Part shown: piece after piece, positions 1 through 64,000 of the stretch
Layout of the letters: every line of letters starts with the position of its first letter
How positions within the stretch are numbered: the first letter of the stretch is position 1
DNA from: Nocardia rhamnosiphila NBRC 108938
Lineage (GTDB): Bacteria; Actinomycetota; Actinomycetes; Mycobacteriales; Mycobacteriaceae
Length of the DNA: 64,000 bases
NCBI RefSeq assembly: GCF_000720425.1
Contig: NZ_JOAJ01000006.1
Span: 62,001 to 126,000, forward strand
Reading direction: 5' to 3'
The notes under the pieces: model-generated
Database searches by the model: none
What the model was told of the DNA's origin: nothing
Seen by the model: the letters and a program-made list of their open reading frames with translations, nothing else
Made by a program: the position numbers and the translations under genes

Positions 1-719
1 GTATGGTCGCGCGCGTTCTGGTTGTAGTCGATGAACAGTCGGCCCGGATCGCGGTCGCGCCGCCACCAGGTCGTCGTCACATCGTCGGGAGCCCGGCGGC
101 GGACCTCTTCGGCGAAGGCCGAGGCGGCGCGGCGCACCTGCTGGAACCCGTGCTCCGGCGCGATCCGCACATAGACGTGCAATCCTTTGCCGCCCGAGGT
201 CTTCGGCCAGCCGACCGCGCCGATCTCATCGAGCACCTCGCGGACCACCCCGGCCACTCGCTGCACCCGTGACCACGGACAATCCGGCATGGGGTCGAGA
301 TCGATCCGCCATTCGTCCGGACTCTCGGTATCGGCCCGGCGCGAATTCCACGGATGGAACTCGACCGTGGACATCTGCACCGCCCAGATGACCTCCGCCA
401 GTTCGCCGACGCAGAGTTCATCGGCGTGCCGTCCGTAACGCGGGAAGTACACCCGCACGGTCGACACCCAGTCCGGTGCGCCCGCGGGCAGCCGCTTCTG
501 GTGTACTTTCCCGCCGGTCAGCCCCTTCGGGAAGCGGTGCAGCATGCAGGGCCGATCCCGCAGCGCGTTGACGATCCCATCGCCCACGCTCAGGTAGTAC
601 TGCACCAGATCGAGTTTGGTCACGCCGGACTCCGGGAAGTAGACCCGGTCGGGGTTGGAGATACGCACCTCGCGTTCTCCGACCGTCAATTCCACCGCCG
701 CGCCCGCACCGCCAGCCAT
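1..719 (-). CDS. LigD-type DNA polymerase/primase domain protein, 3' end outside window
   Basis: About 240 N-terminal residues are visible and the C-terminus is cut by the window edge. The protein matches the archaeo-eukaryotic primase-like polymerase domain of bacterial NHEJ proteins (LigD PolDom), which adds nucleotides during Ku-dependent double-strand break repair. Visible signatures are the metal-binding RIDLDP stretch, the SGGKGLHVYVRI motif and the late FIDYNQN motif. The ATG start at 719 is followed directly by the family's usual N-terminal beta region (VEISNPDRVYFP-like). Mycobacteria carry both LigD fused to ligase and nuclease domains and stand-alone PolDom proteins. Which type this is cannot be told because the gene leaves the window. 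Confidence 0.85.
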   Translation of the reverse strand, partial: MAGGAGAAVELTVGEREVRISNPDRVYFPESGVTKLDLVQYYLSVGDGIVNALRDRPCMLHRFPKGLTGGKVHQKRLPAGAPDWVSTVRVYFPRYGRHADELCVGELAEVIWAVQMSTVEFHPWNSRRADTESPDEWRIDLDPMPDCPWSRVQRVAGVVREVLDEIGAVGWPKTSGGKGLHVYVRIAPEHGFQQVRRAASAFAEEVRRRAPDDVTTTWWRRDRDPGRLFIDYNQNARDH

Positions 720-842
720 GGTCCGACCCTAGCCGCCGCACGCGGTTCGGGTTCGGTTGTCCATGGCGCGTCGGTCTCCCGGCCGCGCTATGGGTACCGA
801 TACCTGTCCGCCGGTCGACGCCACGGCCCCGTTTCCGGGTGC

Positions 843-1247
843 TCAGCGGACGACGGGCTCTACCCAGCGTCGCAAAGCGTCGATGGTGGTTTCCGGGGAG
901 GTGTTGAAGCACAACCGTATGCCGGGCACGAGCTCGACGACCACGTTCACCAGCCGTTCGAACAGCAGCGTGTGCTCGGCCGCCATGCGTACGCCCGCGC
1001 CGATCATCGCCACCCCGAACGATCGGTCCGCCGCGCATTCGCGCAGCTTCGCCTCGGCCGCGTCCGGGTCCGCCGGTACCTGACACGACACGAGGTCGAA
1101 TCCGGCCTCACGCAGAGCTGTCTCGCCCGCGGCGATCCGGGCGGTGAGGGTCGCCGCATCGATGTGCGGATAGCGGCTGTAGTCCACGGCACCGGGATCC
1201 AGTCCGATCGACAGTACGGTCGTCCCGCTCGAATGCTGTCGATCCAT
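843..1247 (-). CDS. Hypothetical protein, 134 aa
   Basis: I do not recognise the family. The ATG at 1247 has a strong Shine-Dalgarno, GGAGGG seven bases upstream, so I chose it over a GTG that overlaps the TGA of the upstream dehydrogenase gene. That longer start would add about 27 residues forming a hydrophobic N-terminal segment. The protein begins with a TTVLSIGLDP stretch and is mixed alpha/beta in character, with a helical middle (residues 32-75) and a beta-rich C-terminal half ending WVEPVVR. It lies 77 bases after the short-chain dehydrogenase on the same strand and may be co-transcribed with it. No catalytic motif is evident. Confidence 0.6.
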   Translation of the reverse strand: MDRQHSSGTTVLSIGLDPGAVDYSRYPHIDAATLTARIAAGETALREAGFDLVSCQVPADPDAAEAKLRECAADRSFGVAMIGAGVRMAAEHTLLFERLVNVVVELVPGIRLCFNTSPETTIDALRRWVEPVVR

Positions 1248-1324
1248 CGGATCGCCCTCCGATCTCAGGTATACGAACAGTGCTGTACACAGTGTCAGCA
1301 GCGCGGTGACGATCGCCGCGGCCC

Positions 1325-2044
1325 TCACCACCGGGCAGTTCCGTTCCTGTCGAAGAACCCGCCGGTGGGCCCGTCGGGGCCGATAGATGCCAGGTCGATG
1401 ATGATCTCGGCACCTTGGGACACGGTCTGGAATCCGGTGTTGCCGGTGAGATCGGTGGCCGTGTAGCCGGGATCGACCGCATTGATATGGACACCGCCGA
1501 GTGCGCCCGCGTACATGGCGGTGAGCATGTTCAGGGCAGCCTTGGACGTCGAGTAGCCGAGCTCGGGTCGCACGAGGTCTGTCCATTTCGGATCGGTGAC
1601 GGTCGTGATCGAGCCCATCCCGCTGGAGACCATGACGATGCGCGGATGATCGGAAGCGCGTAGCAGGGGAAGAAAGGCGTGGATCACCCGGATCGGGCCG
1701 AGCACATTGGTGTCCAACACCCGGCGCACCTCGTCGGCGCGGGTGGCGGCCGGAGGCGTGCTCGGACCGCCGATCGCCGCATTGTTGACCAGCACGTCCA
1801 AGCGGCCCGTCGCGGCCCGCACGGTGGCCGCCGCGGCGGCCACCGATTCGTCGGAGGTCACGTCCAGCGTGACGAGGCGGGCCCGCACACCTTGCTCGGC
1901 CAGCTCCGCCACTGTGGCGCCACCGCGTGCGGGATCGCGTGCACCGAGGAACACCTCCCAGCCCGATCCGGCCAGCCGGCGCACGGTTTCCCGGCCGAGT
2001 CCCTTGTTCGCGCCGGTGACCAGCGCGATCGTTGTTGTTGTCAC
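1325..2044 (-). CDS. Short-chain dehydrogenase/reductase (SDR), module 1
   Basis: A classical SDR of 239 aa: an NAD(P)-dependent oxidoreductase with an unknown substrate. The cofactor glycine motif TGANKGLG is at residues 10-17, NNAAIG follows in the fold, the catalytic Ser lies in VMVSSGMGS and the Tyr/Lys pair in YSTSKAAL near residue 160. I take the GTG at 2044, which places the first beta strand (TIALVTGA) immediately after the start. An upstream extension is out of frame with family length. It is divergently transcribed from the XRE regulator at 2145, about 100 bases away, so that regulator probably controls it. The NKGLG form of the motif resembles carbonyl-reductase-like SDRs. Confidence 0.88.
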   Translation of the reverse strand: MTTTTIALVTGANKGLGRETVRRLAGSGWEVFLGARDPARGGATVAELAEQGVRARLVTLDVTSDESVAAAAATVRAATGRLDVLVNNAAIGGPSTPPAATRADEVRRVLDTNVLGPIRVIHAFLPLLRASDHPRIVMVSSGMGSITTVTDPKWTDLVRPELGYSTSKAALNMLTAMYAGALGGVHINAVDPGYTATDLTGNTGFQTVSQGAEIIIDLASIGPDGPTGGFFDRNGTARW

Positions 2045-2144
2045 GCTCGTAGTCTCGTGCCGGTCGCCGGTGGACTCCAGGGCCGGCGAGGCATGGGAGA
2101 GCGGGTCCCACCCCGCACCGCCGGTCCTCCGGCACCATAGGACG

Positions 2145-2969
2145 GTGGACAGAGCTGAGTTGGCCATGGTGCTGCGCACGGCGCGGTCCCGCATCGAACC
2201 GGCCGAGGTGGGCCTTCCGGCAGGACGCCGCCGACAAGTGTCCGGGCTCCGGCGCGAGGAAATCGCGCAACTGGCCGGGCTCAGCGTCGACTACATCGTC
2301 CGGCTCGAACAAGGGCGCGGCTCCAAACCTTCCGATCAGGTGCTCGGCGCCTTGGCTCGGGCGCTGCGGTTGAGCGACTCCGACCGTGATCTGATCTTCC
2401 GGCTCGCCGGATCCGAGCCCCCGGGGATGGGACGCATTCCCATGCTGGTCCGGCCGAGCGTCCTGCGGCTGCTGGACCGCTTGGCGGGCCTGCCCGCGCT
2501 GGTGTTGTCCGCCAAATCCGATGTGCTGGCCTGGAACCCGCCGGCGGCGGCGCTGTTCGGCGACTGGTCCGCACAGCCGCCCGCGCAGCGAAACCTCATC
2601 CGGCAGCGGTTTCTCGGGGCCGGACCGGACCGAGTGGTGGAGACAGAAGATCAGGCCGGGGCCACCGACTGCGTCGGTTGTCTGCGTACGGCGCAGGCCA
2701 GATACCCACGAGATCCGAGTCTTGCCGGGCTGATCGACGAACTCCGGTCCGGCAGCCCGCGGTTCGACGAGTTGTGGCGGGCCGGGCGCTCCGGACGGCT
2801 GCGTAGTCGCACCGCTTCCGTTGTCCATCCGGAGCTGGGCACCCTCACCCTGGACTGCGATGTTCTGTCGGTGCCGGAAGCGGATCAGACGGTCATTGTC
2901 TACTCGGCCGCAACCGGCACCGCTACCGCCTCGGCGCTCGAACTGCTCCGCCGTACCGGTCGCGTCTGA
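2145..2969 (+). CDS. XRE-family regulator with MmyB-like ligand-binding domain, module 1
   Basis: A 274-aa transcriptional regulator. An N-terminal helix-turn-helix of XRE type (about residues 10-70, with SGLRREEIAQLAGLSVDYIVRLEQG) is followed by a PAS-like MmyB ligand-binding domain. The latter is recognised by the RLLDRLAGLPALVLSAKSDVLAWNP stretch and by the C-terminal TLDCDVLSVPEADQTVIVY strand. This family typically represses or activates a divergent neighbouring oxidoreductase gene, here the SDR ending at 1325. I chose the GTG at 2145. An internal ATG eight codons on is also possible. It is paired tail-to-tail with a second member at 3050-3940. Confidence 0.85.
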   Translation: MDRAELAMVLRTARSRIEPAEVGLPAGRRRQVSGLRREEIAQLAGLSVDYIVRLEQGRGSKPSDQVLGALARALRLSDSDRDLIFRLAGSEPPGMGRIPMLVRPSVLRLLDRLAGLPALVLSAKSDVLAWNPPAAALFGDWSAQPPAQRNLIRQRFLGAGPDRVVETEDQAGATDCVGCLRTAQARYPRDPSLAGLIDELRSGSPRFDELWRAGRSGRLRSRTASVVHPELGTLTLDCDVLSVPEADQTVIVYSAATGTATASALELLRRTGRV

Positions 2970-3049
2970 TCCGGCCCGGCCGGTGCAGTGCGGCGCGTGG
3001 TGTGGAGAACGCCGTACCGGGGAGCTGCGATACCGACGTGCCGGGCAAG

Positions 3050-3940
3050 CTAACCGGGCGTCGTATCGATGGCCCGGTTCGGCGTCGCGGGCGGCAGGTA
3101 CGCACCGGCGTCGGCGGACTCCGCGGCCGTCAGGCTGCCCAGCAGCGACAGCGCGCGTTCGGACGGTGAACCGGGTTCCGCGTGGTAGACGATGAGCGTC
3201 TGCCCGGGTACACCGTTCACGGTGAAACTCTCGTACGAGAGGGTCAGTTCGCCGACCATCTCATGGTGGAACCGTTTCTTCCCGGCCGTTTTGGTGCGCA
3301 CATCGTGCCGGGCCCACAACTGCCGGAAATCCTCGCTCTTGAGCGAGAGTTCGCCGACGAGTTCGGTCAATTGCGGGTCGTCCGGATCGGTGCCCGCCGT
3401 CGCGCGCAGACTGGCGACCGTATCCGCGGCGATCGAGTTCCATTCGGGGTACACATCGCGCGCCCTCGGGTCGAGGAAGACCATCCGCACCTGGTTGATT
3501 CCGGGGACCGAGCACGCGTTCACCGCGACGGCCAGCGGGTTGGCCGCCAGGACGTCGAGGCTGCGCCCCAGGACGAGGGCCGGCGTCCGCTCCCACAGAT
3601 CCATGAGCCGCAGCAGTCCGGGCGCCACGCGTTCGGGCCGGCGGGGTCGTTTCGGCCGGGCCGGCGCCGGGCGGGCCAGCTCCCGCAGGTGCGCGGTACC
3701 TTCCTCGTCCAGTGAGAACACCCGGGCCAGGGCGCTGACCACCTGTTCCGACGGATGTTTGTCCCGGCCCTGTTCGAGCCGGATGTAATAGTCCGCGCTC
3801 ACCCCCGCCAATAACGCGATCTCCTCCCGCCGCAGTCCGGCGACCCGCCGCTGCCCGCCGCCGGGCAATCCGAAGTCCTCCGGCCGGACCAGTTCACGGC
3901 GGGCCCGCAGGAACGCGCCCAGGCGGTTGTCCGAATGCAT
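3050..3940 (-). CDS. XRE-family regulator with MmyB-like ligand-binding domain, module 2
   Basis: A 296-aa paralogue of the regulator at 2145-2969, with the same order: XRE helix-turn-helix (AGLRREEIALLAGVSADYYIRLEQG, residues about 35-60) and the MmyB-like sensor domain (DLWERTPALVLGRSLDVLAANPLA, then ELTLSYESFTVNGVPGQTLIVYHAEPGS). The start ATG at 3940 gives the usual short arm before the HTH. It is divergent from the SDR at 4042. Their 101-base spacer carries the inverted repeat CCAGG-N10-CCTGG (3990-4009), a candidate operator. The effector is unknown. Confidence 0.88.
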   Translation of the reverse strand: MHSDNRLGAFLRARRELVRPEDFGLPGGGQRRVAGLRREEIALLAGVSADYYIRLEQGRDKHPSEQVVSALARVFSLDEEGTAHLRELARPAPARPKRPRRPERVAPGLLRLMDLWERTPALVLGRSLDVLAANPLAVAVNACSVPGINQVRMVFLDPRARDVYPEWNSIAADTVASLRATAGTDPDDPQLTELVGELSLKSEDFRQLWARHDVRTKTAGKKRFHHEMVGELTLSYESFTVNGVPGQTLIVYHAEPGSPSERALSLLGSLTAAESADAGAYLPPATPNRAIDTTPG

Positions 3941-3989
3941 GTGTTCCAGGGTAGGGGCGGCCCTGCCCGGCCGGGTGGCCCTGCGACTA

Positions 3990-4009
3990 CCAGGAAGTCC
4001 GCGACCTGG
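3990..4009. promoter_or_regulatory. Inverted repeat, candidate operator between regulator and SDR
   Basis: CCAGG, ten bases, CCTGG lies in the divergent intergenic region between the MmyB-like regulator and the SDR of module 2. The position and symmetry suit a repressor site. The assignment is inference only. Confidence 0.3.
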
Positions 4010-4041
4010 CAGCACTCCCGGCCCGGAGCGAGGGTCGAAGC

Positions 4042-4797
4042 ATGACGAACAACGAGAATCCGAACGGACGAGTGGCAGTGGTCACCGGAGCTTCCAGCGG
4101 GATCGGTGCCGCGACCGCGCGCCGGCTCGCCGCGGACGGCGTGCGGGTCGCTGTGCTGGGCCGCCGCAAGGAACGCCTCGAAGAACTGGCCGCCGAACTC
4201 GGTGGCGGCGCGATCGCGGTGGTCGCCGATGTGACCGATCGCGATTCGGTGCGCGACGCCGCCGCCACGGTGCGGGCCGCGCTGGGGCCGGTCGATCTGG
4301 TGGTGGCGAATGCGGGCGTGATGCTCGGCGCGCCCTTCGAAGCCGCCGATGTCGAGGAGTGGGATCAGATGGTCGGGACCAATGTGACCGGCCTGCTGCA
4401 CACCGCACGGGCCTTCATCGACGATCTGCTCGCGGCCGCCGGCGCCGGCAACCGGGCCGATCTGGTGCTGGTGGGGTCGGTCGGCGGGCACGCCATATTC
4501 CCCGAGTACGCCGTGTACACCGCGACCAAGGCCGCGGTGGCGCATCTGACCCGCAACCTGCGCGCCGAATTCGGTCCCCGCGGAGTCCGGGTGAAGAACG
4601 TCGAACCCGGTTTCGTGGCCACCGAACTCGGCGCGGGTATGCGCGGGGAGAAGCAACAGGCCCAGCTGTCGGAGTGGCGTACGGCTTTCACGATCCTGGA
4701 GCCGGGGGATATCGCGGACGCGATCGCGTTCGCCACCTCGGTGCCGGCGCGGCTGAATGTGGCCGAGTTGATCCTGGTGCCCACACAGCAGGGCTGA
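4042..4797 (+). CDS. Short-chain dehydrogenase/reductase (SDR), module 2
   Basis: A classical SDR of 251 aa. The cofactor motif TGASSGIG is at residues 15-22, a basic segment (LGRRKERLEELAAEL) after the second strand suggests preference for NADPH, NAGV follows, the catalytic Ser is in VLVGSVGGHA and the YTATK catalytic pair starts at Tyr159. The C-terminal PGFVATELG motif is typical. It begins with ATG, with GGAGCGAGGG upstream. It is divergent from the MmyB-like regulator at 3940 and probably under its control. The substrate is unknown. A strong terminator follows at 4813. Confidence 0.9.
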   Translation: MTNNENPNGRVAVVTGASSGIGAATARRLAADGVRVAVLGRRKERLEELAAELGGGAIAVVADVTDRDSVRDAAATVRAALGPVDLVVANAGVMLGAPFEAADVEEWDQMVGTNVTGLLHTARAFIDDLLAAAGAGNRADLVLVGSVGGHAIFPEYAVYTATKAAVAHLTRNLRAEFGPRGVRVKNVEPGFVATELGAGMRGEKQQAQLSEWRTAFTILEPGDIADAIAFATSVPARLNVAELILVPTQQG

Positions 4798-4812
4798 TTT
4801 CCGGGCGAAAAG

Positions 4813-4846
4813 CCCCGGTCCCGCCCGGTGCCGGGCGGGACCGGGG
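4813..4846. terminator. Bidirectional terminator, perfect 16-bp inverted repeat
   Basis: Two 16-base arms (CCCCGGTCCCGCCCGG and its exact complement) are separated by TG, between the convergent SDR and DoxX genes. It has AAAA on the left side, which gives a T-run for the minus-strand transcript. It probably terminates both genes. Confidence 0.85.
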
Positions 4847-4861
4847 CCCGAGCGGACGGAT

Positions 4862-5383
4862 TCAGCGCGCCGTCGCGACCAGCGACCGCTCGGCGCCGCG
4901 GCCCCGGCGCACCGCGGGCAGGATCCCACCCACCCAGAGGGCGAGGGTGAAGTACACGATCTGCTCGGGGATCCGGAACCACAGCGGCGTGGCCGCTTCG
5001 CCGTTGAGCGGAATATCGTTCAGCGCGGCATGGATATTCGCCGGGATCATGATCACGAGTAGCGCCGCGAGACCCAGGCCGGCCCAGCGGCGGGTGGCGG
5101 TCACCACCAACCCCACGGCACCGGCCAGTTCCAGGACGCCGGTGGCGTAGACCGCGAAGTCCGCGAACGGAACAAAGGACGGGACCATGGCCGTCAGGTC
5201 GTCGTGGCTGGGCATCACGGTGACCGAGTCGGGTACGAAATGCGCCAGCCCGGTCATGGTGAACAGGAACGCCAGCCCGTGGGCGGCGCTGACCCGCCAG
5301 GTGTCGAAGCGCCGGACGCCGATCCGGCCGAGTAGCCGCAGGACCAGTGTGGGGACCACGAACAGCATCAGGGTGTCGAACAT
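4862..5383 (-). CDS. DoxX family membrane protein
   Basis: A 173-aa polytopic membrane protein with four hydrophobic segments: residues about 5-20, 33-48, 75-110 as two helices, and 140-160. It has the DoxX-family pattern of small residues (GLAFLFTMTGLAHFVPDS, ATGVLELAGAVGLV, IPANIHAAL). DoxX-like proteins are linked to quinone or thiosulfate redox chemistry and oxidative stress; their precise function is generally unproven. The start is ATG at 5383. The upstream promoter (5464-5492) is strong and carries repeated GATAAC half-sites, so the gene is likely tightly regulated. It is convergent with the SDR at 4042. Confidence 0.85.
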   Translation of the reverse strand: MFDTLMLFVVPTLVLRLLGRIGVRRFDTWRVSAAHGLAFLFTMTGLAHFVPDSVTVMPSHDDLTAMVPSFVPFADFAVYATGVLELAGAVGLVVTATRRWAGLGLAALLVIMIPANIHAALNDIPLNGEAATPLWFRIPEQIVYFTLALWVGGILPAVRRGRGAERSLVATAR

Positions 5384-5441
5384 GCGGTTCCTCCGAGGCG
5401 GGAGTCGGTGTCCGGTCGCACGGCGCCGGGCAGATCTTGTG

Positions 5442-5492
5442 GTTATCGACTGATAACAAGTCGATGGTATGCATCGAATGATAACTAGTCAA
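5442..5492 (-). promoter_or_regulatory. DoxX promoter with repeated GATAAC operator half-sites
   Basis: Read on the minus strand, -35 TTGACT (5492-5487), a 17-bp spacer and -10 TACCAT (5469-5464) form a near-consensus promoter for the DoxX gene. Three GATAAC half-sites overlap it. GTTATC-GACT-GATAAC is a perfect 6-4-6 palindrome at 5442-5457, over and just after the expected start site. GATAAC also recurs at 5480-5485 inside the spacer. On the plus strand GATAAC followed by AAGTC or TAGTC repeats at a 28-bp interval. The layout suits repression by a dimeric winged-helix regulator (MarR/HxlR type), inferred only from the pattern. Confidence 0.65.
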
Positions 5493-5679
5493 TATGCGGC
5501 TCGGTCAGGATGCGCACCACCCGCCGGCGGCTTTGTTGGCCCACTGTTCTCCGTCGGTTGGACATCCGGTTTGCCGGACGGCGTGGTGGTCGGTGAACCT
5601 CGGGTGTGCGAGGGTGCGGGGCAGCGTGCGGGACCGGCCCGGACCGCCCGCACCCGCCGGCCGGCCCGGAGGAGTGTGT

Positions 5680-6471
5680 ATGACCGCTCGACCCGAAGAG
5701 CTCACCGCGGCGCAGTCGCCGCCGCCGGACGAGGTGGCCGAGCGGCCACGGCCGGATGCAGCTGCACGGCAACCGCGGCAGTACGACGCCGACGCGCCGT
5801 CGCGGCCGGATGGCGCTGCCACGCAGGGGTCGCAGGGGGACGATGCTGCCGCGCAGAAGCGACGGAACAACGGTGCCGCGCAGGACCGGCTGGATGACGG
5901 TGTCACACGGGGTCTGCTGGATGACGGTGATGCGCAGGACCGGCTGGATGTCGATGCCGCGCAGAGAATTCCGGACGACGGCGCCGCGCCGGAGCGACAG
6001 GAGGACGGCGCTGTGCAGACGAGGCCGGGTGGTACGCGGTACCGGCAGCGGGAGTTGCGGCGTACCGCGCTCGCCACTCTGCTCGCGGCCGTGCTCACCC
6101 CGGTCGCGGTCGGTATCGCGGCCAACGGCGCGGCGACCGCCGGCCGCTGGTGGGACACCACGGACCGCTGGCTCTCGCCCGCACAGTCAGTGCTCGGGGC
6201 GGGGTTGTTATTGGTTGTCGCCGGCCTGGCCGCGTACGAACCCGCCGCGGCGGTGATTGCCGGACTGGTCTGGGGCGCAGTACCGGCCGCAGTCCAGATC
6301 GCCGCGCCGGGACAGACCTATCGGCTGATCTCGTCGCTGCCCGGCCTGCCCACCGACCTCGCCCGTGCGCTGCACACCTGGTTGTCGAGCGGGATGCTGC
6401 TGTTGATCGGTGTCCTGCTGGCGGGGGCCGGGATCGCCGTCGCGCTACGCCGGCGCGGACTGCCCGGCTGA
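5680..6471 (+). CDS. Membrane protein with degenerate N-terminal repeats
   Basis: A 263-aa protein of no recognised family. The ATG at 5680 has GGAGGAG six bases upstream. Residues 1-120 are hydrophilic and made of degenerate 10-12 residue units of the type DDGAAQDRLDDG/DAQDRLDVDAAQ, rich in Asp, Gln, Arg and Ala, and probably disordered. Residues about 128-260 hold three or four transmembrane helices (ALATLLAAVLTPVAVGIAAN, SVLGAGLLLVVAGLAAYEPA, AAVIAGLVWGAVPAAV, MLLLIGVLLAGAGIAVAL). It stands alone between DoxX and RtcB. Function unknown. Confidence 0.7.
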   Translation: MTARPEELTAAQSPPPDEVAERPRPDAAARQPRQYDADAPSRPDGAATQGSQGDDAAAQKRRNNGAAQDRLDDGVTRGLLDDGDAQDRLDVDAAQRIPDDGAAPERQEDGAVQTRPGGTRYRQRELRRTALATLLAAVLTPVAVGIAANGAATAGRWWDTTDRWLSPAQSVLGAGLLLVVAGLAAYEPAAAVIAGLVWGAVPAAVQIAAPGQTYRLISSLPGLPTDLARALHTWLSSGMLLLIGVLLAGAGIAVALRRRGLPG

Positions 6472-6680
6472 GGTCCGCCGATGACCTCCCGCCGCACGAT
6501 CACCCGGGCGGCGGAGCAGGTGCGGGATCGTCGGTGCGCGCTGCCCGGGACGGCCACCGCGTCCGGGAAGAGCAGTGCGCAATGGTTCGCGCGCGCTGTC
6601 GGAACCGCGTCCGGTAGGCCGGGCGATGGGAACCGCCCGGCATACCGGCACCGCGGATCGGAGCTGCACGCACCGCGATC

Positions 6681-7898
6681 TCAGCCCTTCACACACAGCA
6701 CCTGGCGCAGTGTCGCCACCACATCGACCAGATCGCGCTGGGCGTCGATCACCTCGTCGATGTTCTTGTACGCGGCCGGGATCTCGTCGACCACGCCCGC
6801 GTCCTTCCGCGATTCCACACCCTCGGTCTGGGCGATCAGATCCGCGACGCTGAACTGCCGCTTGGCCGCGTTACGGCTCATCCGGCGGCCCGCACCGTGG
6901 GACGCGGACTGGAACGAATCCGGATTGCCCTTACCGCGCACCACATAGGACCGGGTGCCCATCGAACCCGGAATGAGCGCCATATCGCCCGCTCCCGCCC
7001 GTACCGCGCCCTTCCGGGTCACCAGCATGGGTACACCGTCGATCGTTTCCTCCGCCACATAGTTGTGATGGCAGCTGATCGGGGTGTCGAACAGCACGTC
7101 CCGGGTGGGGAACTGCTTGCGCACCGCCTCGCACACCAGCGCCAGCATGACCGCGCGGTTACGCGCCGCGTACTCCTGGGCCCAGGTCAGGTCGTGTCGG
7201 TAGGCGGCCATTTCCGGGGTGTTCCCCAGGAACACCGCCAGATCGCGATCGACCAGGTTCTGGTTGTGCGGGAGTTTGCGGGCCACGGCCATATGCCGCT
7301 CGGCGAGCTCCTTGCCGATATTGCGGCTCCCCGAATGCAGCAGGATCCAGACCTGATCGTCCTGGTCCAGGCACACTTCGATGAAGTGGTTGCCACCGCC
7401 GAGTGAACCCATCTGCTTGTGCGCCTTGGACTCCCGCGCCGCCACGGCATCGTCGAGGTCGCCGAACGCCGACCAGAACCGGTCCCAGCCGGTGCGCAGG
7501 GTCGCGGTGGCGACTCCGGACGGCCCGGGCGCCAGTTTATTCACCGAGACCGGGTGCTGGTGGGCGGCGAAACCGACCGGCACCGCCGCCTCGATCGCCG
7601 ACCGCAGGGCGCGCAGATCGTCGGGGAGGTCGGCGGCGGTCAGATCGGTGCGGACGCTCTCCATCCCGCAACCGATATCCACGCCCACCGCGGCCGGGGC
7701 GACCGCGTCGCGCATGGCGATCACCGAACCGACCGTGGCGCCTTTCCCGAGGTGCACATCCGGCATGACCCGGACGCCGTGGACCCATTCCAGCCGGGCG
7801 ATATTGCGCAGCTGTTGCAGCGCCTGCGCCTCGATATCGTGCTCATGGGCCCACATCAACGTCCGTGCCCGGGTGCCGGACAGCTCGACGGGAAACAT
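6681..7898 (-). CDS. rtcB: RNA-splicing ligase RtcB
   Basis: A GTP- and Mn2+-dependent RNA ligase that joins 2',3'-cyclic phosphate (or 3'-phosphate) ends to 5'-OH ends, acting in RNA repair in the cytoplasm. The 405-aa length suits short bacterial RtcB proteins. Visible signatures are the metal-binding cysteine in VDIGCGMES, LGGGNHFIEV, LHSGSRNIG, ISCHHNY, PGSMGTRSY and, near the C-terminus, SASHGAGR containing the guanylated histidine. The start ATG at 7898 is preceded by a GGAGGGAAGGAA stretch. No RtcA cyclase, archease or RtcR regulator is next to it, so it appears to be transcribed alone. Confidence 0.95.
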   Translation of the reverse strand: MFPVELSGTRARTLMWAHEHDIEAQALQQLRNIARLEWVHGVRVMPDVHLGKGATVGSVIAMRDAVAPAAVGVDIGCGMESVRTDLTAADLPDDLRALRSAIEAAVPVGFAAHQHPVSVNKLAPGPSGVATATLRTGWDRFWSAFGDLDDAVAARESKAHKQMGSLGGGNHFIEVCLDQDDQVWILLHSGSRNIGKELAERHMAVARKLPHNQNLVDRDLAVFLGNTPEMAAYRHDLTWAQEYAARNRAVMLALVCEAVRKQFPTRDVLFDTPISCHHNYVAEETIDGVPMLVTRKGAVRAGAGDMALIPGSMGTRSYVVRGKGNPDSFQSASHGAGRRMSRNAAKRQFSVADLIAQTEGVESRKDAGVVDEIPAAYKNIDEVIDAQRDLVDVVATLRQVLCVKG

Positions 7899-8040
7899 CG
7901 TCTTGTTCCTTCCCTCCGGGGCGGACCGATATCCGCCGCCGTAATTCCACGGTAGGCCGCCGGATACGGGGAGGCGATCGAATTTCCGGGTGGGTGTGGG
8001 CGGGGTGCGCGGGCCCGCGGCGTGCGCCGACCGCGACGTC

Positions 8041-8925
8041 TCACCGAGGTGGTTCGCCCGGCCCGGCGGACAGGGCGGTTTCGATCTCGGCGCGCGACGG
8101 AATGGCGGCGCTGGCGCCCAGCACGGTGGTGGCCAGGGCGCCCGCGGCGCAGGCGAACCGTAATGCCTCGGCCGGGCCCCGCGACCAGCGGACGGCCAGG
8201 GCGCCGGCGAAGGCGTCACCCGCGCCGGTGGTGTCGACGACATCGACCGCCGGCCCGGTGACGGAGGTGTGCGTGCCGTCCGGCCCGCGGTGGCGCGCGC
8301 CGTCCGCGCCGAGCGTGACCACCAGATGCGGTACCCGGTCGAGGGTGCCGCCCAGGTCCTCGGCCTCGCCCCGGTTCACCACCGCCACATCCACCCGGCT
8401 CCACAACTCCGCCGGAAGACGCTGCGCCGGAGAGGGATTCAGTAGCACGGTGGTGCCGTTGTCCCGGGCGTGCCGCACCGCCTCCTCGACGGTCGGGATC
8501 GGGACCTCGAGCTGGCACAGCAGGATATCGGCCGCGGCGACGGCGGCGAGATCGCCGGCGCGCAGGCCGCGCAACCCGGCATTCGCACCGCCCACCACGA
8601 TGATCGAGTTCTCGCCCCCGGTGTCGACCACGATCGAGGCGATACCGCTGGGGCCCTCGATCGTGCGCAACCCGGTGGTGTCGACCCCGGCCTCGGTCAG
8701 CACCGCGCGCAGTCGCGGCGCGAAGACATCGGTGCCGATCGCGCCCAGGAACATCACCCGCCCGCCCGCCCGGCTCGCCGCGACCGCCTGATTGGCGCCC
8801 TTGCCGCCGGGCACCATCGTGAAAGCGCGGCCCAGGACCGTTTCACCGGGCGCGGGCCGGTGATCGGTGGTGGTCACCAGATCCATGTTGATACTGCCGA
8901 GTACAGCGATCAGTGGGGTGGTCAC
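8041..8925 (-). CDS. rbsK: Ribokinase (PfkB family)
   Basis: Phosphorylates D-ribose at O5 with ATP. The protein has 294 aa. PfkB signature 1 is GGKGANQAVAASR (residues about 40-52) and signature 2 is DTTGAGDAFAGAL with the catalytic Asp. The N-terminus IAVLGSINMDLV is typical of ribokinase. The GTG at 8925 was chosen because it begins the first strand directly. An in-frame ATG further upstream would add a non-conserved tail. No ribose transporter is adjacent, so substrate assignment within the PfkB family rests on the NMDLV, GGKGAN and NPSPA motifs. It is divergent from proA. Confidence 0.9.
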   Translation of the reverse strand: MTTPLIAVLGSINMDLVTTTDHRPAPGETVLGRAFTMVPGGKGANQAVAASRAGGRVMFLGAIGTDVFAPRLRAVLTEAGVDTTGLRTIEGPSGIASIVVDTGGENSIIVVGGANAGLRGLRAGDLAAVAAADILLCQLEVPIPTVEEAVRHARDNGTTVLLNPSPAQRLPAELWSRVDVAVVNRGEAEDLGGTLDRVPHLVVTLGADGARHRGPDGTHTSVTGPAVDVVDTTGAGDAFAGALAVRWSRGPAEALRFACAAGALATTVLGASAAIPSRAEIETALSAGPGEPPR

Positions 8926-8976
8926 GGGGGAGAACTTAGCGCGGTGAGTGCCGGTAGAACCGATTTTTCCGGTGCG

Positions 8977-8982
8977 TAGGCT
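8977..8982 (+). promoter_or_regulatory. -10 box of proA (leaderless transcript)
   Basis: TAGGCT lies seven bases before the proA ATG at 8990, so transcription should begin at or next to the start codon. No Shine-Dalgarno is present, which fits a leaderless mRNA. Confidence 0.65.
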
Positions 8983-8989
8983 ATAGGCC

Positions 8990-10255
8990 ATGACGGTAGA
9001 GACCACCGCTGAGTTCGATATGCGTGCGGCCGTGCACGAGGCCGCCCGCCGGGCGCGGGTCGCTTCCCGGGGCCTTGCCCAGCTCACCACCGACCGGAAG
9101 AACGAGGCGCTGCACGCCGCGGCGGACGCGCTGCTCGCCGCCGCCGGCACCCTGTTGGATGCCAACGGCGAAGATCTGGTCGCGGCGAAGGCGGCCGGCA
9201 CCGAGGACTCGCTGCTGGACCGGCTGCGGCTGACCAAGGACCGGATCGACGGTATCGCCTCGGGGCTGCGCCAGGTGGCCGGACTGCCGGATCCGGTGGG
9301 CGTCGTGGAGCGCGGTTCGACGTTGCCGAACGGACTCGAGATCCGCCAGATCCGGGTGCCTCTCGGCGTGGTCGGCATGGTCTACGAGGCGCGGCCGAAT
9401 GTCACCGTCGACGCGTTCGGGCTGGCGCTGAAGTCCGGGAACGCGGCGTTGCTGCGCGGTTCGTCGTCGGCGGCGCGGTCGAACGCGGCGCTGGTCGCCG
9501 TGCTGCGGGACGCGCTGGGCGGGGTCGGCATCCCGGCCGACGCGGTCCAGCTGCTGCCGAGTTCGGATCGCTCCAGCGTCACCCACCTGATCCAGGCCCG
9601 GGGCCTGGTGGACGTGGTCATCCCGCGCGGCGGCGCGGGCCTGATCAACGCGGTGGTGCGCGACGCCCAGGTGCCGACCATCGAAACGGGCACCGGCAAC
9701 TGCCACGTCTACGTGCACTCCGGTGCCGACCTGGATATGGCCGAAGAGATCCTGATCAACGCCAAGACCCGCCGCCCCAGCGTGTGCAATGCGGCCGAGA
9801 CGGTGCTGATCGACGCGGCCATCGCGGAGACGGCGCTGCCGCGGCTGAGCAAGGCGCTCGCCGACAAGGGCGTCACCCTGCACGGCGATCTCGACGGAAT
9901 GGTGCCGGCCACCGACAAGGACTGGGGCGAGGAGTACCTGACCCTCGATATCGCGGTGAAGGTCGTCGACGATCTCGACACCGCGATCGAACACATCAAC
10001 ACCTGGGGCACCGGGCACACCGAGGCCATCGTCACCGGTGAACTGGCCGCGGCCGACGAATTCTCGCGCCGGGTGGACGCGGCGGCGGTCATGGTGAACG
10101 CCTCCACGGCCTTCACCGACGGCGAACAGTTCGGTTTCGGCGCCGAGATCGGCATCTCCACCCAGAAACTGCACGCCCGCGGCCCGATGGGGCTGCCGGA
10201 ACTCACCTCCTCGAAATGGGTCGTGCGGGGTTCGGGGCAGATTCGCCCCGCCTGA
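8990..10255 (+). CDS. proA: Gamma-glutamyl phosphate reductase
   Basis: Second step of proline synthesis: NADPH-dependent reduction of L-glutamyl 5-phosphate to glutamate semialdehyde. The length of 421 aa is standard. Recognisable segments are [44 protein letters not shown] and the catalytic cysteine in [15 protein letters not shown], with [21 protein letters not shown] near the C-terminus. It is divergent from ribokinase with only about 60 bases between them. The kinase ProB is not nearby. In mycobacteria proA precedes the same MoxR/VWA pair seen here. Confidence 0.96.
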
Positions 10256-10464
10256 CGAGTACCTGATGACATCGTCCGTCGACGGTCGGCGCCACATGCC
10301 CGGTTCGCTGTGCGCGGTCGTGCCCGCACGCGGGCCGTCGCGGTCTTCGAGGTCGATGATCCAGCGCGGGGCCGGTGGTACCGGTCTCTTGGCCCCGGGG
10401 GACGACGCCGGGCGCGGAACCGCCCGGTAGCGTGGGGTGGAGAGTTCGACGGAAGGACGGCCCG

Positions 10465-11358
10465 ATGGAGCCCGCGAGTACCCCCACCCCGCCGGTTCAG
10501 GAGCCGATCTTCGCATCGGTCGACGATGTGGTGCACCGCCTCGCCGAGACCGGTTATTTGGCCGACAAGGCCACCGCGACCTCGGTCTTCCTGGCCGACC
10601 GGCTCGGTAAACCACTGCTCATCGAAGGTCCGGCGGGTGTCGGTAAAACCGAGCTGGCGCGGGCCGTGGCACAGACGGCGAACGCCGGGCTGGTGCGGTT
10701 GCAGTGCTACGAGGGTGTCGACGAGGCGCGGGCGCTCTACGAGTGGAACCACGCCAAACAGATCCTGCGGATCCAGGCATCCAGCGGAAACGATTGGGCC
10801 GAGACCGAATCCGACGTCTTCACCGAGGAATTCCTGCTGTCCCGGCCCCTGCTCACCGCGATCCGGCGTACGGACCCGACGGTACTGCTCATCGACGAGA
10901 CCGATAAAGCCGATGTGGAGATCGAGGGCCTGCTGCTCGAGGTACTGAGCGATTTCGCGGTGACCGTGCCGGAGCTGGGCACCATCACCGCGACCCGGAC
11001 CCCGTTCGTGGTCCTCACCTCCAACGCCACCCGTGAACTGTCCGAGGCACTCAAGCGGCGCTGCCTCTATCTGCACCTGGACTTCCCGGACGAGGATCTC
11101 GAACGGCGGATTCTCGCGAGCCGGGTCCCGGAACTACCCCAGGCGGTGGCCACCCAGCTGGTGCGGGTCGTGCACGTGCTGCGCGGCATGCAGTTGAAGA
11201 AACTGCCCTCGGTCGCCGAATCCATCGACTGGGCCCGCACCCTGCTCGCACTCGGGCACACCGAGCTCGACGACGCCACCGTCCGGGAAACGCTGGGCGT
11301 GGTGCTCAAACACCGCAGCGACCACCAGCGGGCGCTGGCCGATCTGAAACCGGCCTGA
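10465..11358 (+). CDS. MoxR-type AAA+ ATPase
   Basis: A 297-aa AAA+ ATPase of the MoxR group. Walker A is GPAGVGKTEL (residues about 54-63), Walker B is LLIDETDKAD, sensor 1 is VLTSNATRELSEALKRRC with an arginine finger region. MoxR ATPases work with VWA-domain partners as chaperone-like assemblers of metal centres or protein complexes; the client here is unknown. The VWA partner follows two bases after the stop codon. The ATG at 10465 has GGAAGGA upstream and places a short Pro/Thr-rich arm before the fold. Confidence 0.9.
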   Translation: MEPASTPTPPVQEPIFASVDDVVHRLAETGYLADKATATSVFLADRLGKPLLIEGPAGVGKTELARAVAQTANAGLVRLQCYEGVDEARALYEWNHAKQILRIQASSGNDWAETESDVFTEEFLLSRPLLTAIRRTDPTVLLIDETDKADVEIEGLLLEVLSDFAVTVPELGTITATRTPFVVLTSNATRELSEALKRRCLYLHLDFPDEDLERRILASRVPELPQAVATQLVRVVHVLRGMQLKKLPSVAESIDWARTLLALGHTELDDATVRETLGVVLKHRSDHQRALADLKPA

Positions 11359-11360
11359 CC

Positions 11361-12767
11361 GTGGTGGCCACCGACGACCAGCCTCTCTCCCCGCACGGTC
11401 TGCCGGGGCATCTGGTCGGTTTCGTGGAGGCGCTGCGGGCGCGAGGGATACCCGTGGGCCCGTCGGAGACGGTGGACGCGGGCCGGGTGCTGTCGGTCCT
11501 GGATCTGCTGGACCGGGAGTCGGTTCGCGAGGGACTGGCCTGCGCCCTGTTGCGGCGCACCACCCATCGCGGCACCTACGACGGGCTTTTCGACCTGTGG
11601 TTCCCGGTGGCCATCGGGGACCGCGCCGCCGTCGCGGAGGCCGAGATCCCGTACCGCGACGACGGGCGGGTCGATATTCCCGAATTGCGGCGCATGCTGG
11701 CCGAGATGCTCGCCGACGAGGGTTCGGGACAGCAGCAGGCGCTGATGGCCGCCCAGCTGGTCGAACAGCTCGGGCAGTACCGGTCGGCGCGGGGCGCGTC
11801 CTTCTCGTCGTATCAAGCATTGAAAGAGGTGCAGCCGCAGACGCTGCTCGCACAGATCCTGGCCGCCATGGCCACGCCGGGTATGAGCGATTTCGACACC
11901 GAGATCGCGCGCCGGGCCGCCCGCTCTCGTATCGAGAAGTTCCGGCGCACCGTGGAGGCCGAGACCCGGCGGCGGGTGGCCGAACGCATCGGTAAGGAGC
12001 GGGTCGCCTCCTACGGGGTCCCGCGGCAGGCCGAGGAAGTGGATTTCCTGCGGGCCTCGCAGGCCGAGCTGGCCGAACTGCGGCGCAGCACGCAGCGGCT
12101 GGCCCGGATCCTGGCATCGCGGCTGGCGGTGCGGCGCCGGCACGCCAAACGCGGCGAGATCGATCTGCGCAAAACCCTGCGCAAGTCCATGTCCACCGGC
12201 GGCGTACCGATCGATCTGGTGAACCGCAAACCCCGGCCCGGCCGGCCTGAGCTGGTTCTGCTCTGCGATGTGTCGGGCTCGGTCGCCGGTTTCAGCAATT
12301 TCACCCTGCTGCTGGTGAGTGCGTTGCGTGAACAGTTCTCGAAGGTCCGGATCTTCGCCTTCGTCGATCACACCGACGAGGTGACCAGGTTCTTCGATCC
12401 GCACACCCAGCTCGACGAAGCCATGCAGCGGATCTTCGCCGAGGCCGATATCGTCGGCTTCAACGGCCACTCCGACTACGGTAGCGCGCTGACGAGCTTC
12501 GCCGAGGCGTTCCCGGACGCCGTCACCAGCCGCAGTTCCCTGCTGATCCTGGGTGATGCCCGCACCAACTACCGCGACCCCGAACTGCCGACCCTGCGTG
12601 AGCTGGTCGAGGTCGCCAAGCACGCGCACTGGCTGAACCCGGAACCGCGCACCAACTGGGGATCCGGGGATTCGGCCGCCGACCGGTACCAGCAGGTCAT
12701 CGAAATGCACGAATGCCGGTCGGCGGCGCAGCTCACGGCTGTGGTCTCCCGGTTGCTGCCGGTCTGA
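11361..12767 (+). CDS. VWA domain protein, CoxE-like
   Basis: A 468-aa protein of the CoxE/VWA type that partners MoxR ATPases. The N-terminal half is helical (LVGFVEALRARGIPVGPSET is typical) and charged in the middle. The C-terminal VWA domain has the metal-ion adhesion site DVSGS near residue 302 (LLCDVSGSVAGFS) and the later NGHSDYGSALTSF loop. GTG start at 11361, two bases after the MoxR stop, so the pair is co-translated. CoxE-like proteins are known from CO dehydrogenase maturation, but no such target gene is in the window. Confidence 0.88.
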   Translation: MVATDDQPLSPHGLPGHLVGFVEALRARGIPVGPSETVDAGRVLSVLDLLDRESVREGLACALLRRTTHRGTYDGLFDLWFPVAIGDRAAVAEAEIPYRDDGRVDIPELRRMLAEMLADEGSGQQQALMAAQLVEQLGQYRSARGASFSSYQALKEVQPQTLLAQILAAMATPGMSDFDTEIARRAARSRIEKFRRTVEAETRRRVAERIGKERVASYGVPRQAEEVDFLRASQAELAELRRSTQRLARILASRLAVRRRHAKRGEIDLRKTLRKSMSTGGVPIDLVNRKPRPGRPELVLLCDVSGSVAGFSNFTLLLVSALREQFSKVRIFAFVDHTDEVTRFFDPHTQLDEAMQRIFAEADIVGFNGHSDYGSALTSFAEAFPDAVTSRSSLLILGDARTNYRDPELPTLRELVEVAKHAHWLNPEPRTNWGSGDSAADRYQQVIEMHECRSAAQLTAVVSRLLPV

Positions 12768-12774
12768 TATGCCT

Positions 12775-12792
12775 CCGCCGGCGCTTCGGCGG
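12775..12792 (+). terminator. Weak hairpin after the MoxR/VWA operon
   Basis: CCGCCG, GCGCTT loop, CGGCGG just after the VWA stop codon. There is no T-run. It is a possible GC-rich actinobacterial terminator. Confidence 0.35.
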
Positions 12793-12858
12793 CCGCGGAC
12801 CGCAGGTGCCCCCACCGGCGAAGGCCGATCGGTCGGAAGGGGCCGGTGGCCGACCCGT

Positions 12859-12864
12859 TAAGCT
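12859..12864 (+). promoter_or_regulatory. -10 box of nadD
   Basis: TAAGCT lies eight bases before the nadD ATG at 12873, consistent with a leaderless or nearly leaderless transcript. A long inverted repeat, CCACCGGC (12812-12819) with GCCGGTGG (12842-12849), sits just upstream. Confidence 0.5.
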
Positions 12865-12872
12865 CGACACTC

Positions 12873-13538
12873 ATGCACGGAACGGGCCGGGGTGGACGCA
12901 AGCTGGGTGTGATGGGCGGCACCTTCGACCCCATCCACCACGGACACCTGGTCGCGGCCAGTGAAGTCGCGCACCGGTTCGACCTCGACGAGGTGATCTT
13001 CGTCCCCACCGGACAGCCCTGGCAGAAGACCGATCGCCAGGTCAGCCCCGCCGAGGACCGGTATCTCATGACGGTGATCGCCACCGCCTCCAACCCGCGG
13101 TTCTCGGTGAGCCGGGCCGATGTGGAGCGGAGCAAGGTGACCTACACCGTCGACACCCTGCGTGATCTGCACGCCCAGCACCCGGGCGCGGAACTGTTCT
13201 TCATCACCGGGGCCGACGCGCTGGCCAGCATCCTCACCTGGCAGGATTGGGCCGAACTGTTCGAGCTGGCGAAATTCGTGGGGGTCAGCCGGCCGGGGTA
13301 CGAGTTGAACATCGACCATCTCGCCGACCATCTGCGAGGTATGCCCGACGACGCGGTCACCATGATCGAGATCCCCGCGCTGGCCATCTCGTCGAGTGAA
13401 TGCCGCCGTCGCGCGGCCGAGGGGCGGCCGGTCTGGTATCTCGTACCGGACGGGGTCGTGCAGTACATATCGAAGCGGCATCTCTATGTGCCCGCTCGAG
13501 CGGAAGGTGATGGAAACGTGAACGAGGTGCTGGCATGA
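12873..13538 (+). CDS. nadD: Nicotinate-nucleotide adenylyltransferase
   Basis: Adenylates nicotinate mononucleotide to deamido-NAD in NAD synthesis. The nucleotidyltransferase motif [12 protein letters not shown] is at residues 14-25 and the second motif ISSSECRRR near the C-terminus. At 221 aa it is of normal length. The ATG at 12873 was preferred over an upstream in-frame GTG because of the -10 box at 12859 and normal family length. It heads a run in the mycobacterial order nadD-rsfS-gpgP-octT-degV. Confidence 0.95.
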
Positions 13539-13611
13539 GCGGCGTACGCCCGGAGGCGGCAGCCTGCGTAACCACGGAGGCCGTGCGGCGCCCGTGCCCG
13601 GAGGCGACAGC

Positions 13612-14016
13612 GTGAGCGCGACGGAGGAGGCGGTGCGGATGGCGACCGTCGCCGCGCTGGCCGCGGACGAGAAGCTGGCCGCCGATGTGGTCGTGCTGGA
13701 CGTCTCCGAACAACTCGTGATCACGGACTGCTTCGTGATCGCTTCGGCGCCGAACGAGCGCCAAGTCAATGCCATCGTCGATAATGTCGAAGAGAAACTG
13801 CGCGCGGCCGGTCACAAACCGGTACGCCGGGAAGGGACCCGCGAGGGCCGTTGGGCACTCTTGGACTACGTCGACGTGGTGGTACACATCCAGCACAACG
13901 ACGAACGTAATTTCTATGCGCTGGAACGATTGTGGAAAGACTGCCCCATCGTTCCGGTCGAGGGGATCGGCGCGCCACCGGCCGCCGGAGACGAAAGTGC
14001 TGGAGAAACCGAGTGA
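13612..14016 (+). CDS. rsfS: Ribosomal silencing factor RsfS
   Basis: Binds uL14 of the large ribosomal subunit and blocks subunit joining under nutrient limitation. It has 134 aa. The diagnostic DCFVIASAPNERQV, GRWALLDYVDVVVHI and FYALERLW stretches are present. The GTG at 13612 has GGAGG seven bases upstream; the previous gene ends 73 bases earlier. The leader contains a degenerate copy of the RBS and start region (13547-13590). The 3' end overlaps gpgP by four bases (GTGA), indicating translational coupling. Confidence 0.93.
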   Translation: MSATEEAVRMATVAALAADEKLAADVVVLDVSEQLVITDCFVIASAPNERQVNAIVDNVEEKLRAAGHKPVRREGTREGRWALLDYVDVVVHIQHNDERNFYALERLWKDCPIVPVEGIGAPPAAGDESAGETE

Positions 14017-14672
14017 GACAGAAAACCGGTGTGCGCACCCTGATCCTGTTGCGCCACGGGCAGACCGAATGGAACGCCAACGACCGGATGCAGGGGCAGA
14101 TCGACACCGATCTCACCGATCTCGGACGGCGGCAGGCGAAAGAGGCGGCGCGGGAACTGGTGTCCCACAAGGCCGTCGGCCTGATCTCCTCCGATCTTCG
14201 TCGCGCCTACGACACCGCGTCGGCGCTGTCGGAGCATTCCGGACTCGAAGTGGTCCGGGAGCCGCGGCTCAGGGAGACCCACCTCGGGGACTGGCAGGGG
14301 ATGGGGGATGTCGAGGTCGATTCCCTCTATCCCGGTGCCCGGCTGGAGTGGCGGATGGACGCCACCTTCACCCCGCCCGGTGGGGAATCGAAACTGGAGG
14401 TCGGTGCCCGCGCTCTGCCGGTCGTGCAGGAGTTGTTCGACGAGCGGCAGGATTGGCCCGGCGCCACTATGATTCTCGTGGCGCACGGCGGGCTGATCGC
14501 CGCGCTCACGGCCGCGTTGCTCGATCTGCCGCCTCGGAACTGGCCGGCCCTCGGTGGCCTGGCCAATGCCAGCTGGGTGCAGCTGAGCAGCCACGGCCCG
14601 AGCCCGGACAGGCCCGGCTGGCGTCTCGATGTGTGGAACGCAGCGGCGAAAGTAGCACCCGATGTCATCTGA
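14013..14672 (+). CDS. gpgP: Glucosyl-3-phosphoglycerate phosphatase (histidine phosphatase superfamily)
   Basis: A histidine phosphatase of 219 aa with the phosphohistidine motif LRHGQTEWN near residue 10, the conserved Glu in RETHLGDWQG and the second histidine in VAHGGL. By position between rsfS and the octanoyltransferase gene it corresponds to mycobacterial GpgP (Rv2419c), which dephosphorylates glucosyl-3-phosphoglycerate to glucosylglycerate on the way to methylglucose lipopolysaccharides. The motif alone would also fit a phosphoglycerate-mutase-like phosphatase; synteny decides. GTG start with GGAG upstream, overlapping the rsfS stop. Confidence 0.85.
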   Translation: MRQKTGVRTLILLRHGQTEWNANDRMQGQIDTDLTDLGRRQAKEAARELVSHKAVGLISSDLRRAYDTASALSEHSGLEVVREPRLRETHLGDWQGMGDVEVDSLYPGARLEWRMDATFTPPGGESKLEVGARALPVVQELFDERQDWPGATMILVAHGGLIAALTAALLDLPPRNWPALGGLANASWVQLSSHGPSPDRPGWRLDVWNAAAKVAPDVI

Positions 14673-14838
14673 AGACCTGAACCGCCAGATACCGGACGAA
14701 CTGTTCCGGAAGGTATCCGCGAAACCGGAGCGTGCGCTACCCGACGCCCTGTTCGGCCCGGCGCCCGAACGAGAGGCGGACGGGACCGCCGACGACACCG
14801 GTGCCGCCGAGGACGGCGACGTCCGGAAGGCCGTCTGA
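14662..14838 (+). CDS. Small acidic ORF, 58 aa, between gpgP and octT
   Basis: ATG at 14662 overlaps the last 11 bases of gpgP in another frame and runs 58 codons to a TGA at 14838, 18 bases before octT. The product begins MSSEDLNRQIPDELFRKVS and ends in an acidic, disordered tail (ADDTGAAEDGDV). It carries two similar PDELF and PDALF segments, a short internal repeat. Third positions are GC-rich, as in real genes here. No family recognised. Its place inside the glucosylglycerate operon suggests a small accessory or linking peptide, which is inference. Confidence 0.5.
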   Translation: MSSEDLNRQIPDELFRKVSAKPERALPDALFGPAPEREADGTADDTGAAEDGDVRKAV

Positions 14839-14856
14839 CCCCAGGAGGATTCCGCA

Positions 14857-15732
14857 GTGACATCCACGTCGGCGGGTACGCATGCGCCCGATCCGGGTAG
14901 CGAAGCGGAGAACACCGGCCCGGACACGGGTCCTGTCGTGGAGACAGGTACCGCGCCACCGATCGCGCCGGACGTGGCGGTCACAACGGATCCCGCGGTC
15001 CCCATCGGGTCCGCGGATCCCGGCGCCCCACGACCGGTACTGCTGGTGATCGCCGATTCGCTGTCCTATTTCGGCCCCACAGGGGGTCTGCCGGCCGATC
15101 ATCCCCGTATCTGGCCGAATCTCGTGGCGGCCGAACTCGATTGGGATGTCGAACTCGTCGCCCGGATCGGCTGGACCTGCCGGGACGCCTACTGGGCGCT
15201 GATCGGTGACCCGCGGGTCTGGGCGGCCGTCCCGCGAGCCGGTGCCGTGGTCTTCGCGGTGGGCGGCATGGATTCGCTGCCCTCACCGTTGCCCACCGCG
15301 CTACGGGAACTGATCCGCTATGTGCGGCCATCGGGTCTGCGCCGGGTGGTGCGCTCGGCGTACCAGTGGATCCAGCCCCGCGCCGCGAAACTCGGCCGCC
15401 CGGTGGCACTTCCGCCCGAGGTGAGCGTGGACTATCTGGAGCAGTGCCGGACGGCCCTGGGCCAGCTCCGGCCCGAACTGCCCGTGGTCGCGGTACTGCC
15501 GTCGGTGCACGATTGCGCGGCCTACGGCCGGGTGCACAGCGGCCGCGAACCGGCGGTGCGCGCCCTGCGGGCCTGGTCGCGGCGGTGCGGCGTCCCGCTG
15601 GTGGATCTGAAGGCGGCGGTCCACGACAATATCTACTCCGGCGAAGCCAACCCCGACGGGATCCACTGGGGTTGGGACGGGCATACCGAGGTCGCCAAGG
15701 CGATGGTGAAAACGCTGCAAGAGGTCGGGTGA
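14857..15732 (+). CDS. octT: Diglucosylglycerate octanoyltransferase, SGNH-hydrolase fold
   Basis: A 291-aa SGNH-hydrolase-like protein. The nucleophile block is VIADSLS near residue 68, the glycine/asparagine-type blocks follow ([11 protein letters not shown]), and the Asp/His block is [12 protein letters not shown] near the C-terminus. In mycobacteria the gene at this position (Rv2418c) encodes OctT, which octanoylates diglucosylglycerate early in methylglucose lipopolysaccharide synthesis. GTG start at 14857 with AGGAGG upstream. The first 55 residues are Pro/Ala/Gly-rich and probably disordered. Confidence 0.82.
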
Positions 15733-15735
15733 GAC

Positions 15736-16578
15736 GTGGCGGTCGTGGTCGTCACCGATTCGTCCGCCAGTCTGCCCGCGGAGCTGATCGGCGAGCTGGG
15801 TATCGAGGTGGTGCCCCTGCATGTACTGGTGGGGGATACGCAGATCCGGGAGGGTGTCGACGAACTCGCCGTCGACTACGCCGCCGATGACGTCACCACG
15901 TCGGCGCCGTCGCCGGGTGAACTGCGCGACGCCTATACCGAGGCGCTGCGGCGCAGCCGCGGCGACGGTGTGGTCGCGGTACATCTGTCCCGGCAGCTCT
16001 CGGCCACCTGGGAGGCAGGCCGGCAGGCCGTCCGGGATATGGACGCCGCGGAGTCGGTGCTGCTGGTGGATTCGCTCGGCGCGGGCCTGGCGACCGGGTT
16101 CCCGGTACTGGCCGCCGCGCGGTGCGCGGCCGCCGGCGGCACGCTCGCGGCCGTGTACGAGGCCGCGGTGCGGGCGGCGGCGGGTTCCCGCACGTTCTTC
16201 GTGGTGAATCGCACCGAGCAGTTGCGTCGCGGGGGAAGGCTCAGTACGGCAGCGAGTTTCTTCGGCAGCGAGCTGGTCAGCAAACCGGTACTGCAATTGG
16301 TGCAGGGGCGGCTGGAGTTACGGGACAAGGTTCGTACCCGGTCGAAGGCGTTCGCGAAGCTGGTCGCGGCCGCCGAGGAGGCCGCCGGGGCGGGCCCGGC
16401 CGCGGTGGGGGTGCAACATCTGGCGGCCGCCGAGGCCGCCGAGACGGTGACGAGCCAACTGCGCGAACGTCTTCCGCAGATCGCCGAGGTTCACATCGCC
16501 GAATTCGGGCCGGCGCTGGCCGTCCATCTCGGGGTCGGCGCGGTCGGGGTGCTGGTACTCCCCGGCGGGTGCGGCTGA
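15736..16578 (+). CDS. DegV family fatty-acid-binding protein
   Basis: A 280-aa DegV-fold protein. DegV proteins bind a fatty acid and, in Firmicutes, act as FakB partners of a fatty acid kinase. The TDSSASLPAELIGELGIEVVPL N-terminus and the SRQLSATWEAG and GRLSTAASFFGSELVSKPVL segments are typical. It starts with GTG three bases after octT and follows it in mycobacteria as well. No FakA kinase domain is nearby, so the partner is unknown. Two or three DnaA-box-like sites follow in the 118-base gap before comEA. Confidence 0.88.
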   Translation: MAVVVVTDSSASLPAELIGELGIEVVPLHVLVGDTQIREGVDELAVDYAADDVTTSAPSPGELRDAYTEALRRSRGDGVVAVHLSRQLSATWEAGRQAVRDMDAAESVLLVDSLGAGLATGFPVLAAARCAAAGGTLAAVYEAAVRAAAGSRTFFVVNRTEQLRRGGRLSTAASFFGSELVSKPVLQLVQGRLELRDKVRTRSKAFAKLVAAAEEAAGAGPAAVGVQHLAAAEAAETVTSQLRERLPQIAEVHIAEFGPALAVHLGVGAVGVLVLPGGCG

Positions 16579-16587
16579 CCGGCCGCG

Positions 16588-16633
16588 GTATCCACCACGG
16601 CCACCGTTCATCCACAGGCCGGAGTTGTCCACA
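16588..16633 (+). promoter_or_regulatory. DnaA-box cluster upstream of comEA
   Basis: TTGTCCACA at 16625-16633 matches the strong actinobacterial DnaA box exactly. TCATCCACA at 16608-16616 differs by one base from TTATCCACA, and GTATCCACC at 16588-16596 is weaker. All three point the same way at 20- and 17-base steps. This could be a DnaA titration or regulatory site. Confidence 0.45.
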
Positions 16634-16696
16634 GACCTGTCGAAATTCCAGGTGGTTCCCGGTTTTCGGTGATCGGCCGGGCCTAGCGTCGCGGGC

Positions 16697-17596
16697 ATGG
16701 CACCACACGACGAGCGCGAACGGGTACGCAGACAACTGGGCGGCCACCTCGGCGAGTTACCACGGGACGACCAGGAGGGCCGGGCACGTCCGAGGCCGGA
16801 CTCCACGTTCGCCGAAGCCGATGCCGTACGTACCCCGCGCTGGCTGGACGACGACCCCGCGCCGCCCGGCTGGCGGGACCGCCTGATTCCCGATCGGTTC
16901 CGGGGCGCACGCCTGGACAGCGGCCGGCGCGGGGTGGCGGCCATGGCGGGTATCGGCCTGCTCGCCGGGCTGCTGACGGTCGTGATGGTGCTGTGGGATC
17001 GTCCGGTCGCGCAATCGGTACCCCCGCTGCCCGCGGTGGCGACGGCCGCGATGCCGATGGATTCCCCGGCAACCGGGCCGGCGCCTCGCGCGGCGGAGCC
17101 GGCGCCGGCCGGAGCACAGCCCGCCGAACTGGTGGTGAGTGTGGTGGGCCTGGTGAACCGGGCAGGCCTGGTGCGGCTGCCACCCGGCGCCAGGGTCGCC
17201 GACGCGATCTCGGCGGCGGGCGGTGCGCTCGACGGCGCCGACCTGGCGGGACTGAACCTGGCGCAGCGGCTTGCCGACGGCGACCAGGTCCGGGTGGGTC
17301 CCGGCGAACCCGGCGGCCCGTTGCCGGGGAGCGCGACGATCAGCGGCGGTTCCGCGGGCTCCCCGCCCGCCGCCGGTCCGAACGGTGGTGGGGCCGCGGC
17401 AGGTACACCGGTGGATCTGAACGCCGCCACCGAAGCCGAGCTCGACGCACTGCCCGGAGTCGGGCCGGTGACCGCGAAGGCGATCATCGCCTGGCGCGAA
17501 ACCAATGGACGGTTCACCGATGTGGAGCAGCTGGCCGAGGTGGACGGTATCGGTCCGGCCCGGCTGGCACGGTTGCGCGAACTGGTGACGGTATGA
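16697..17596 (+). CDS. comEA: ComEA-like DNA-binding protein (SLBB plus helix-hairpin-helix)
   Basis: A 299-aa competence-type protein. Residues 1-75 are cytoplasmic and charged, one transmembrane helix lies at about 78-98 (VAAMAGIGLLAGLLTVVMVLW), then a Pro/Ala linker, an SLBB domain (about 147-200) and a C-terminal double helix-hairpin-helix (VDLNAATEAELDALPGVG, ending RLARLRELVTV). In transformable bacteria ComEA receives double-stranded DNA outside the membrane and passes it to ComEC. The ATG at 16697 fits the RBS-poor leader. Its stop overlaps the next ATG (ATGA). DnaA-box-like sites lie upstream. Confidence 0.9.
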   Translation: MAPHDERERVRRQLGGHLGELPRDDQEGRARPRPDSTFAEADAVRTPRWLDDDPAPPGWRDRLIPDRFRGARLDSGRRGVAAMAGIGLLAGLLTVVMVLWDRPVAQSVPPLPAVATAAMPMDSPATGPAPRAAEPAPAGAQPAELVVSVVGLVNRAGLVRLPPGARVADAISAAGGALDGADLAGLNLAQRLADGDQVRVGPGEPGGPLPGSATISGGSAGSPPAAGPNGGGAAAGTPVDLNAATEAELDALPGVGPVTAKAIIAWRETNGRFTDVEQLAEVDGIGPARLARLRELVTV

Positions 17597-17946
17597 AGGC
17601 GCTGCCCATGCGGCTGCGTGGCCCGGGCGCGGAACCGGGGGCGAGACCGGGTCGCGATCCGGGTCGCGGCGCGCTCCCGATACGAGGTCGGCGCTACGCC
17701 CGAGCGGTCCGCGGTCGGCGGACCGGGAGCCGACCGGGCGGTCGTGAACCACACCCGCGGCACCTACCCGGCGGCGCGGCGTTCGGAGTCCGGTCCGGGC
17801 GGTGGAGCGGCACCCAGGGAGCGGGCGCGGTCCGCGCGGTAGGGGCGGCCCTCATCGATGACTTCACCGGCCGCTCTGTTGTCCGCGGGCGCGGCCGGCG
17901 GCTGCTCTGGCAGCTCGTGCGGATATTCGCGCAGGTGTGCCGGTGA
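17593..17946 (+). CDS. Candidate 117-aa basic ORF coupled between comEA and comEC
   Basis: An ATG at 17593 overlaps the comEA stop (ATGA) and the ORF's own TGA at 17944-17946 overlaps the comEC GTG (GTGA), so it would be translationally coupled at both ends. The product is Arg- and Gly-rich for 75 residues, then has a more protein-like C-terminus (AALIDDFTGR, LLWQLVRIFAQVCR). GC at third positions is high but somewhat lower than in the flanking genes. It may be a real small protein or only a spacer kept open for coupling. No family recognised. Confidence 0.4.
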   Translation: MKALPMRLRGPGAEPGARPGRDPGRGALPIRGRRYARAVRGRRTGSRPGGREPHPRHLPGGAAFGVRSGRWSGTQGAGAVRAVGAALIDDFTGRSVVRGRGRRLLWQLVRIFAQVCR

Positions 17947-19574
17947 GCGCGACCCCGGGCACCGAGATCCGGCACCGAGCAGCGGGAGCGAAAGATGATA
18001 CGGCGGGCCCGGATACGGTGCTGGACGCGCGGTTGCTGCCGGCCGCGCTGACCTGCTGGCTGGTCACCGTCCTCGCGGTCGGCGCCGGCTGGGTCACCGG
18101 GGTGGTCGTCGCGCTCGCGCTGGCCGTGCTCGCCCTGATGTCCTGGGCATTGCTGTGGACCGGGATCGCCCACCGCAGCGAACGACGCCGTGTCGTGGCG
18201 ACCGTGGTGCTGGGTGCCGCGCTGATCGGTTCGGCGTTCGCCTGCGTCGGCGCGTGGCAGGAGCACCGGGCCGGTGCTCATCCGCTGCGCTCGGTGCCGG
18301 CCGCGGCGACCGTCGAGGTGGTGATGGTGCCGGGGGACGACCCGAAACCGGTGCGCAGCAGTGGGTCCGGGCGCGGACGGCTCTGGGTGGTACGCGGCGA
18401 ACTCCGGGAGTTCCGCTATCGCGACCGGGTGGTACGCGGCGGTGGGGCGGTGGTCGTGCTGGCGGCGGGGCCGGCCTGGGCGGAACTACTGCCGGGTCAA
18501 CCGATCGAATTCCGGGCCCGGCCCGCGCCCCCGCGCGGTCACGATCTGACGGTGGCCACCCTGCGGCCGGTGGACGAACCGGACACCGCGGGCCCGCTGC
18601 CGTGGTGGCAGGCGGCCGCCGACTCGGTGCGTTCGGATCTGGTCGCGGCAGCCGGCCGGGCACTCGCGCCGGACGCGGCGGGACTGCTGCCCGCGCTCGT
18701 CGCCGGAGACACCTCGGCGCTGAGCGACCGGGTACACGACGACTTCGTCGCCGCGGGCCTCCAGCACCTGACGGTCGTCAGCGGGGCGAACTTCTCGATC
18801 CTGCTCACCGCGGTACTCGCCACCACCCGCCTGCTCACTCTCGGTCCGCGTCTGTCGCTGCTCGGTGCCGCGATCGCGCTGGTGTCGTTCGTGATCATCG
18901 CCCGGCCGGACCCCAGCGTGCTACGTGCCGCGGCCATGGGATCGGTGACGCTACTGGCCTTGCTGACCGGCCGCCGTAAACAAGCTCTGCCCGCCCTCTG
19001 CGCCGCGGTGATCGCCCTGCTGGCGCTGCGGCCCCCGCTCGCCGTTCAGGCCGGGTTCGCGCTTTCGGTCCTCGCGACCGGTGCTCTGCTCCTGCTCGCC
19101 CCCAGCTGGGCCGATCATCTGCGGGCCCGTGGCTGGTGGCGGCTCCCCGCCGAACTGGTCGCGGTGGCGGCCGCGGCCTTCGTTGTCACCACACCCCTCA
19201 CCATCGCGATCTCGGGGCAGCTCAGCCTGGTGGCCGTGGCCGCCAACATTCTCGTGGCTCCGGTGATCGCTCCGATCACCATCGGCGGAGCCCTGGCGGC
19301 CGTGGCGGCCACCTGCTGGGACCCACTCGCGCACCTCGTCCTGCGGCCGATCGGGCCGCCGATGTGGTGGCTGCTCACCGTGGCGACCGAGGCGGCCGCC
19401 GTACCGGGCGCGGTCGTCACGGTCCCCGGCGGTACAGCGGGCGGCATGCTCGCCGCCGTGGTCGTCGCCGGTGGGATCGCGGCCCTGCGGTGGGCCCGCT
19501 TCCGGCGCGTGCTGTCCGCCGTATCCCTCGGAGTTCTCGCCGCGTACCTGCTACTGGTCTTCGGGCTCGGCTGA
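17943..19574 (+). CDS. comEC: ComEC/Rec2 competence membrane channel
   Basis: A 543-aa polytopic membrane protein that forms the channel for single-stranded DNA import. Three N-terminal hydrophobic segments, an extracellular OB-like domain (about residues 105-210) and the Competence core with the diagnostic DFVAAGLQHLTVVSGANFS motif followed by several helices are visible. It lacks the C-terminal metallo-beta-lactamase domain of Bacillus ComEC, as do the mycobacterial versions. GTG at 17943 was chosen for its overlap with the preceding stop. A GTG two codons earlier is possible. Confidence 0.92.
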   Translation: MSATPGTEIRHRAAGAKDDTAGPDTVLDARLLPAALTCWLVTVLAVGAGWVTGVVVALALAVLALMSWALLWTGIAHRSERRRVVATVVLGAALIGSAFACVGAWQEHRAGAHPLRSVPAAATVEVVMVPGDDPKPVRSSGSGRGRLWVVRGELREFRYRDRVVRGGGAVVVLAAGPAWAELLPGQPIEFRARPAPPRGHDLTVATLRPVDEPDTAGPLPWWQAAADSVRSDLVAAAGRALAPDAAGLLPALVAGDTSALSDRVHDDFVAAGLQHLTVVSGANFSILLTAVLATTRLLTLGPRLSLLGAAIALVSFVIIARPDPSVLRAAAMGSVTLLALLTGRRKQALPALCAAVIALLALRPPLAVQAGFALSVLATGALLLLAPSWADHLRARGWWRLPAELVAVAAAAFVVTTPLTIAISGQLSLVAVAANILVAPVIAPITIGGALAAVAATCWDPLAHLVLRPIGPPMWWLLTVATEAAAVPGAVVTVPGGTAGGMLAAVVVAGGIAALRWARFRRVLSAVSLGVLAAYLLLVFGLG

Positions 19575-19985
19575 TCCGCCGTTCCCTTGGCCGGCCGGAA
19601 CCTCGCCTGGGCCGGCCGGAACCCTCCCCGCGGACTTGTGGGCGGCCGGGCTCGGGCGTGGGTCCCGGGCCGGCCACCTTGTTCGGCAGCTCGAACGGCA
19701 GCGGCGCGTTGCCGCCCGGCAGGCGAAACCCGCCGCGGACCGCGCGGTGGTCGCCGCCACGGCCATCGGGTCGCCGAAGCGGACCGATGACGAGAGCGCC
19801 GGGGCGGGTGGACCCGATCGTCGGGCGCTCGGCGACGGACCGGCCCCGCGACCACGGCGACGGCGGCACAGCCGGCCGCGTAATTCGATCTGCCGGCGCC
19901 CAGCCACATCGGGATCTCTAGCGCCCTCGAGTCTGCTCCGCCCGGGCTGCGGCCGGTGGTCGGCGGGCGGCCGTACGATCGGAGC
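19575..19985. other. Intergenic region comEC-holA with 14-bp direct repeat
   Basis: 411 bases with no convincing gene. GGCCGGCCGGAACC occurs at 19589-19602 and 19610-19623 (21-base period), and GGGCCGGCC again near 19667. These can also fold as hairpins and may serve as the comEC terminator. The short ORFs here are Arg/Gly-rich with no start signal. Confidence 0.6.
19974..19979 (+). promoter_or_regulatory. -10 box of holA (leaderless transcript)
   Basis: TACGAT lies six bases before the GTG at 19986. There is no Shine-Dalgarno. Same geometry as the other leaderless starts in the window. Confidence 0.65.
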
Positions 19986-20957
19986 GTGAGCGAGCGACCT
20001 GCGGCCCTGCATCTGGTGCTGGGCGATGAGGAACTGCTGATCCAGCGTGCGGTGGCCGAGGTCACCGGGCAGGTCCGGGCGGTCGCGCCGGACCCGGACG
20101 CGGTCCCGGTGGACCGGTTGCGGGCCGGTGATGCCAGCAGCGCGGAGTTGGCGGAACTGTTGAGTCCCTCGCTGTTCGCCGAGGACCGGGTGATCATTCT
20201 GGAGGCGGCGGATCAGGCCGGTAAGGACGCCGTCGCGGTGATCTCCGAAGCCGCCGCGGCGCCACCCGAGGGGGTGGTGCTGATGGTGGTGCACTCCGGT
20301 GGGGGGCGCGCCAAGGCCATGGTGCCCGAGTTGCGAAAGGCCGGGGCGGTGGTGCACGAATGCGCGAAGCTCACCAAGGCCTCGGAGCGGTCCGAATTCG
20401 TCCGGGCCGAATTCCGGGGCGCCGGGGCCAGGGTATCGGCGGATGTGGTGCAGGCCGTACTCGACGCGGTGGGTTCGGAACTGCGTGAACTGGCGGCGGC
20501 CTGCTCGCAGCTGGTCGCCGATACCGGGGGGAAGCTCGATGTCGCGGCGGTCCGCCGGTACTACTCCGGCAAGGCCGAGGTGTCCGGTTTCGAGGTCGCG
20601 GACCTGACCGTGGCCGGAAACCGGGCGGGCGCGGTGGAGGCGCTGCGCTGGGCGCAGGACCGCGGGGTGCCGCATGTGGTGCTGGCCGACGCACTGGCCG
20701 ATTCCGTGCACACCATCGCGAAGGTGGGGTCCGCGGGGCGCGGGGATCCGTTCAAACTGGCGGGTCCGCTGGGTATGCCGCCGTGGAAGGTGAAGAAGGC
20801 CCAGTCACAGGCCCGCGGTTGGACTCCGGCCACGATCGGGTCGGCGCTGCAGGTCGTGGCGACGCTGAACGCTGATGTCAAAGGCGGCGCCGCCGATTCC
20901 GGGTTCGCACTCGAGGACGCCGTCCTGAAGCTGCTCGCCCTGCACGGGCGCAGCTGA
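19986..20957 (+). CDS. holA: DNA polymerase III delta subunit
   Basis: Delta subunit of the clamp loader; opens the beta clamp during replication. It has 323 aa. It has the AAA-like N-terminal domain without Walker motifs ([15 protein letters not shown]), the beta-binding region ([16 protein letters not shown]), and the C-terminal collar domain with [13 protein letters not shown]. The GTG at 19986 is preferred because a -10 box lies six bases upstream. Convergent with an 81-aa gene. The ribosomal protein S20 gene is close by, as is usual in actinobacteria. Confidence 0.93.
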
Positions 20958-20990
20958 CGGGGCGGGCGCGGACCGGCGGAAGGGTGGTCG

Positions 20991-21236
20991 CTATTCGACC
21001 GCGCTGAGCCCCAGCGCTTCCTCGGCCGCTTCGTCGTAGCGGCCGTCCCACTCCTCGTAGACGGGGGTCTCCTCGTCCCGGGTGACCATCCAGACCACCA
21101 CCGGACCGCCGTCGTCGTCGGCCGGGACCAGCACGTTCTCGATCCTGACACCGATACCGAGGACTTCGGCGGCCCGGATCACACCGGGCAGGTCCTCGGC
21201 TTGGACTACCGATTGGTTCGCATACACCGTAACCAT
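20991..21236 (-). CDS. Conserved small hypothetical protein, 81 aa
   Basis: A small acidic protein (MVTVYANQSVVQAEDLP..., then VLVPADDDGGPVVVWMVTRDEETPVYEEWDG). The ATG at 21236 was chosen because TAGCAT lies seven bases upstream on the minus strand and no Shine-Dalgarno exists, the leaderless pattern common in this window. An ATG three codons earlier is possible. It is alpha/beta in character with a C-terminal Glu/Ala helix (YDEAAEEALGLSAVE). I do not recognise the family. It sits between holA and rpsT. Confidence 0.65.
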   Translation of the reverse strand: MVTVYANQSVVQAEDLPGVIRAAEVLGIGVRIENVLVPADDDGGPVVVWMVTRDEETPVYEEWDGRYDEAAEEALGLSAVE

Positions 21237-21243
21237 GCGCCGC

Positions 21244-21249
21244 ATGCTA
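21244..21249 (-). promoter_or_regulatory. -10 box of the 81-aa gene (leaderless)
   Basis: TAGCAT on the minus strand, seven bases before the ATG at 21236. Confidence 0.5.
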
Positions 21250-21327
21250 CGGCAGGAAGGGGACAACCGGATCGGCGCCATCCGGGAACGGCCGGAAAAG
21301 CCACGCTGACCGGGTGCCGGGAACACC

Positions 21328-21360
21328 AAAAGCCGCCGTGGTCCTCAATGCCGCGGCGGC
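21328..21360 (-). terminator. Intrinsic terminator of rpsT
   Basis: On the minus strand a GCCGCCGCGG / CCACGGCGGC stem (one G-T pair, nine-base loop) is followed at once by TTTT. It lies 25 bases after the rpsT stop codon. Confidence 0.85.
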
Positions 21361-21384
21361 CGGTCGTCGAAAGAGATCAGTTGA

Positions 21385-21645
21385 TCAGATCTTGTTCAGC
21401 GCGGTGGCCATCGCCGACTTCTTGTTGGCCGCCTGGTTGGCGTGGATAACGCCCTTGGAGGCGGCCTTGTCGAGCTTGCGGCTCACCACACGGAGGCGCT
21501 CGGCGGCGGCTTCCTTGTCACCGGTCGCGGCGGCGGTCCGGAAGGCACGGATATGGGTGCGCAGTTCGGACTTCACCGACTGGTTGCGCTGACGCGCCGC
21601 CTCGTTGGTGCGGATCCGCTTGATCTGGGACTTGATATTGGCCAC
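21385..21645 (-). CDS. rpsT: 30S ribosomal protein S20
   Basis: An 86-aa basic protein of the small ribosomal subunit that binds 16S rRNA. The N-terminus [21 protein letters not shown] and the C-terminus [19 protein letters not shown] are unmistakable. The GTG at 21645 is preceded by GAGGA nine bases upstream and puts the conserved ANIKSQ directly after the initiator. A clear intrinsic terminator follows at 21360-21328. Confidence 0.97.
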
Positions 21646-21965
21646 GCCGGTATCCTCTGGTTCCTGTTTGGTTCGGTCGGAAAGTCTGTGTGCACCCCCG
21701 CCCTGGTGCTCGTCCATCGAAGGGAACAGCCGGGCACGGGGTAGGCAACGCCGATTGGCCAGGTTACCAGCACGTGGCGGCGCGACGAAATCGTGGGCGG
21801 ATCGTCACATCGCGGGCGAGGCGATGTCGTTGTGCCGGTCGAACGCCCCGCGTAACGTGCCCTGCGATCGGCACAGGAGTTGAGTTTTCCAGCAGGACCC
21901 AGGTGTTTCCCGGTGTGCGCCCCGGCACCAGGCGGGGCGGCGATCCTCTCGGAAGGCGGACCGGT

Positions 21966-22760
21966 ATGTCTCCCACTGCGCAGGAAAAGGAAGCGATCCT
22001 CGAGGGCGTCGAACCAGCGGTTCCGTCCGATCCCAAGAAATGGGCCGCCGAGGCGTTCGGCACGTTCGTCCTGGTGATGGGCGGTGTGGGAACCGCGGTC
22101 CTGGCGGGAGAGAAGGTGGGCCCGCTGGGCGTGGCGCTGGCCTTCGGTCTGTCCCTGCTGCTCCTGGTCTACGCCATCGGACCGGTATCCGGGTGCCATG
22201 TGAATCCGGCCGTCACCGTGGGGCAGTACCTGATGGGCCGATTGTCGCCGGTCAGCGCGGTGGGTTACGTCGTCGCGCAGGTGGTGGGCGGTCTGCTGGC
22301 GGGGCTGGTGCTGTTCGCGATCGCGAAGAATCTGCCCTCCTACGATCGGGCCGCCGACGGCCTGGGCGCCAACGGCTGGGGTTCGCACAGCCCGTCGGCG
22401 GTCACCGGCCCGGCGGGGGATGTGGTGATCCAGGACGGGTACGGCCTGGCCGCCATGATCATCGTGGAGGTGATGCTCACCGCGCTGCTGGTCTTCGTGG
22501 TGCTCGCCTCGACCGACCGGATCTCCGAGATTCCCCAGGCGGGTCTGGCCATCGGGTTCACCCTGGCGGTCATCCACCTGATCTCGATCCCGGTCGACAA
22601 CACCTCGGTCAACCCGGCGCGCAGTCTGGCGGTGGCCCTGTTCCAGGACGGCGCGCCGGCCCAGCTGTGGGCTTTCATCGTGTTCCCGCTGATCGGCGGG
22701 GTGCTGGGCGCGCTGGTGTACGGGATGCTCTTCGGCCGTTCCCGGGACCTGGAGGTCTGA
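21966..22760 (+). CDS. Aquaporin (MIP family, AqpZ-like)
   Basis: A 264-aa water or small-solute channel in the inner membrane. Six transmembrane helices are apparent, with both re-entrant NPA boxes intact: CHVNPAVTVG near residue 80 and TSVNPARSLAVAL near 217, the latter with the selectivity arginine. His and Cys around the filter favour an AqpZ-like water channel over a glycerol facilitator, by inference. A charged N-terminal tail of about 28 residues precedes helix 1. ATG at 21966 with GGAAGG upstream. It ends 12 bases from the convergent PemK-like gene. Confidence 0.92.
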   Translation: MSPTAQEKEAILEGVEPAVPSDPKKWAAEAFGTFVLVMGGVGTAVLAGEKVGPLGVALAFGLSLLLLVYAIGPVSGCHVNPAVTVGQYLMGRLSPVSAVGYVVAQVVGGLLAGLVLFAIAKNLPSYDRAADGLGANGWGSHSPSAVTGPAGDVVIQDGYGLAAMIIVEVMLTALLVFVVLASTDRISEIPQAGLAIGFTLAVIHLISIPVDNTSVNPARSLAVALFQDGAPAQLWAFIVFPLIGGVLGALVYGMLFGRSRDLEV

Positions 22761-22772
22761 CCGGGCGCCCCG

Positions 22773-23354
22773 TCAGCTCCAGCGGTATTCGCGGACGAGC
22801 CGGTGGGCGACCAGGTCGAACAGTTTGCGCGGCAGGATGGCGCCCTCACGGCGGATACCGTCCTCGGGGACATCGAGCACCCGGTCCAGCCGGACCCAGC
22901 TGTCCCGGCCCTGGTGATCCCAGGTGCCCGCGCCGATCCCGATCCAGTCCGGATCGTCGCCGCGCACCGGGTTGGAACTCAGCATGAGCCCGAGCAGCGT
23001 ATGCCCGTCGCGTCCGACCACCAGCACAGGACGGTCCTTGCCGTTGCTCGGGTCCTCTTCGAAGGGGACCCAGGTCCAGACGATCTCGCCGGGGTCGGCG
23101 CGGCCGTCCAACTGGGGGGCGTACACCACGCGCCGCGCGCGGTGGGCGGTCGGTACCGGGGTGGAGGCGGCGGGCCGTACCGGGACGCCGCCGGATGCGG
23201 CCGGGCGGCGGCCGCGGCCCGAACCGTCGCGGGCACCCCGCCGGTCGAGTAGGGCCTCGACCAGTCGCGGCGCCTGCCGCTTGACGATCTTCGGACCCTG
23301 TTGTTTCGCGATCGCGGTGAGTTGCTTGCCGAGACTGTTCCAACTGCGGGCCAT
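22773..23354 (-). CDS. PemK/MazF-like domain protein
   Basis: A 193-aa protein. Residues 1-75 are basic, helical and partly disordered. Residues about 88-190 form a PemK/MazF-like fold (PGEIVWTWVPFEEDPSNGKDRPVLVVGR, then a long loop and VRLDRVLDVP). PemK proteins of toxin-antitoxin pairs are ribosome-independent endoribonucleases, but this one has a long extra N-terminus, no adjacent antitoxin, and sits next to lepA as its homologue does in mycobacteria. It is more likely a conserved housekeeping relative than a classic toxin. It is divergent from lepA. Confidence 0.8.
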   Translation of the reverse strand: MARSWNSLGKQLTAIAKQQGPKIVKRQAPRLVEALLDRRGARDGSGRGRRPAASGGVPVRPAASTPVPTAHRARRVVYAPQLDGRADPGEIVWTWVPFEEDPSNGKDRPVLVVGRDGHTLLGLMLSSNPVRGDDPDWIGIGAGTWDHQGRDSWVRLDRVLDVPEDGIRREGAILPRKLFDLVAHRLVREYRWS

Positions 23355-23360
23355 CTCAGG

Positions 23361-23366
23361 AGGATA
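23361..23366 (-). promoter_or_regulatory. -10 box of the PemK-like gene (leaderless)
   Basis: TATCCT on the minus strand, six bases before the ATG at 23354. The intervening CCTGAG gives no Shine-Dalgarno. Confidence 0.55.
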
Positions 23367-23487
23367 ACGTCACGCCGCCGCCGAAGATATCGCCTCCGGT
23401 GGGCCGCGGCGGGACCTGGGCGGCGGCGGGCGGGGTCCAGCATGGGACGATGGTCGGCAGTACGCCCGATACCCCATGAGGAGTGGA

Positions 23488-25353
23488 GTGCCCGCCAGCT
23501 TCGCCGATACGACGTTCACCGATCCGTCGCGGATCCGGAACTTCTGCATCATCGCGCACATCGATCACGGCAAGTCGACGCTGGCCGACCGGATGCTGCA
23601 GCTCACCGGTGTCGTGGAGGACCGGCAGATGCGTGCGCAGTACCTGGACCGGATGGATATCGAGCGGGAACGCGGTATCACCATCAAGGCCCAGAACGTG
23701 CGGCTGCCGTGGACGCCGCGGTCCGGGGAGCACGAGGGCGAGGATTTCGTCCTGCACCTGATCGATACGCCGGGCCACGTGGACTTCACCTACGAGGTGT
23801 CACGGGCGCTGGAGGCGTGTGAGGGCGCGATCCTGCTGGTCGATGCCGCGCAGGGGATCGAGGCGCAGACCCTGGCGAATCTGTACCTGGCGCTGGACAA
23901 GGATCTGGAGATCATCCCGGTCCTGAACAAGATCGATCTGCCGGCCGCCGATCCGGAGCGTTACGCGGCCGAACTCGCCCATATCGTCGGCTGCGAGCCC
24001 GAGGATGTGCTGCGGGTCTCCGGGAAGACCGGGGTGGGCGTGATCGAACTGCTGGATCGGGTGATCGAGCGGGTTCCGGCGCCGGTCGGGGACGCGGATG
24101 CCCCCGCGCGGGCGATGATCTTCGACTCGGTCTACGACACCTACCGCGGCGTGGTCACCTACGTCCGGGTGGTGGACGGCAAGCTGACACCGCGCGAGAA
24201 GATCAAGATGATGTCCACCGGGGCGACCCACGAGTTGCTCGAGATCGGCATCGTCTCACCGGAACCCAAGCCCACCCAGGGCCTCGGGGTCGGGGAGGTC
24301 GGCTATCTGATCACCGGTGTGAAGGATGTCCGGCAGTCGAAGGTCGGCGATACCGTGACCGCCGCCCGCAACGGCGCGATCGAGCCGCTCACCGGCTACC
24401 GCGAACCGCGTCCGATGGTCTACTCGGGGCTGTATCCGGTGGACGGGTCGGACTATCCGGATCTGCGGGACGCGCTGGACAAACTCCAGCTCAACGATGC
24501 CGCTCTGACCTACGACCCGGAGACCTCCGTGGCGCTCGGGTTCGGTTTCCGCTGCGGGTTCCTGGGTTTGTTGCATATGGAGATCACCCGGGAGCGCCTG
24601 CAACGCGAATTCGGTCTCGACCTGATCTCCACCGCGCCGAACGTGGTCTACCGGGTGGTGATGGAAGACGGCACGGAACATACCGTGACGAATCCGTCGT
24701 ACTGGCCGGAAGGCAAGGTGCGCGATGTCTTCGAGCCGGTCGTCAAGGTCACCATCATCTCGCCGAGCGAATTCATCGGCGCCATCATGGAGTTGTGCCA
24801 GTCTCGGCGCGGTGACCTCGGCGGGATGGACTACCTGTCGGAGACCCGCGTCGAGTTGCGCTACACCCTGCCGCTGGCCGAGATCATCTTCGATTTCTTC
24901 GATTCGTTGAAATCGCGGACCCGCGGCTACGCCTCGCTCGACTACGAGGAGTCCGGGGAGCAGGAATCGCAGCTGGTCAAGGTGGATATTCTGCTGCAGG
25001 GTGAGGCGGTCGACGCGTTCAGTGCCATCGTGCACCGCGACGCCGCCCAGGCCTACGGGCACAAAATGACCACCAAACTGCGCGAATTGATCCCGCGTCA
25101 GCAGTTCGAGGTGCCGATCCAGGCGGCCATCGGGTCCAAGATCATCGCCCGCGAGAACATTCGCGCCATCCGCAAGGACGTGCTGGCCAAGTGCTACGGC
25201 GGTGACATCAGCCGTAAGCGCAAACTGCTGGAGAAGCAGAAAGAGGGCAAGAAGCGGATGAAGACGATCGGCCGGGTCGACGTCCCGCAGGAAGCCTTCG
25301 TCGCGGCGCTGTCCTCGGACGCGCAGTCCGATAAGCCGAAGGACAAGAAGTAG
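23488..25353 (+). CDS. lepA: Elongation factor 4 (LepA)
   Basis: A ribosome-binding GTPase that can back-translocate the ribosome and helps 30S assembly or stressed translation. The 621-aa length and all GTPase motifs are present: AHIDHGKST at residues 23-31, the RGITI switch, DTPGHVD, NKIDLP. The LepA-specific C-terminal domain ([19 protein letters not shown]) is also there. The GTG at 23488 follows GAGGAGTGGA. An in-frame ATG at 23476 would leave no RBS. It is divergent from the PemK-like gene, as in mycobacteria. Confidence 0.97.
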
Positions 25354-25450
25354 CGGTCCGCCCTCCCCGCTCGCGGGAATTTCGCTGTGCGGTAGCCGGA
25401 TCTGCTCCGCGCCTCCACCCGGCCTACGAAATCGGCTGATAACGAAAATG

Positions 25451-25478
25451 TGACAGCCGCAGATGTCGACAATAGGCT
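25451..25478 (+). promoter_or_regulatory. Promoter of the IniB-like/IniA operon
   Basis: -35 TGACAG (25451-25456), a 16-bp spacer, -10 TAGGCT (25473-25478), then a 65-base leader and the RBS GGAGTTTGG before ATG 25544. Good match to an actinobacterial housekeeping promoter. Confidence 0.6.
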
Positions 25479-25543
25479 GAGAGCGGATCCGCGCCGGGGC
25501 GGCCCCGGCGTGGTTGCTGTTGAACGCGAGAGTGGAGTTTGGA

Positions 25544-27970
25544 ATGGCGCGTGATCTGCCGTTCGACGGCGACGAAGAGGTCACCGAACGCGGTGGTGAC
25601 ACCGCCTATCGCATTGCCAGCGCCACATCGCGAGTGGCGCGCGGCGGCGCCTATGTGACCGGCGGCGCGCTGATCGCGAACAACGGCGGCGGGGTCCCGG
25701 CGCCGCCCAGTGAACTGGACAGCCGTAACGCCGGCTGGGCCTACAGCGCCGATCCCGATCCCGATGTCCCCAGTCCGGTGATCACCTTCCCGGATCCGGA
25801 TCCCGTGCAGCCCGAGGCGCCGGGCTCCGCCGGAGACGCGAGCACGACCATGCCGCTCCCGCACGGCCCGACATTCGACATCCAGGTCGGCCGCCCCGGC
25901 GATTTCGATCTCGACGACTACTACCCGGGTGTCCACACCGAGGACATCCCCGGACTGGCACTGGTACCCGGCTCGCCCGAGGGCGGTGCGCCCGGTGCCG
26001 ACTACATGCCGGGAACCGGGGTACCCGAATCCAAGATCCCGGGTATGCCCGAGTTCGGCGCGCCGGATCCGGGTCTGCCGCCCGACAACATCCCGGGTTT
26101 CGACGGTATCCCCGGATGGGGACAGGGATTTCCGCTGCCCGGTAACGAAGGTTTGGGTGCCCCGGGCGAATTCGAGCTGCCGGCACCGGGCGACGCGTTC
26201 CAGACCGATATCTTCGACCTGCCCCGGTTCGACCTGAGTCCCGATTCCTCGGCGCAGGCGGTGGCGCGCAGTGCCGACGACGGCGACTGGGGTTTCGACC
26301 TCGCCGATCTCCTCGCGCGCCCGGCCGGTGATCCGGCGTCCGGTTGGTACGGCGAGGACGGTCCGACCGGCGAGTTGGTCATCGACTACGGGGTCGACGG
26401 CGGGTTCGTCGTCGCCGACGGGTTCGGCCACGCGGTGGCCATCGATTCCCATATGGGACTCGATATCTCGGCGGGCGCCGACGGTTTCTGGGTCACCAGC
26501 GACTGGGATCTCGATATCACCGTCGGTGACGGCAGCCTGCTCGACGATCGGCTCGATCAGTACCTCGACTGGGCCCAGTCCGGCACCGCCGCGTCCGATT
26601 TGTGGCAGTCCGCCGGCCGCGATCCGCTCGACGCCGCCGCACGGGCGGACGCGGGCGCGGAGGCCGCGGCTCGCGGAGCCGACTCCGGTATCGCGGCCGG
26701 GGCGGACGCCGCGGTTCCCGGTGTCGCGTCCGGCGCCGGTGCGGCCTCCGGCGCCGCGGCGTCGACCGGCGCCGGCGCCGCGATGGCCCCGGGCGCCGCG
26801 GCTCCCGGGCCGCTCCCGGGCGCCGCGATGGCCCCGGGACCCGTCGCTCCCGGGCCGATCGCCCCGGCTCCGATGGCGCCCGCTCCGATGGCGGCGGCTC
26901 CGATCGCGCCGGCTCCGATGGCTCCGGCGCCTGTCCCGCCGCCGATCGTCGTACCGGCCGCGATGGCACCGGCGGTGCAGCCGGTCGCGGCGACCCCGCT
27001 GCAGACCACGGTTCAGCCCGATGCGGCGACCACCCCGATGGCCAATGTCCTTCATGCGCCGGCGGGACCGTCGCCGCTCACCGCGCCCGCCGCGCAGCTC
27101 CCGGATCTGTTCCACCGGCCGCCGCAGGCTCCGACGCCGGACCCGCAGCCGCCGGCCGAGCCGGTCCTGCCCGGGTCCTCCAGTCCGGTCGTGCCGACCA
27201 CCACCGTGCCGACAACCACCGGCGACGCCACGTCCACCACCGGCCCCACGACCACCGGCCCCGACGGCCCCACGACCACGTCCCCGGACGGCAGCACCAC
27301 GGTGGGCGGCAGCACCACACCGTCGATCGGCGGGAGTACCGGCACGTCTCCGGACGGTTCGACCACCTCACCGGAAACCACCACCGGCACCGCGGGACCG
27401 TCCACCGGCACCACATCGCCGGAAACCACCACCTCCGAGGACGGGACCACCGGCAGCACCGGCGAATCGACCGGAGTCACCACCACGGGCCCCGGCTCCT
27501 CCGCCGGCGAGACGGTGACCGGCGGTACCACCACCGACCCGATCGGTGGAACCAGCGCGAACGCCCCGAGCACGGGCGACCGGACACCGGACGGAACCCC
27601 GTCCACGGTGGATGTCCCCACCCAGCCGGTGCCCACCCACCAGGTGCCCACCGCGGATCAACCGCAGGCCCCGGTGCCCACCGTGAGCGTGCCGACCCAG
27701 CAGCCGGTGCTGCCGGATGCGGCGCCGGTGGCGCCGCATCCGTTGCCGACACCACTCCCGGTGGCGCCCCAGGTGCAGCCGATCGCCGATCACGGTTCGC
27801 CGGTTCCGTACGATGTGCACGCGGTGGCCGTCACGCCGCATACCGAACACACCGCGTTCGGTATCGCGGGCGGTGGCCTGAGCGGTGATCTGTCCGGCGG
27901 ATTGCTGCCACATACAGTGGCGGTGACCGAGGACCCGATTGCCGATCACGGCCACTGGGTATTCATGTGA
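25544..27970 (+). CDS. IniB-like low-complexity protein, 808 aa
   Basis: A large acidic-then-Pro/Thr-rich protein placed directly before an iniA homologue, the position of iniB in mycobacteria. Sequence similarity to IniB is not obvious to me, so the name is positional. Residues 1-60 are folded-looking, 60-235 are Asp/Pro/Gly-rich, 240-360 form a compact segment (GELVIDYGVDGGFVVADGF, LDISAGADGFWVTSDW). PAPMA pentapeptide repeats lie at about 440-465, a Thr/Ser/Gly mucin-like tract at about 549-666, and a Pro/Val tail ends in GHWVFM. No signal peptide or transmembrane helix is seen. It may be a wall-associated or scaffold protein. ATG at 25544 with GGAGTTTGG upstream. Confidence 0.7.
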   Translation: MARDLPFDGDEEVTERGGDTAYRIASATSRVARGGAYVTGGALIANNGGGVPAPPSELDSRNAGWAYSADPDPDVPSPVITFPDPDPVQPEAPGSAGDASTTMPLPHGPTFDIQVGRPGDFDLDDYYPGVHTEDIPGLALVPGSPEGGAPGADYMPGTGVPESKIPGMPEFGAPDPGLPPDNIPGFDGIPGWGQGFPLPGNEGLGAPGEFELPAPGDAFQTDIFDLPRFDLSPDSSAQAVARSADDGDWGFDLADLLARPAGDPASGWYGEDGPTGELVIDYGVDGGFVVADGFGHAVAIDSHMGLDISAGADGFWVTSDWDLDITVGDGSLLDDRLDQYLDWAQSGTAASDLWQSAGRDPLDAAARADAGAEAAARGADSGIAAGADAAVPGVASGAGAASGAAASTGAGAAMAPGAAAPGPLPGAAMAPGPVAPGPIAPAPMAPAPMAAAPIAPAPMAPAPVPPPIVVPAAMAPAVQPVAATPLQTTVQPDAATTPMANVLHAPAGPSPLTAPAAQLPDLFHRPPQAPTPDPQPPAEPVLPGSSSPVVPTTTVPTTTGDATSTTGPTTTGPDGPTTTSPDGSTTVGGSTTPSIGGSTGTSPDGSTTSPETTTGTAGPSTGTTSPETTTSEDGTTGSTGESTGVTTTGPGSSAGETVTGGTTTDPIGGTSANAPSTGDRTPDGTPSTVDVPTQPVPTHQVPTADQPQAPVPTVSVPTQQPVLPDAAPVAPHPLPTPLPVAPQVQPIADHGSPVPYDVHAVAVTPHTEHTAFGIAGGGLSGDLSGGLLPHTVAVTEDPIADHGHWVFM
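26860..26940 (+). repeat. 15-bp tandem repeats encoding PAPMA units
   Basis: About five imperfect 15-base units of the form CCGGCTCCGATGGCG encode Pro-Ala-Pro-Met-Ala. They are flanked by looser copies back to about 26780. Such repeats can vary in copy number between strains. Confidence 0.8.
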
Positions 27971-28046
27971 CGGTTCACGACCGGCGGGGGTGCTGTCCGG
28001 TCGTACGGGGGGTGATTCGACCGGGCTCGGTCGATGACGGGATGTT

Positions 28047-29876
28047 GTGACCGACAGTGAGGAGCAGGGCTTGTCTGCCGTAGCCGGACCGCGGGCCGCC
28101 ACGGTGAAGAACCCGGATGTGATGGCCCCCCTCATCCAGATCATCGATGAGCTGCGGGACGTATCACGCACCGCGAGTCGTAACGACTTGCGGGGCCGGC
28201 TCGGGATGGTGCGTGCCCGGGTGGCCGATACACGGGTGCGGCTGGTGGTGGTCGGTCCGCCGAAGAGCGGGATGAGCACCCTGGTCAACACCATGGCGGG
28301 GGCGCCGATCAGCGCCACCGACAGCGCGATCAGCGTGCCCGCGATCGTGGAGTACGGCCCGGAACCCTCCGCCACTCTCATCCGCCGCGAGGGCGGCGGG
28401 CGGATCCGTCGTCAGCCCGTCGATCCGCTGAATCCGGCTCCGGCGCTCACGGCCAAGGGGGTGATCCGGGCCGATTTCACCCAGCCCAGTCCCTTGCTGG
28501 CCGAGGGGATCGTGCTGATGGACGCGCCCGGTGCTTCCGTGCAGGAACGCAGCACCTGGTCGATGATCGCCGCCGCCGACGCCGTGCTCTACGTAAGCGA
28601 TGCGGACAACGAGTACAGCCGGGATCAGATCGCGCATCTGCACCGGATCGGGCAGGTGTGCCCCACGGTGATCTGTGTGCTCAACAAGATCGACCGCAAC
28701 CCGCACTGGACGCATGTGCAGGAACGCAATCGCGAACTGCTCGATGCCGCCGGACTGGGTTTCGCGGTGGCGCCGGTCTCGGCCGCCATCCATCAGGAGG
28801 CGCAGCAGTCGGGCGATCAGCAGCGCGCGATCGAATCGGGTCTGCCGCAACTGGTCGAACATCTGCGCGACTACGTGGTCGCCCACGCCGACGCGGCAGC
28901 CGTACAGTCCGCCGTGCGCGATATCCGGCTGGTCGGCGACCATCTCGGTGTCACGCTGCGCACCGAGGCCGACGCGCTCCGTGATCCGCGTCGCCGGGCC
29001 CATGTGACCCAGCAGCTGGCCATCGCCCGGGACCAGGCCGATCAGCTGCGCCAGCGCACCGCGACCTGGCAGATCACGCTCGCCGACGGCAGCACCGAAC
29101 TCATGGCCGATATCGAACACGATCTCCGGCACCGGCTGCGGATCCTGGTGCGCGACGCCGAAGCCGAGATCTCGCGTACCGACCCGGCGGCCCACTGGGC
29201 GCGCTTCGGCACCGATCTCGAGGCCAGGATCGCCGAGGCGATCGCGGAGAATTTCGATACGGCCAACTATCGTGCCGAGGAATTGGGTGAACAGGTGGCC
29301 GCGCGGTTTCCCGCCGACCACCGCCGCCCGGAACTGCCCGATATCCGTCCGCAGTATCCCGCCGAACTGCTGGAGAACGTCGCGCCACTGGAGCCGCTGC
29401 AGAGCGCCAAAGCCGGTGTCACCGAGCAGTTCCTGACCGCGCTGCGCGGTTCCTACGGTGGAATCCTGATGGTCGGCCTGGCCACCAGTCTGCTCGGCAT
29501 GTCCCTGGTGAACTGGTATTCGGCCGGTGCCGGCATCCTGCTCGGTCTGCATGCCCTGTGGGAGGACCGGCGCACCCGCCGGCAGCGGCGGCAGGCCGAG
29601 GCCAAGGTGGCGCTGGCGCGTCTGATGGACGATGTGGTGTTCCAGGTCGGCAAGGAATCCCGGACCCGCCTGCGTGAGGTGCAGCGGGTGCTGCGCGATC
29701 ATTTCACCGATATAGCCACCGACGCGTTGCGTACCGCGGACGAGGCGCTGCGGGTCGCCGAGGAAGCGGGCGCCCAGTACGGCGATCGGGGTGCGGAGCG
29801 GCTCGCCCGGTTGGACAGCGAGATGGGTAAATTGCGCGACCTGCGCCAGCAGGCCGACAGTTTCGTCGCCGCCTGA
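28047..29876 (+). CDS. iniA: IniA-type dynamin-like GTPase with altered P-loop
   Basis: A bacterial dynamin-like protein of 609 aa resembling mycobacterial IniA (640 aa), a membrane-remodelling GTPase induced by isoniazid and other cell-wall drugs. The match is clear in the stalk (LRHRLRILVRDAE, DPAAHWARFGTDLE) and in the membrane-inserting hydrophobic loops (RGSYGGILMVGLATSLLG, SAGAGILLGLHAL, residues about 470-506). G3 is DAPG near 158 and G4 is NKID. The P-loop reads GPPKSGMST (70-78), with Met76 in place of the invariant Lys. GTG start. No iniC follows. Confidence 0.88.
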   Translation: MTDSEEQGLSAVAGPRAATVKNPDVMAPLIQIIDELRDVSRTASRNDLRGRLGMVRARVADTRVRLVVVGPPKSGMSTLVNTMAGAPISATDSAISVPAIVEYGPEPSATLIRREGGGRIRRQPVDPLNPAPALTAKGVIRADFTQPSPLLAEGIVLMDAPGASVQERSTWSMIAAADAVLYVSDADNEYSRDQIAHLHRIGQVCPTVICVLNKIDRNPHWTHVQERNRELLDAAGLGFAVAPVSAAIHQEAQQSGDQQRAIESGLPQLVEHLRDYVVAHADAAAVQSAVRDIRLVGDHLGVTLRTEADALRDPRRRAHVTQQLAIARDQADQLRQRTATWQITLADGSTELMADIEHDLRHRLRILVRDAEAEISRTDPAAHWARFGTDLEARIAEAIAENFDTANYRAEELGEQVAARFPADHRRPELPDIRPQYPAELLENVAPLEPLQSAKAGVTEQFLTALRGSYGGILMVGLATSLLGMSLVNWYSAGAGILLGLHALWEDRRTRRQRRQAEAKVALARLMDDVVFQVGKESRTRLREVQRVLRDHFTDIATDALRTADEALRVAEEAGAQYGDRGAERLARLDSEMGKLRDLRQQADSFVAA

Positions 29877-29882
29877 CCCCGA

Positions 29883-31895
29883 TCAGCGCCGGGGGCGGCT
29901 GCGCCACGGGGTGCCGCCGGTCTTGTTGTGCGCCGGGCGGAATGTTCCGGCCTCCTGGGAGCCCTCGGCCCGGATCAGGTGGGTGACCGCGTTGATCAGC
30001 GCGAGGTGGGTGAACGCCTGCGGGAAGTTGCCCAGATGCCGGCCGGTGGACGGGTCGATCTCCTCGGCGTAGAGCTTGAGCGGGCTGGCATGGGTGAGCA
30101 GCCGTTCGCACAGTCTGCGGGCGCGCCCGATCTCACCTATTTCCACCAGTGCCGAGACCAGCCAGAACGAGCAGATGGTGAAGCTGCCCTCGGGGCTGAC
30201 CTGCCCATCGTCGGTGGTCTCGTTGCGGTAGCGCAGTACCAGGCCGTTCTCCGTGAGCTCGTCGGCGATGCCGAGCACAGTGGCGCGGACCCGCCGGTCG
30301 TCCGGGGGCAGGAACCGGGTGAGTACCACCAGCAGCAGTGAGGCATCGAGGGTGGTGCCGCCGTACACCTGGGTGAAGCGACCGCGGTTGTCCACGCCGT
30401 GGGCCAGCACATCGGCCCGGATCTCCTCGGCGATCCGATGCCATTCCTGGGCGATATGCGTCTGACCGTGCAGTTCCGCGATTCGCGCACCGCGGTCCAG
30501 CGCCACCCAGCACATCACCTTCGAGGAGGTGAAGTGCTGGGGTTCGCCGCGGACCTCCCAGAGGCTGCGGTCGGGTTCGCGCCAGTGGTCGATGGCGGCG
30601 CCGACCTGGCGCTCCAGCATGGGCCACAGCGTTTCCGGTACGTGCTGACGGCTTTTCACGTGCAGGTAGACCGCGTCGAGCATGGTCCCCCAGATATCGT
30701 GCTGCTCCTGGTTGTAGGCGCCGTTACCGATCCGGACCGGCCGGGCGTTGCCGTACCCGGACAGGTGATCGAGGGTGCGTTCGGTCAGATCGCGTTCCCC
30801 GCCGATGCCGTACAGCACCTGCAGGGGTACTGCCTCGCCGTCGGGTCCGGTGGTGGCGTCGTGCAGGAAGGCGAAGAAATCGTCGGCTTCGCGGTCGAGG
30901 CCCAGCGTGTACAGACCCCACAGGGCGAAACTGGCATCCCGCACCCAGGAGTAGCGGTAGTCCCAGTTGCGCTCGCCGCCGGGGGACTCGGGCAGCGAGG
31001 TGGTGGCGGCGGCCATGAGGGCGCCGGTGGGGGCGTAGGTGAGGCCCTTCAGGGTGAGGGCGCTGCGTTGCAGATAGCGGCGCCAGGGATGGTCCGGGAA
31101 ATCACCGAGGGTGACCCACTGCCGCCAGCATTCGATGGTCGTCCACATCTTCTCGGTGGCCTCGGCGAAGGTCTGCGGCGCGGGCAGTTCCGACCAGGTG
31201 AGCGCGACATAGGCGCAGTCGCCCTCGCGCATCCGGGTCCGCGCCCGGGCCTCGCGCCCCTCCAGACCCAGCCGGAGGTCGGTGGTGAGTACCAGGGTGG
31301 GCCCGGCCGTGGGGTCGGCGGCACAGACCGCGGAGGCCTCCTCGTACACCTTGCCCGTGTACTCCCAGGTGGCCGAGGCCCGGTGGTAGTCGAACGACGG
31401 TTCACAGCTCAGTTCGAGTTCGACCGTGCCGCTCACACATTTGACCGTGCGCAGCAGCATATGGGCGGCGTCCCAATCGGTCGGTGTGCGGCGATGGGTG
31501 CGACTGCGCTGGTCGGTGCTGTGCCACGGGCCCAGCACCAGCGCGTCCCGGACGATCAGCCAGCCCGCTTCGGTCTGCCAGGTGGTCTCCAGGATCATTC
31601 CGCCGGGCAGATAGCGGCGGGCGGCGGGCACGGTGCGTCCGTAGGGGCCCAGCCGGAAATGGCCGGCACTGCGATCCAGGATGGCGCCGAAAACGCTCGG
31701 TGAATCCGGGCGTGGGACGCACATCCACTCGACCGAGCCGTTGCTGGCGATCAGACAGGTGGTTTCGCAGTCGGACAGGAAGGCGTAGTCGTCGATGACC
31801 GGGAAGTTGCTCTGCGGCAGCTTGGTCTCGGGCGGGAGGGCCGGGAAGGTGCCCGGTTTCCCGTCGGCCGACGGTGCGTGCTCGGGACTCGGCAT
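29883..31895 (-). CDS. treH: Trehalase, glycoside hydrolase family 15
   Basis: A 670-aa GH15 enzyme with an N-terminal beta-sandwich (about residues 25-290) and a C-terminal alpha/alpha barrel. Signatures are NFPVIDDYAFLSDCETTCLI at the start, ERNWDYRYSWVRDASFAL, SGYGNARPVRIGNGAYNQ and the late EEIDPSTGRHLGNFPQAF. Actinobacterial enzymes of this type at this position (Rv2402 in M. tuberculosis) hydrolyse trehalose to glucose. A glucoamylase activity cannot be excluded from sequence. ATG at 31895. Convergent with iniA, with only six bases between stop codons. Confidence 0.88.
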   Translation of the reverse strand: MPSPEHAPSADGKPGTFPALPPETKLPQSNFPVIDDYAFLSDCETTCLIASNGSVEWMCVPRPDSPSVFGAILDRSAGHFRLGPYGRTVPAARRYLPGGMILETTWQTEAGWLIVRDALVLGPWHSTDQRSRTHRRTPTDWDAAHMLLRTVKCVSGTVELELSCEPSFDYHRASATWEYTGKVYEEASAVCAADPTAGPTLVLTTDLRLGLEGREARARTRMREGDCAYVALTWSELPAPQTFAEATEKMWTTIECWRQWVTLGDFPDHPWRRYLQRSALTLKGLTYAPTGALMAAATTSLPESPGGERNWDYRYSWVRDASFALWGLYTLGLDREADDFFAFLHDATTGPDGEAVPLQVLYGIGGERDLTERTLDHLSGYGNARPVRIGNGAYNQEQHDIWGTMLDAVYLHVKSRQHVPETLWPMLERQVGAAIDHWREPDRSLWEVRGEPQHFTSSKVMCWVALDRGARIAELHGQTHIAQEWHRIAEEIRADVLAHGVDNRGRFTQVYGGTTLDASLLLVVLTRFLPPDDRRVRATVLGIADELTENGLVLRYRNETTDDGQVSPEGSFTICSFWLVSALVEIGEIGRARRLCERLLTHASPLKLYAEEIDPSTGRHLGNFPQAFTHLALINAVTHLIRAEGSQEAGTFRPAHNKTGGTPWRSRPRR

Positions 31896-31937
31896 ACCCC
31901 ATCATGGGTCGCGCGGCCCCGAGCCGTCCACCACGGT

Positions 31938-32600
31938 TCAGCCGACGCGCCGGATCCGGGCCAGCCAGGCGGCGAGCTCCACCTTGCCCGCCGCGCCGAG
32001 CGTGAGGTCCCCGGCCCGGTCCGCGACCGTCTCGGTGATCCGGCCGTAGTAGTGGTCGGGCCGCAGGTCCTCGACCTCCCAGTGCGGGCCGGTGAACGAG
32101 TCGCGGATCATTGCCGCGCCGATCCGCGGACCGAACCCGGGCTCGGTGTCCGAGAGCGCCAGAATGTGCACATACCCGCCCGGCGCGCACAGCCGGTGCA
32201 GTGTCCGGACGTAGTCGGCCCGGGCCCCGGCGTCGGAGACGAACACGTGGAACAGGGCACTGTCGACGATCGTGTCGAAGGTGCCGAGCGGGTTGTCACC
32301 GGCATCGGCGAGCGCGACCATATCGGCCACGTCGAACCGTGCGGCCGGCACCTCCTTGGCCGCGGCGTTGCGGCGGGCGTAGGCGACCGCGCTCGGGGAG
32401 AGATCCACGCCGAGCACGTCGTAGCCCAGGGCGGTGAGCGCGATGGTGTGCTCACCGGCGCCCGCGCCGGGGTCCAGGACGCGGCCGCGGATCCGGCCGG
32501 CCCGTTCCAGCTCGACGATCGCGGGCTGGGGTTCGCCGATGATCCACGGCGCGGTGTCGTTGTCGTAGGCGGAGTTCCATACCTCTGGTGCCTGTGTCAT
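31938..32600 (-). CDS. Class I SAM-dependent methyltransferase
   Basis: A 220-aa Rossmann-fold methyltransferase. Motif I is VLDPGAGAGEH, the acidic end of strand 2 is VLGVDLSPSAV, motif II is FDVADMVAL and the strand-4 motif IVDSALFHVF follows. The family resembles small-molecule methyltransferases (thiopurine/tellurite type). The ATG at 32600 lies six bases after a -10 CAGGCT with no Shine-Dalgarno. Its promoter has the 19-bp spacer of MerR-activated genes and is almost identical to that of the SnoaL-like gene at 52434, so both probably answer to the same signal. Confidence 0.85.
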   Translation of the reverse strand: MTQAPEVWNSAYDNDTAPWIIGEPQPAIVELERAGRIRGRVLDPGAGAGEHTIALTALGYDVLGVDLSPSAVAYARRNAAAKEVPAARFDVADMVALADAGDNPLGTFDTIVDSALFHVFVSDAGARADYVRTLHRLCAPGGYVHILALSDTEPGFGPRIGAAMIRDSFTGPHWEVEDLRPDHYYGRITETVADRAGDLTLGAAGKVELAAWLARIRRVG

Positions 32601-32606
32601 GACCCC

Positions 32607-32637
32607 AGCCTGCAATCTCGAGTCGGGTTGAGGTCAA
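32607..32637 (-). promoter_or_regulatory. MerR-type promoter of the methyltransferase gene
   Basis: On the minus strand TTGACC (32637-32632), a 19-bp spacer containing CTCGAG, and CAGGCT (32612-32607), then GGGGTC and ATG. The long spacer with a dyad is typical of MerR-family activators that untwist the promoter. Nearly identical to 52396-52426. Confidence 0.65.
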
Positions 32638-32670
32638 GGCGCGGGTCGGGGTGGCCACCGTGCGGTGTTC

Positions 32671-32676
32671 TACGCT
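32671..32676 (+). promoter_or_regulatory. -10 box of the sulfate transport operon (leaderless)
   Basis: TACGCT, then GGTCGCC, then the GTG at 32684. Transcription should begin at the start codon. Confidence 0.6.
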
Positions 32677-32683
32677 GGTCGCC

Positions 32684-32893
32684 GTGGAGCGTATTGCCGA
32701 CTGGTGGGACGGGTTCGAGATGTGGGTGGCGGGTCTGCCGTTCATCCCGCAGTTCCTCGTGGTGCTGGTGGGTATGGTGCCGATCAGTTTCGCGATCGCC
32801 TACCTGATCGACCGGCTCCTGCACGTGGCGGGCGTCGCGCTGGGTCGCGACGACGCCGACGGGGACCGCGACGCCGGAAACGAGGTGTGCTGA
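32684..32893 (+). CDS. Small membrane protein, 69 aa, first gene of sulfate uptake operon
   Basis: One long hydrophobic segment (FIPQFLVVLVGMVPISFAIAYLI, residues about 21-43) follows an amphipathic Trp-rich N-terminus (ERIADWWDGFEMW). The C-terminus is charged (GRDDADGDRDAGNEVC). The GTG at 32684 has no RBS but lies seven bases after a -10 box. Its TGA overlaps the ATG of a 25-aa ORF (TGATG). M. tuberculosis also has short membrane proteins just before subI (the Rv2401 region), so it is probably a conserved accessory of sulfate uptake, role unknown. Confidence 0.75.
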   Translation: MERIADWWDGFEMWVAGLPFIPQFLVVLVGMVPISFAIAYLIDRLLHVAGVALGRDDADGDRDAGNEVC

Positions 32894-32970
32894 TGCCGCG
32901 CTCACGAGTGCAGCTCGCACTGCTGGCACTGCTGGTGCTGGTGATCGTCGCCTGGCTGTTCACCCGGTGA
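32893..32970 (+). CDS. 25-aa transmembrane microprotein coupled to subI
   Basis: ATG at 32893 overlaps the previous stop (TGATG), and its own TGA overlaps the subI GTG (GTGA). The product MPRSRVQLALLALLVLVIVA followed by WLFTR is a single hydrophobic helix with a basic N-terminus and an Arg at the end. The double overlap makes it a strong candidate for a real translated peptide and for coupling the ribosome into subI. It is too short for standard gene finders. Function unknown. Confidence 0.65.
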   Translation: MPRSRVQLALLALLVLVIVAWLFTR

Positions 32971-33998
32971 CGCGGGCTGTCGCGCGGCCGGTGCCTCGCC
33001 TGCTGGCAGTGCTGGTCACGGTGCCGATGCTGCTGGCCGGCTGTGCCGGGGGATCCAGTGACGAGGTCGGTGGCGGCGGGGCCGACGGCAGCGGCGGAAT
33101 CGTCGACCTGTACGCCTACGCCATCCCCAAGTCCGGTTACGACGAGGTGATCCCGAAGTTCAACGAGACCGAGGTGGGCGAGGGCGTGGAGGTGCGCCAG
33201 TCCTACGGCGCATCGGGGGACCAGTCCCGCAAGATCGCGCGCGGCGCGCCTGCCGATGTGGTGAGTTTCTCTCTCGAACCCGACATCACCCGCCTGGTCG
33301 ACGCCGGACTGGTGGATCCCGACTGGAACGCCGACGCCACTCGCGGGGTGCCCTTCGGCTCGGTGGTGGCGCTGGTGGTGCGTGCCGGGAATCCGAAGAA
33401 CATCCGGACCTGGGACGATCTGCTGCGCCCCGATGTCGAGGTGGTGATCCCCAATCCGTTCAGTTCCGGTTCCGCGAAATGGAACCTGCTCGCCCCCTAC
33501 GCCGCGGCCAGCGCGGGCGGGCAGAACCCGCAGGCGGGGGTGGACTACCTGAACCAGATGCTGACCCATGTGCGCGTACAGCCGAAATCGGGACGGGAGG
33601 CCACCGAGGCATTCCTGCAGGGCACCGGCGATGTGCTGATCAGCTACGAGAACGAGGCGATCTTCGCCGAACGGCACGGCGACCCGGTCGAGCACCTCGT
33701 GCCGGAGAACACCTTCAAGATCGAAAACCCGGTCGCGGTGCTCACCCATGCCCAGCATCCGGAGAAGGCGGTCGCCTTCCGCGACTTCCTCTATACGACC
33801 GAAGCGCAGCGTGCCTGGGCCGACGCGGGCTTCCGTCCGGTCGATCCGGGAGTGGCCGCCGAGTACACCGACCTCTTCCCACAGCCGCCCACCCTGTACA
33901 CCGTCGCCGACCTCGGTGGCTGGGCGACGGTGGAAGCGGAACTGTTCGCGCCCGAATCCGGCATCATCGCCGTCGCCTACGACAACGCGACCGAGTAG
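32967..33998 (+). CDS. subI: Sulfate-binding lipoprotein of the sulfate ABC transporter
   Basis: Periplasmic-side solute-binding protein of 343 aa that delivers sulfate (or thiosulfate) to CysTW. It has a lipoprotein signal peptide with lipobox LLAGC (Cys near residue 25), then a Gly/Ser linker and the sulfate-binding fold with QSYGASGDQSRKI, VNPD-like loops, PNPFSSGSAKWNLLAPY and QGTGDVLISYENEAIF, all typical of Sbp/CysP. GTG at 32967 overlaps the microprotein stop. A small hairpin (CCGGG-TGA-CCCGG) separates it from cysT. Confidence 0.95.
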   Translation: MTRAVARPVPRLLAVLVTVPMLLAGCAGGSSDEVGGGGADGSGGIVDLYAYAIPKSGYDEVIPKFNETEVGEGVEVRQSYGASGDQSRKIARGAPADVVSFSLEPDITRLVDAGLVDPDWNADATRGVPFGSVVALVVRAGNPKNIRTWDDLLRPDVEVVIPNPFSSGSAKWNLLAPYAAASAGGQNPQAGVDYLNQMLTHVRVQPKSGREATEAFLQGTGDVLISYENEAIFAERHGDPVEHLVPENTFKIENPVAVLTHAQHPEKAVAFRDFLYTTEAQRAWADAGFRPVDPGVAAEYTDLFPQPPTLYTVADLGGWATVEAELFAPESGIIAVAYDNATE

Positions 33999-34034
33999 CC
34001 GGGTGACCCGGCCCACACGCGATACTCGATACTC

Positions 34035-34922
34035 GTGACCGATCGCAGCACCGCCACCGAACCCGCGCCCGCCGGCGGCGTCGGCCCGGACGTGTCCACC
34101 CGCCGGCCGATCCGGTCGTGGTTGCGGTTCACCGGTTCGGTGGGCCCGCTCGGTATCGCCACCGCGATGCTGTGGCTCAGTGTGATCGTGCTGTTGCCGC
34201 TGGCCGCGCTGACCTTCAGCGCGTTCGACGACGGCTGGTCCGGGTTCTGGGGTGCGGTGACCGACCCGCCGGCCCTGGCGTCGCTGCGGGTGACGGTACT
34301 GGTCTCGCTGGCGGTGGCGCTGCTGAACGTCGTGATGGGCACGATGATCGCCTGGGTGCTGGTCCGCGACGATTTCCCGGGCAAGGGCCTGGTGAACGCG
34401 CTCATCGACCTGCCGTTCGCGCTGCCCACGATTGTCGCCAGCATTGTGCTGCTGGCCCTGTACGGACCGCAGAGTCCGGTCGACGTCCATCTCAACGCGA
34501 CCCGGCCGGGCCTGGTGGTGGCACTGGCCTTCGTGACCCTGCCGTTCGTGGTGCGCTCGGTGCAGCCGGTGCTCATCGAGGCCGATCGCGAGGTGGAACA
34601 GGCGGCGTTGTCGCTGGGCGCCGACAACTGGACGACCTTCCGCCGCGTGGTGCTGCCGGCCCTGGCGCCGGCCATCATCAGCGGCGGCGGCCTGGCCTTC
34701 GCACGCGCCATCGGTGAATTCGGTTCGGTGGTGTTGATCGGCGGCAACATCCCCCGTGAGACGCAGGTGGCCTCCCAGTACATCCAGCAGCAGATCGAGA
34801 TCGACCGGCCGGTGAACGCGGCGGCGGTCTCGGTGGCGCTGCTGGTGATCGCGTTCGTCGCGCTGCTGGTGCTGCGGGTGTTCGCCGAGCGGACGGCCCG
34901 TAAGGAACGTGAGGCCCGATGA
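34035..34922 (+). CDS. cysT: Sulfate ABC transporter permease CysT
   Basis: Inner-membrane permease of 295 aa with about six transmembrane helices. It has the binding-protein-dependent transport signature EADREVEQAALSLGADNWTTF (the coupling EAA loop that docks on CysA) and FARAIGEFGSVVLIGGN. A hydrophilic N-terminal tail of about 30 residues precedes helix 1. GTG start at 34035. Its stop overlaps the cysW ATG (ATGA). Confidence 0.95.
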   Translation: MTDRSTATEPAPAGGVGPDVSTRRPIRSWLRFTGSVGPLGIATAMLWLSVIVLLPLAALTFSAFDDGWSGFWGAVTDPPALASLRVTVLVSLAVALLNVVMGTMIAWVLVRDDFPGKGLVNALIDLPFALPTIVASIVLLALYGPQSPVDVHLNATRPGLVVALAFVTLPFVVRSVQPVLIEADREVEQAALSLGADNWTTFRRVVLPALAPAIISGGGLAFARAIGEFGSVVLIGGNIPRETQVASQYIQQQIEIDRPVNAAAVSVALLVIAFVALLVLRVFAERTARKEREAR

Positions 34923-35725
34923 AACTGTCCGCTCCCGGCCGGATCACGCTGCGCGTGCTGGCCCTCGGCTACCTGTTCGTCCTGCTGGTGCTGCCGCTCG
35001 GGATCATCCTGTACCGGGCGTTCGGCCAGGGGATCGGGGCCTTCATCGATCAGATCAGTACGCCCGCCGCCATCTCGGCCTTCAACCTCTCCATGATCAT
35101 CCTGGTGATCGTGGTGCCGGTGAACGTGGTCCTCGGCGTGGTGATCGCCCTGGCGCTGGTACGTGGCGATTTCCCCGGCCGCCGGTTGCTGCAGGGCATC
35201 GTGGACCTGCCCTTCGCGGTCTCGCCGGTGGTGGTCGGCGTGGCGTTGATCATGCTGTGGGGTGTCGACGGCTGGTTCGGTGTGGTCACCGACTGGGGTT
35301 TCCGGGTGATCTTCGCGCTGCCGGGCATGGTGCTGGCGACCATCTTCGTCACCATGCCGTTCGTGGTGCGCGAGGTGGAACCGGTGCTGCACGAGATCGG
35401 CGACGATCAGGAACAGGCGGCTGCGACCCTGGGGGCATCACGCTGGCAGACCTTCTGGCGGATCACCGTCCCCGCCATCCGCTGGGGGCTGACCTACGGC
35501 GTGGTGCTCACCGTGGCCCGCGCGCTGGGGGAGTTCGGCGCGGTCATCATGGTGTCGTCGGGGTTCCCGGGTGTATCGCAGACGCTGACGCTGCTGGTTC
35601 ACGAACGCTATATCAACGATCACAACGATTTCGGCGCGTACTGCGCCGCCACTCTGCTGATGGGACTCGCGCTCGTCACCCTGCTGTTGATGACGCTCCT
35701 GGAACGTAAGCGGAATGCGTCTTGA
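34919..35725 (+). CDS. cysW: Sulfate ABC transporter permease CysW
   Basis: Second permease subunit, 268 aa, six helices. The EAA loop is [21 protein letters not shown] and the following [19 protein letters not shown] is typical of CysW. It forms a heterodimer with CysT. It starts with ATG overlapping the cysT stop by four bases, so expression is coupled. cysA begins 22 bases downstream. Confidence 0.95.
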
Positions 35726-35747
35726 TTGTGTATGCCGGAGGCTGCCG

Positions 35748-36743
35748 ATGATCACCGTGACCAATGCGCGCAAGAACTACGGTTCGTTCGCCGCCCTCGA
35801 CGATGTCAGCCTGGATATCCCCTCCGGCGAGCTGACCGCGCTGCTCGGCCCCTCGGGGTCCGGGAAGTCGACCCTGCTGCGGTCGATCGCGGGGCTGGAG
35901 AATCTCGATTCCGGGGTGGTGACCATCGGTGGCCGGGATGTGACCCGGGTACCACCGCAGAAACGCGATATCGGTTTCGTCTTCCAGCACTACGCGGCGT
36001 TCAAGCATATGACCGTCCGCGACAATGTGGCCTTCGGGCTGACCATCCGGAAGCGGCCGAAGCCCGAGATCGCGAAACGGGTCGACGAACTGCTCGGCAT
36101 CGTCGGTCTCGACGGTTTCCAGCACCGGTATCCGGCGCAGCTGTCCGGTGGGCAGCGGCAGCGCATGGCGCTGGCCCGGGCGCTGGCGGTGGACCCGCAG
36201 GTGCTGCTGCTGGACGAGCCGTTCGGCGCGCTCGACGCGAAGGTCCGCGCGGATCTGCGCACCTGGTTACGGCGCCTGCACGAGGAAGTACACGTGACCA
36301 CCGTGCTGGTCACCCACGACCAGGAAGAAGCCCTGGACGTGGCCGACCGGATCGCGGTGATGAACGCCGGCCGGATCGAGCAGGTCGGCAGTCCCGAAGA
36401 TGTTTACGACCGGCCCGCCAGCGAGTTCGTCATGTCGTTCCTGGGTGCGGTGGCGCGCCTCAACGGGCATCTGGTGCGGCCGCACGATATCCGGGTCGGC
36501 CGGGATTCGAATATGGCGCTGGCCGCCTACGAGGGCACCGCGGAATCGGCGGGCGTCACCCGGGCGACGGTCGAGCGGGTGGTGCGGCTCGGGTTCGAGG
36601 TCCGGGTGGAGTTGCGCAACGCCGCTACCGGTGACCTGTTCACCGCCCAGGTCACCCGCGGTGACGCCGAGGCATTGCGTTTGGCGGAGGGGGAGACGGT
36701 CTACGCCCGCGCGACCCGGATCCCGCAGCTGCCGGTGCGGTGA
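35748..36743 (+). CDS. cysA: Sulfate ABC transporter ATP-binding protein CysA
   Basis: ATPase of the sulfate importer, 331 aa. Walker A is GPSGSGKST (residues 34-42), Q-loop FVFQHYAAF, signature [15 protein letters not shown], Walker [13 protein letters not shown], switch His VTHDQEEA. The C-terminal regulatory domain (VRPHDIRVG onwards) is of the CysA/PotA kind. The ATG at 35748 has GGAGG seven bases upstream. An upstream in-frame GTG inside cysW would add 11 unconserved residues. Last gene of the operon. Confidence 0.96.
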
Positions 36744-37128
36744 TCGCGGGCGGTCGCCTTCGGCGCCCCGGCACGGAGATCCGCCGCGATCAGTCCGCGT
36801 AGGACTCGGCCGGGTAGGTCCCGATGGCCGCCGATCCCGGCAGGCTTCGCGCATCACGTCCGTTCGGTCGCTCCGGGATCGGGGCGGGCCCACCGGCGCC
36901 GTTCATCCGGAGCGGACGCGAGCGGTGTTCGGGCGCCCCCGCGGGCCACGACCTGTATTTCGTACTCCTGGACTGTTCGACCACTGCCCACCCCGCGCTG
37001 AGCTGGAGTGATACTCGCCACGTCCACGATGTGACCCCGCCGCCGCGGGTAGTCGTGTTGACGTACCCCGGCGTAGCTGTAACTATGGGAAACAGTTAAG
37101 CCCGAATCATCGACGAGAGGCAGTGACG
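36744..37128. other. Intergenic region cysA-AurF-like gene
   Basis: 385 bases. No gene is convincing; a 64-codon minus-strand ORF (36790-36984) lacks an RBS and looks random. The right end carries the promoter described at 37058-37098. Confidence 0.6.
37058..37098 (+). promoter_or_regulatory. Promoter and inverted repeat before the AurF-like gene
   Basis: -35 TTGACG (37058-37063), a 16- to 17-bp spacer and -10 TAACTA/AACTAT (37080-37086). The -10 is one arm of TAACT-N9-AGTTA (37080-37098), which could be an operator covering the start site. The RBS GAGAGG precedes ATG 37129. Confidence 0.6.
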
Positions 37129-38142
37129 ATGACGTCTTCAGCCACCACGGTCTCCGACGACCAACTGGTCGCGCAGGCTCAGGAATACGCGGAGAAGCTG
37201 TTGCTGCTGTCGGAGGGTTCGGTCAACCGGAACTTCGATCCGTTCACCGATATCGACTGGGACAATCCCGACTTCGCCGCCGATGCCCGGCCGGAGCGCT
37301 GGATCCTGCCGGTCTCGGGGGACACGGTCGGCCGCCATCCCTGGTATCAGGCGCTGCCGTACGAGAAGAAGATCGCGCTCGGCAAGTACCGCCAGGCCAA
37401 TGTCGCCAAAGTGGGCCTGCAGTTCGAGGCCATCCTGATCAGCGGCATGATGCAGCACATCTTCGGCCTGCCCAACGGTGACCCGGAGTTCCGCTACTGC
37501 TCCCACGAGATGATCGAGGAGCACAACCACACCCTGATGTTCCAGGAGATGGTGAACCGGATCGGGGTCGACGTCCCGGGTATGGGCCCGCTGGTCCGTC
37601 AGATCCGGCATATCGCCGTGCCGGTGGCGGTGGCCTTCCCGAACCTCTTCTTCATGGCCGTTCTCGGTGGTGAGGAGCCGATCGATCACATCCAGAAGGA
37701 AGTCCTGCGCTCCGGCGAGGAAGTGCATCCGATCATGCGCGGTGTAATGGCCATCCATGTCGCCGAAGAAGCGCGGCACATCTCCTTCGCGCACGAATTC
37801 CTCAAGAAGCACGTACCGGAGTCCTCGGCCCGGAACAAGTTCGTGCTGTCGCTGGCCATGCCGATCGTCATGTGGATCCTCGGCCGCGCCATCGTGACGC
37901 CGCCCAAGGCGTTCTTCGACGAGTTCGATATTCCGGAGAGCGTGCGTAAGGAACTGTTCTACGGCTCCGCCGACGCCAAGCAGACCTTCAGCGACTACTT
38001 CGGCGACGTGCGCGCCCTGGCCAAGGAGATCGGCCTGATGAACCCGGTCGCCAAGCGGGTGTGGAAGGCGCTGGGGATCGACGGCCACACCACCCGGTAC
38101 CGCTCCGAGCCGCTGCGCGCGGTCTCCGGCAAAGCGGCCTGA
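37129..38142 (+). CDS. AurF-like diiron oxygenase
   Basis: A 337-aa helical protein of the AurF/CmlI N-oxygenase group, non-heme diiron enzymes that oxidise aromatic amines or related substrates. Iron-ligand motifs are visible: QFEAILISGMMQH, CSHEMIEEHNHTLMFQEM, and the late HVAEEARHISFAHEF with the EEARH cluster. ATG at 37129 follows GAGAGG nine bases upstream; a GTG two codons earlier sits too close to the RBS. fprB begins 17 bases after the stop, giving an oxygenase/electron-donor pair also found in mycobacteria (Rv0885-Rv0886). Substrate unknown. Confidence 0.85.
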   Translation: MTSSATTVSDDQLVAQAQEYAEKLLLLSEGSVNRNFDPFTDIDWDNPDFAADARPERWILPVSGDTVGRHPWYQALPYEKKIALGKYRQANVAKVGLQFEAILISGMMQHIFGLPNGDPEFRYCSHEMIEEHNHTLMFQEMVNRIGVDVPGMGPLVRQIRHIAVPVAVAFPNLFFMAVLGGEEPIDHIQKEVLRSGEEVHPIMRGVMAIHVAEEARHISFAHEFLKKHVPESSARNKFVLSLAMPIVMWILGRAIVTPPKAFFDEFDIPESVRKELFYGSADAKQTFSDYFGDVRALAKEIGLMNPVAKRVWKALGIDGHTTRYRSEPLRAVSGKAA

Positions 38143-38159
38143 GCGGCGGTAGTACCTCC

Positions 38160-39752
38160 ATGCCCTACGTCGTCACCCAGTCGTGCTGTAGCGACGCGTC
38201 CTGCGTCTACGCCTGTCCGGTCAACTGCATCCATCCGACCCCGGACGAGCCGGATTTCCGGACGGCGGACATGCTCTATGTCGATCCGGCGGCCTGCGTG
38301 GACTGCGGCGCCTGTGCCTCGGCGTGCCCCGTGGACGCGATCACCTCCTCGAAGAAACTGACCGCCGAGCAGCAGCCGTTCATCGAGATCAACGCCGACT
38401 TCTACCGGCAGGCACGCCCGCGCCCGCTGCTGGCACCACCGGTGCCGGCAGCGGCGATCGATACCGCCGGGCGCGGGCCGCTGCGGGTGGCCGTGGTCGG
38501 CTCGGGACCCTCGGCCATGTACGCGGCCGATGAACTGCTCACCCAACCCGAAGTGCGGGTAACGGTGTTCGACCGGCTGCCGGTGCCGTACGGGCTGGCC
38601 CGATACGGTGTGGCCCCGGACCATACGAAGACCCGGCAGGTGGCCGACCTCTTCGATGTGATGTCGGAGCAGCCGGGCTTCGGGTCCTACTTCGATGTCG
38701 AGGTGGGCAAGCACATCTCGCACGAGGAACTGCTCGCCTACCATCACGCGGTCGTCTACGCGGTCGGCGCGTCGACCGACCGCAAACTCGGCATCCCGGG
38801 CGAAGGTCTGGCCGGGAATGTCTCCGCCACCGATTTCGTGGCCTGGTACAACGGTCACCCCGACCATCTGCATCACGATTTCGATCTCTCCCGGGGCCGG
38901 GTCGTCATCGTCGGCAACGGCAATGTCGCGCTCGATGTGGCGCGCATCCTGACCAGCGATCCCGAAGCGCTGGCCGGGACCGAGATCTCGCCGGTCGCGC
39001 TCGAGGCGCTGCGGCGCAGCAGCGTGGAAGAGGTCGTGGTGCTGGGCCGGCGCGGCCCTGCCGAATCGGCGTTCACCGTTCCGGAGTTCGTCGGGTTGCT
39101 GGGCGCGGAGGTGGATATCGTGGTGGACGGCGAACTGCCTCCGCCCACGGAGGGCCTGCCCTATCAGGTCGAGCGCAAACTGGATCTGCTGCGCCGGGCC
39201 GCCGAGCGGCCGTCCGGCGGGCGGCGGCGCATCGTCTTCCGCTATCAGAGCGCGCCGAGCCGCATCCTCGGTCCCGATGCCGTCACCGGGATCGAGGTGG
39301 ATCGCACCGATCCGGTGATCGGCGACGACGGCCGGGTACGCGCGGTGCCCACCGGCGATCTCGATCTCCTGGAGACCGGTCTCGTGCTCACTTCGGTGGG
39401 CTACCGGGGAGTGCCCACGCCGGGCCTGCCCTTCGACGAACAGCGTGGGGTCATCCCGAACCAGGCCGGACGGGTGCTGGAGGCGCCGGACGGGGCGGTG
39501 TTCCCGGGCACCTATGTCACCGGCTGGATCAAGCGCGGGCCCACGGGCTTCATCGGTACCAACAAGTCCTGTGCACAGGAGACGGTCCAGCAGCTGGCCG
39601 ACGATTTCAATGCGGGCCGCCTCTCCGAACCCGCGGGCAGCGCGGAGGCCTTCGACGGCCTGTTGCGCGGGCGCCGGCCGCAGGCGCGGCCGGGCGGAGC
39701 GGTACTGCGCGCCGGCCAACCGGCACGCGGCCGCCTCTTCGATCGTCGCTGA
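38160..39752 (+). CDS. fprB: Ferredoxin-fused ferredoxin/adrenodoxin-type NADPH reductase
   Basis: A 530-aa fusion. Residues 1-75 are a bacterial ferredoxin with two cluster motifs, Cys9/10/15/19 with CP, and C46-x2-C-x2-C-x3-CP (CVDCGACASACP). Residues about 100-525 form an adrenodoxin-reductase-type flavoprotein with FAD motif VAVVGSGPSAMYAADELL and NADP motif VVIVGNGNVALDVARIL. It matches M. tuberculosis FprB in domain order and neighbour. It likely passes electrons from NADPH to the diiron enzyme upstream. ATG at 38160, 17 bases after that gene. Confidence 0.93.
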   Translation: MPYVVTQSCCSDASCVYACPVNCIHPTPDEPDFRTADMLYVDPAACVDCGACASACPVDAITSSKKLTAEQQPFIEINADFYRQARPRPLLAPPVPAAAIDTAGRGPLRVAVVGSGPSAMYAADELLTQPEVRVTVFDRLPVPYGLARYGVAPDHTKTRQVADLFDVMSEQPGFGSYFDVEVGKHISHEELLAYHHAVVYAVGASTDRKLGIPGEGLAGNVSATDFVAWYNGHPDHLHHDFDLSRGRVVIVGNGNVALDVARILTSDPEALAGTEISPVALEALRRSSVEEVVVLGRRGPAESAFTVPEFVGLLGAEVDIVVDGELPPPTEGLPYQVERKLDLLRRAAERPSGGRRRIVFRYQSAPSRILGPDAVTGIEVDRTDPVIGDDGRVRAVPTGDLDLLETGLVLTSVGYRGVPTPGLPFDEQRGVIPNQAGRVLEAPDGAVFPGTYVTGWIKRGPTGFIGTNKSCAQETVQQLADDFNAGRLSEPAGSAEAFDGLLRGRRPQARPGGAVLRAGQPARGRLFDRR

Positions 39753-39780
39753 ACCCGCTGCGCGGCGGACCACGCCACCC

Positions 39781-40491
39781 TTATCGTGGTCCGCCGCGGA
39801 GTCGCTCGTGCACCAGCTCCAGCGCCGCGCGCACGACCACCCGGTCCTTTTCCTTCTCGTCCTCGGTGAGCCGGTCGTAGGGCAACTTCTGATCGGCCGG
39901 CGCGTGCTCGTGATTTCGTTCCAGCCAGGCAATATGAACGTATTCGGCGGCGGTCTCCATGAACTCGGGGGTGCCGAGGTCGCGACCGGCGAGGTGACCG
40001 TCGAGGACGATATCGGTGGCTACCTTCGCCGACTCGTAGTTTTCCCGCCGGTAGTCGAAGGGCAGGTCGTGATAGGCGGTTCCGACGAGGTACACCTCAT
40101 CGGTGCCGTGTTCGGCGATCCACTCCAGATCGTGTTCGACCGTCTTGGGCGGTCGATCGGCGCCCCCCTCTTCGCGTAATCGCTCCGCGCGCCATTTCTC
40201 GTGTAGGCGCGCGGCCAATTCGTCGTACAACTCGTAGGCGTGACGCTTCAGGTCGTGTACCGACGGCCGAGCGTCCGGCGATCCCTCGAGATCGGCGTCT
40301 CCGCGGCGACTGCCGGACTCGGTGCCCGGCTCCGCGATCGCCGCGCGACCGGCGCCGGGTATCCTGTCGCTCGCCGCGCGTGCCGTATCGCAGGCCTTGC
40401 GCGTGGGCCCCTCGAATATGTGGGCGATTCCTCGCGTGATGCCTTTCAACTTCTCGAGCAGTTCTTCGAGCCGGTACGGCCGATCGACCAC
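39781..40491 (-). CDS. RyR-domain protein
   Basis: A 236-aa hydrophilic protein. The C-terminal 55 residues (ETAAEYVHIAWLERNHEH, then KLPYDRLTEDEKEKDRVVV) match the RyR repeat first seen in ryanodine receptors and found sporadically in bacteria and phages. A similar helical segment (AYELYDELAARLHEKWRAE) lies earlier. The GTG at 40491 is chosen because AGGAGAGG is six bases upstream; a longer GTG start at 40524 lacks an RBS. Bacterial RyR domains have been proposed to sense nucleotide-derived ligands, but this is unproven. It stands alone after fprB on the opposite strand. Confidence 0.65.
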   Translation of the reverse strand: MVDRPYRLEELLEKLKGITRGIAHIFEGPTRKACDTARAASDRIPGAGRAAIAEPGTESGSRRGDADLEGSPDARPSVHDLKRHAYELYDELAARLHEKWRAERLREEGGADRPPKTVEHDLEWIAEHGTDEVYLVGTAYHDLPFDYRRENYESAKVATDIVLDGHLAGRDLGTPEFMETAAEYVHIAWLERNHEHAPADQKLPYDRLTEDEKEKDRVVVRAALELVHERLRGGPR

Positions 40492-40765
40492 GAAGGTCCT
40501 CTCCTGACGATTCCCGACGACCACCGACCACAGCGGTCATCGGGAACATACCGGTCCGGAGCCGGGATTCCACGAGCGGGAAGACGTGTAGCGCATCACG
40601 AAACACCTTGTCGCACAGCCTGTTCGGACGCGTTCGGGAAGACCGCGCCGCCGCGCGGATACTACTTCTCCTGTGCCGCGGGATCCAGCGCGTGCGCCGT
40701 CGGCAGGTGGTTGCGGAGTAGTCTTCCCGCCGCCGGTGCCGCACGGCGTCCGGATTCGGGCGGGG

Positions 40766-41614
40766 TCAGCGGAAGTCGTGCGCGTGGTCCGTCGCCCAAT
40801 CCGCGAAAGTGCGCCCGGGGCGGCCGGTGACCTCCTCGATGAAGGTCGATACCGCTGGCGGCGCTTCTGTTCCCGCCAGCCATCCGGCCAGGACGGCCTC
40901 GACGCCGATCGCGGGCATGGTCTCGCTCAGTTCCGCGCGGGCCCGGTCGGCGGAGACCACCTCGACGGCGATCTCCTGGCCGATGGCCGCACCGATGCGC
41001 TGGACCTGCTGCCGCAGGGTCAGCGCCTCGGGCCCCCACACCGAATAGGCGCGGCGCCGATGACCCGGCTCGGTCAATGCGGTCACCGCCAGTGCCGCCA
41101 TATCGCGCTCGTGGACGGGCGCCGTCCGCGCTTCGGGATACGGCATCCGGACCCTGCCCTCTTCGCGAATCGACCGCTGCCACCACCACAGTGCGTTCGT
41201 GGCGAACATGCCCGGCCGGATGAACGTCCACGCCAGATCCGACTTCTCCAGGGCGGCTTCGACAATGCGGTGGGCTCGGGCGATCGGGTTCTGGTCGGCC
41301 TCGCTCTGCAGGACGGCCCCGGACGACAGCAAAACCACGTGCCGGACCCCGGCGGTCTCGGCCGCCGCCACGAATTCTTCGATTCCGTCCGGTATCGCAT
41401 AGAGGAATACGCGTTCCGCGCCTTCGAGTGCGGCGGGCAGTGTTTCGGAGTGCTCCAGATCGGCCGCCACGACCTGTGCGCCCGGTGGGAAGCCCGCCGG
41501 GTCGGGTGCCCGGCCGGTCAGGCGGACCGGTCCGTGCTGCGCTACGAGTGCCGCCGCGACGTGGCGGCCGACATTTCCCCTGGCCCCGAAAACGACTGAT
41601 GCTGTCGCAGACAC
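40766..41614 (-). CDS. NmrA-like NAD(P)-binding protein
   Basis: An atypical SDR of the NmrA/HSCARG type, 282 aa. The glycine motif is FGARGNVGRHVAAAL, followed by an NmrA-like interior (VVLLSSGAVL, LDWTFIRPGMFATNAL-type motif, YSVWGPEALTLRQQV). Such proteins act as redox sensors or quinone reductases. The start is unclear. GTG at 41614 gives normal family length but has no Shine-Dalgarno, and the upstream DNA is the coding sequence of a truncated HxlR regulator on the other strand. The native 5' region seems to have been lost. Confidence 0.78.
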   Translation of the reverse strand: MSATASVVFGARGNVGRHVAAALVAQHGPVRLTGRAPDPAGFPPGAQVVAADLEHSETLPAALEGAERVFLYAIPDGIEEFVAAAETAGVRHVVLLSSGAVLQSEADQNPIARAHRIVEAALEKSDLAWTFIRPGMFATNALWWWQRSIREEGRVRMPYPEARTAPVHERDMAALAVTALTEPGHRRRAYSVWGPEALTLRQQVQRIGAAIGQEIAVEVVSADRARAELSETMPAIGVEAVLAGWLAGTEAPPAVSTFIEEVTGRPGRTFADWATDHAHDFR

Positions 41615-41802
41615 TGCGCACACTCGTGCGGGACGGGCTTGTCGCACGCACCGTCGAACCCGTCACGCCGCCGCGCGTCAGCTACGAGCTCACCGACCTC
41701 GGCCGTGGTCTCACCGTGCCGATGCAACAATTCCTGGACTGGATCCGCCTGCACACGGTCGATGTCGTGGCCGCCCAGCGCCGCCACGACCGGAGGAGCT
41801 GA
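41590..41802 (+). pseudogene. HxlR-family regulator remnant (C-terminal half only)
   Basis: The frame from about 41590 encodes MLSQTLRTLVRDGLVARTVE, then PPRVSYELTDLGRGL and FLDWIRLH, the recognition helix, wing and C-terminal helix of an HxlR winged-helix regulator. The first half, including the CPV start region, is missing. Upstream the same frame reads unrelated sequence antisense to the NmrA-like gene. HxlR and NmrA genes are often divergent neighbours, so a deletion probably joined the two, overlapping their ends by about 25 bases. Confidence 0.7.
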
Positions 41803-41873
41803 CGGCACGGCGGTTCACCGCAGCGCTCGGCGCGACGCCATATTCTCATCACCGGTACCGCGCGTGGCGCCGG

Positions 41874-42839
41874 TCAGCTCACTCGGCTCACGCGGGCCGG
41901 GGCGAACCGTTTGGTGTACGCGGTGATCGGCGCGGTCTCGACCCGCTCGACTCCGGGTAGCCTCCCGATCCGCTCGCTCAGATAGCTGTACATGGTGTCG
42001 GCATCGCGGCTGAGTGTGACGGCGAGCAGATTGTGCCTGCCGGTGATCGCGCCGAGGTAGGCCGTTTCGGTGTCCGCGGCCAGGCTCGCGGCGACTGCGT
42101 TCAGTTGCGACGGGGTGACCGAAAGCCAGAGCAGGCACTGTGCGGAGAAGCCGAACAGCGCGGGCTCCACTTCGACGTCGAACAGCAGTATCCCGGCGGC
42201 TCGTAGTTCCGTCACTCGCCGCCGCACCGCGGATTCCGACCAGTCGACGTGCCGCGCCAGGTCCGCGTAGGCCGTCCGCCCGTCGCCGGACAGGGTGCGG
42301 AAGAGCCTGCGGTCCAGATCGGTGAGCCGAACCGGATCGGGGGCCGCGGTATCGGCCGGGTATATCCCGGCGAGCTGCCGCTCGGTGAGCGCGGACATAC
42401 GGCCGCGCCAGCGGCGGTCCATCAGATGGCGTAGCAGGCGCTGGGCGGTCACCTCGACGATGCCGGGATGCGCGCTGAGCATTGCCAGCGGTGCCGCACC
42501 GTCGCCGGGAACCCGGAACAGGCAGGCGATCTCGGTGCCGCCGGATAGTTCGGTGACCCAGGCGGTGTCGTGGCGGCCGGACAGCGCTCGCGCCACGCCG
42601 GCGGCGGCCCGGGGGTGGACCCGCAGGCGCACCAGCCACTGGGTGTCCGCGGCGAGATGGCTGTGCGGTACGGCGCTGACGCGGAGGGCGCCGGCGGCCC
42701 GGAGCCGGCCGAAACGGCGGGCGACGGTTCGGTCCGAGACATCCAGAACAGCGGCGATCCTGCTGAACGGCACGCGCCCATCGATCTGCAGGGCGTGCAG
42801 CATGCACTGGTCGAGCGTGTCCAGCATGACCGATTCCAC
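41874..42839 (-). CDS. Lrp/AsnC-type regulator with duplicated module
   Basis: A 321-aa protein made of two Lrp/AsnC units. Each has a winged helix-turn-helix (LDTLDQCMLHALQIDGRVPF, SRIAAVLDVSDRTVARR; then LTDLDRRLFRTLSGDGRTAY, ADLARHVDWSESAVRRR) followed by an AsnC ligand-binding domain. Ordinary Lrp proteins have one unit of about 150 aa, so this is the fused-pair class seen in actinobacteria. GTG at 42839 lies six bases after a -10 TATCCT, a leaderless start; ATG four codons later is the alternative. Target unknown. Confidence 0.88.
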   Translation of the reverse strand: MESVMLDTLDQCMLHALQIDGRVPFSRIAAVLDVSDRTVARRFGRLRAAGALRVSAVPHSHLAADTQWLVRLRVHPRAAAGVARALSGRHDTAWVTELSGGTEIACLFRVPGDGAAPLAMLSAHPGIVEVTAQRLLRHLMDRRWRGRMSALTERQLAGIYPADTAAPDPVRLTDLDRRLFRTLSGDGRTAYADLARHVDWSESAVRRRVTELRAAGILLFDVEVEPALFGFSAQCLLWLSVTPSQLNAVAASLAADTETAYLGAITGRHNLLAVTLSRDADTMYSYLSERIGRLPGVERVETAPITAYTKRFAPARVSRVS

Positions 42840-43443
42840 CAGATCAGGATAGGGCGCTCGCCGATATCGTCCACGCCCGCTGGATGGTCGGTGCGGCGGG
42901 AATCGCGACCCGGCCCCCGGGGAAAGGTTCTTCGTCTTCGCGTGTGGCGCCTACGGTGCGAGGCACTTCTTCACGGCTACGGAGTGAGTGCGAATCACCC
43001 GCTGGCACAACGGATCGGACCGAGGCCGGCCGACTCGTGACGATAAGGGGCGCGCTTCCCGAAAAGTATTTGCACGGACGCTATTCCGGTCAATTAATGC
43101 TCGAGCGATACGGCTACCTATCCGTTACCGGCGGGTAGGGCGGGAGCTCGATCGACGCTGCGTCACCGGGGTTTACGAATCCATCGGGACGGGAGGATAT
43201 CGAAAGCCTCGCTATGCTCTTATATATGAGCTGATCAATGGCTATTTTCCCGGATCTGGATGTCGTCTCCGGCCGGCATGTAACGCCGCTCCGTCGCGGG
43301 AAAGCCGCTCCGTAACTTCGGATTACTTCTCGATTATTCGATGTTCGGACGATGTTCCAGCTAACCTGTGGTCGCTGTTTGGAAGACGACCGCGCCCATG
43401 GCTCTTTCGAGGACGTGGTCACGGTGCGTTGACGGGATGGCAG
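42840..43443. other. AT-richer intergenic region upstream of Hsp70-like gene
   Basis: 604 bases with noticeably lower GC than the neighbours, especially 43060-43370. It contains the leaderless promoter of the Lrp gene at the left end, the 16-base near-palindrome GCTCTTATATATGAGC (43216-43231), GCTCGAGC (43098-43105) and a possible -10 TAACCT (43362-43367). The frame of the Hsp70-like gene stays open far upstream, but that part looks non-coding. Confidence 0.6.
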
Positions 43444-45507
43444 ATGACTTCTGGGCTGGGTATCAGCATCGGTACGGTGAACGTGGTCTCGGCGCGGGTC
43501 GGGGCGCAGGACGCGCGGCCGGTGGTCCGTACTCGACGGACCGCCGTCGGATTCGACAGCGGGGGCACCGCAAGACTCGGGGGGATCACCCGGTTCTCCA
43601 CGGCGATCAACGAATTCGCCGATCTGGGCCGGAATCCCGAATCGGTGTACGTGGACGGGCGGATCTGGTCGCCGGCCACCATCTTCGCCTCGGTGGTCCA
43701 GGGTCTGGTGACCGCCGAACCGGCGGCCGGTGTGGTCGTCACCCACCCGGCCGGGTACAGCCGCAAACAACTCGGCCTCCTGCGGCAGAGCCTGGATCTC
43801 GCCGGGGTCGGTCACGTCGAGCTGGTCCCGGAGCCGGTGGCCGCCGCGCACTGGCTCGATACCGAACACGGGCCGTTGGATGCCGGGTTCGTCCTGGTCT
43901 ACGACCTGGGCGGGAACAGTCTCGATGTCGCCGTGGTACGGACCGGGCCGGACTGGCCCGATCATCCGGTGGTCGGTAACGCGGTACGGTCCTACGAATT
44001 CGGCGCCCGGCCCCTGGGCGCAATGATCGCGCGCTGTGCCGGCGATCGGGCCATCGGGCCGGTCGAACCGGGTACCGGTGCCGTATCGCTCATGTCCTTC
44101 GTGAACCCGGAGGGCCTGCGGCGTGAACACGTGCGGGATTCCCTGGAGGTGGTCCGGGCCGCGGTGCGCGCGGCCGGTGTCGCGCTCTCCGATATCGATC
44201 GGGTGCTGGTGGTGGGCGGCGCCGCGCGACCTCCGCAGGTGGCCGAAACCCTTGCCGAACTGGGCCTGCCGGTGACCGTCGCCGCCGATTCGGGGCAGTG
44301 CGTCGCACTCGGTGCCGCCGCGATGGCCGCGGAGAGCGTGGCACCGGCGGTCGCGCACGGGGTGAAACATCCGCCGATCTTCTCCGGCGCCGCCCTCTTC
44401 TCGGCGGTCGCCATGTCCGCGGCCACCATCCTCGGCAGCGGCCCGGCGGATACCGAACATCTCGACCAGGACCGGGTCCCGCTGCAGAGTCCGGGGGCGG
44501 TGCAGTTCGAGATCCACGGTGAGGCCCGGGTGGAGCGATCGGACACCGGATGGACGGTGTCCTATGCGCCGTTGCGCGCCCCCGCGATGATCACACCCGC
44601 CGCGACGACACGGCCGTACGGGCCGCCCATGCCCGGTCGTGCACCCGCTCCGGCGAAGTCGGATCCCGAAGGGCCCGCGGACGCCGGGGCCGGAACCCAC
44701 CACACCCGCCAGGACGAACACCCCGAAACCCCGCCGCGGCAAAATGATCCCGCGCGATTCGGCCATCCGCCGTTCGGGCCCGGCGGTGTCGTGCTTCCAC
44801 CGCACACCGGCGCGGGCCCTGATCGACCCGCGCCCGGTGACGACGGACCGGGCGACCCGGAACCGGGTGATCCGCCGGTGGTGGGCGAACCGGGCGGGGA
44901 TACCGATGGTCCGGCCGACGGGGGTGGCGATCCCGGCGGCGCCGGCGGATGGTGGCCCGGTATCGGGACACCGGGCTCCGGCGACAATCCCGCCGGTGGC
45001 GACCGGACCGGCGGTCTCCCCGGTGGCGGCTGGACCGCACCGGGAGGGGCCGGCCCGGGCGACAACAGTGGATACGGTCCGGGAGGCGCCGGCTCGGGTG
45101 ATGACAGCGGCGGTGGTCCGGGTTCGGGCGGAGCGGAGTCGGGTGACAACGGTGGGAGTGGATACGGCCCGGCGGTTCCGGGCGGCTCCGGCGGCACGGA
45201 GAGTGGGGGCGCCGGGTCCGGTGCCGACCCCGGCGGAACCTCCTCCGGCCATTCCGGATCCGATTCCTCCGGCTCGGGTGGATCCGGTGACTCCGGTGGG
45301 TTCGGCGGCTCGCACGGTTTCGGCGGGCATTCGGGTTGGGGCGGCGGGGGTTCGGATTCCGGCGCCTCCGCCGGTGGTTCGGATTCCGCCGGTGGTTCGC
45401 ACAGCAGCGGGTCCGAGTCCAAGGGCTCGAATTCCGGCGGCGACGGTGGGTCCTCCCGCGGCGGAAACTCGCGCGGCGGGTCCTCCCGGGGCGGATCACA
45501 CCGCTGA
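43444..45507 (+). CDS. Hsp70-like ATPase with transmembrane segment and Gly/Ser-rich tail
   Basis: A 687-aa protein. Residues 1-310 form an actin/Hsp70 ATPase domain: phosphate-1 loop GLGISIGTVNVVSARV, phosphate-2 loop LVYDLGGNSLDVAVV, adenosine motif VLVVGGAARPPQVAETL. There is no Hsp70 substrate-binding domain. A single hydrophobic segment (IFSGAALFSAVAMSAATIL, about 315-335) follows, then about 350 residues of Pro/Gly/Ser/Asp low complexity rich in GGxGSG and SRGGSSRGG. It is probably membrane-anchored with the tail outside. ATG at 43444 with GGGATGG upstream. Related proteins occur in nocardiae and mycobacteria; function unproven. Confidence 0.8.
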   Translation: MTSGLGISIGTVNVVSARVGAQDARPVVRTRRTAVGFDSGGTARLGGITRFSTAINEFADLGRNPESVYVDGRIWSPATIFASVVQGLVTAEPAAGVVVTHPAGYSRKQLGLLRQSLDLAGVGHVELVPEPVAAAHWLDTEHGPLDAGFVLVYDLGGNSLDVAVVRTGPDWPDHPVVGNAVRSYEFGARPLGAMIARCAGDRAIGPVEPGTGAVSLMSFVNPEGLRREHVRDSLEVVRAAVRAAGVALSDIDRVLVVGGAARPPQVAETLAELGLPVTVAADSGQCVALGAAAMAAESVAPAVAHGVKHPPIFSGAALFSAVAMSAATILGSGPADTEHLDQDRVPLQSPGAVQFEIHGEARVERSDTGWTVSYAPLRAPAMITPAATTRPYGPPMPGRAPAPAKSDPEGPADAGAGTHHTRQDEHPETPPRQNDPARFGHPPFGPGGVVLPPHTGAGPDRPAPGDDGPGDPEPGDPPVVGEPGGDTDGPADGGGDPGGAGGWWPGIGTPGSGDNPAGGDRTGGLPGGGWTAPGGAGPGDNSGYGPGGAGSGDDSGGGPGSGGAESGDNGGSGYGPAVPGGSGGTESGGAGSGADPGGTSSGHSGSDSSGSGGSGDSGGFGGSHGFGGHSGWGGGGSDSGASAGGSDSAGGSHSSGSESKGSNSGGDGGSSRGGNSRGGSSRGGSHR

Positions 45508-45590
45508 GGCGCCGGGTCACGCCCGACCGGCCCGAGCCGTACCGGAAATCCCGGTGCGGTCCGGCGTCGATTCACGGCACAATCGATGAG

Positions 45591-46388
45591 GTGGACATTG
45601 ACGGGGGCCCACCGCGGCTGATCGCGCTCGATGTGGACGGGACACTGCTGAAAACCGGCACCCGGGTGAGCGCCCGGGTGACCGCCGCCGTGCGCGGGGC
45701 GGTCGGGTCCGGCGCGCACGTCGTGGTGAGTACCGGGCGGACGGTGATCTCGACCCGGCCGGTACTCGACGAACTCGGCCTCGTCCAGGGGCACGCCATC
45801 TGCTCCAACGGCGCCGTCCACATCGATATCGAGCAGGCCCTTCCGGTGTCGGTGCACCATTTCGATCCCGCGCCCGCGGTCACCGCGCTGCGCCGGCTGT
45901 TCCCGGACATGATCTTCACCGCCGAACGGGTCGGTGAGGGATTCTGGGCCACCGGAATGAGTCCTGGCGAGTACTACGCCGGTGGTGACTACGTGGTGGT
46001 CGACGATCTCACCCTGGGCAGCGAACCCACGCCGCGCCTGAACTGCTGGTGGCCCGAGGGCGCCCCGGAGGAGATGCACCGGCTGCTGGAAGGACTGGCA
46101 TTACCGGAGATCAGCTGGGTCTACGGCGAATTCGGCCCCTGGCTCACCATTTCCCGGCACGGGATTTCCAAAGGGTGGGCGCTGGAACATCTGCGCCGCC
46201 TGCTCGATATCCCGCGCGAGGCCACCCTGGCCATCGGGGACGGTTTCAACGACCGCGAAATGTTCGCCTGGGCAGGGCATTCGGTGGCCATGGCGAACGC
46301 GCCGGTCGAACTCCACGGTCTCGTCGACGAGGTCACCGATGATGTCGCGGCCGACGGTGTGGCCGCGGTGCTGGAGCGCTGGTTCTGA
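45591..46388 (+). CDS. HAD hydrolase, Cof-type (subfamily IIB)
   Basis: A 265-aa HAD-superfamily phosphatase. Motif I is LIALDVDGTLL (nucleophile Asp near residue 14), motif II VVSTGRT, motif III Lys in HGISKGWALEHL, motif IV AIGDGFNDREMF. The long insert between motifs II and III is the IIB Cof-type cap. Such enzymes dephosphorylate sugar phosphates, FMN or cofactors. GTG at 45591 has a -10-like CACAAT seven bases upstream (45578-45583). Convergent with the chelatase gene, with hairpins between. Confidence 0.88.
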   Translation: MDIDGGPPRLIALDVDGTLLKTGTRVSARVTAAVRGAVGSGAHVVVSTGRTVISTRPVLDELGLVQGHAICSNGAVHIDIEQALPVSVHHFDPAPAVTALRRLFPDMIFTAERVGEGFWATGMSPGEYYAGGDYVVVDDLTLGSEPTPRLNCWWPEGAPEEMHRLLEGLALPEISWVYGEFGPWLTISRHGISKGWALEHLRRLLDIPREATLAIGDGFNDREMFAWAGHSVAMANAPVELHGLVDEVTDDVAADGVAAVLERWF

Positions 46389-46442
46389 ACTCGGTCCCTG
46401 GGGTTCGGCCGGCGATGTGACGGTTCGGCAGGTGATCCGGGA

Positions 46443-46495
46443 GGCCGGCCGTGTTGTGTATCGGCCGGCCACGCACGGCGGCGGTGTGCGTGGCC
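46443..46495. terminator. Two overlapping hairpins between convergent genes
   Basis: GGCCGGCC (46443-46450) pairs with GGCCGGCC (46463-46470). Alternatively GGCCACGCAC (46467-46476) pairs with GTGCGTGGCC (46486-46495), a perfect 10-bp stem. The two share four bases, so they are mutually exclusive. There is no T-run. Probably a bidirectional terminator. Confidence 0.6.
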
Positions 46496-46513
46496 CGGTA
46501 GTAGTGGCCGACC

Positions 46514-47263
46514 TCAGGCCGACAGTGGCAGTGCGCCCGCGAGCGCGGCGTCATAGCGATCCCAGACGATCTCGGCGAGCGCCGGGTCCGGGCCGAGGAC
46601 CTCGGCGTGCGGGAGCAGCGGATCCTGGTCACGTAGCCGGTCGGTGAGCAGGCCCGGCGCCAGGAACCACGGAGCGACGAGCACGCGGTCGGCGCCGCGG
46701 GCCCGGAGTCGTGCCGTAGCCTGCGCGAGGGAGGGTTCCGCGGTGGCGAAGCACATCTCGGTGGGATGGCCGGTACGGTCCGCGAAACGGCGGGCCAGCC
46801 GGGCGGTCCGGCGGTTCACTGCCGCCGCGGACGAGCCGACGGCGGCCAGGGCGATACCGAGCCGTGCGGACGGGCCGTCCCAGCCGTGCCGCTCGCGCAC
46901 CGCCCGCACCCGCTCGTACAACACCTCGATCAGCCGCGGGTCGGCGCCGAACACCTCGGCCTGGGTGAGCCGCAACCTCGGGTTGCGGGCGGTGGCCCCG
47001 GCCAGCAGTGCGGGCAGGTCCACGCGGGCGTGGAAGGCGCTGCCCAGCAGTAGCGGGACCACCACCGCGGCGGTTTCACCGGTGGCCGCGACCGAGTCGA
47101 GTACCTGCCCGACCGAGGGCGCGTTCAGGTCGAGGAAGGCGAGGTGGGCCGGAGTCCCGGGGCGCGCGGCCCGCACCCGGTCCACGAGCGCGGCGACGGT
47201 GGCGGCCGACCGGGGATCCCGGCTGCCGTGCGCCACCGCTACCAACGTGGGGCCGCCCGGCAT
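46514..47263 (-). CDS. CbiX/SirB-type chelatase
   Basis: A 249-aa two-domain chelatase of the CbiX/SirB family, which inserts Fe2+ into sirohydrochlorin (siroheme) or Co2+ (cobalamin). Both halves show the family pattern: VAVAHGSRDPRSAATVAAL with the metal-binding His, HARVDLPAL with a second His, and VLVAPWFLAPGLLTDRL. As the last gene of the sulfate-reduction operon it most likely makes siroheme for the sulfite reductase encoded at the front. ATG at 47263 overlaps the cysN stop (TGATG). Confidence 0.9.
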   Translation of the reverse strand: MPGGPTLVAVAHGSRDPRSAATVAALVDRVRAARPGTPAHLAFLDLNAPSVGQVLDSVAATGETAAVVVPLLLGSAFHARVDLPALLAGATARNPRLRLTQAEVFGADPRLIEVLYERVRAVRERHGWDGPSARLGIALAAVGSSAAAVNRRTARLARRFADRTGHPTEMCFATAEPSLAQATARLRARGADRVLVAPWFLAPGLLTDRLRDQDPLLPHAEVLGPDPALAEIVWDRYDAALAGALPLSA

Positions 47264-48591
47264 CAGGCCTCGGTTCCGACCTCGACCGCGGTGAGCACAT
47301 CCCCGACCAGGCCCGCCGCCAGCGTGTTCCCGCCCGCCGGGTCGATGAGCAGGAAACTGCCGGTATGCCGGTTGGTCCGGTAGTCGTCGGCCGCGATCGC
47401 CTCCGCGACCCGCACCGAGATCCGGCCGATATCGTTGAGCGACAGCGTTTCCGGGTTCGGTTCGGCGGTCAGGCGCTGTTCGTCGAAACGTTCGGTGAGC
47501 GCGCCCACGATCGCCTGCGTGGTACGGGTGCCGTGCTTGAGCAGCAGCCGGGCGCCGGGGCGCAGCGGTTTGTCACCGAGCCAGCACACGGTGGCGTCGA
47601 AGGTATCGACAGGTTCCGGCGCGTCGCCGGGTGAGGCGATGGTGTCACCGCGTGAGATATCGACCTCGTCGGTCAGCACCAGCGTGACACTGCGGCCGGC
47701 CTGGGCGACGGCCAGTTCGCCGTCGGGGGTGTCGATCCGTTCGACGGTCGTGCGGATACCGGAGGGCAGCACCACCACCTCGTCGCCGGGGGCCACCGAG
47801 CCCGCCGCGATCTGACCCGCGTAACCGCGGTAGTCCGGGTATTCCGGCGTCCGCGGCCGGATGACGTATTGGACCGGGAAGCGCAGCCCCACCGCGTGTT
47901 CGCCGGTGTTGTCCGCGTCCACCGGTACCGATTCGAGGTGTTCGATCAGCGACGGGCCGCTGTAGTACGGGGTCTTGTCGGAGCGGGCGGCGATATTGTC
48001 GCCGTGCAGCGCCGACACCGGGATCTCGAGGACATCCTCGTCCGACCAGCCGAGGGTCCGGGTGAGGTGGGAGAACTCCGCGGAGATCTCCGCGAAGACC
48101 TTGGCGGCCGCGGCCTGCCGGCCCTGTTCGCTGGGCTCGTCCCCGCCGATGAGGTCGATCTTGTTCACCGCCAGTACCAGCTTGGGCACACCCAGCAGCG
48201 CCAGGACCGCCGCATGCCGCCGTGTCTGCTCGATCACGCCCTTGCGTGCGTCCACCAGCAGGATCACCAGCTGGGCGGTCGACGCGCCGGACACGGTGTT
48301 GCGGGTGTACTGCACATGACCGGGGGTATCGGCCAGCACGAACGACCGCTGCGGGGTCGCGAAGTACCGGTAGGCGACATCGATGGTGATGCCCTGCTCA
48401 CGTTCGGCCCGCAGACCGTCCACCAGCAGCGACAGGTCGGGGGTGGACAGGCCTTTGTCCACCGACGCCCGGGTCACCGCGTCGATCTGGTCGGCGAGTA
48501 CGGATTTGGTGTCGTAGAGCAGGCGTCCGACCAGAGTGGACTTGCCGTCGTCGACAGAACCGGCGGTGGCCAGCCTCAATAGGTCGGACAT
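47263..48591 (-). CDS. cysN: Sulfate adenylyltransferase subunit 1 (GTPase)
   Basis: GTPase subunit of ATP sulfurylase. It has 442 aa with elongation-factor-type motifs: SVDDGKSTLVGRLLYDT, DTPGHVQYTRN, NKIDL, then two beta barrels. The protein ends after the second barrel and has no CysC (APS kinase) domain, unlike fused mycobacterial CysNC. That fits an APS-reducing pathway. ATG at 48591 is one base after the cysD stop. Confidence 0.95.
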   Translation of the reverse strand: MSDLLRLATAGSVDDGKSTLVGRLLYDTKSVLADQIDAVTRASVDKGLSTPDLSLLVDGLRAEREQGITIDVAYRYFATPQRSFVLADTPGHVQYTRNTVSGASTAQLVILLVDARKGVIEQTRRHAAVLALLGVPKLVLAVNKIDLIGGDEPSEQGRQAAAAKVFAEISAEFSHLTRTLGWSDEDVLEIPVSALHGDNIAARSDKTPYYSGPSLIEHLESVPVDADNTGEHAVGLRFPVQYVIRPRTPEYPDYRGYAGQIAAGSVAPGDEVVVLPSGIRTTVERIDTPDGELAVAQAGRSVTLVLTDEVDISRGDTIASPGDAPEPVDTFDATVCWLGDKPLRPGARLLLKHGTRTTQAIVGALTERFDEQRLTAEPNPETLSLNDIGRISVRVAEAIAADDYRTNRHTGSFLLIDPAGGNTLAAGLVGDVLTAVEVGTEA

Positions 48592-48592
48592 A

Positions 48593-49525
48593 TCAGAAGT
48601 AACCCTCTCGTTTGCGGTCTTCCATGGCGGCTTCGGAGACCCGGTCGTCGCCACGGGTCGCGCCGCGTTCGGTCAGCCGGGAGGCGGCGACCTCGGCCAG
48701 GATGGCCTCGTTGTCGGCGGCGTCGGACAGGATGGCCCCGGTGGTGGAACCGTCGCCGACGGTCCGGTACCGCACCGAACGGGTCTCGAGTGCCTCGCCG
48801 TCGCGCGGACCACCCCAGACACCGGGGGTCATCCACATACCGTCGCGCTGGTACACCGGCCGCTGGTGTGCGTAGTAGATGGTGGCCAGGTCCACGTCCT
48901 CGCGGGCGATGTAGCGCCAGATATCGAGTTCGGTCCAGTTCGACAGCGGGAACACGCGAACGTGTTCGCCCGGAGCGTGCCGGCCGTTGTACAGGTTCCA
49001 CAGCTCGGGTCGCTGGCGTTTGGGATCCCACTGGCCGAAGGCGTTGCGCAGCGAGAAGATCCGCTCCTTGGCGCGGGAGCGCTCCTCATCGCGGCGACCA
49101 CCGCCGAAGACCGCGTCGAAGCGGTTCTCGGTGATGGCGTCCAGCAGCGGTACGGTCTGCAGCGGGTTGCGGATACCGTCCGGGCGTTCGGCGAGCCGGC
49201 CGTCGGCGAGATAGTCCTCCACGCTCGCCACGTGCAGGCGCAGGCCGTACTTCTCGACCACATGGTCGCGGAACTCGAGCACCTCGGGCAAGTTGTGCCC
49301 GGTGTCCACGTGCAGCAGCGCGAACGGCAGCGGCGCCGGCCAGAAGGCCTTCAGTGCCAGATGCAGCAGGACGGTGGAGTCCTTACCGCCGGAGAACAGG
49401 ATGACCGGGCGTTCGAATTCGCCCGCGACCTCACGGAAGATATGGATTGCTTCCGATTCCAGCGCGGCGAGAGTGTCGAAATCGGAGAGGCCGACGGAAC
49501 GTTCGGTGGTGATGGCTTCGGTCAT
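48593..49525 (-). CDS. cysD: Sulfate adenylyltransferase subunit 2
   Basis: Catalytic subunit of ATP sulfurylase: ATP plus sulfate gives APS and pyrophosphate. It has 310 aa. The PP-loop SGGKDSTVLLHLA is near residue 50, with LLHVDTGHNLPEVLEFRD and the GGRRDEERSRAKER motif, and ends in the usual MEDRKREGYF. ATG at 49525 overlaps the cysH stop (ATGA). Confidence 0.97.
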   Translation of the reverse strand: MTEAITTERSVGLSDFDTLAALESEAIHIFREVAGEFERPVILFSGGKDSTVLLHLALKAFWPAPLPFALLHVDTGHNLPEVLEFRDHVVEKYGLRLHVASVEDYLADGRLAERPDGIRNPLQTVPLLDAITENRFDAVFGGGRRDEERSRAKERIFSLRNAFGQWDPKRQRPELWNLYNGRHAPGEHVRVFPLSNWTELDIWRYIAREDVDLATIYYAHQRPVYQRDGMWMTPGVWGGPRDGEALETRSVRYRTVGDGSTTGAILSDAADNEAILAEVAASRLTERGATRGDDRVSEAAMEDRKREGYF

Positions 49526-50286
49526 GAGGCGTGTAACCCGCATTCAGTCTTGGCGAGGCCGGCCCAGCGGCCGCTTCGCGGATCGGAACCCGGCTCCGGC
49601 TTCCGCGTGCACGGAGCGCAGCCGATGGACGGATATCCCTCCTCCACCAGGGGATTGACGAGAATCGAATGCTTTTCGATGTAGTCCTGCATCTCCTCGT
49701 CGGACCAGGGGGCGATCGGGTTGATCTTCACCAGCCCGAAGCCCTCGTCGAAGGAGATGAGCGGGGCGTTGGCCCGGGTGGGCGCCTCGACCCGGCGGAT
49801 GCCGGTGACCCACGCGTTGTAGGGCGCCAGCGAATTGCGCAGCGGCACCACCTTGCGCAGCCGGCAGCATTCGTTGGCGTCGCGGGCGAACAGATCCTTG
49901 CCCAGCAGCGCGTCCTGTTCGGCGACCGTCTGCTCGGGGCGGGCGTTGACCACGTTCACCCCGTACACCGCCTCCACGGCGTCCCGGGTGCCGATGGTCT
50001 CGGCGAAGTGGTAGCCGGTGTCCAGGAACAGGACGTCAACACCCGGCCGGACCTGGGCGGCCAACTGCACCAGCACCCCGTCCTGCATATTCGAGGCGAC
50101 GATATAGCCGCTGCCGAAGTTCTCGTCGGTCCAGCGCAGCAGCTCGTCGGCCGTGGCGTCCGGGCCGAGTTCGGCGGCACCGCGCTCGGCCAGCGCCCGG
50201 AGTTCATCGGCGCTCAGTTTGGTGGGCAGCTGTTTCTGCTCAGTGGTCACAGTGGGTTCTCCCGTCACAACGCTCGCGGGTTTCAT
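49522..50286 (-). CDS. cysH: Adenylylsulfate (APS) reductase, assimilatory
   Basis: Reduces APS to sulfite with thioredoxin. It has 254 aa. The PAPS-reductase fold (MQDGVLVQLAAQV, DTGYHFAETI) carries both cysteine pairs of the [4Fe-4S] APS-reductase type, NECCRLRKV and IGCAPCTRK, and the C-terminal KTECGLH with the catalytic Cys. The iron-sulfur ligands mark it as APS rather than PAPS reductase, agreeing with the absence of CysC. ATG at 50286 overlaps the sirA stop (ATGA). A few codons on, GTGACCACTGAG is another possible start. Confidence 0.95.
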   Translation of the reverse strand: MKPASVVTGEPTVTTEQKQLPTKLSADELRALAERGAAELGPDATADELLRWTDENFGSGYIVASNMQDGVLVQLAAQVRPGVDVLFLDTGYHFAETIGTRDAVEAVYGVNVVNARPEQTVAEQDALLGKDLFARDANECCRLRKVVPLRNSLAPYNAWVTGIRRVEAPTRANAPLISFDEGFGLVKINPIAPWSDEEMQDYIEKHSILVNPLVEEGYPSIGCAPCTRKPEPGSDPRSGRWAGLAKTECGLHAS

Positions 50287-52016
50287 CGCAGATCGGCTTC
50301 CTCGGCGCGAACGGCCCACTGCGCGAACCGTTCCCCGCCGTCGCGGTGTTTGACGAAATTGCGGACCACACGCTCGATGTAGTCACCGAGTTCGGCGCTG
50401 GTCACCTTGTGCTGGCGCAGTTTGCGTCCGAAGGCGCTGTCCAGGCCGAGGCTGCCACCCAGATGAACCTGGAAGCCCTCCACCTGATTCCCGGCGCCGT
50501 CGTCGACCAGCTGGCCCTTGAAACCGATATCGGCGATCTGCGACCGGCCGCAGGAGTTCGGGCAGCCGTTGATATTGATGGTGATCGGGACGTCGAGTTC
50601 GGCGTTGATATCGGCCAGCCGCTGTTCCAGCTCCGGCGCCAGCACCTGGGAGCGTTTGCGGGTCTCGACGAAGGACAGTTTGCAGAATTCGATCCCGCTG
50701 CAGGCCAGCAGGTTGCGCCGCCAGGCCGAGGGACGCGCCTGCAAGCCCAGCGGTTCCAGCTCGGCGATCAGCTGATCGACCTTGTCGTCGGCCACATCGA
50801 GCACAATGAGCTTCTGGTAGGGCGTGAACCGGATCCGGTCCGACCCGGCGCGCTCGACCGCGTCGGAGACCGCGGTGAGGACGCTGCCCGAGACCCGTCC
50901 GGCAATGGGGGAGAAGCCGACCGCGTTGAGTCCGTTGCGCAGCCGCTGCACGCCGACGTGGTCGATGGGGCGGCTGGGCTGCTCCGGCGCCGGGCCGTCG
51001 ATCAGCTTGCGCTTCAGGTACTCGTCCTCGAGCACCTGGCGGAACTTCTCGATACCCCAGTCCTTGATCAGGAATTTCAGTCGCGCCTTGGTGCGCAGCC
51101 GGCGATACCCGTAGTCGCGGAACAGCGAGACGACTGCCTCCCAGACCTCCGGCACCTCGTCCAGCGGAACCCAGGCGCCCACCCGCTGGGCCAGCATGGG
51201 GTTGGTGGACAGTCCACCACCGACCCAGAGGTCCAGACCGGGCCCGTGCTCGGGATGCTCGACGCCGATGAACGCGACGTCGTTGATCTCGTGCACCACG
51301 TCCTGCTGACCGGAGATAGCGGTCTTGAACTTGCGCGGCAGGTTGGAGTATTCCTTCTTGCCGATGTAGCGGCGCACGATCTCCTCGACCGCGGGCGTGG
51401 TGTCGAGAACCTCGTTCAGTGATTCCCCGGCCAGCGGTGAGCCGAGCACCACGCGCGGGCAGTCGCCGCAGGCCTCGGTGGTCTGCAGGCCCACACTCTC
51501 GATCCGCCGCCAGATCTCCGGGACGTTCTCGATCTCGATCCAGTGGTACTGGAGGTTCTCACGGTCGGAGAGGTCGGCGGTATCGCGGGCGAACTCGGTG
51601 GAGATACCGCCGAGGGTGCGCAGCTGCGCGACGTTCAGCGCGCCACCGTCGCAGCGGATCCGCATCATGAAGTACTTGGCTTCGATCAGGTCGGTGTTCT
51701 CGTCGCCTGTCCAGGTGCCGTCGTAACCCTGCTCGCGCTGGGTGTAGAGACCCCACCAGCGGAAACGGCCGCGCAGATCGCCCTTGTCGATACTGTCGAA
51801 ACCGTTCTTCGAGTAGATGTTCTCGATCCGGGTGCGGACGTTGAGCGGGTTGTCGTCCTTCTTGGACTGCTCGTTGGGATTGAGCGGTTCGCGATAGCCG
51901 AGCGCCCACTGGCCCTCGGCGCGGCGGCGCACCGGTTTGCCGGTACGGGCGCGGGTGGGCCGCTCGGCGGGGGCCTCGGGCTTCGCGGTGGGATCGGCGT
52001 CGGTGCTCGACGTCAT
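50283..52016 (-). CDS. sirA: Ferredoxin-dependent sulfite reductase
   Basis: Siroheme/[4Fe-4S] enzyme that reduces sulfite to sulfide. It has 577 aa. Cluster/siroheme cysteines are in CSGIEFCKLSF and NGCPNSCGRSQ. The nitrite/sulfite reductase half-domain repeat is visible (LQYHWIEIENVPEIWRRIE, and the matching C-terminal half), and YTQREQGYDGTW with GDCPR may hold the Tyr-Cys pair of mycobacterial SirA. ATG at 52016 has AGGAG (52028-52024) upstream. The RBS can be sequestered by the Cys-codon region of the leader ORF, so expression should depend on cysteine supply. Confidence 0.95.
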   Translation of the reverse strand: MTSSTDADPTAKPEAPAERPTRARTGKPVRRRAEGQWALGYREPLNPNEQSKKDDNPLNVRTRIENIYSKNGFDSIDKGDLRGRFRWWGLYTQREQGYDGTWTGDENTDLIEAKYFMMRIRCDGGALNVAQLRTLGGISTEFARDTADLSDRENLQYHWIEIENVPEIWRRIESVGLQTTEACGDCPRVVLGSPLAGESLNEVLDTTPAVEEIVRRYIGKKEYSNLPRKFKTAISGQQDVVHEINDVAFIGVEHPEHGPGLDLWVGGGLSTNPMLAQRVGAWVPLDEVPEVWEAVVSLFRDYGYRRLRTKARLKFLIKDWGIEKFRQVLEDEYLKRKLIDGPAPEQPSRPIDHVGVQRLRNGLNAVGFSPIAGRVSGSVLTAVSDAVERAGSDRIRFTPYQKLIVLDVADDKVDQLIAELEPLGLQARPSAWRRNLLACSGIEFCKLSFVETRKRSQVLAPELEQRLADINAELDVPITININGCPNSCGRSQIADIGFKGQLVDDGAGNQVEGFQVHLGGSLGLDSAFGRKLRQHKVTSAELGDYIERVVRNFVKHRDGGERFAQWAVRAEEADLR

Positions 52017-52022
52017 GAAGTG

Positions 52023-52034
52023 GCTCCTGCTTGT
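52023..52034 (-). promoter_or_regulatory. sirA Shine-Dalgarno region, target of leader pairing
   Basis: ACAAGCAGGAGC (minus strand) includes the AGGAG of sirA and is complementary, with one bulge and one mismatch, to GCGCCTGTTGT at 52175-52165, the Cys-Cys codon region of the leader ORF. Pairing would hide the ribosome binding site. Confidence 0.5.
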
Positions 52035-52054
52035 GGTCGTACATCCGGGCTGAA

Positions 52055-52077
52055 GGCGCGAGGGACTGGCTCGCGCC
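52055..52077 (-). other. Perfect 8-bp hairpin in the sirA leader
   Basis: GGCGCGAG, seven-base loop, CTCGCGCC, between the leader ORF and the sirA RBS. It may be part of the attenuator or a pause/termination structure. No T-run. Confidence 0.55.
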
Positions 52078-52143
52078 CGCGGTGTCAGCGGGCCGAAATC
52101 CTCGAAGGGGAATCGCCGGAAATCCGGAGAGGGCGCAGCTGAG

Positions 52144-52236
52144 CTACCGGGCGGAACCGGGCAGACAACAGGCGCTGCAGACGCGCTTGTAGTCGACGTG
52201 GCGACGTGCCACAAGTCGTACTCCGAATGCGCGCAT
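52144..52236 (-). CDS. Cysteine-rich leader peptide (attenuator uORF) of the sulfate reduction operon
   Basis: A 30-codon ORF 128 bases before sirA. The product starts MRAFGVRLVARRHVDYKRV and ends CSACCLPGSAR, with three Cys codons in five, two adjacent. The ATG at 52236 is seven bases after a -10-like CACAAT (52249-52244) with no RBS, so it is leaderless. Such Cys-ending leaderless ORFs before cysteine genes are established attenuators in mycobacteria. Ribosomes slowing at the Cys codons when cysteine is scarce would keep the CCTGTTGT segment from pairing with the sirA RBS. The wiring here is inferred from complementarity. Confidence 0.75.
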   Translation of the reverse strand: MRAFGVRLVARRHVDYKRVCSACCLPGSAR

Positions 52237-52243
52237 GCGACCT

Positions 52244-52249
52244 ATTGTG
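52244..52249 (-). promoter_or_regulatory. -10 box for leader peptide and sulfate reduction operon
   Basis: CACAAT on the minus strand, seven bases before the leader ATG. It is the only plausible promoter element before the operon. The -35 is not clear. Confidence 0.45.
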
Positions 52250-52333
52250 CCATGCCGGACCCCGCGTTCCGACCGCCCTACCAGTATTTCCCGCGAACAA
52301 GCGGGAAATTCCCTGGTTCCGCGAGTCTATTTG

Positions 52334-52345
52334 TGACGGCCGTCA
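52334..52345. promoter_or_regulatory. Perfect 12-bp palindrome between divergent genes
   Basis: TGACGGCCGTCA, flanked by AT-rich sequence, lies about 90 bases before the sulfate-reduction leader transcript and about 60 before the MerR-type promoter. Candidate binding site of an unknown regulator. Confidence 0.4.
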
Positions 52346-52395
52346 TATTTTCTCTGGTGGGGTATCCGGGGATGCGTCCCATGGGCTGGGCGGGG

Positions 52396-52426
52396 TTGAC
52401 CTCGAGTTCGCTCGAGGTTGCAGGCT
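52396..52426 (+). promoter_or_regulatory. MerR-type promoter of the SnoaL-like gene
   Basis: TTGACC (52396-52401), a 19-bp spacer, CAGGCT (52421-52426), seven bases, ATG. The spacer holds ACCTCGAG-TTCG-CTCGAGGT, a perfect 8-bp dyad. The overlong spacer plus central dyad is the hallmark of MerR-family activated promoters. Confidence 0.75.
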
Positions 52427-52433
52427 TCGGGTC

Positions 52434-52862
52434 ATGACGATCGACACCGCGCATACCGGTCACCATCCCGCCGATACCGATTCCGAGATCGCCGCCCTCC
52501 ACGCCGTGGTCGCCGCCGTGGCGCGCGCCCAGCGCGACGAGGACGTCGACGGCTTCACCCGGCTCTTCCGCGACGACGCGATCTGGACCACCGGCCACGG
52601 CGCGCGGCTCTACGGGCGGGCGGCCGTCGCCGAGTTCACCGCCCGGGTGCTGCCCGGGGCGACCGCGCACGGCCACGCCACCTATGAAGTCGAACACATC
52701 CTGTTCCTGCGGCCCGATGTGGCCGCGGTGAAGGTGCGGCAGCGCTACTTCACCACCGCGGGCGACCTCGACAGCGAAGGCACCCCGATGTACGTCATGA
52801 CCAAGGAGGACGGCCACTGGCTTCTCACCGCGAACCAGAACACCCCGATCGTCGAGGACTGA
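52434..52862 (+). CDS. SnoaL-like / SgcJ-EcaC family protein
   Basis: A 142-aa NTF2-fold protein: an N-terminal helix (SEIAALHAVVAAVARAQRDED), then DGFTRLFRDDAIWTTGHGARLYGRAAVAEFTA and a beta-rich C-terminus (AAVKVRQRYFT, GHWLLTANQNTPIV) typical of the SgcJ/EcaC group. These small proteins bind or modify small molecules; the true activity is rarely known. ATG at 52434 seems leaderless. It shares its unusual promoter with the methyltransferase gene at 32600. hemW starts 24 bases after it. Confidence 0.85.
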   Translation: MTIDTAHTGHHPADTDSEIAALHAVVAAVARAQRDEDVDGFTRLFRDDAIWTTGHGARLYGRAAVAEFTARVLPGATAHGHATYEVEHILFLRPDVAAVKVRQRYFTTAGDLDSEGTPMYVMTKEDGHWLLTANQNTPIVED

Positions 52863-52886
52863 TCCGCGCCCGGTCACACTGGAGGG

Positions 52887-54095
52887 GTGAGTACCGCCGC
52901 CACCACCACCTCGCACACCGACGCCTCCGCTCCGGTGCTGCGTGGATTCGGCGGCGGTCCCTTCGGGATCTACGTGCACGTACCGTTCTGCGCGACCCGC
53001 TGCGGATACTGCGATTTCAACACCTACACCGCCGGTGAACTGGGCACTTCGGCGTCCACGAAGTCCTGGTCGGAGGGGCTGCGCGCGGAACTGGCGACCG
53101 CCGCCCGGGAGTTCGCCGCGCTGCCCACCGCGACGCCCCCGGTGGCGACGGTGTTCGTGGGCGGCGGCACCCCCTCGCTGCTCGGTGGAGACGGGCTCGC
53201 GGCCGTGCTCGACGCGATCCGCGCGGAATTCGACCTCGCCCCGGACGCCGAGGTCACCACCGAATCGAATCCGGAATCGACTTCGCCGGCGTTCTTCGAC
53301 AAGATCCGGGCGGCCGGGTTCACCCGTGTCTCGCTCGGGATGCAATCGGCGGCCCCGCATGTGCTGGCCGTGCTCGACCGCACCCATACGCCCGGCCGGG
53401 CGGTCGCCGCCGCCCGGGAGGCACGAGCGGCCGGCTTCGACCACGTGAACCTCGACCTCATCTACGGCACTCCGGGCGAACGCGACAGCGACCTGGACGC
53501 CAGCCTGGACGCGGTACTGGACGCCGGGGTCGACCACGTGTCGGCGTATTCGCTCATCGTCGAAGACGGGACCGCCCTGGCCCGCCGGGTGCGCCGCGGC
53601 GAACTGCCCGCACCCGACGAAGACGTGCTGGCCACCCGCTACGAGCGGATCGACGCACGACTCGAAGCCGCCGGCCTCACCTGGTATGAGGTCTCGAACT
53701 GGGCTTCCGGCGACGCCGCACGCTGCCGGCACAACCTCGGTTACTGGGACGGCGGCGACTGGCTCGGCGCCGGACCGGGCGCACACAGCCACCTCGGCGG
53801 CGTGCGCTGGTGGAATGTGAAGCATCCGGCCCGCTACGCCGACCGCGTCGCCCACGGTGGTCTGCCCGCCGCCGACTGGGAGGACCTCACCGCCGCCGAC
53901 CGGTACCTCGAACGCGTCATGCTCGCCCTGCGCCTGCGCACCGGGCTGCCGCTGGCCGATCTCGACGCGGACGGGAACGCCGCCGCCCGGCGCATCGCGG
54001 GCGACGGGCTGGTCACCATCGTGGACGACCGGCTGATCCTCACCGACCGCGGGCGATTGCTGGCCGACGGGGTGGTCCGGGGTCTGGTCGGCTGA
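52887..54095 (+). CDS. hemW: Heme chaperone HemW (radical SAM, HemN-like)
   Basis: A 402-aa radical SAM protein. The cluster motif CATRCGYC gives Cys35, 39 and 42, GGGTPS follows for SAM binding, and NPES, SLGMQS and the C-terminal HemN domain (WYEVSNWA, RCRHNLGYW) are present. It lacks the extra N-terminal part of true coproporphyrinogen dehydrogenase HemN, so HemW (heme delivery to membrane proteins) is the better name, although annotations often say hemN. GTG at 52887, six bases after CACACT, may be leaderless. Confidence 0.9.
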   Translation: MSTAATTTSHTDASAPVLRGFGGGPFGIYVHVPFCATRCGYCDFNTYTAGELGTSASTKSWSEGLRAELATAAREFAALPTATPPVATVFVGGGTPSLLGGDGLAAVLDAIRAEFDLAPDAEVTTESNPESTSPAFFDKIRAAGFTRVSLGMQSAAPHVLAVLDRTHTPGRAVAAAREARAAGFDHVNLDLIYGTPGERDSDLDASLDAVLDAGVDHVSAYSLIVEDGTALARRVRRGELPAPDEDVLATRYERIDARLEAAGLTWYEVSNWASGDAARCRHNLGYWDGGDWLGAGPGAHSHLGGVRWWNVKHPARYADRVAHGGLPAADWEDLTAADRYLERVMLALRLRTGLPLADLDADGNAAARRIAGDGLVTIVDDRLILTDRGRLLADGVVRGLVG

Positions 54096-54215
54096 GCGCC
54101 GTTCGGGACGGATCATCGACCGGACGGTCGGCTGCCTGCTGTGTATCTTGTTCGAGCACCCGCGACGCAGACTTGCGTTCGGTGACGAGCACCGGGTGAA
54201 TCCGTCGGGCGCAAT

Positions 54216-54236
54216 TACACTGGGTGACGAACCCAG
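54216..54236 (+). promoter_or_regulatory. -10 box and leader hairpin before hrcA
   Basis: TACACT (54216-54221) is a good -10. CTGGGT-GACGA-ACCCAG (54220-54236) forms a hairpin overlapping it and the start of the hrcA leader. No CIRCE element is visible. Confidence 0.45.
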
Positions 54237-54315
54237 CGGTATGTGAGCCGGGTTCACAGGTAGCGGTGCGCCGGGCGACCACCTCGACGCGCAGCGGAGC
54301 TAGGAGGTGGGGTCG

Positions 54316-55347
54316 ATGTCGAGCACCGAGGATCGGCGCTTCGAGGTCCTGCGAGCGATCGTCGCCGACTACGTCTCCACCAAGGAACCCATCGGTTCGA
54401 AAACCCTGGTCGAACGGCACAATTTGGGCGTTTCCAGCGCGACGGTGCGCAACGATATGGCGGTCCTGGAAGCCGAGGGTTACATCACCCAGCCCCATAC
54501 GAGTTCCGGCCGCATCCCCACCGACAAGGGCTACCGTCAGTTCGTGGACCGGATCGCCGAGGTCAAACCGCTGTCGGTCGCCGAACGCAAGGCGATCATG
54601 CAGTTCCTCGAATCGGGGGTCGATCTCGACGATGTCCTGCGTCGCGGCGTACGCCTACTCGCTCAGCTGACCCGCCAGGTCGCGGTCGTCCAGTACCCCA
54701 CCGTTTCCGCGTCCACCGTGCGCCATCTGGAAGTGGTGGCCCTCAATCCCGCGCGATTGCTGCTGGTGGTGATCACCGACACCGGCCGCGTCGACCAGCG
54801 CATCGTCGAACTCGGCACCGTGGTCGACGACGAGGATCTCGCCGCGCTGCGCGGCATGCTGGGTGCGGCCATGGACGGCAAACGTCTCGCCGCGGCCTCC
54901 GCCGCCGTCGCCGAACTGCCCGAGCAGGCGCCGCCCAAACTCCGTGACGTGCTGATCAAGGTTTCGACGGTCATGGTCGAGACGCTGGTCGAACATCCCG
55001 AGGAACGCCTGGTCCTGGGCGGCACCGCCAATCTCACCCGCAATGCCGGCGACTTCGGCATCCACGGCTCCCTGCGTACCGTGCTCGAGGCGCTGGAGGA
55101 GCAGGTCGTGGTCCTGAAACTGCTGGCCGCCGCCCAGCAGCCCGGCATGGTGACGGTGCGGATCGGCGAGGAGACCCAGGTCGAGGAGATGCGCGGCACC
55201 TCCGTCGTCACCACCGGCTACGGCGCCGCGGGCGCGGTCCTCGGCGGTATGGGAGTCCTGGGCCCGACCCGGATGGACTACCCGGGCACCATCGCCTCGG
55301 TGGCGGCGGTCGCCCGCTATATCGGCGAGGTCCTCGCCGAACGGTAG
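54316..55347 (+). CDS. hrcA: Heat-inducible transcription repressor HrcA
   Basis: Repressor of chaperonin genes through CIRCE sites. It has 343 aa. The N-terminal winged helix ([57 protein letters not shown]) and the C-terminal GAF-like dimerisation region are standard. ATG at 54316 with AGGAGG upstream; a GTG three codons before is less well placed. It is followed 298 bases later by dnaJ, as in mycobacteria (hrcA-dnaJ2). No CIRCE was found in front of the gene, so autoregulation is not supported here. Confidence 0.96.
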
Positions 55348-55363
55348 GCCTGTGCTTATTTGC

Positions 55364-55400
55364 GGCGCCTTCGGCGCCTCGACCCTTTGAGGGCCTCGTA
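55364..55400 (+). terminator. Tandem hairpins after hrcA
   Basis: GGCGCC-TTC-GGCGCC (55364-55378) followed by CCCT-TTG-AGGG. GC-rich without a T-run, the kind of terminator common in actinobacteria. It suggests hrcA and dnaJ are separate transcripts. Confidence 0.5.
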
Positions 55401-55533
55401 AGGCTCGGCACCGGGTGCCTGCGCAACCGGGGCGCGGCCGGTGGATTTCGACTGCCGGTAGTGCGGGCTTGCCCGCCGCGGAAGGGGGCTTGCGTGGTTC
55501 GCTGTTAGGCTCGTGTTCTCCGCCGAGATAAAG

Positions 55534-55553
55534 TTGAGTCGACCCGACTAAGC
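55534..55553 (+). promoter_or_regulatory. Possible HAIR half-site and -10 before dnaJ
   Basis: TTGAGT-N7-ACT resembles the left half and the spacing of the HspR element HAIR (CTTGAGT-N7-ACTCAAG), but the right half decays to ACTAAGC. TAAGCT (55549-55554) could be a -10 box. Weak. Confidence 0.25.
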
Positions 55554-55645
55554 TCACGGGCGGGCGGCTCAATCCATCAGGAGCCACGCGGCCGGTCGTG
55601 GGAAGCCGGAGCCGTGGACAGCGACCAAGGACTAAGAGAACTCAA

Positions 55646-56803
55646 GTGGCACGGGACTACTACGGATTGCTCGGTGTAGGCAGGGACGCCTCCGACCAAG
55701 AGCTCAAACGCGCGTATCGCAAGCTGGCTCGCGAACTGCATCCCGATGTGAACCCGGACGAAGCGGCGCAGACCCGGTTCAAGGAGGTCTCCGCGGCGTA
55801 CGAGGTGCTGTCGGATCCGGAGAAGCGCCGCATCGTCGATATGGGCGGTGACCCGCTGGACGCCGGTGGCGGCGCCGGCGGTTTCAGCGGTGCCGGTTTC
55901 GGCGGTCTGGGCGATGTGTTCGAGGCGTTCTTCGGCGGGATGAGCGGCGGCGGCGGTACCGGCGCCCGCAAACCGCGTGGACGGGTGCAGCCGGGCGCGG
56001 ATTCGCTGGTGCGGACCCGGCTGAGCCTGGCCGAATGCGCGGTGGGAGTCACCAAGCATCTGACCGTCGACACCGCGATCCTGTGCGACCTGTGCCAGGG
56101 CGCCGGGACCAACGGCAACTCCAGCCCGGTGCGCTGTGAGACCTGCGGCGGCGCCGGTGAAGTGCAGTCGGTGCAGCGATCGTTCCTCGGTCAGGTACTG
56201 ACCTCGCGTCCGTGCCCGACCTGCCGTGGTGCCGGCGAGACGATCCCGGATCCCTGCCACAAATGCGGCGGCGACGGCCGGGTGCGGGCGCGGCGGGAGA
56301 TCGCGGCCCCGATTCCGGCCGGGGTGGCCAACGGGATGCGGGTGCGCCTGGCCGCGCAGGGTGAGGTCGGCCCCGGTGGCGGGCATGCCGGCGACCTGTA
56401 TGTGGAGATCGTGGAACAGCCGCACGATGTGTTCGTTCGCGACGGTGACGACCTGCACTGCACCGTCCGGGTTCCGATGGTGGACGCGGCACTGGGCACC
56501 ACGGTGGTGATCGACACCATCATGGACGGTCCCACCGAACTGACCATCGGTCCCGGTACCCAGCCCGGGGAGATCTCGGTGCTGCGCGGGCACGGTATGC
56601 CGCGGCTGCGTTCCAGTTCCCGCGGTGACCTGATGGCGCACCTGGATATCGTCGTGCCGACCAAGCTGGACAGTAAGCAGACCGATCTGCTGCGCAAGTA
56701 CAAGGGTTTGCGGGCCAAGGACAAAGCCGAGGTGATGTCGGCGCAGTCCGAGCACAACAGCGGCCTGTTCGCCCGGTTGCGCGCGTCGTTCAGCGGTCGC
56801 TGA
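55646..56803 (+). CDS. dnaJ: Chaperone DnaJ
   Basis: Hsp40 co-chaperone that stimulates DnaK. It has 385 aa. J domain with HPD at residues 32-34, Gly/Phe-rich linker ([15 protein letters not shown]), four CxxCxGxG zinc repeats ([32 protein letters not shown]), and the C-terminal client domains. It is the copy paired with hrcA (DnaJ2 type), not that of the dnaK operon. GTG at 55646 places [10 protein letters not shown] right after the start. The RBS is poor. Confidence 0.96.
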
Positions 56804-56808
56804 CCTCG

Positions 56809-57549
56809 ATGGCCGCCACGGTCTTCTACCTGGACGAGATCCCGGAACCGGGCGCCGTCGCGGTGCTCGACGGCGCGGAGGGCCGGCACGCGGCCACGGT
56901 GCGCCGGATCCGGGCCGGCGAACCCGTCACGCTCTCCGACGGCCGAGGTGTGCTCGCGGATTCGGAAGTCGTCGCCGCGCAGAAGAACCGGCTCGAACTG
57001 CTGGTCCGGGACCGTCGCCGCGCCGAGCCGGCGTCGCCGGCGGTCACCGTGGTCCAGGCGTTGCCGAAGTCGGAGCGTTCCGAGCTGGCCGTCGAGCTGA
57101 TGACCGAGGCCGGTGCGGATGTGATCGTGCCGTGGCAGGCCGCGCGCTGCGTCTCGAACTGGGAGGCCAAAGCGGACAAGGGCGTGGCCAAATGGCGGTC
57201 GGCGGCGAAGGCCGCGGCCCGGCAGTCCCGCCGCGCCTACATCCCCGAGGTCACGGCCCTGCACCGGACGCCGGAGGTGGTGGACGCCGTGCGTGCGGCG
57301 ACGGCACAGGGCGCGGTGGTGGCGGCCCTGCACGAATCGGGCGGGGGTGCCTTCACCGAGCTGCCGTGGCGCACCGCCGCGGCGATCACGCTGATCGTCG
57401 GCCCGGAGGGCGGTCTCGACGACGCCGAGCTGACCGCTCTGAGCGCGGCGGGAGCCGAGGTGGTCCGGCTCGGACCCACCGTGCTGCGCACCTCCACGGC
57501 TGCCGCGGTGGCGCTCGGGGCGCTGGGGGCGCTCACCACCCGCTGGTGA
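56809..57549 (+). CDS. rsmE: 16S rRNA m3U1498 methyltransferase RsmE
   Basis: Methylates N3 of U1498 in 16S rRNA with SAM. It has 246 aa. An N-terminal PUA-like domain and a SPOUT knot domain are evident, the latter with LIVGPEGGLDDAEL and RLGPTVLRTSTAA, the diagnostic C-terminal knot motifs. It starts with ATG five bases after dnaJ, so it is probably co-transcribed with it, the same arrangement as in many bacteria. Confidence 0.95.
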   Translation: MAATVFYLDEIPEPGAVAVLDGAEGRHAATVRRIRAGEPVTLSDGRGVLADSEVVAAQKNRLELLVRDRRRAEPASPAVTVVQALPKSERSELAVELMTEAGADVIVPWQAARCVSNWEAKADKGVAKWRSAAKAAARQSRRAYIPEVTALHRTPEVVDAVRAATAQGAVVAALHESGGGAFTELPWRTAAAITLIVGPEGGLDDAELTALSAAGAEVVRLGPTVLRTSTAAAVALGALGALTTRW

Positions 57550-57620
57550 ACAGCCGGTCGTAGCGGTCCGCTACGCCGTGGTCGGCCGGAATTCCACTGG
57601 GACGTGTCGGGGCCGGGAGT

Positions 57621-57626
57621 TAGACT
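57621..57626 (+). promoter_or_regulatory. -10 box before phoH
   Basis: TAGACT would start transcription near 57633, downstream of two potential GTG starts. This argues for the GTG at 57712 and an 80-base leader. Confidence 0.45.
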
Positions 57627-57711
57627 CGTGCCAGCGACAGCATTCGCACCCATCTTTACCAGCGGCGCGTCACCGCAGCTCCGAGACCGGAAAGCAGGCC
57701 ATAGCGACTAC

Positions 57712-58812
<1,101 letters not shown>

Positions 58813-58858
58813 CCCGGCCGTGCGCGAGTGCGAATGGGCCCGGCCCGGCCGCACCCAT

Positions 58859-58864
58859 TAGGCT
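58859..58864 (+). promoter_or_regulatory. -10 box of ybeY (leaderless)
   Basis: TAGGCT, GACCAG, then GTG at 58871. The six-base gap and lack of RBS suggest a leaderless transcript in addition to read-through from phoH. Confidence 0.6.
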
Positions 58865-58870
58865 GACCAG

Positions 58871-59440
58871 GTGAGTATCGAGATCGCCAACGAGTCGGGT
58901 ATGGAAGTCCCCGAAGAAGACCTGGTGGGCGTCGCCCGGTTCGTGATCGACCGGATGGATGTGCACCCGGCCGCCGAACTGTCCATGGTGCTGGTGGATC
59001 TCGACACCATGGCCGACCTGCACATGCGCTGGATGGATCTGCCCGGCCCCACCGACGTGATGTCGTTCCCCATGGACGAACTCGAGCCCGGCGGCCGGCC
59101 GGACAGTCCCGAGCCGGGCCCGTCGATGCTGGGCGATATCGTGCTGTGCCCGGAATTCGCCCTGGACCAGGCGGCCAAGGCCGGTCATTCCCTCGATCAC
59201 GAACTCGCCCTGCTCACGGTGCACGGGGTGCTGCATCTGCTCGGATACGACCATGCGGAACCGGCCGAGGAGAAGGAGATGTTCGCGCTGCAGGGCCGGT
59301 TGCTCGAACAGTGGTACGAGGAGTTGCGGGAGGCGCAGCGGCGGGCCGAACTGGCCGCCCGGGATGCCCGCCTGCTGGGCAAGACGGGGTTCGCGGCCCC
59401 GGAGGGCGACCGTTCGTGGCCGGGTGACGCGCACGCGTGA
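58871..59440 (+). CDS. ybeY: Endoribonuclease YbeY
   Basis: Zinc-dependent RNase for 16S rRNA 3'-end maturation and ribosome quality control. It has 189 aa. The catalytic metal motif [11 protein letters not shown] (H-x3-H-x5-H) is intact near residues 117-127, and [11 protein letters not shown] and GDIVLCPE are typical. There is a C-terminal extension of about 30 residues ([12 protein letters not shown]..., ending GDAHA). The stop overlaps the CorC-like start by four bases (GTGA). Confidence 0.95.
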
Positions 59441-60768
59441 ACGAGATGACCCTGCTGCTGGTCGCTGTCTTGCTCGCTGCCGTGGGTGGTGTCTTCGCCG
59501 CGGTGGACTCGGCCCTGAACACGCTGTCCCCGGCCCGGCTCGACGATATGGCCCGCAGCGACCGCCCCGGCGCGGTGCGGCTGGGCCGGATCGTGGACGA
59601 CCGGCCCCGCTACGTCAACCTCATGGTGCTGTTGCGCATTCTGTGCGAGATCACCGCGACCGTGCTGCTCGCCGCCGCGCTGAGCAGTTTCCTGGACAGC
59701 GGGTGGGCGCTGCTGGTGACCGCGGTGGTGATGGTGCTGGTCTCCTACGTGGTGATCGGGGTGGGGCCGCGCACCCTGGGGCGTCAGCACGCGTACACCA
59801 TCTCGCTGGCGGCGGGGCTGCCGCTGCAGTTCATCGGCGCCCTGCTGGGCCCGGTGAGCCGGTTGCTGATCCTGCTCGGTAACGCGATCACACCGGGTAA
59901 GGGTTTCCGTAACGGCCCGTTCGCCTCGGAGATCGAATTGCGCGAAGTGGTCGATATGGCGCGGGAACGCGGCGTGGTGGCCGACGACGAGCGCCGGATG
60001 ATCCAGTCGGTATTCGAACTCGGCGATACCGCGGCGCGCGCCGTGATGGTGCCGCGGACCGAGATGGTGTGGATCGAGGCCGATAAATCGGTGGCGCAGG
60101 CGATGTCGCTGGCGGTGCGCAGCGGACACTCGCGCATCCCGGTGATCGGGGAGAACGTCGACGATATTCTCGGCGTCGTCTACCTGAAGGATCTGGTGCC
60201 CTACGCCGACCGCGGGCGCAGTGTCCGGGTGCGCGAGGTCATGCGGGACGCGGTGTTCATGCCCGATTCCAAACCGCTCGACGATCTGCTCGACGAGATG
60301 CAGCGGCGGCGCAACCATATGGCGCTGCTGGTCGACGAGTACGGCGGTATCGCCGGTCTGGTGACCATCGAGGATGTGCTGGAGGAGATCGTCGGGGAGA
60401 TCGCCGACGAATACGATACCGACGAGACGCCGCCGATCGAGGAGATAGATCCGGGCCGGTTCCGGGTGTCGGCGCGGCTGCCGATCGCCGACCTGGGGGA
60501 GCTGTACGGGTTGCCGATCGACGAAGAGGAAGTCGACACCGTGGGCGGGCTGCTCGCGCACGAACTGGGCCGGGTGCCGCTACCGGGCGCCGAGGTCGTC
60601 GCGCACGGACTGGAGCTGCGCGGTGAAGGCGGCGCCGACGCGCGCGGGCGGGTCCGGGTGCACACCGTGGTGGTGGGCCGGGCGTCCGAGCACAATACGG
60701 AGACCGATCCGGGACCGGCGCGGGAGAACGCGTCCGCCCGGCACGACGAGGGAGCAGCCGATGAGTGA
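59437..60768 (+). CDS. CNNM/CorC-type membrane protein with CBS domains
   Basis: A 443-aa protein: a DUF21/CNNM membrane domain with four helices (residues about 1-25, 60-80, 88-110, 125-150), two CBS domains ([19 protein letters not shown] and [17 protein letters not shown] regions) and a C-terminal CorC_HlyC domain ([17 protein letters not shown]). It belongs to a family of magnesium transport-related proteins often called hemolysins. Mycobacteria have the same gene between ybeY and the CDA-like gene. GTG start coupled to ybeY. Confidence 0.9.
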
Positions 60769-61111
60769 ACTGGATGCCGAGGACAACAAGTTGCTGGTGC
60801 TCGCCCGGGGCGCGCTCGGTCGCACCGGTGGCGCGGCGGGCGCGGCGATCCGCGATACCGACGGGCGCACCTATGCCGCCGGTGAGGTCGGGTTGCAGGC
60901 ACTGCGGCTCACCGCGCTGCAGTCCGCGGTCGCGGCCGCGATCTCCAGCGGTGCGCAGGGGTTCGAGGCCGCGGTGGTGATCGGCGGGAAGTTCGCGGAC
61001 GCCGGGGTGGCCGCGGTCCGCGAGGTGTCCGCCGGAGCGAAGATCATTTTCGCCGACGCCTCGGGTGCGGTGTTCGATATCGCCGAGGGTTACGAGGCCT
61101 CCGATGCCTGA
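60761..61111 (+). CDS. Cytidine-deaminase-fold protein lacking zinc ligands
   Basis: A 116-aa protein that aligns by eye to cytidine deaminases ([27 protein letters not shown], then GFEAAVVIG). The catalytic C/H-A-E is replaced by ALQ in TALQSAVA, and the PCxxC pair is absent (GVAAVREV). It is probably not a deaminase but a structural or ligand-binding relative, as in the mycobacterial gene before era. ATG at 60761 overlaps the CorC-like stop, with GAGGGAG as RBS. The 3' end overlaps era by eight bases. Confidence 0.75.
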
Positions 61112-62018
61112 ACCCACCGAGGGTGAGTTCCGTTCCGGTTTCGTCTGTTTCGTCGGCCGGCCCAATACCGGTAAGTCGACGCTGACCAATGCGCTGGTGG
61201 GCGCGAAGATCGCGATCACGAGTTCGCGGCCACAGACCACCCGGCACACCATCCGCGGCATCGTGCACCGCGAACACACCCAGCTGATCCTGGTCGACAC
61301 TCCCGGGCTGCATCGCCCCCGGACCCTGCTCGGCCAGCGGCTCAACGATCTGGTGCGCGATACCTATTCCGAGGTCGACGTGATCGCGCTGTGCATCCCC
61401 GCGGACGAGAAGATCGGTCCGGGGGACCGCTGGATCGTGCAGCAGGTGCGGCAGATGGCGCCGAAGACCACGCTGCTCGGCGTGGTCACCAAGATCGACA
61501 AGGTGGGCAAGGACCAGATCGCGCGCCAGCTGATGGCGGTCTCCGAGCTGCTCGGGCCGGAAGCCGATGTGGTGCCGGTGTCGGCCACCAAAGGGGAACA
61601 GGTCGAGGTACTGGTCGATGTGATCGCCTCCCGGATGCCGCCGGGCCCGGCGTTCTATCCCGACGGTGAACTCACCGACGAACCCGAGGAAACCCTCATG
61701 GCCGAACTCATCAGGGAGGCGGCGCTGGAGGGGGTGCGCGACGAACTGCCGCATTCGCTGGCGGTGGTGATCGAGGAGACCCTGCCGCGCGAGGAGAACG
61801 AGGACATGCTCGACGTGCACGCCCTGCTGTACGTGGAGCGGCCGAGCCAGAAGGCGATCATCATCGGCAAGGGGGGCGCCCGGCTCAAAGAGGTCGGGAC
61901 CAACGCGCGCAAGCAGATCGAGCACATTCTGGGCAGTCGCATCTACCTGCATCTGCATGTGAAGGTCGCCAAGGACTGGCAGCGCGACCCCAAACAGCTC
62001 GGCAAACTGGGGTTCTGA
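61104..62018 (+). CDS. era: GTPase Era
   Basis: GTPase that binds the 3' end of 16S rRNA and assists 30S assembly. It has 304 aa. G1 GRPNTGKST (residues 18-26), G2 region TTRHTI, G3 DTPGLH, G4 TKIDK, and the C-terminal KH domain with IIIGKGGARLKEVGTNARKQIE. ATG at 61104 overlaps the preceding stop. A 16-base-loop hairpin follows as likely terminator. Confidence 0.96.
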   Translation: MPEPTEGEFRSGFVCFVGRPNTGKSTLTNALVGAKIAITSSRPQTTRHTIRGIVHREHTQLILVDTPGLHRPRTLLGQRLNDLVRDTYSEVDVIALCIPADEKIGPGDRWIVQQVRQMAPKTTLLGVVTKIDKVGKDQIARQLMAVSELLGPEADVVPVSATKGEQVEVLVDVIASRMPPGPAFYPDGELTDEPEETLMAELIREAALEGVRDELPHSLAVVIEETLPREENEDMLDVHALLYVERPSQKAIIIGKGGARLKEVGTNARKQIEHILGSRIYLHLHVKVAKDWQRDPKQLGKLGF

Positions 62019-62363
62019 GGTCGCTCGGCGTATCGGTCGGAGGCATGGTTCCGGGGCGGATGTGGTGGCACCGGAACCTCGCGTTTCGCGCGATACGAGA
62101 GACGGATTGTGGTGCGAACGAGGCGATTTCGCACCTGGCTGCGCGCCGGATACCGACCCGCTCACGACACTGAAAGTTAGCTGAGGTTCCGCTTCCTTTG
62201 AGTGGCGGAGGTTGGACTAGGCCGATATGCTTCGGCCCGTACCCGAATTGACCGGAGCGAAACCCTTTTTGATCCGACGATTCGGTAACGGGCACGATGT
62301 GGTGCCGCATGCGGGCTCGGCTTTGGGTCGGCAGGACCAAGCGCGAGCGGGGGGACCCGACTT
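62019..62363. other. Intergenic region era-conservon with terminator hairpin
   Basis: 345 bases. GGTTCCGG (62047-62054) and CCGGAACC (62071-62078) form a perfect 8-bp stem, probably ending the era operon. GGCCG (62220-62224) and CGGCC (62233-62237) form a second small hairpin. TTGACC at 62248 could be a -35 for cvnA. No gene seen. Confidence 0.6.
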
Positions 62364-63956
62364 ATGTACGAATCAGTGCCGGCGGCCTCGGCGTGGGCGG
62401 TGGGCCGGAGGCAATTACTGGCTCCGGTACTGGCCCTGGGAATCTCGGTCACCGTCGGTATCGGACTGCTGGCCGCCGCCATACTGTCGGTCGCGCCGGC
62501 GGACCGGACGGTCACCGCCGTATGGGTCTCGATCGCCGTGGTGGCGGCCTGTACCGCCGTCGCCACCGCGGTCTACTTCCGCGGCCTGATCACCGCCGAG
62601 CAGCGCCGCACCGCCGAAACGCTGGACCTGCTCGCCCGCAGTGAGCAGCGGGCCGCGATCGCCGAACAGGCGGTGGCGGCGGAGAAAGAGGTCAGCGCGA
62701 CCAGCGAACGCCGCCGGTTGGCGGCCATCGCGTCGCTGGCGAACGCCGCCGGCCGGATGCAGGCCATGACCACCAGCATGCTGGCGAATCTGCAGGAGCT
62801 GGAACACCGCTACGCCGATCAGGCGGTGCTCACCGATCTGCTCGAAATGGACCATGCCACCGCCCAGGCCGGACGACTCGCCGACAGTATCGCCATTCTC
62901 AGCGGTGCCCGCACCGGCCGGCGCTGGGCCAAACCGATCCTCATGGAACGGGTTCTGCGGGCCGCGATCGGGCGGGTCGGCGGATACCAGCGGGTGCGGC
63001 TGCGGGCGATCGTCGATATCGCCATCGCCGGGCACGCGGCCGAGGGCGTGATCCACGCACTGTCCGAACTCGTCGACAACGCCTGCCGGTTCTCCCCGCC
63101 CACCACCGAGGTGCACATCTACGCCGCCGAGATCCCGGCCGGCCTGGTGGTGACCATCGAGGACAGCGGCCTGGTGATGAGCGAATCGTCGCTACAGCGG
63201 GCGCAGCTCACCGTGTCCGGCGCCGAGGGGGACGCGGCGGAGGGGCTCTCCTCGCTCAACGGCACCCGGTTCGGTCTCGCGGTCGTGGGGCGGCTGGCGC
63301 GCAAACACGGTCTCACCGTCAGTTACCGGCCGTCCGCGATAGGCGGGACCGCGGCGGTCGTGATGATCCCGCGCGAACTCACCGCCCGGATCGAGCCGCC
63401 CGCCACCCCCGCCCTGCCGACCGGTCATTCGGCAGGCCATGCCGTCCTTCCGCCCGGCGTCGGAGACGCACCCGATTCCGGTCCGTTCGCCGTCGTACCG
63501 GAAACCGGCGCGCGGTACCGTGCCGCGCCCGCGGAAGCCGCCGCGGCCGACTCGGACCGTCCTCGGCACAACTCCTCGAGCCGGTCGGCGGCCCAGCATG
63601 TTTCGGGACGGCACAGCGTCCAGCAGCACAGTTTCGGCGAATTCCCCGCGGTGGCCGCGGCCGAGACCGAAGCGACCACCACCACGGTGCTGCCCAAGCG
63701 GCGGCGGGGCAGCACCCTGGCCGCCGCGCATCCGGGGGGTCTGCCCGATCCCGACTCCTCCGAGGGTGCCGCCGCGCACGATACGGCTCCGAAGAATCGG
63801 TCGTCGGCGTCGGCGCTGGGAGCCTTCCAGCGGGCGGTCACCGGCCGTGCCGGGGACGACGCCCAGCCGTTCGGCGGACCGATCCAGCCGCCCGGCAACG
63901 GCGCCGCGCGACCGTCCCGTCATTCCATGACAACCGACTGGGAGAACGATCGATGA
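62364..63956 (+). CDS. cvnA: Conservon histidine-kinase-like membrane protein (CvnA)
   Basis: A 530-aa sensor-like protein. Two transmembrane helices lie at about 18-45 and 53-73 with almost no extracellular loop, then a coiled coil rich in Ala/Glu/Arg (80-125). A DHp-like helix (MDHATAQAGRLADSIAILSG) and a HATPase domain follow, with N box ELVDNACRFSPP, G1 IEDSGLVMS and G2 GTRFGLAVVGRLARKHG. About 190 disordered Pro/Ala/Ser residues end it. Its stop overlaps a roadblock-type gene, the conservon order (CvnA, CvnB). No response regulator is adjacent. ATG at 62364 with GGGGGGA upstream. Confidence 0.88.
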   Translation: MYESVPAASAWAVGRRQLLAPVLALGISVTVGIGLLAAAILSVAPADRTVTAVWVSIAVVAACTAVATAVYFRGLITAEQRRTAETLDLLARSEQRAAIAEQAVAAEKEVSATSERRRLAAIASLANAAGRMQAMTTSMLANLQELEHRYADQAVLTDLLEMDHATAQAGRLADSIAILSGARTGRRWAKPILMERVLRAAIGRVGGYQRVRLRAIVDIAIAGHAAEGVIHALSELVDNACRFSPPTTEVHIYAAEIPAGLVVTIEDSGLVMSESSLQRAQLTVSGAEGDAAEGLSSLNGTRFGLAVVGRLARKHGLTVSYRPSAIGGTAAVVMIPRELTARIEPPATPALPTGHSAGHAVLPPGVGDAPDSGPFAVVPETGARYRAAPAEAAAADSDRPRHNSSSRSAAQHVSGRHSVQQHSFGEFPAVAAAETEATTTTVLPKRRRGSTLAAAHPGGLPDPDSSEGAAAHDTAPKNRSSASALGAFQRAVTGRAGDDAQPFGGPIQPPGNGAARPSRHSMTTDWENDR

Positions 63957-64000
63957 CGATGACATCGGATCCAGCGCAACTGGATTGGCTGTTGCAGCGG
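63953..64000 (+). CDS. cvnB: Roadblock/LC7 protein (CvnB), 5' end only
   Basis: Only 16 codons are visible (MTMTSDPAQLDWLLQR) before the window ends. The LDWLLQR opening is typical of conservon roadblock/LC7 proteins, which act as regulators of the CvnD small GTPase. ATG at 63953 overlaps the cvnA stop (ATGA); a second ATG two codons later is possible. Confidence 0.75.
   Translation, partial: MTMTSDPAQLDWLLQR

Follow-up and report, generated by a model that had tools for sequence, protein, structure and literature searches.

Cysteine-codon leaders were predicted upstream of mycobacterial cys operons as early as 2005 (Seliverstov, PMC1262725), and Shell et al. (2015) described, upstream of nirA/Msmeg_4527, a small ORF that is conserved and lies on a leaderless mRNA (PMC4633059, Fig 7); the 70S ribosome occupancy mentioned in the relevant section of that paper concerns the cysA2 locus, not nirA. 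According to papers that cite it, Canestrari 2020 reported cysteine-dependent attenuation of translation by such ORFs in M. smegmatis (PMC9031893, PMC13236596), and on the basis of that work six ORFs of this kind were predicted in M. tuberculosis (eLife 2022, PMC9094748). Among the matches listed by literature searches, no title was recognizable as a study of this leader in Nocardia. Here, a 64,000-nt stretch of the genome of Nocardia rhamnosiphila NBRC 108938 (contig NZ_JOAJ01000006.1, positions 62,001 to 126,000 of the forward strand; hereafter the window) was analyzed, in which a Cys-rich leader ORF (uORF) lies directly upstream of sirA. The reading that we favor, with a probability of roughly 0.78, is cysteine attenuation of the Ms4527A type, in which stalling of ribosomes on a leaderless uORF would expose the Shine-Dalgarno (SD) sequence of sirA. 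A known mycobacterial device for cysteine control would thus be placed in Nocardia, before the same operon.

The uORF (52236-52144, minus strand) starts with ATG and its translation is MRAFGVRLVARRHVDYKRVCSACCLPGSAR. Re-reading of the sequence confirmed both the coordinates and the C-S-A-C-C-L-P-G-S-A-R end given in an earlier interpretation made from the letters alone (hereafter the sequence-only reading), and the SD of sirA is present where that interpretation had placed it. Counted from the first base of its stop codon, the uORF lies 130 nt from the sirA ATG, and 115 nt separate the uORF stop from the SD. The Cys codons, C20, C23 and C24, are clustered near the end of the uORF, and the gene order after the leader is sirA-cysH-cysD-cysN, followed by a gene for a CbiX-type chelatase (Table 1). 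Compared with NCBIfam models, the peptide scored 49.7 bits against NF042936.1, 'Ms4527A family Cys-rich leader peptide' (curated cut-off 45), with a match spanning profile positions 1-21 of 21, and fell under the cut-off of NF042934.1, 'putative leader peptide'. The NF042936 cut-off was also passed by one CSASC-type Nocardia leader, two Mycobacterium-like leaders and one Rhodococcus leader. The existence of a curated model for the family contradicts the previous statement that the leader is too short for routine annotation; for genome annotation, this means that an existing model already recognizes it. Together with the earlier mycobacterial literature, the NF042936 match makes the locus a Nocardia instance of a named family and not a new mechanism: judged by its peptide, the window leader corresponds in Nocardia to Ms4527A of mycobacteria, the small ORF before nirA/Msmeg_4527.

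Table 1. Features of the leader region and of the downstream operon, in order of transcription; positions are those of the window.
Feature	Position	Strand	Basis or remark
Perfect inverted repeat ATTTCCCGC-N6-GCGGGAAAT, possible operator	52286..52309	minus	50-73 nt upstream of uORF start
TCGGAA, possible -35 (weak candidate), 17 nt before -10	52267..52272	minus	Conserved block
-10 hexamer CACAAT, in TGGCACAAT	52244..52249	minus	Conserved at fixed spacing
Cys-rich leader ORF (uORF)	52144..52236	minus	30 codons, TAG stop 52146-52144; putative leaderless start
uORF segment CGCGTCTGC (codons R18-V19-C20; RNA CGCGUCUGC), candidate SD partner, CSACC clade	52177..52185	minus	RNAalifold, 25 leaders
Cys codons	TGC 52179-52177 (C20), TGT 52170-52168 (C23), TGT 52167-52165 (C24)	minus	Sequence
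Possible lower stem GCTGA 52089-52085 x TCAGC 52053-52049	52049..52089	minus	Around hairpin
Intergenic 8-bp hairpin GGCGCGAG/CTCGCGCC	52055..52077	minus	Covariation
sirA Shine-Dalgarno AGGAG, in GCAGGAGC	52024..52028	minus	Sequence; sirA starts 52016
sirA-type sulfite/nitrite reductase, operon gene 1	50283..52016	minus	Pfam PF01077, PF03460
cysH (APS/PAPS reductase), approximate start	49522..50286	minus	PF01507; NF002537 over cut-off
cysD	48593..49543	minus	TIGR02039 471.2 bits, cut-off 396.6
cysN, approximate start	47263..48594	minus	TIGR02034 517.6 bits, cut-off 336.1
CbiX-type chelatase, next gene in run	46514..47263	minus	PF01903 129.2 bits

Conservation of the leader was assessed in sirA loci from two sources, 40 relatives (37 with a match, of which 30 loci were taken) and contigs of named genomes (the best 80 of 568 confirmed). 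Upstream of sirA, 101/110 loci carried the leader motif; since the two sets overlap, these are not independent species counts. Among the misses, L013 and L082 had merely 9 and 45 bases of upstream sequence, L025-L030 came from other families, distant order-level relatives with 59-64% SirA identity, and the remaining one, L109, was Rhodococcoides trifolii. When 298 genomes from the order were searched with the peptide, 254 gave matches at a loose threshold (E up to 0.1); 29 of the 30 best loci carried the motif and a downstream sirA homologue in the same orientation, L136 being without a motif match, and three of the 29 (L113, L114 and L116) repeat genomes of the relatives set. Nine of the 101 leader loci, in which the start of sirA was not found by pattern, were dropped to leave 92. 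Single-sequence fold ensembles were computed for 81 of these 92 leaders, after removal of identical or over-long ones; leaving out L044 and 18 non-Nocardia leaders gave 62, which were thinned to 33 Nocardia leaders (alignment A1). Codons were compared in a set of 62 leaders made up of 33 from Nocardia, 8 from Rhodococcus and allies, and 21 Mycobacterium-like ones.

The codons matching C20 and C24 encode Cys in 62/62 leaders, so that these two Cys codons, whose conservation in related genomes the sequence-only reading had named as a test, are indeed kept. The intermediate position, C23, is Cys in 15/33 Nocardia leaders and Ser in 16/33. The C24 codon is TGT in every one of the 62 leaders, against 630 TGC and 12 TGT codons for Cys in sirA itself (92 genes from Nocardia, Rhodococcus and allies, some redundant). 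Within the peptide core RRH[VI]DxKRVC, residues R, R, H, D, R and V are invariant in 62/62 leaders and their codons vary synonymously, and GTC at V14 is invariant in 33/33 Nocardia leaders. That the uORF is a chance ORF without function, as its length of just 30 codons might suggest, retains practically no probability in view of the curated family match, the deep conservation with synonymous change and the fixed spacing to the promoter; conservation had already refuted this possibility.

The same data bear on the proposal that the nascent peptide, RRHVDxKRV, acts in the exit tunnel to aid the pause at the Cys codons, as an arrest peptide would. The invariance of the core residues over synonymous codons speaks for it, as does the presence of a similar core in a single-Cys leader (L130) that passes NF042934. 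Conservation of the core may, however, serve RNA structure or start efficiency instead, and the invariant GTC at V14 points to RNA constraint as well, leaving a contribution of the nascent peptide unlikely.

The first base of the -10 hexamer lies 13 nt from the uORF ATG in the window, and the distance between hexamer and start is 12-13 nt in 86/92 loci (13 nt in 78 and 12 nt in 8). In the 21 loci classed as Mycobacterium-like, a genus identity assigned by inference, the box TGGCA[CGT]AAT was found in 21/21, as TGGCACAAT in 10, TGGCAGAAT in 6 and TGGCATAAT in 5. The box is positioned as for a leaderless start, in agreement with the leaderless-type ORF recognized previously, and this widely kept geometry would fit a transcript beginning at the uORF start codon. 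TCGGAA, located farther upstream, could serve as a -35 element, but it is a weak candidate because a consensus promoter scan missed it. The inverted repeat at 52286-52309 is the sole perfect match in the genome, and a TTTCCC/TTCTCC..GGAAA pattern was present in 31/33 Nocardia loci and 7/9 other loci tested, mostly at the same distance; it is possibly the operator of some sulfur regulator. Upstream of it, a TATGA-N6-TCACA sequence at window positions 52332-52347 (-111), found in 32/33 Nocardia loci at -109 to -111, resembles a CRP/GlxR-type site.

According to the sequence-only reading, the SD is hidden when ACAAGCAGGAGC (52034-52023) pairs with the Cys-Cys codons, GCGCCTGTTGT (52175-52165), and would be freed by a ribosome held at these codons. 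The complementarity exists in the window (10 pairs, one mismatch and one bulge), and the LEU element of actinobacteria, in which a run of leucine codons was proposed to pair with the leuA SD, offers a precedent (PMC1262725). In the 33 Nocardia leaders, however, 66.6% of cells were paired versus 65.5% in shuffles, a small gain of 1.1 points even if merely 5/500 shuffles matched it, and the comparison for covariation, which had been suggested together with the pairing, revealed zero two-sided changes along with four further types of pair, just as shuffles do. The UUGU:ACAA pairs of the arm form in 7, 3, 32 and 3 of 33 leaders, the last with 10 gapped. Codon 23 is not Cys in 18/33 leaders, which breaks U67:A325 so that the core of the pairing is lost, while CAGGAGC at the sirA SD is invariant throughout the 33 aligned leaders. 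A register without the bulge was 78.1% paired, with a covariation score matched by 11/500 shuffles, again a small gain, and with one two-sided change, a number reached by 151/500 shuffles.

Energies of the Cys/SD duplex were -12.91 for own and -12.92 for swapped partners (P 0.51), and in the window the duplex between the 27-nt Cys region and the SD reached -13.0 kcal/mol, while 1000 shuffles averaged -14.7 (P 0.70). Ranking of the pairing against other leader windows gave no support either. Within the ensemble predicted for the window, the Cys region took a share of 0.02 in SD pairing; shares of 0.5-0.8 in single-sequence ensembles of some close relatives indicate that the idea is not absurd, just unsupported. 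In the CSACC-type consensus fold the 52175-52165 segment is only the second-choice partner of the SD, and it becomes the main one once the uORF is trimmed to about codon 19 or just past. A switch of exactly this form, unsupported by conservation, covariation, swap and shuffle tests, is thus quite improbable, and the pairing, attractive as it is, appears not to be what evolution kept. Of the cysteine attenuator with RBS pairing that had been proposed, the attenuator is supported by family membership, conservation of ORF, Cys codons and promoter, and synteny with sirA, whereas the pairing finds no support in covariation, swap and shuffle tests.

Consensus folds of thinned leaders, 25 of CSACC type and 16 of CSASC type, were obtained with RNAalifold. 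The partner of the SD was CGCGUCUGC, codons 18-20, in the CSACC-type consensus, and GUCG-A-CUUC, codons 14-16, in the CSASC-type one. Striking as they are, the RNAalifold partners CGCGUCUGC and GUCGACUUC both join near-invariant segments, and they were not retained as supported partners. When the 5' end of the CSACC alignment was progressively trimmed, the partner of the SD shifted to the 52175-52165 segment and then to UCUGCC, and the unpaired fraction of the SD rose from 0.21 to about 0.5 once the Cys codons were trimmed away. In these models, such behavior is what a stalling switch would need, but shuffles of uORF codon order do likewise, giving SD accessibility as low in 21/40 cases, so that the CSACC partner is no more than a candidate. 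For the CSASC set, codon-order shuffles were as low in 3/40, and trimming of codons 14-16 gave an SD accessibility of about 0.40, unlike the behavior of the CSACC set.

A scan of ribosome positions over the 33 leaders yielded SD opening energies of 4.54 kcal/mol for the free leader and 4.45 kcal/mol with a ribosome stalled at the last Cys; the gain exceeded 0.5 in 10/33, and the window value went from 2.93 to 2.96 kcal/mol, so that on average stalling did not increase SD accessibility. Nocardia uORFs were less complementary to the SD than their synonymous recodings (mean z +1.48; P<0.05 in 0/33), a comparison that is probably confounded by base composition, and the results for 12 other loci were mixed, with P<0.05 in 2, both from Rhodococcus. 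The candidates for hiding the SD in Nocardia are the uORF codons to C20 (CGCGUCUGC) or the 52175-52165 register, neither with statistical support.

The perfect 8-bp intergenic hairpin at 52077-52055, which is as the sequence-only reading described it, is a better supported RNA element than these SD partners: 90.9% of cells are paired among the 33 leaders, with two-sided change at 2 pairs (7 such cells). In the possible lower stem around it, GCUGA x UCAGC, 68.7% of cells are paired and 4/5 pairs show two-sided change (10 two-sided cells), values reached by 4/500 shuffles for the percentage paired and by 123/500 for the number of two-sided pairs. Neither the hairpin nor the lower stem touches the SD. 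Two copies of UCAGC, one past the uORF stop and one ahead of the SD, flank GCUGA (window 52142-52049), so that mutually exclusive pairings are possible. Another candidate, a hairpin at the stop codon (columns 73-77 x 89-93), had 93.3% of cells paired with no two-sided change and was discarded. An Rfam search of 44000-58000 with E up to 1 returned two matches, both under the gathering score and taken as chance.

No intrinsic terminator, defined as a GC-rich hairpin plus a U run, was found in 51950-52450. This bears on the alternative of attenuation at the level of transcription, by which translation of the uORF would govern the access of Rho or RNA polymerase instead of SD exposure. The long intergenic region (115 nt from stop to SD) is compatible with this route, and the 2005 study, which saw that conserved terminator hairpins are missing in front of mycobacterial cys operons, put forward Rho-dependent termination, if only as a weak prediction (PMC1262725). 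Against it stand the terminator scan and the later description of the M. smegmatis case as translation control (PMC13236596, PMC9031893), and we regard transcription-level attenuation as rather unlikely here. Stalling that frees the SD is, by analogy with the mycobacterial systems, the best model in kind for Nocardia.

Under this model of translational attenuation, the leaderless mRNA would begin at the uORF start codon and ribosomes would translate the 30-codon peptide, slowing at C20, C23 and C24 whenever charged tRNA-Cys runs short. Stalled there, a ribosome would keep the leader RNA out of a fold that hides the sirA SD some 115 nt past the uORF stop. Low cysteine would then lead to production of sirA-cysH-cysD-cysN, and plentiful cysteine would damp the output. 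For translation, stalling and the response to cysteine, this scheme draws on the mycobacterial work.

The RNA between leader and SD was also inspected in other lineages. No more than 30 nt from the SD, an exact anti-SD 5-mer (GCTCC, CTCCT or TCCTG) was present in 17/21 Mycobacterium-like leaders, in 0/33 Nocardia leaders and in 0/18 Rhodococcus-like or other loci, 10/18 of the latter having an anti-SD farther off; all of these are raw counts without a chance level. In Mycobacterium-like leaders the anti-SD forms GCUCC(U)/(A)GGAGC in 85% of cells, the left arm of the SD hairpin is complementary to a noncoding AGCUGG that follows the uORF (88.1%), and in most rows an intervening GGACAGC is complementary to GCUGUCU of the Cys codons. 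The SD hairpin was set aside as a covarying element, and so was the competing CAGCUGG x CCAGCU, both being conserved with little covariation; it is inspection, rather than covariation, that suggests a sequester/anti-sequester switch in these leaders. Between leader and sirA, Mycobacterium-like loci L118-L140 contain noncoding blocks of deep conservation, CAGCTGGC and GGATCTGCGCCGCCGGA among them, which adjoin the local SD hairpin.

As far as these alignments reach, sensor and promoter are conserved and the RNA read-out is lineage-dependent: promoter, peptide core and Cys codons change very little from Nocardia to Rhodococcus-like and Mycobacterium-like genomes. A broader reading, tentative and on the whole unlikely, is that one conserved cysteine sensor has been wired to lineage-specific RNA outputs, maybe with a pause at a chosen UGU that the nascent peptide assists. 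The element hiding the SD would then have been rebuilt by lineage, as a near anti-SD in most Mycobacterium-like leaders and as a long-range element, or none, in Nocardia. The invariant UGU at the last Cys, set against the UGC preference of sirA, and the peptide core held at the amino-acid level allow for such a peptide-assisted pause; if true, cysteine sensing may exceed the mere counting of Cys codons. The combination of a fixed sensor, a changing RNA read-out, an invariant UGU and a conserved peptide provides a way to ask which part of the attenuator senses.

Other leaders were encountered in the course of the analysis. L130 (G240:C1:5543109-5543189, minus), with the core RRHVDYKRV and one Cys (VASALC), lies upstream of a sirA homologue and falls below NF042936. 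A second Cys leader of the same genome as the window, L146 (G000:C5:142466-142522, minus), reads MQNHRELMLTRRRTVDLCRLGGCCCLCR with a GTG start and precedes a DUF4395 gene and a rhodanese gene. It scored 32.5 bits against NF042933 Ms5788A, under the cut-off of 45, and stood at the border of NF042934 (cut-off 27), with 27.2 bits in one scoring and 25.9 in another. Of the further candidates from this genome, the NF042936/NF042934 matches L142, L144, L148 and L149 were rejected because they fall in different frames or genes, while L143 and L145, Cys-rich in look, had no leaderless-type start, and the ORFs following them did not look like cysteine genes by eye.

Compared with known systems, L146 recalls the cysA2/Msmeg_5788 case of the 2015 paper (PMC4633059). 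The leaders predicted in 2005 carry Cys runs before cys operons of Mycobacterium and P. acnes and before cbs of B. longum; they resemble the present one in being Cys-codon leaders predicted without a terminator, and differ in that Nocardia farcinica is named, in the pertinent part of that study, only among the searched genomes (PMC1262725). The LEU element of leuA is similar in that a run of codons is proposed to base-pair with the SD of the gene that follows, and different in its leucine codons and pseudoknot, no such pairing being supported in the Nocardia leader (PMC1262725). With the polycysteine leaderless sORF attenuators known from M. smegmatis (Canestrari 2020), to which the family name Ms4527A refers through Ms4527, the Nocardia leader would share sensor design and expected response to cysteine. 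Within the Ms4527A family (NF042936), Nocardia leaders have 3 or 2 Cys (CSACC, CSASC) versus 4 (CSCCC) in many Mycobacterium-like ones, the window ORF extends four codons beyond CLP to its stop, and the Nocardia intergenic RNA is without the near anti-SD of most Mycobacterium-like leaders. They have in common the peptide core, the clustered Cys codons, the TGGCA[CGT]AAT box before the start and the place before sirA/nirA.
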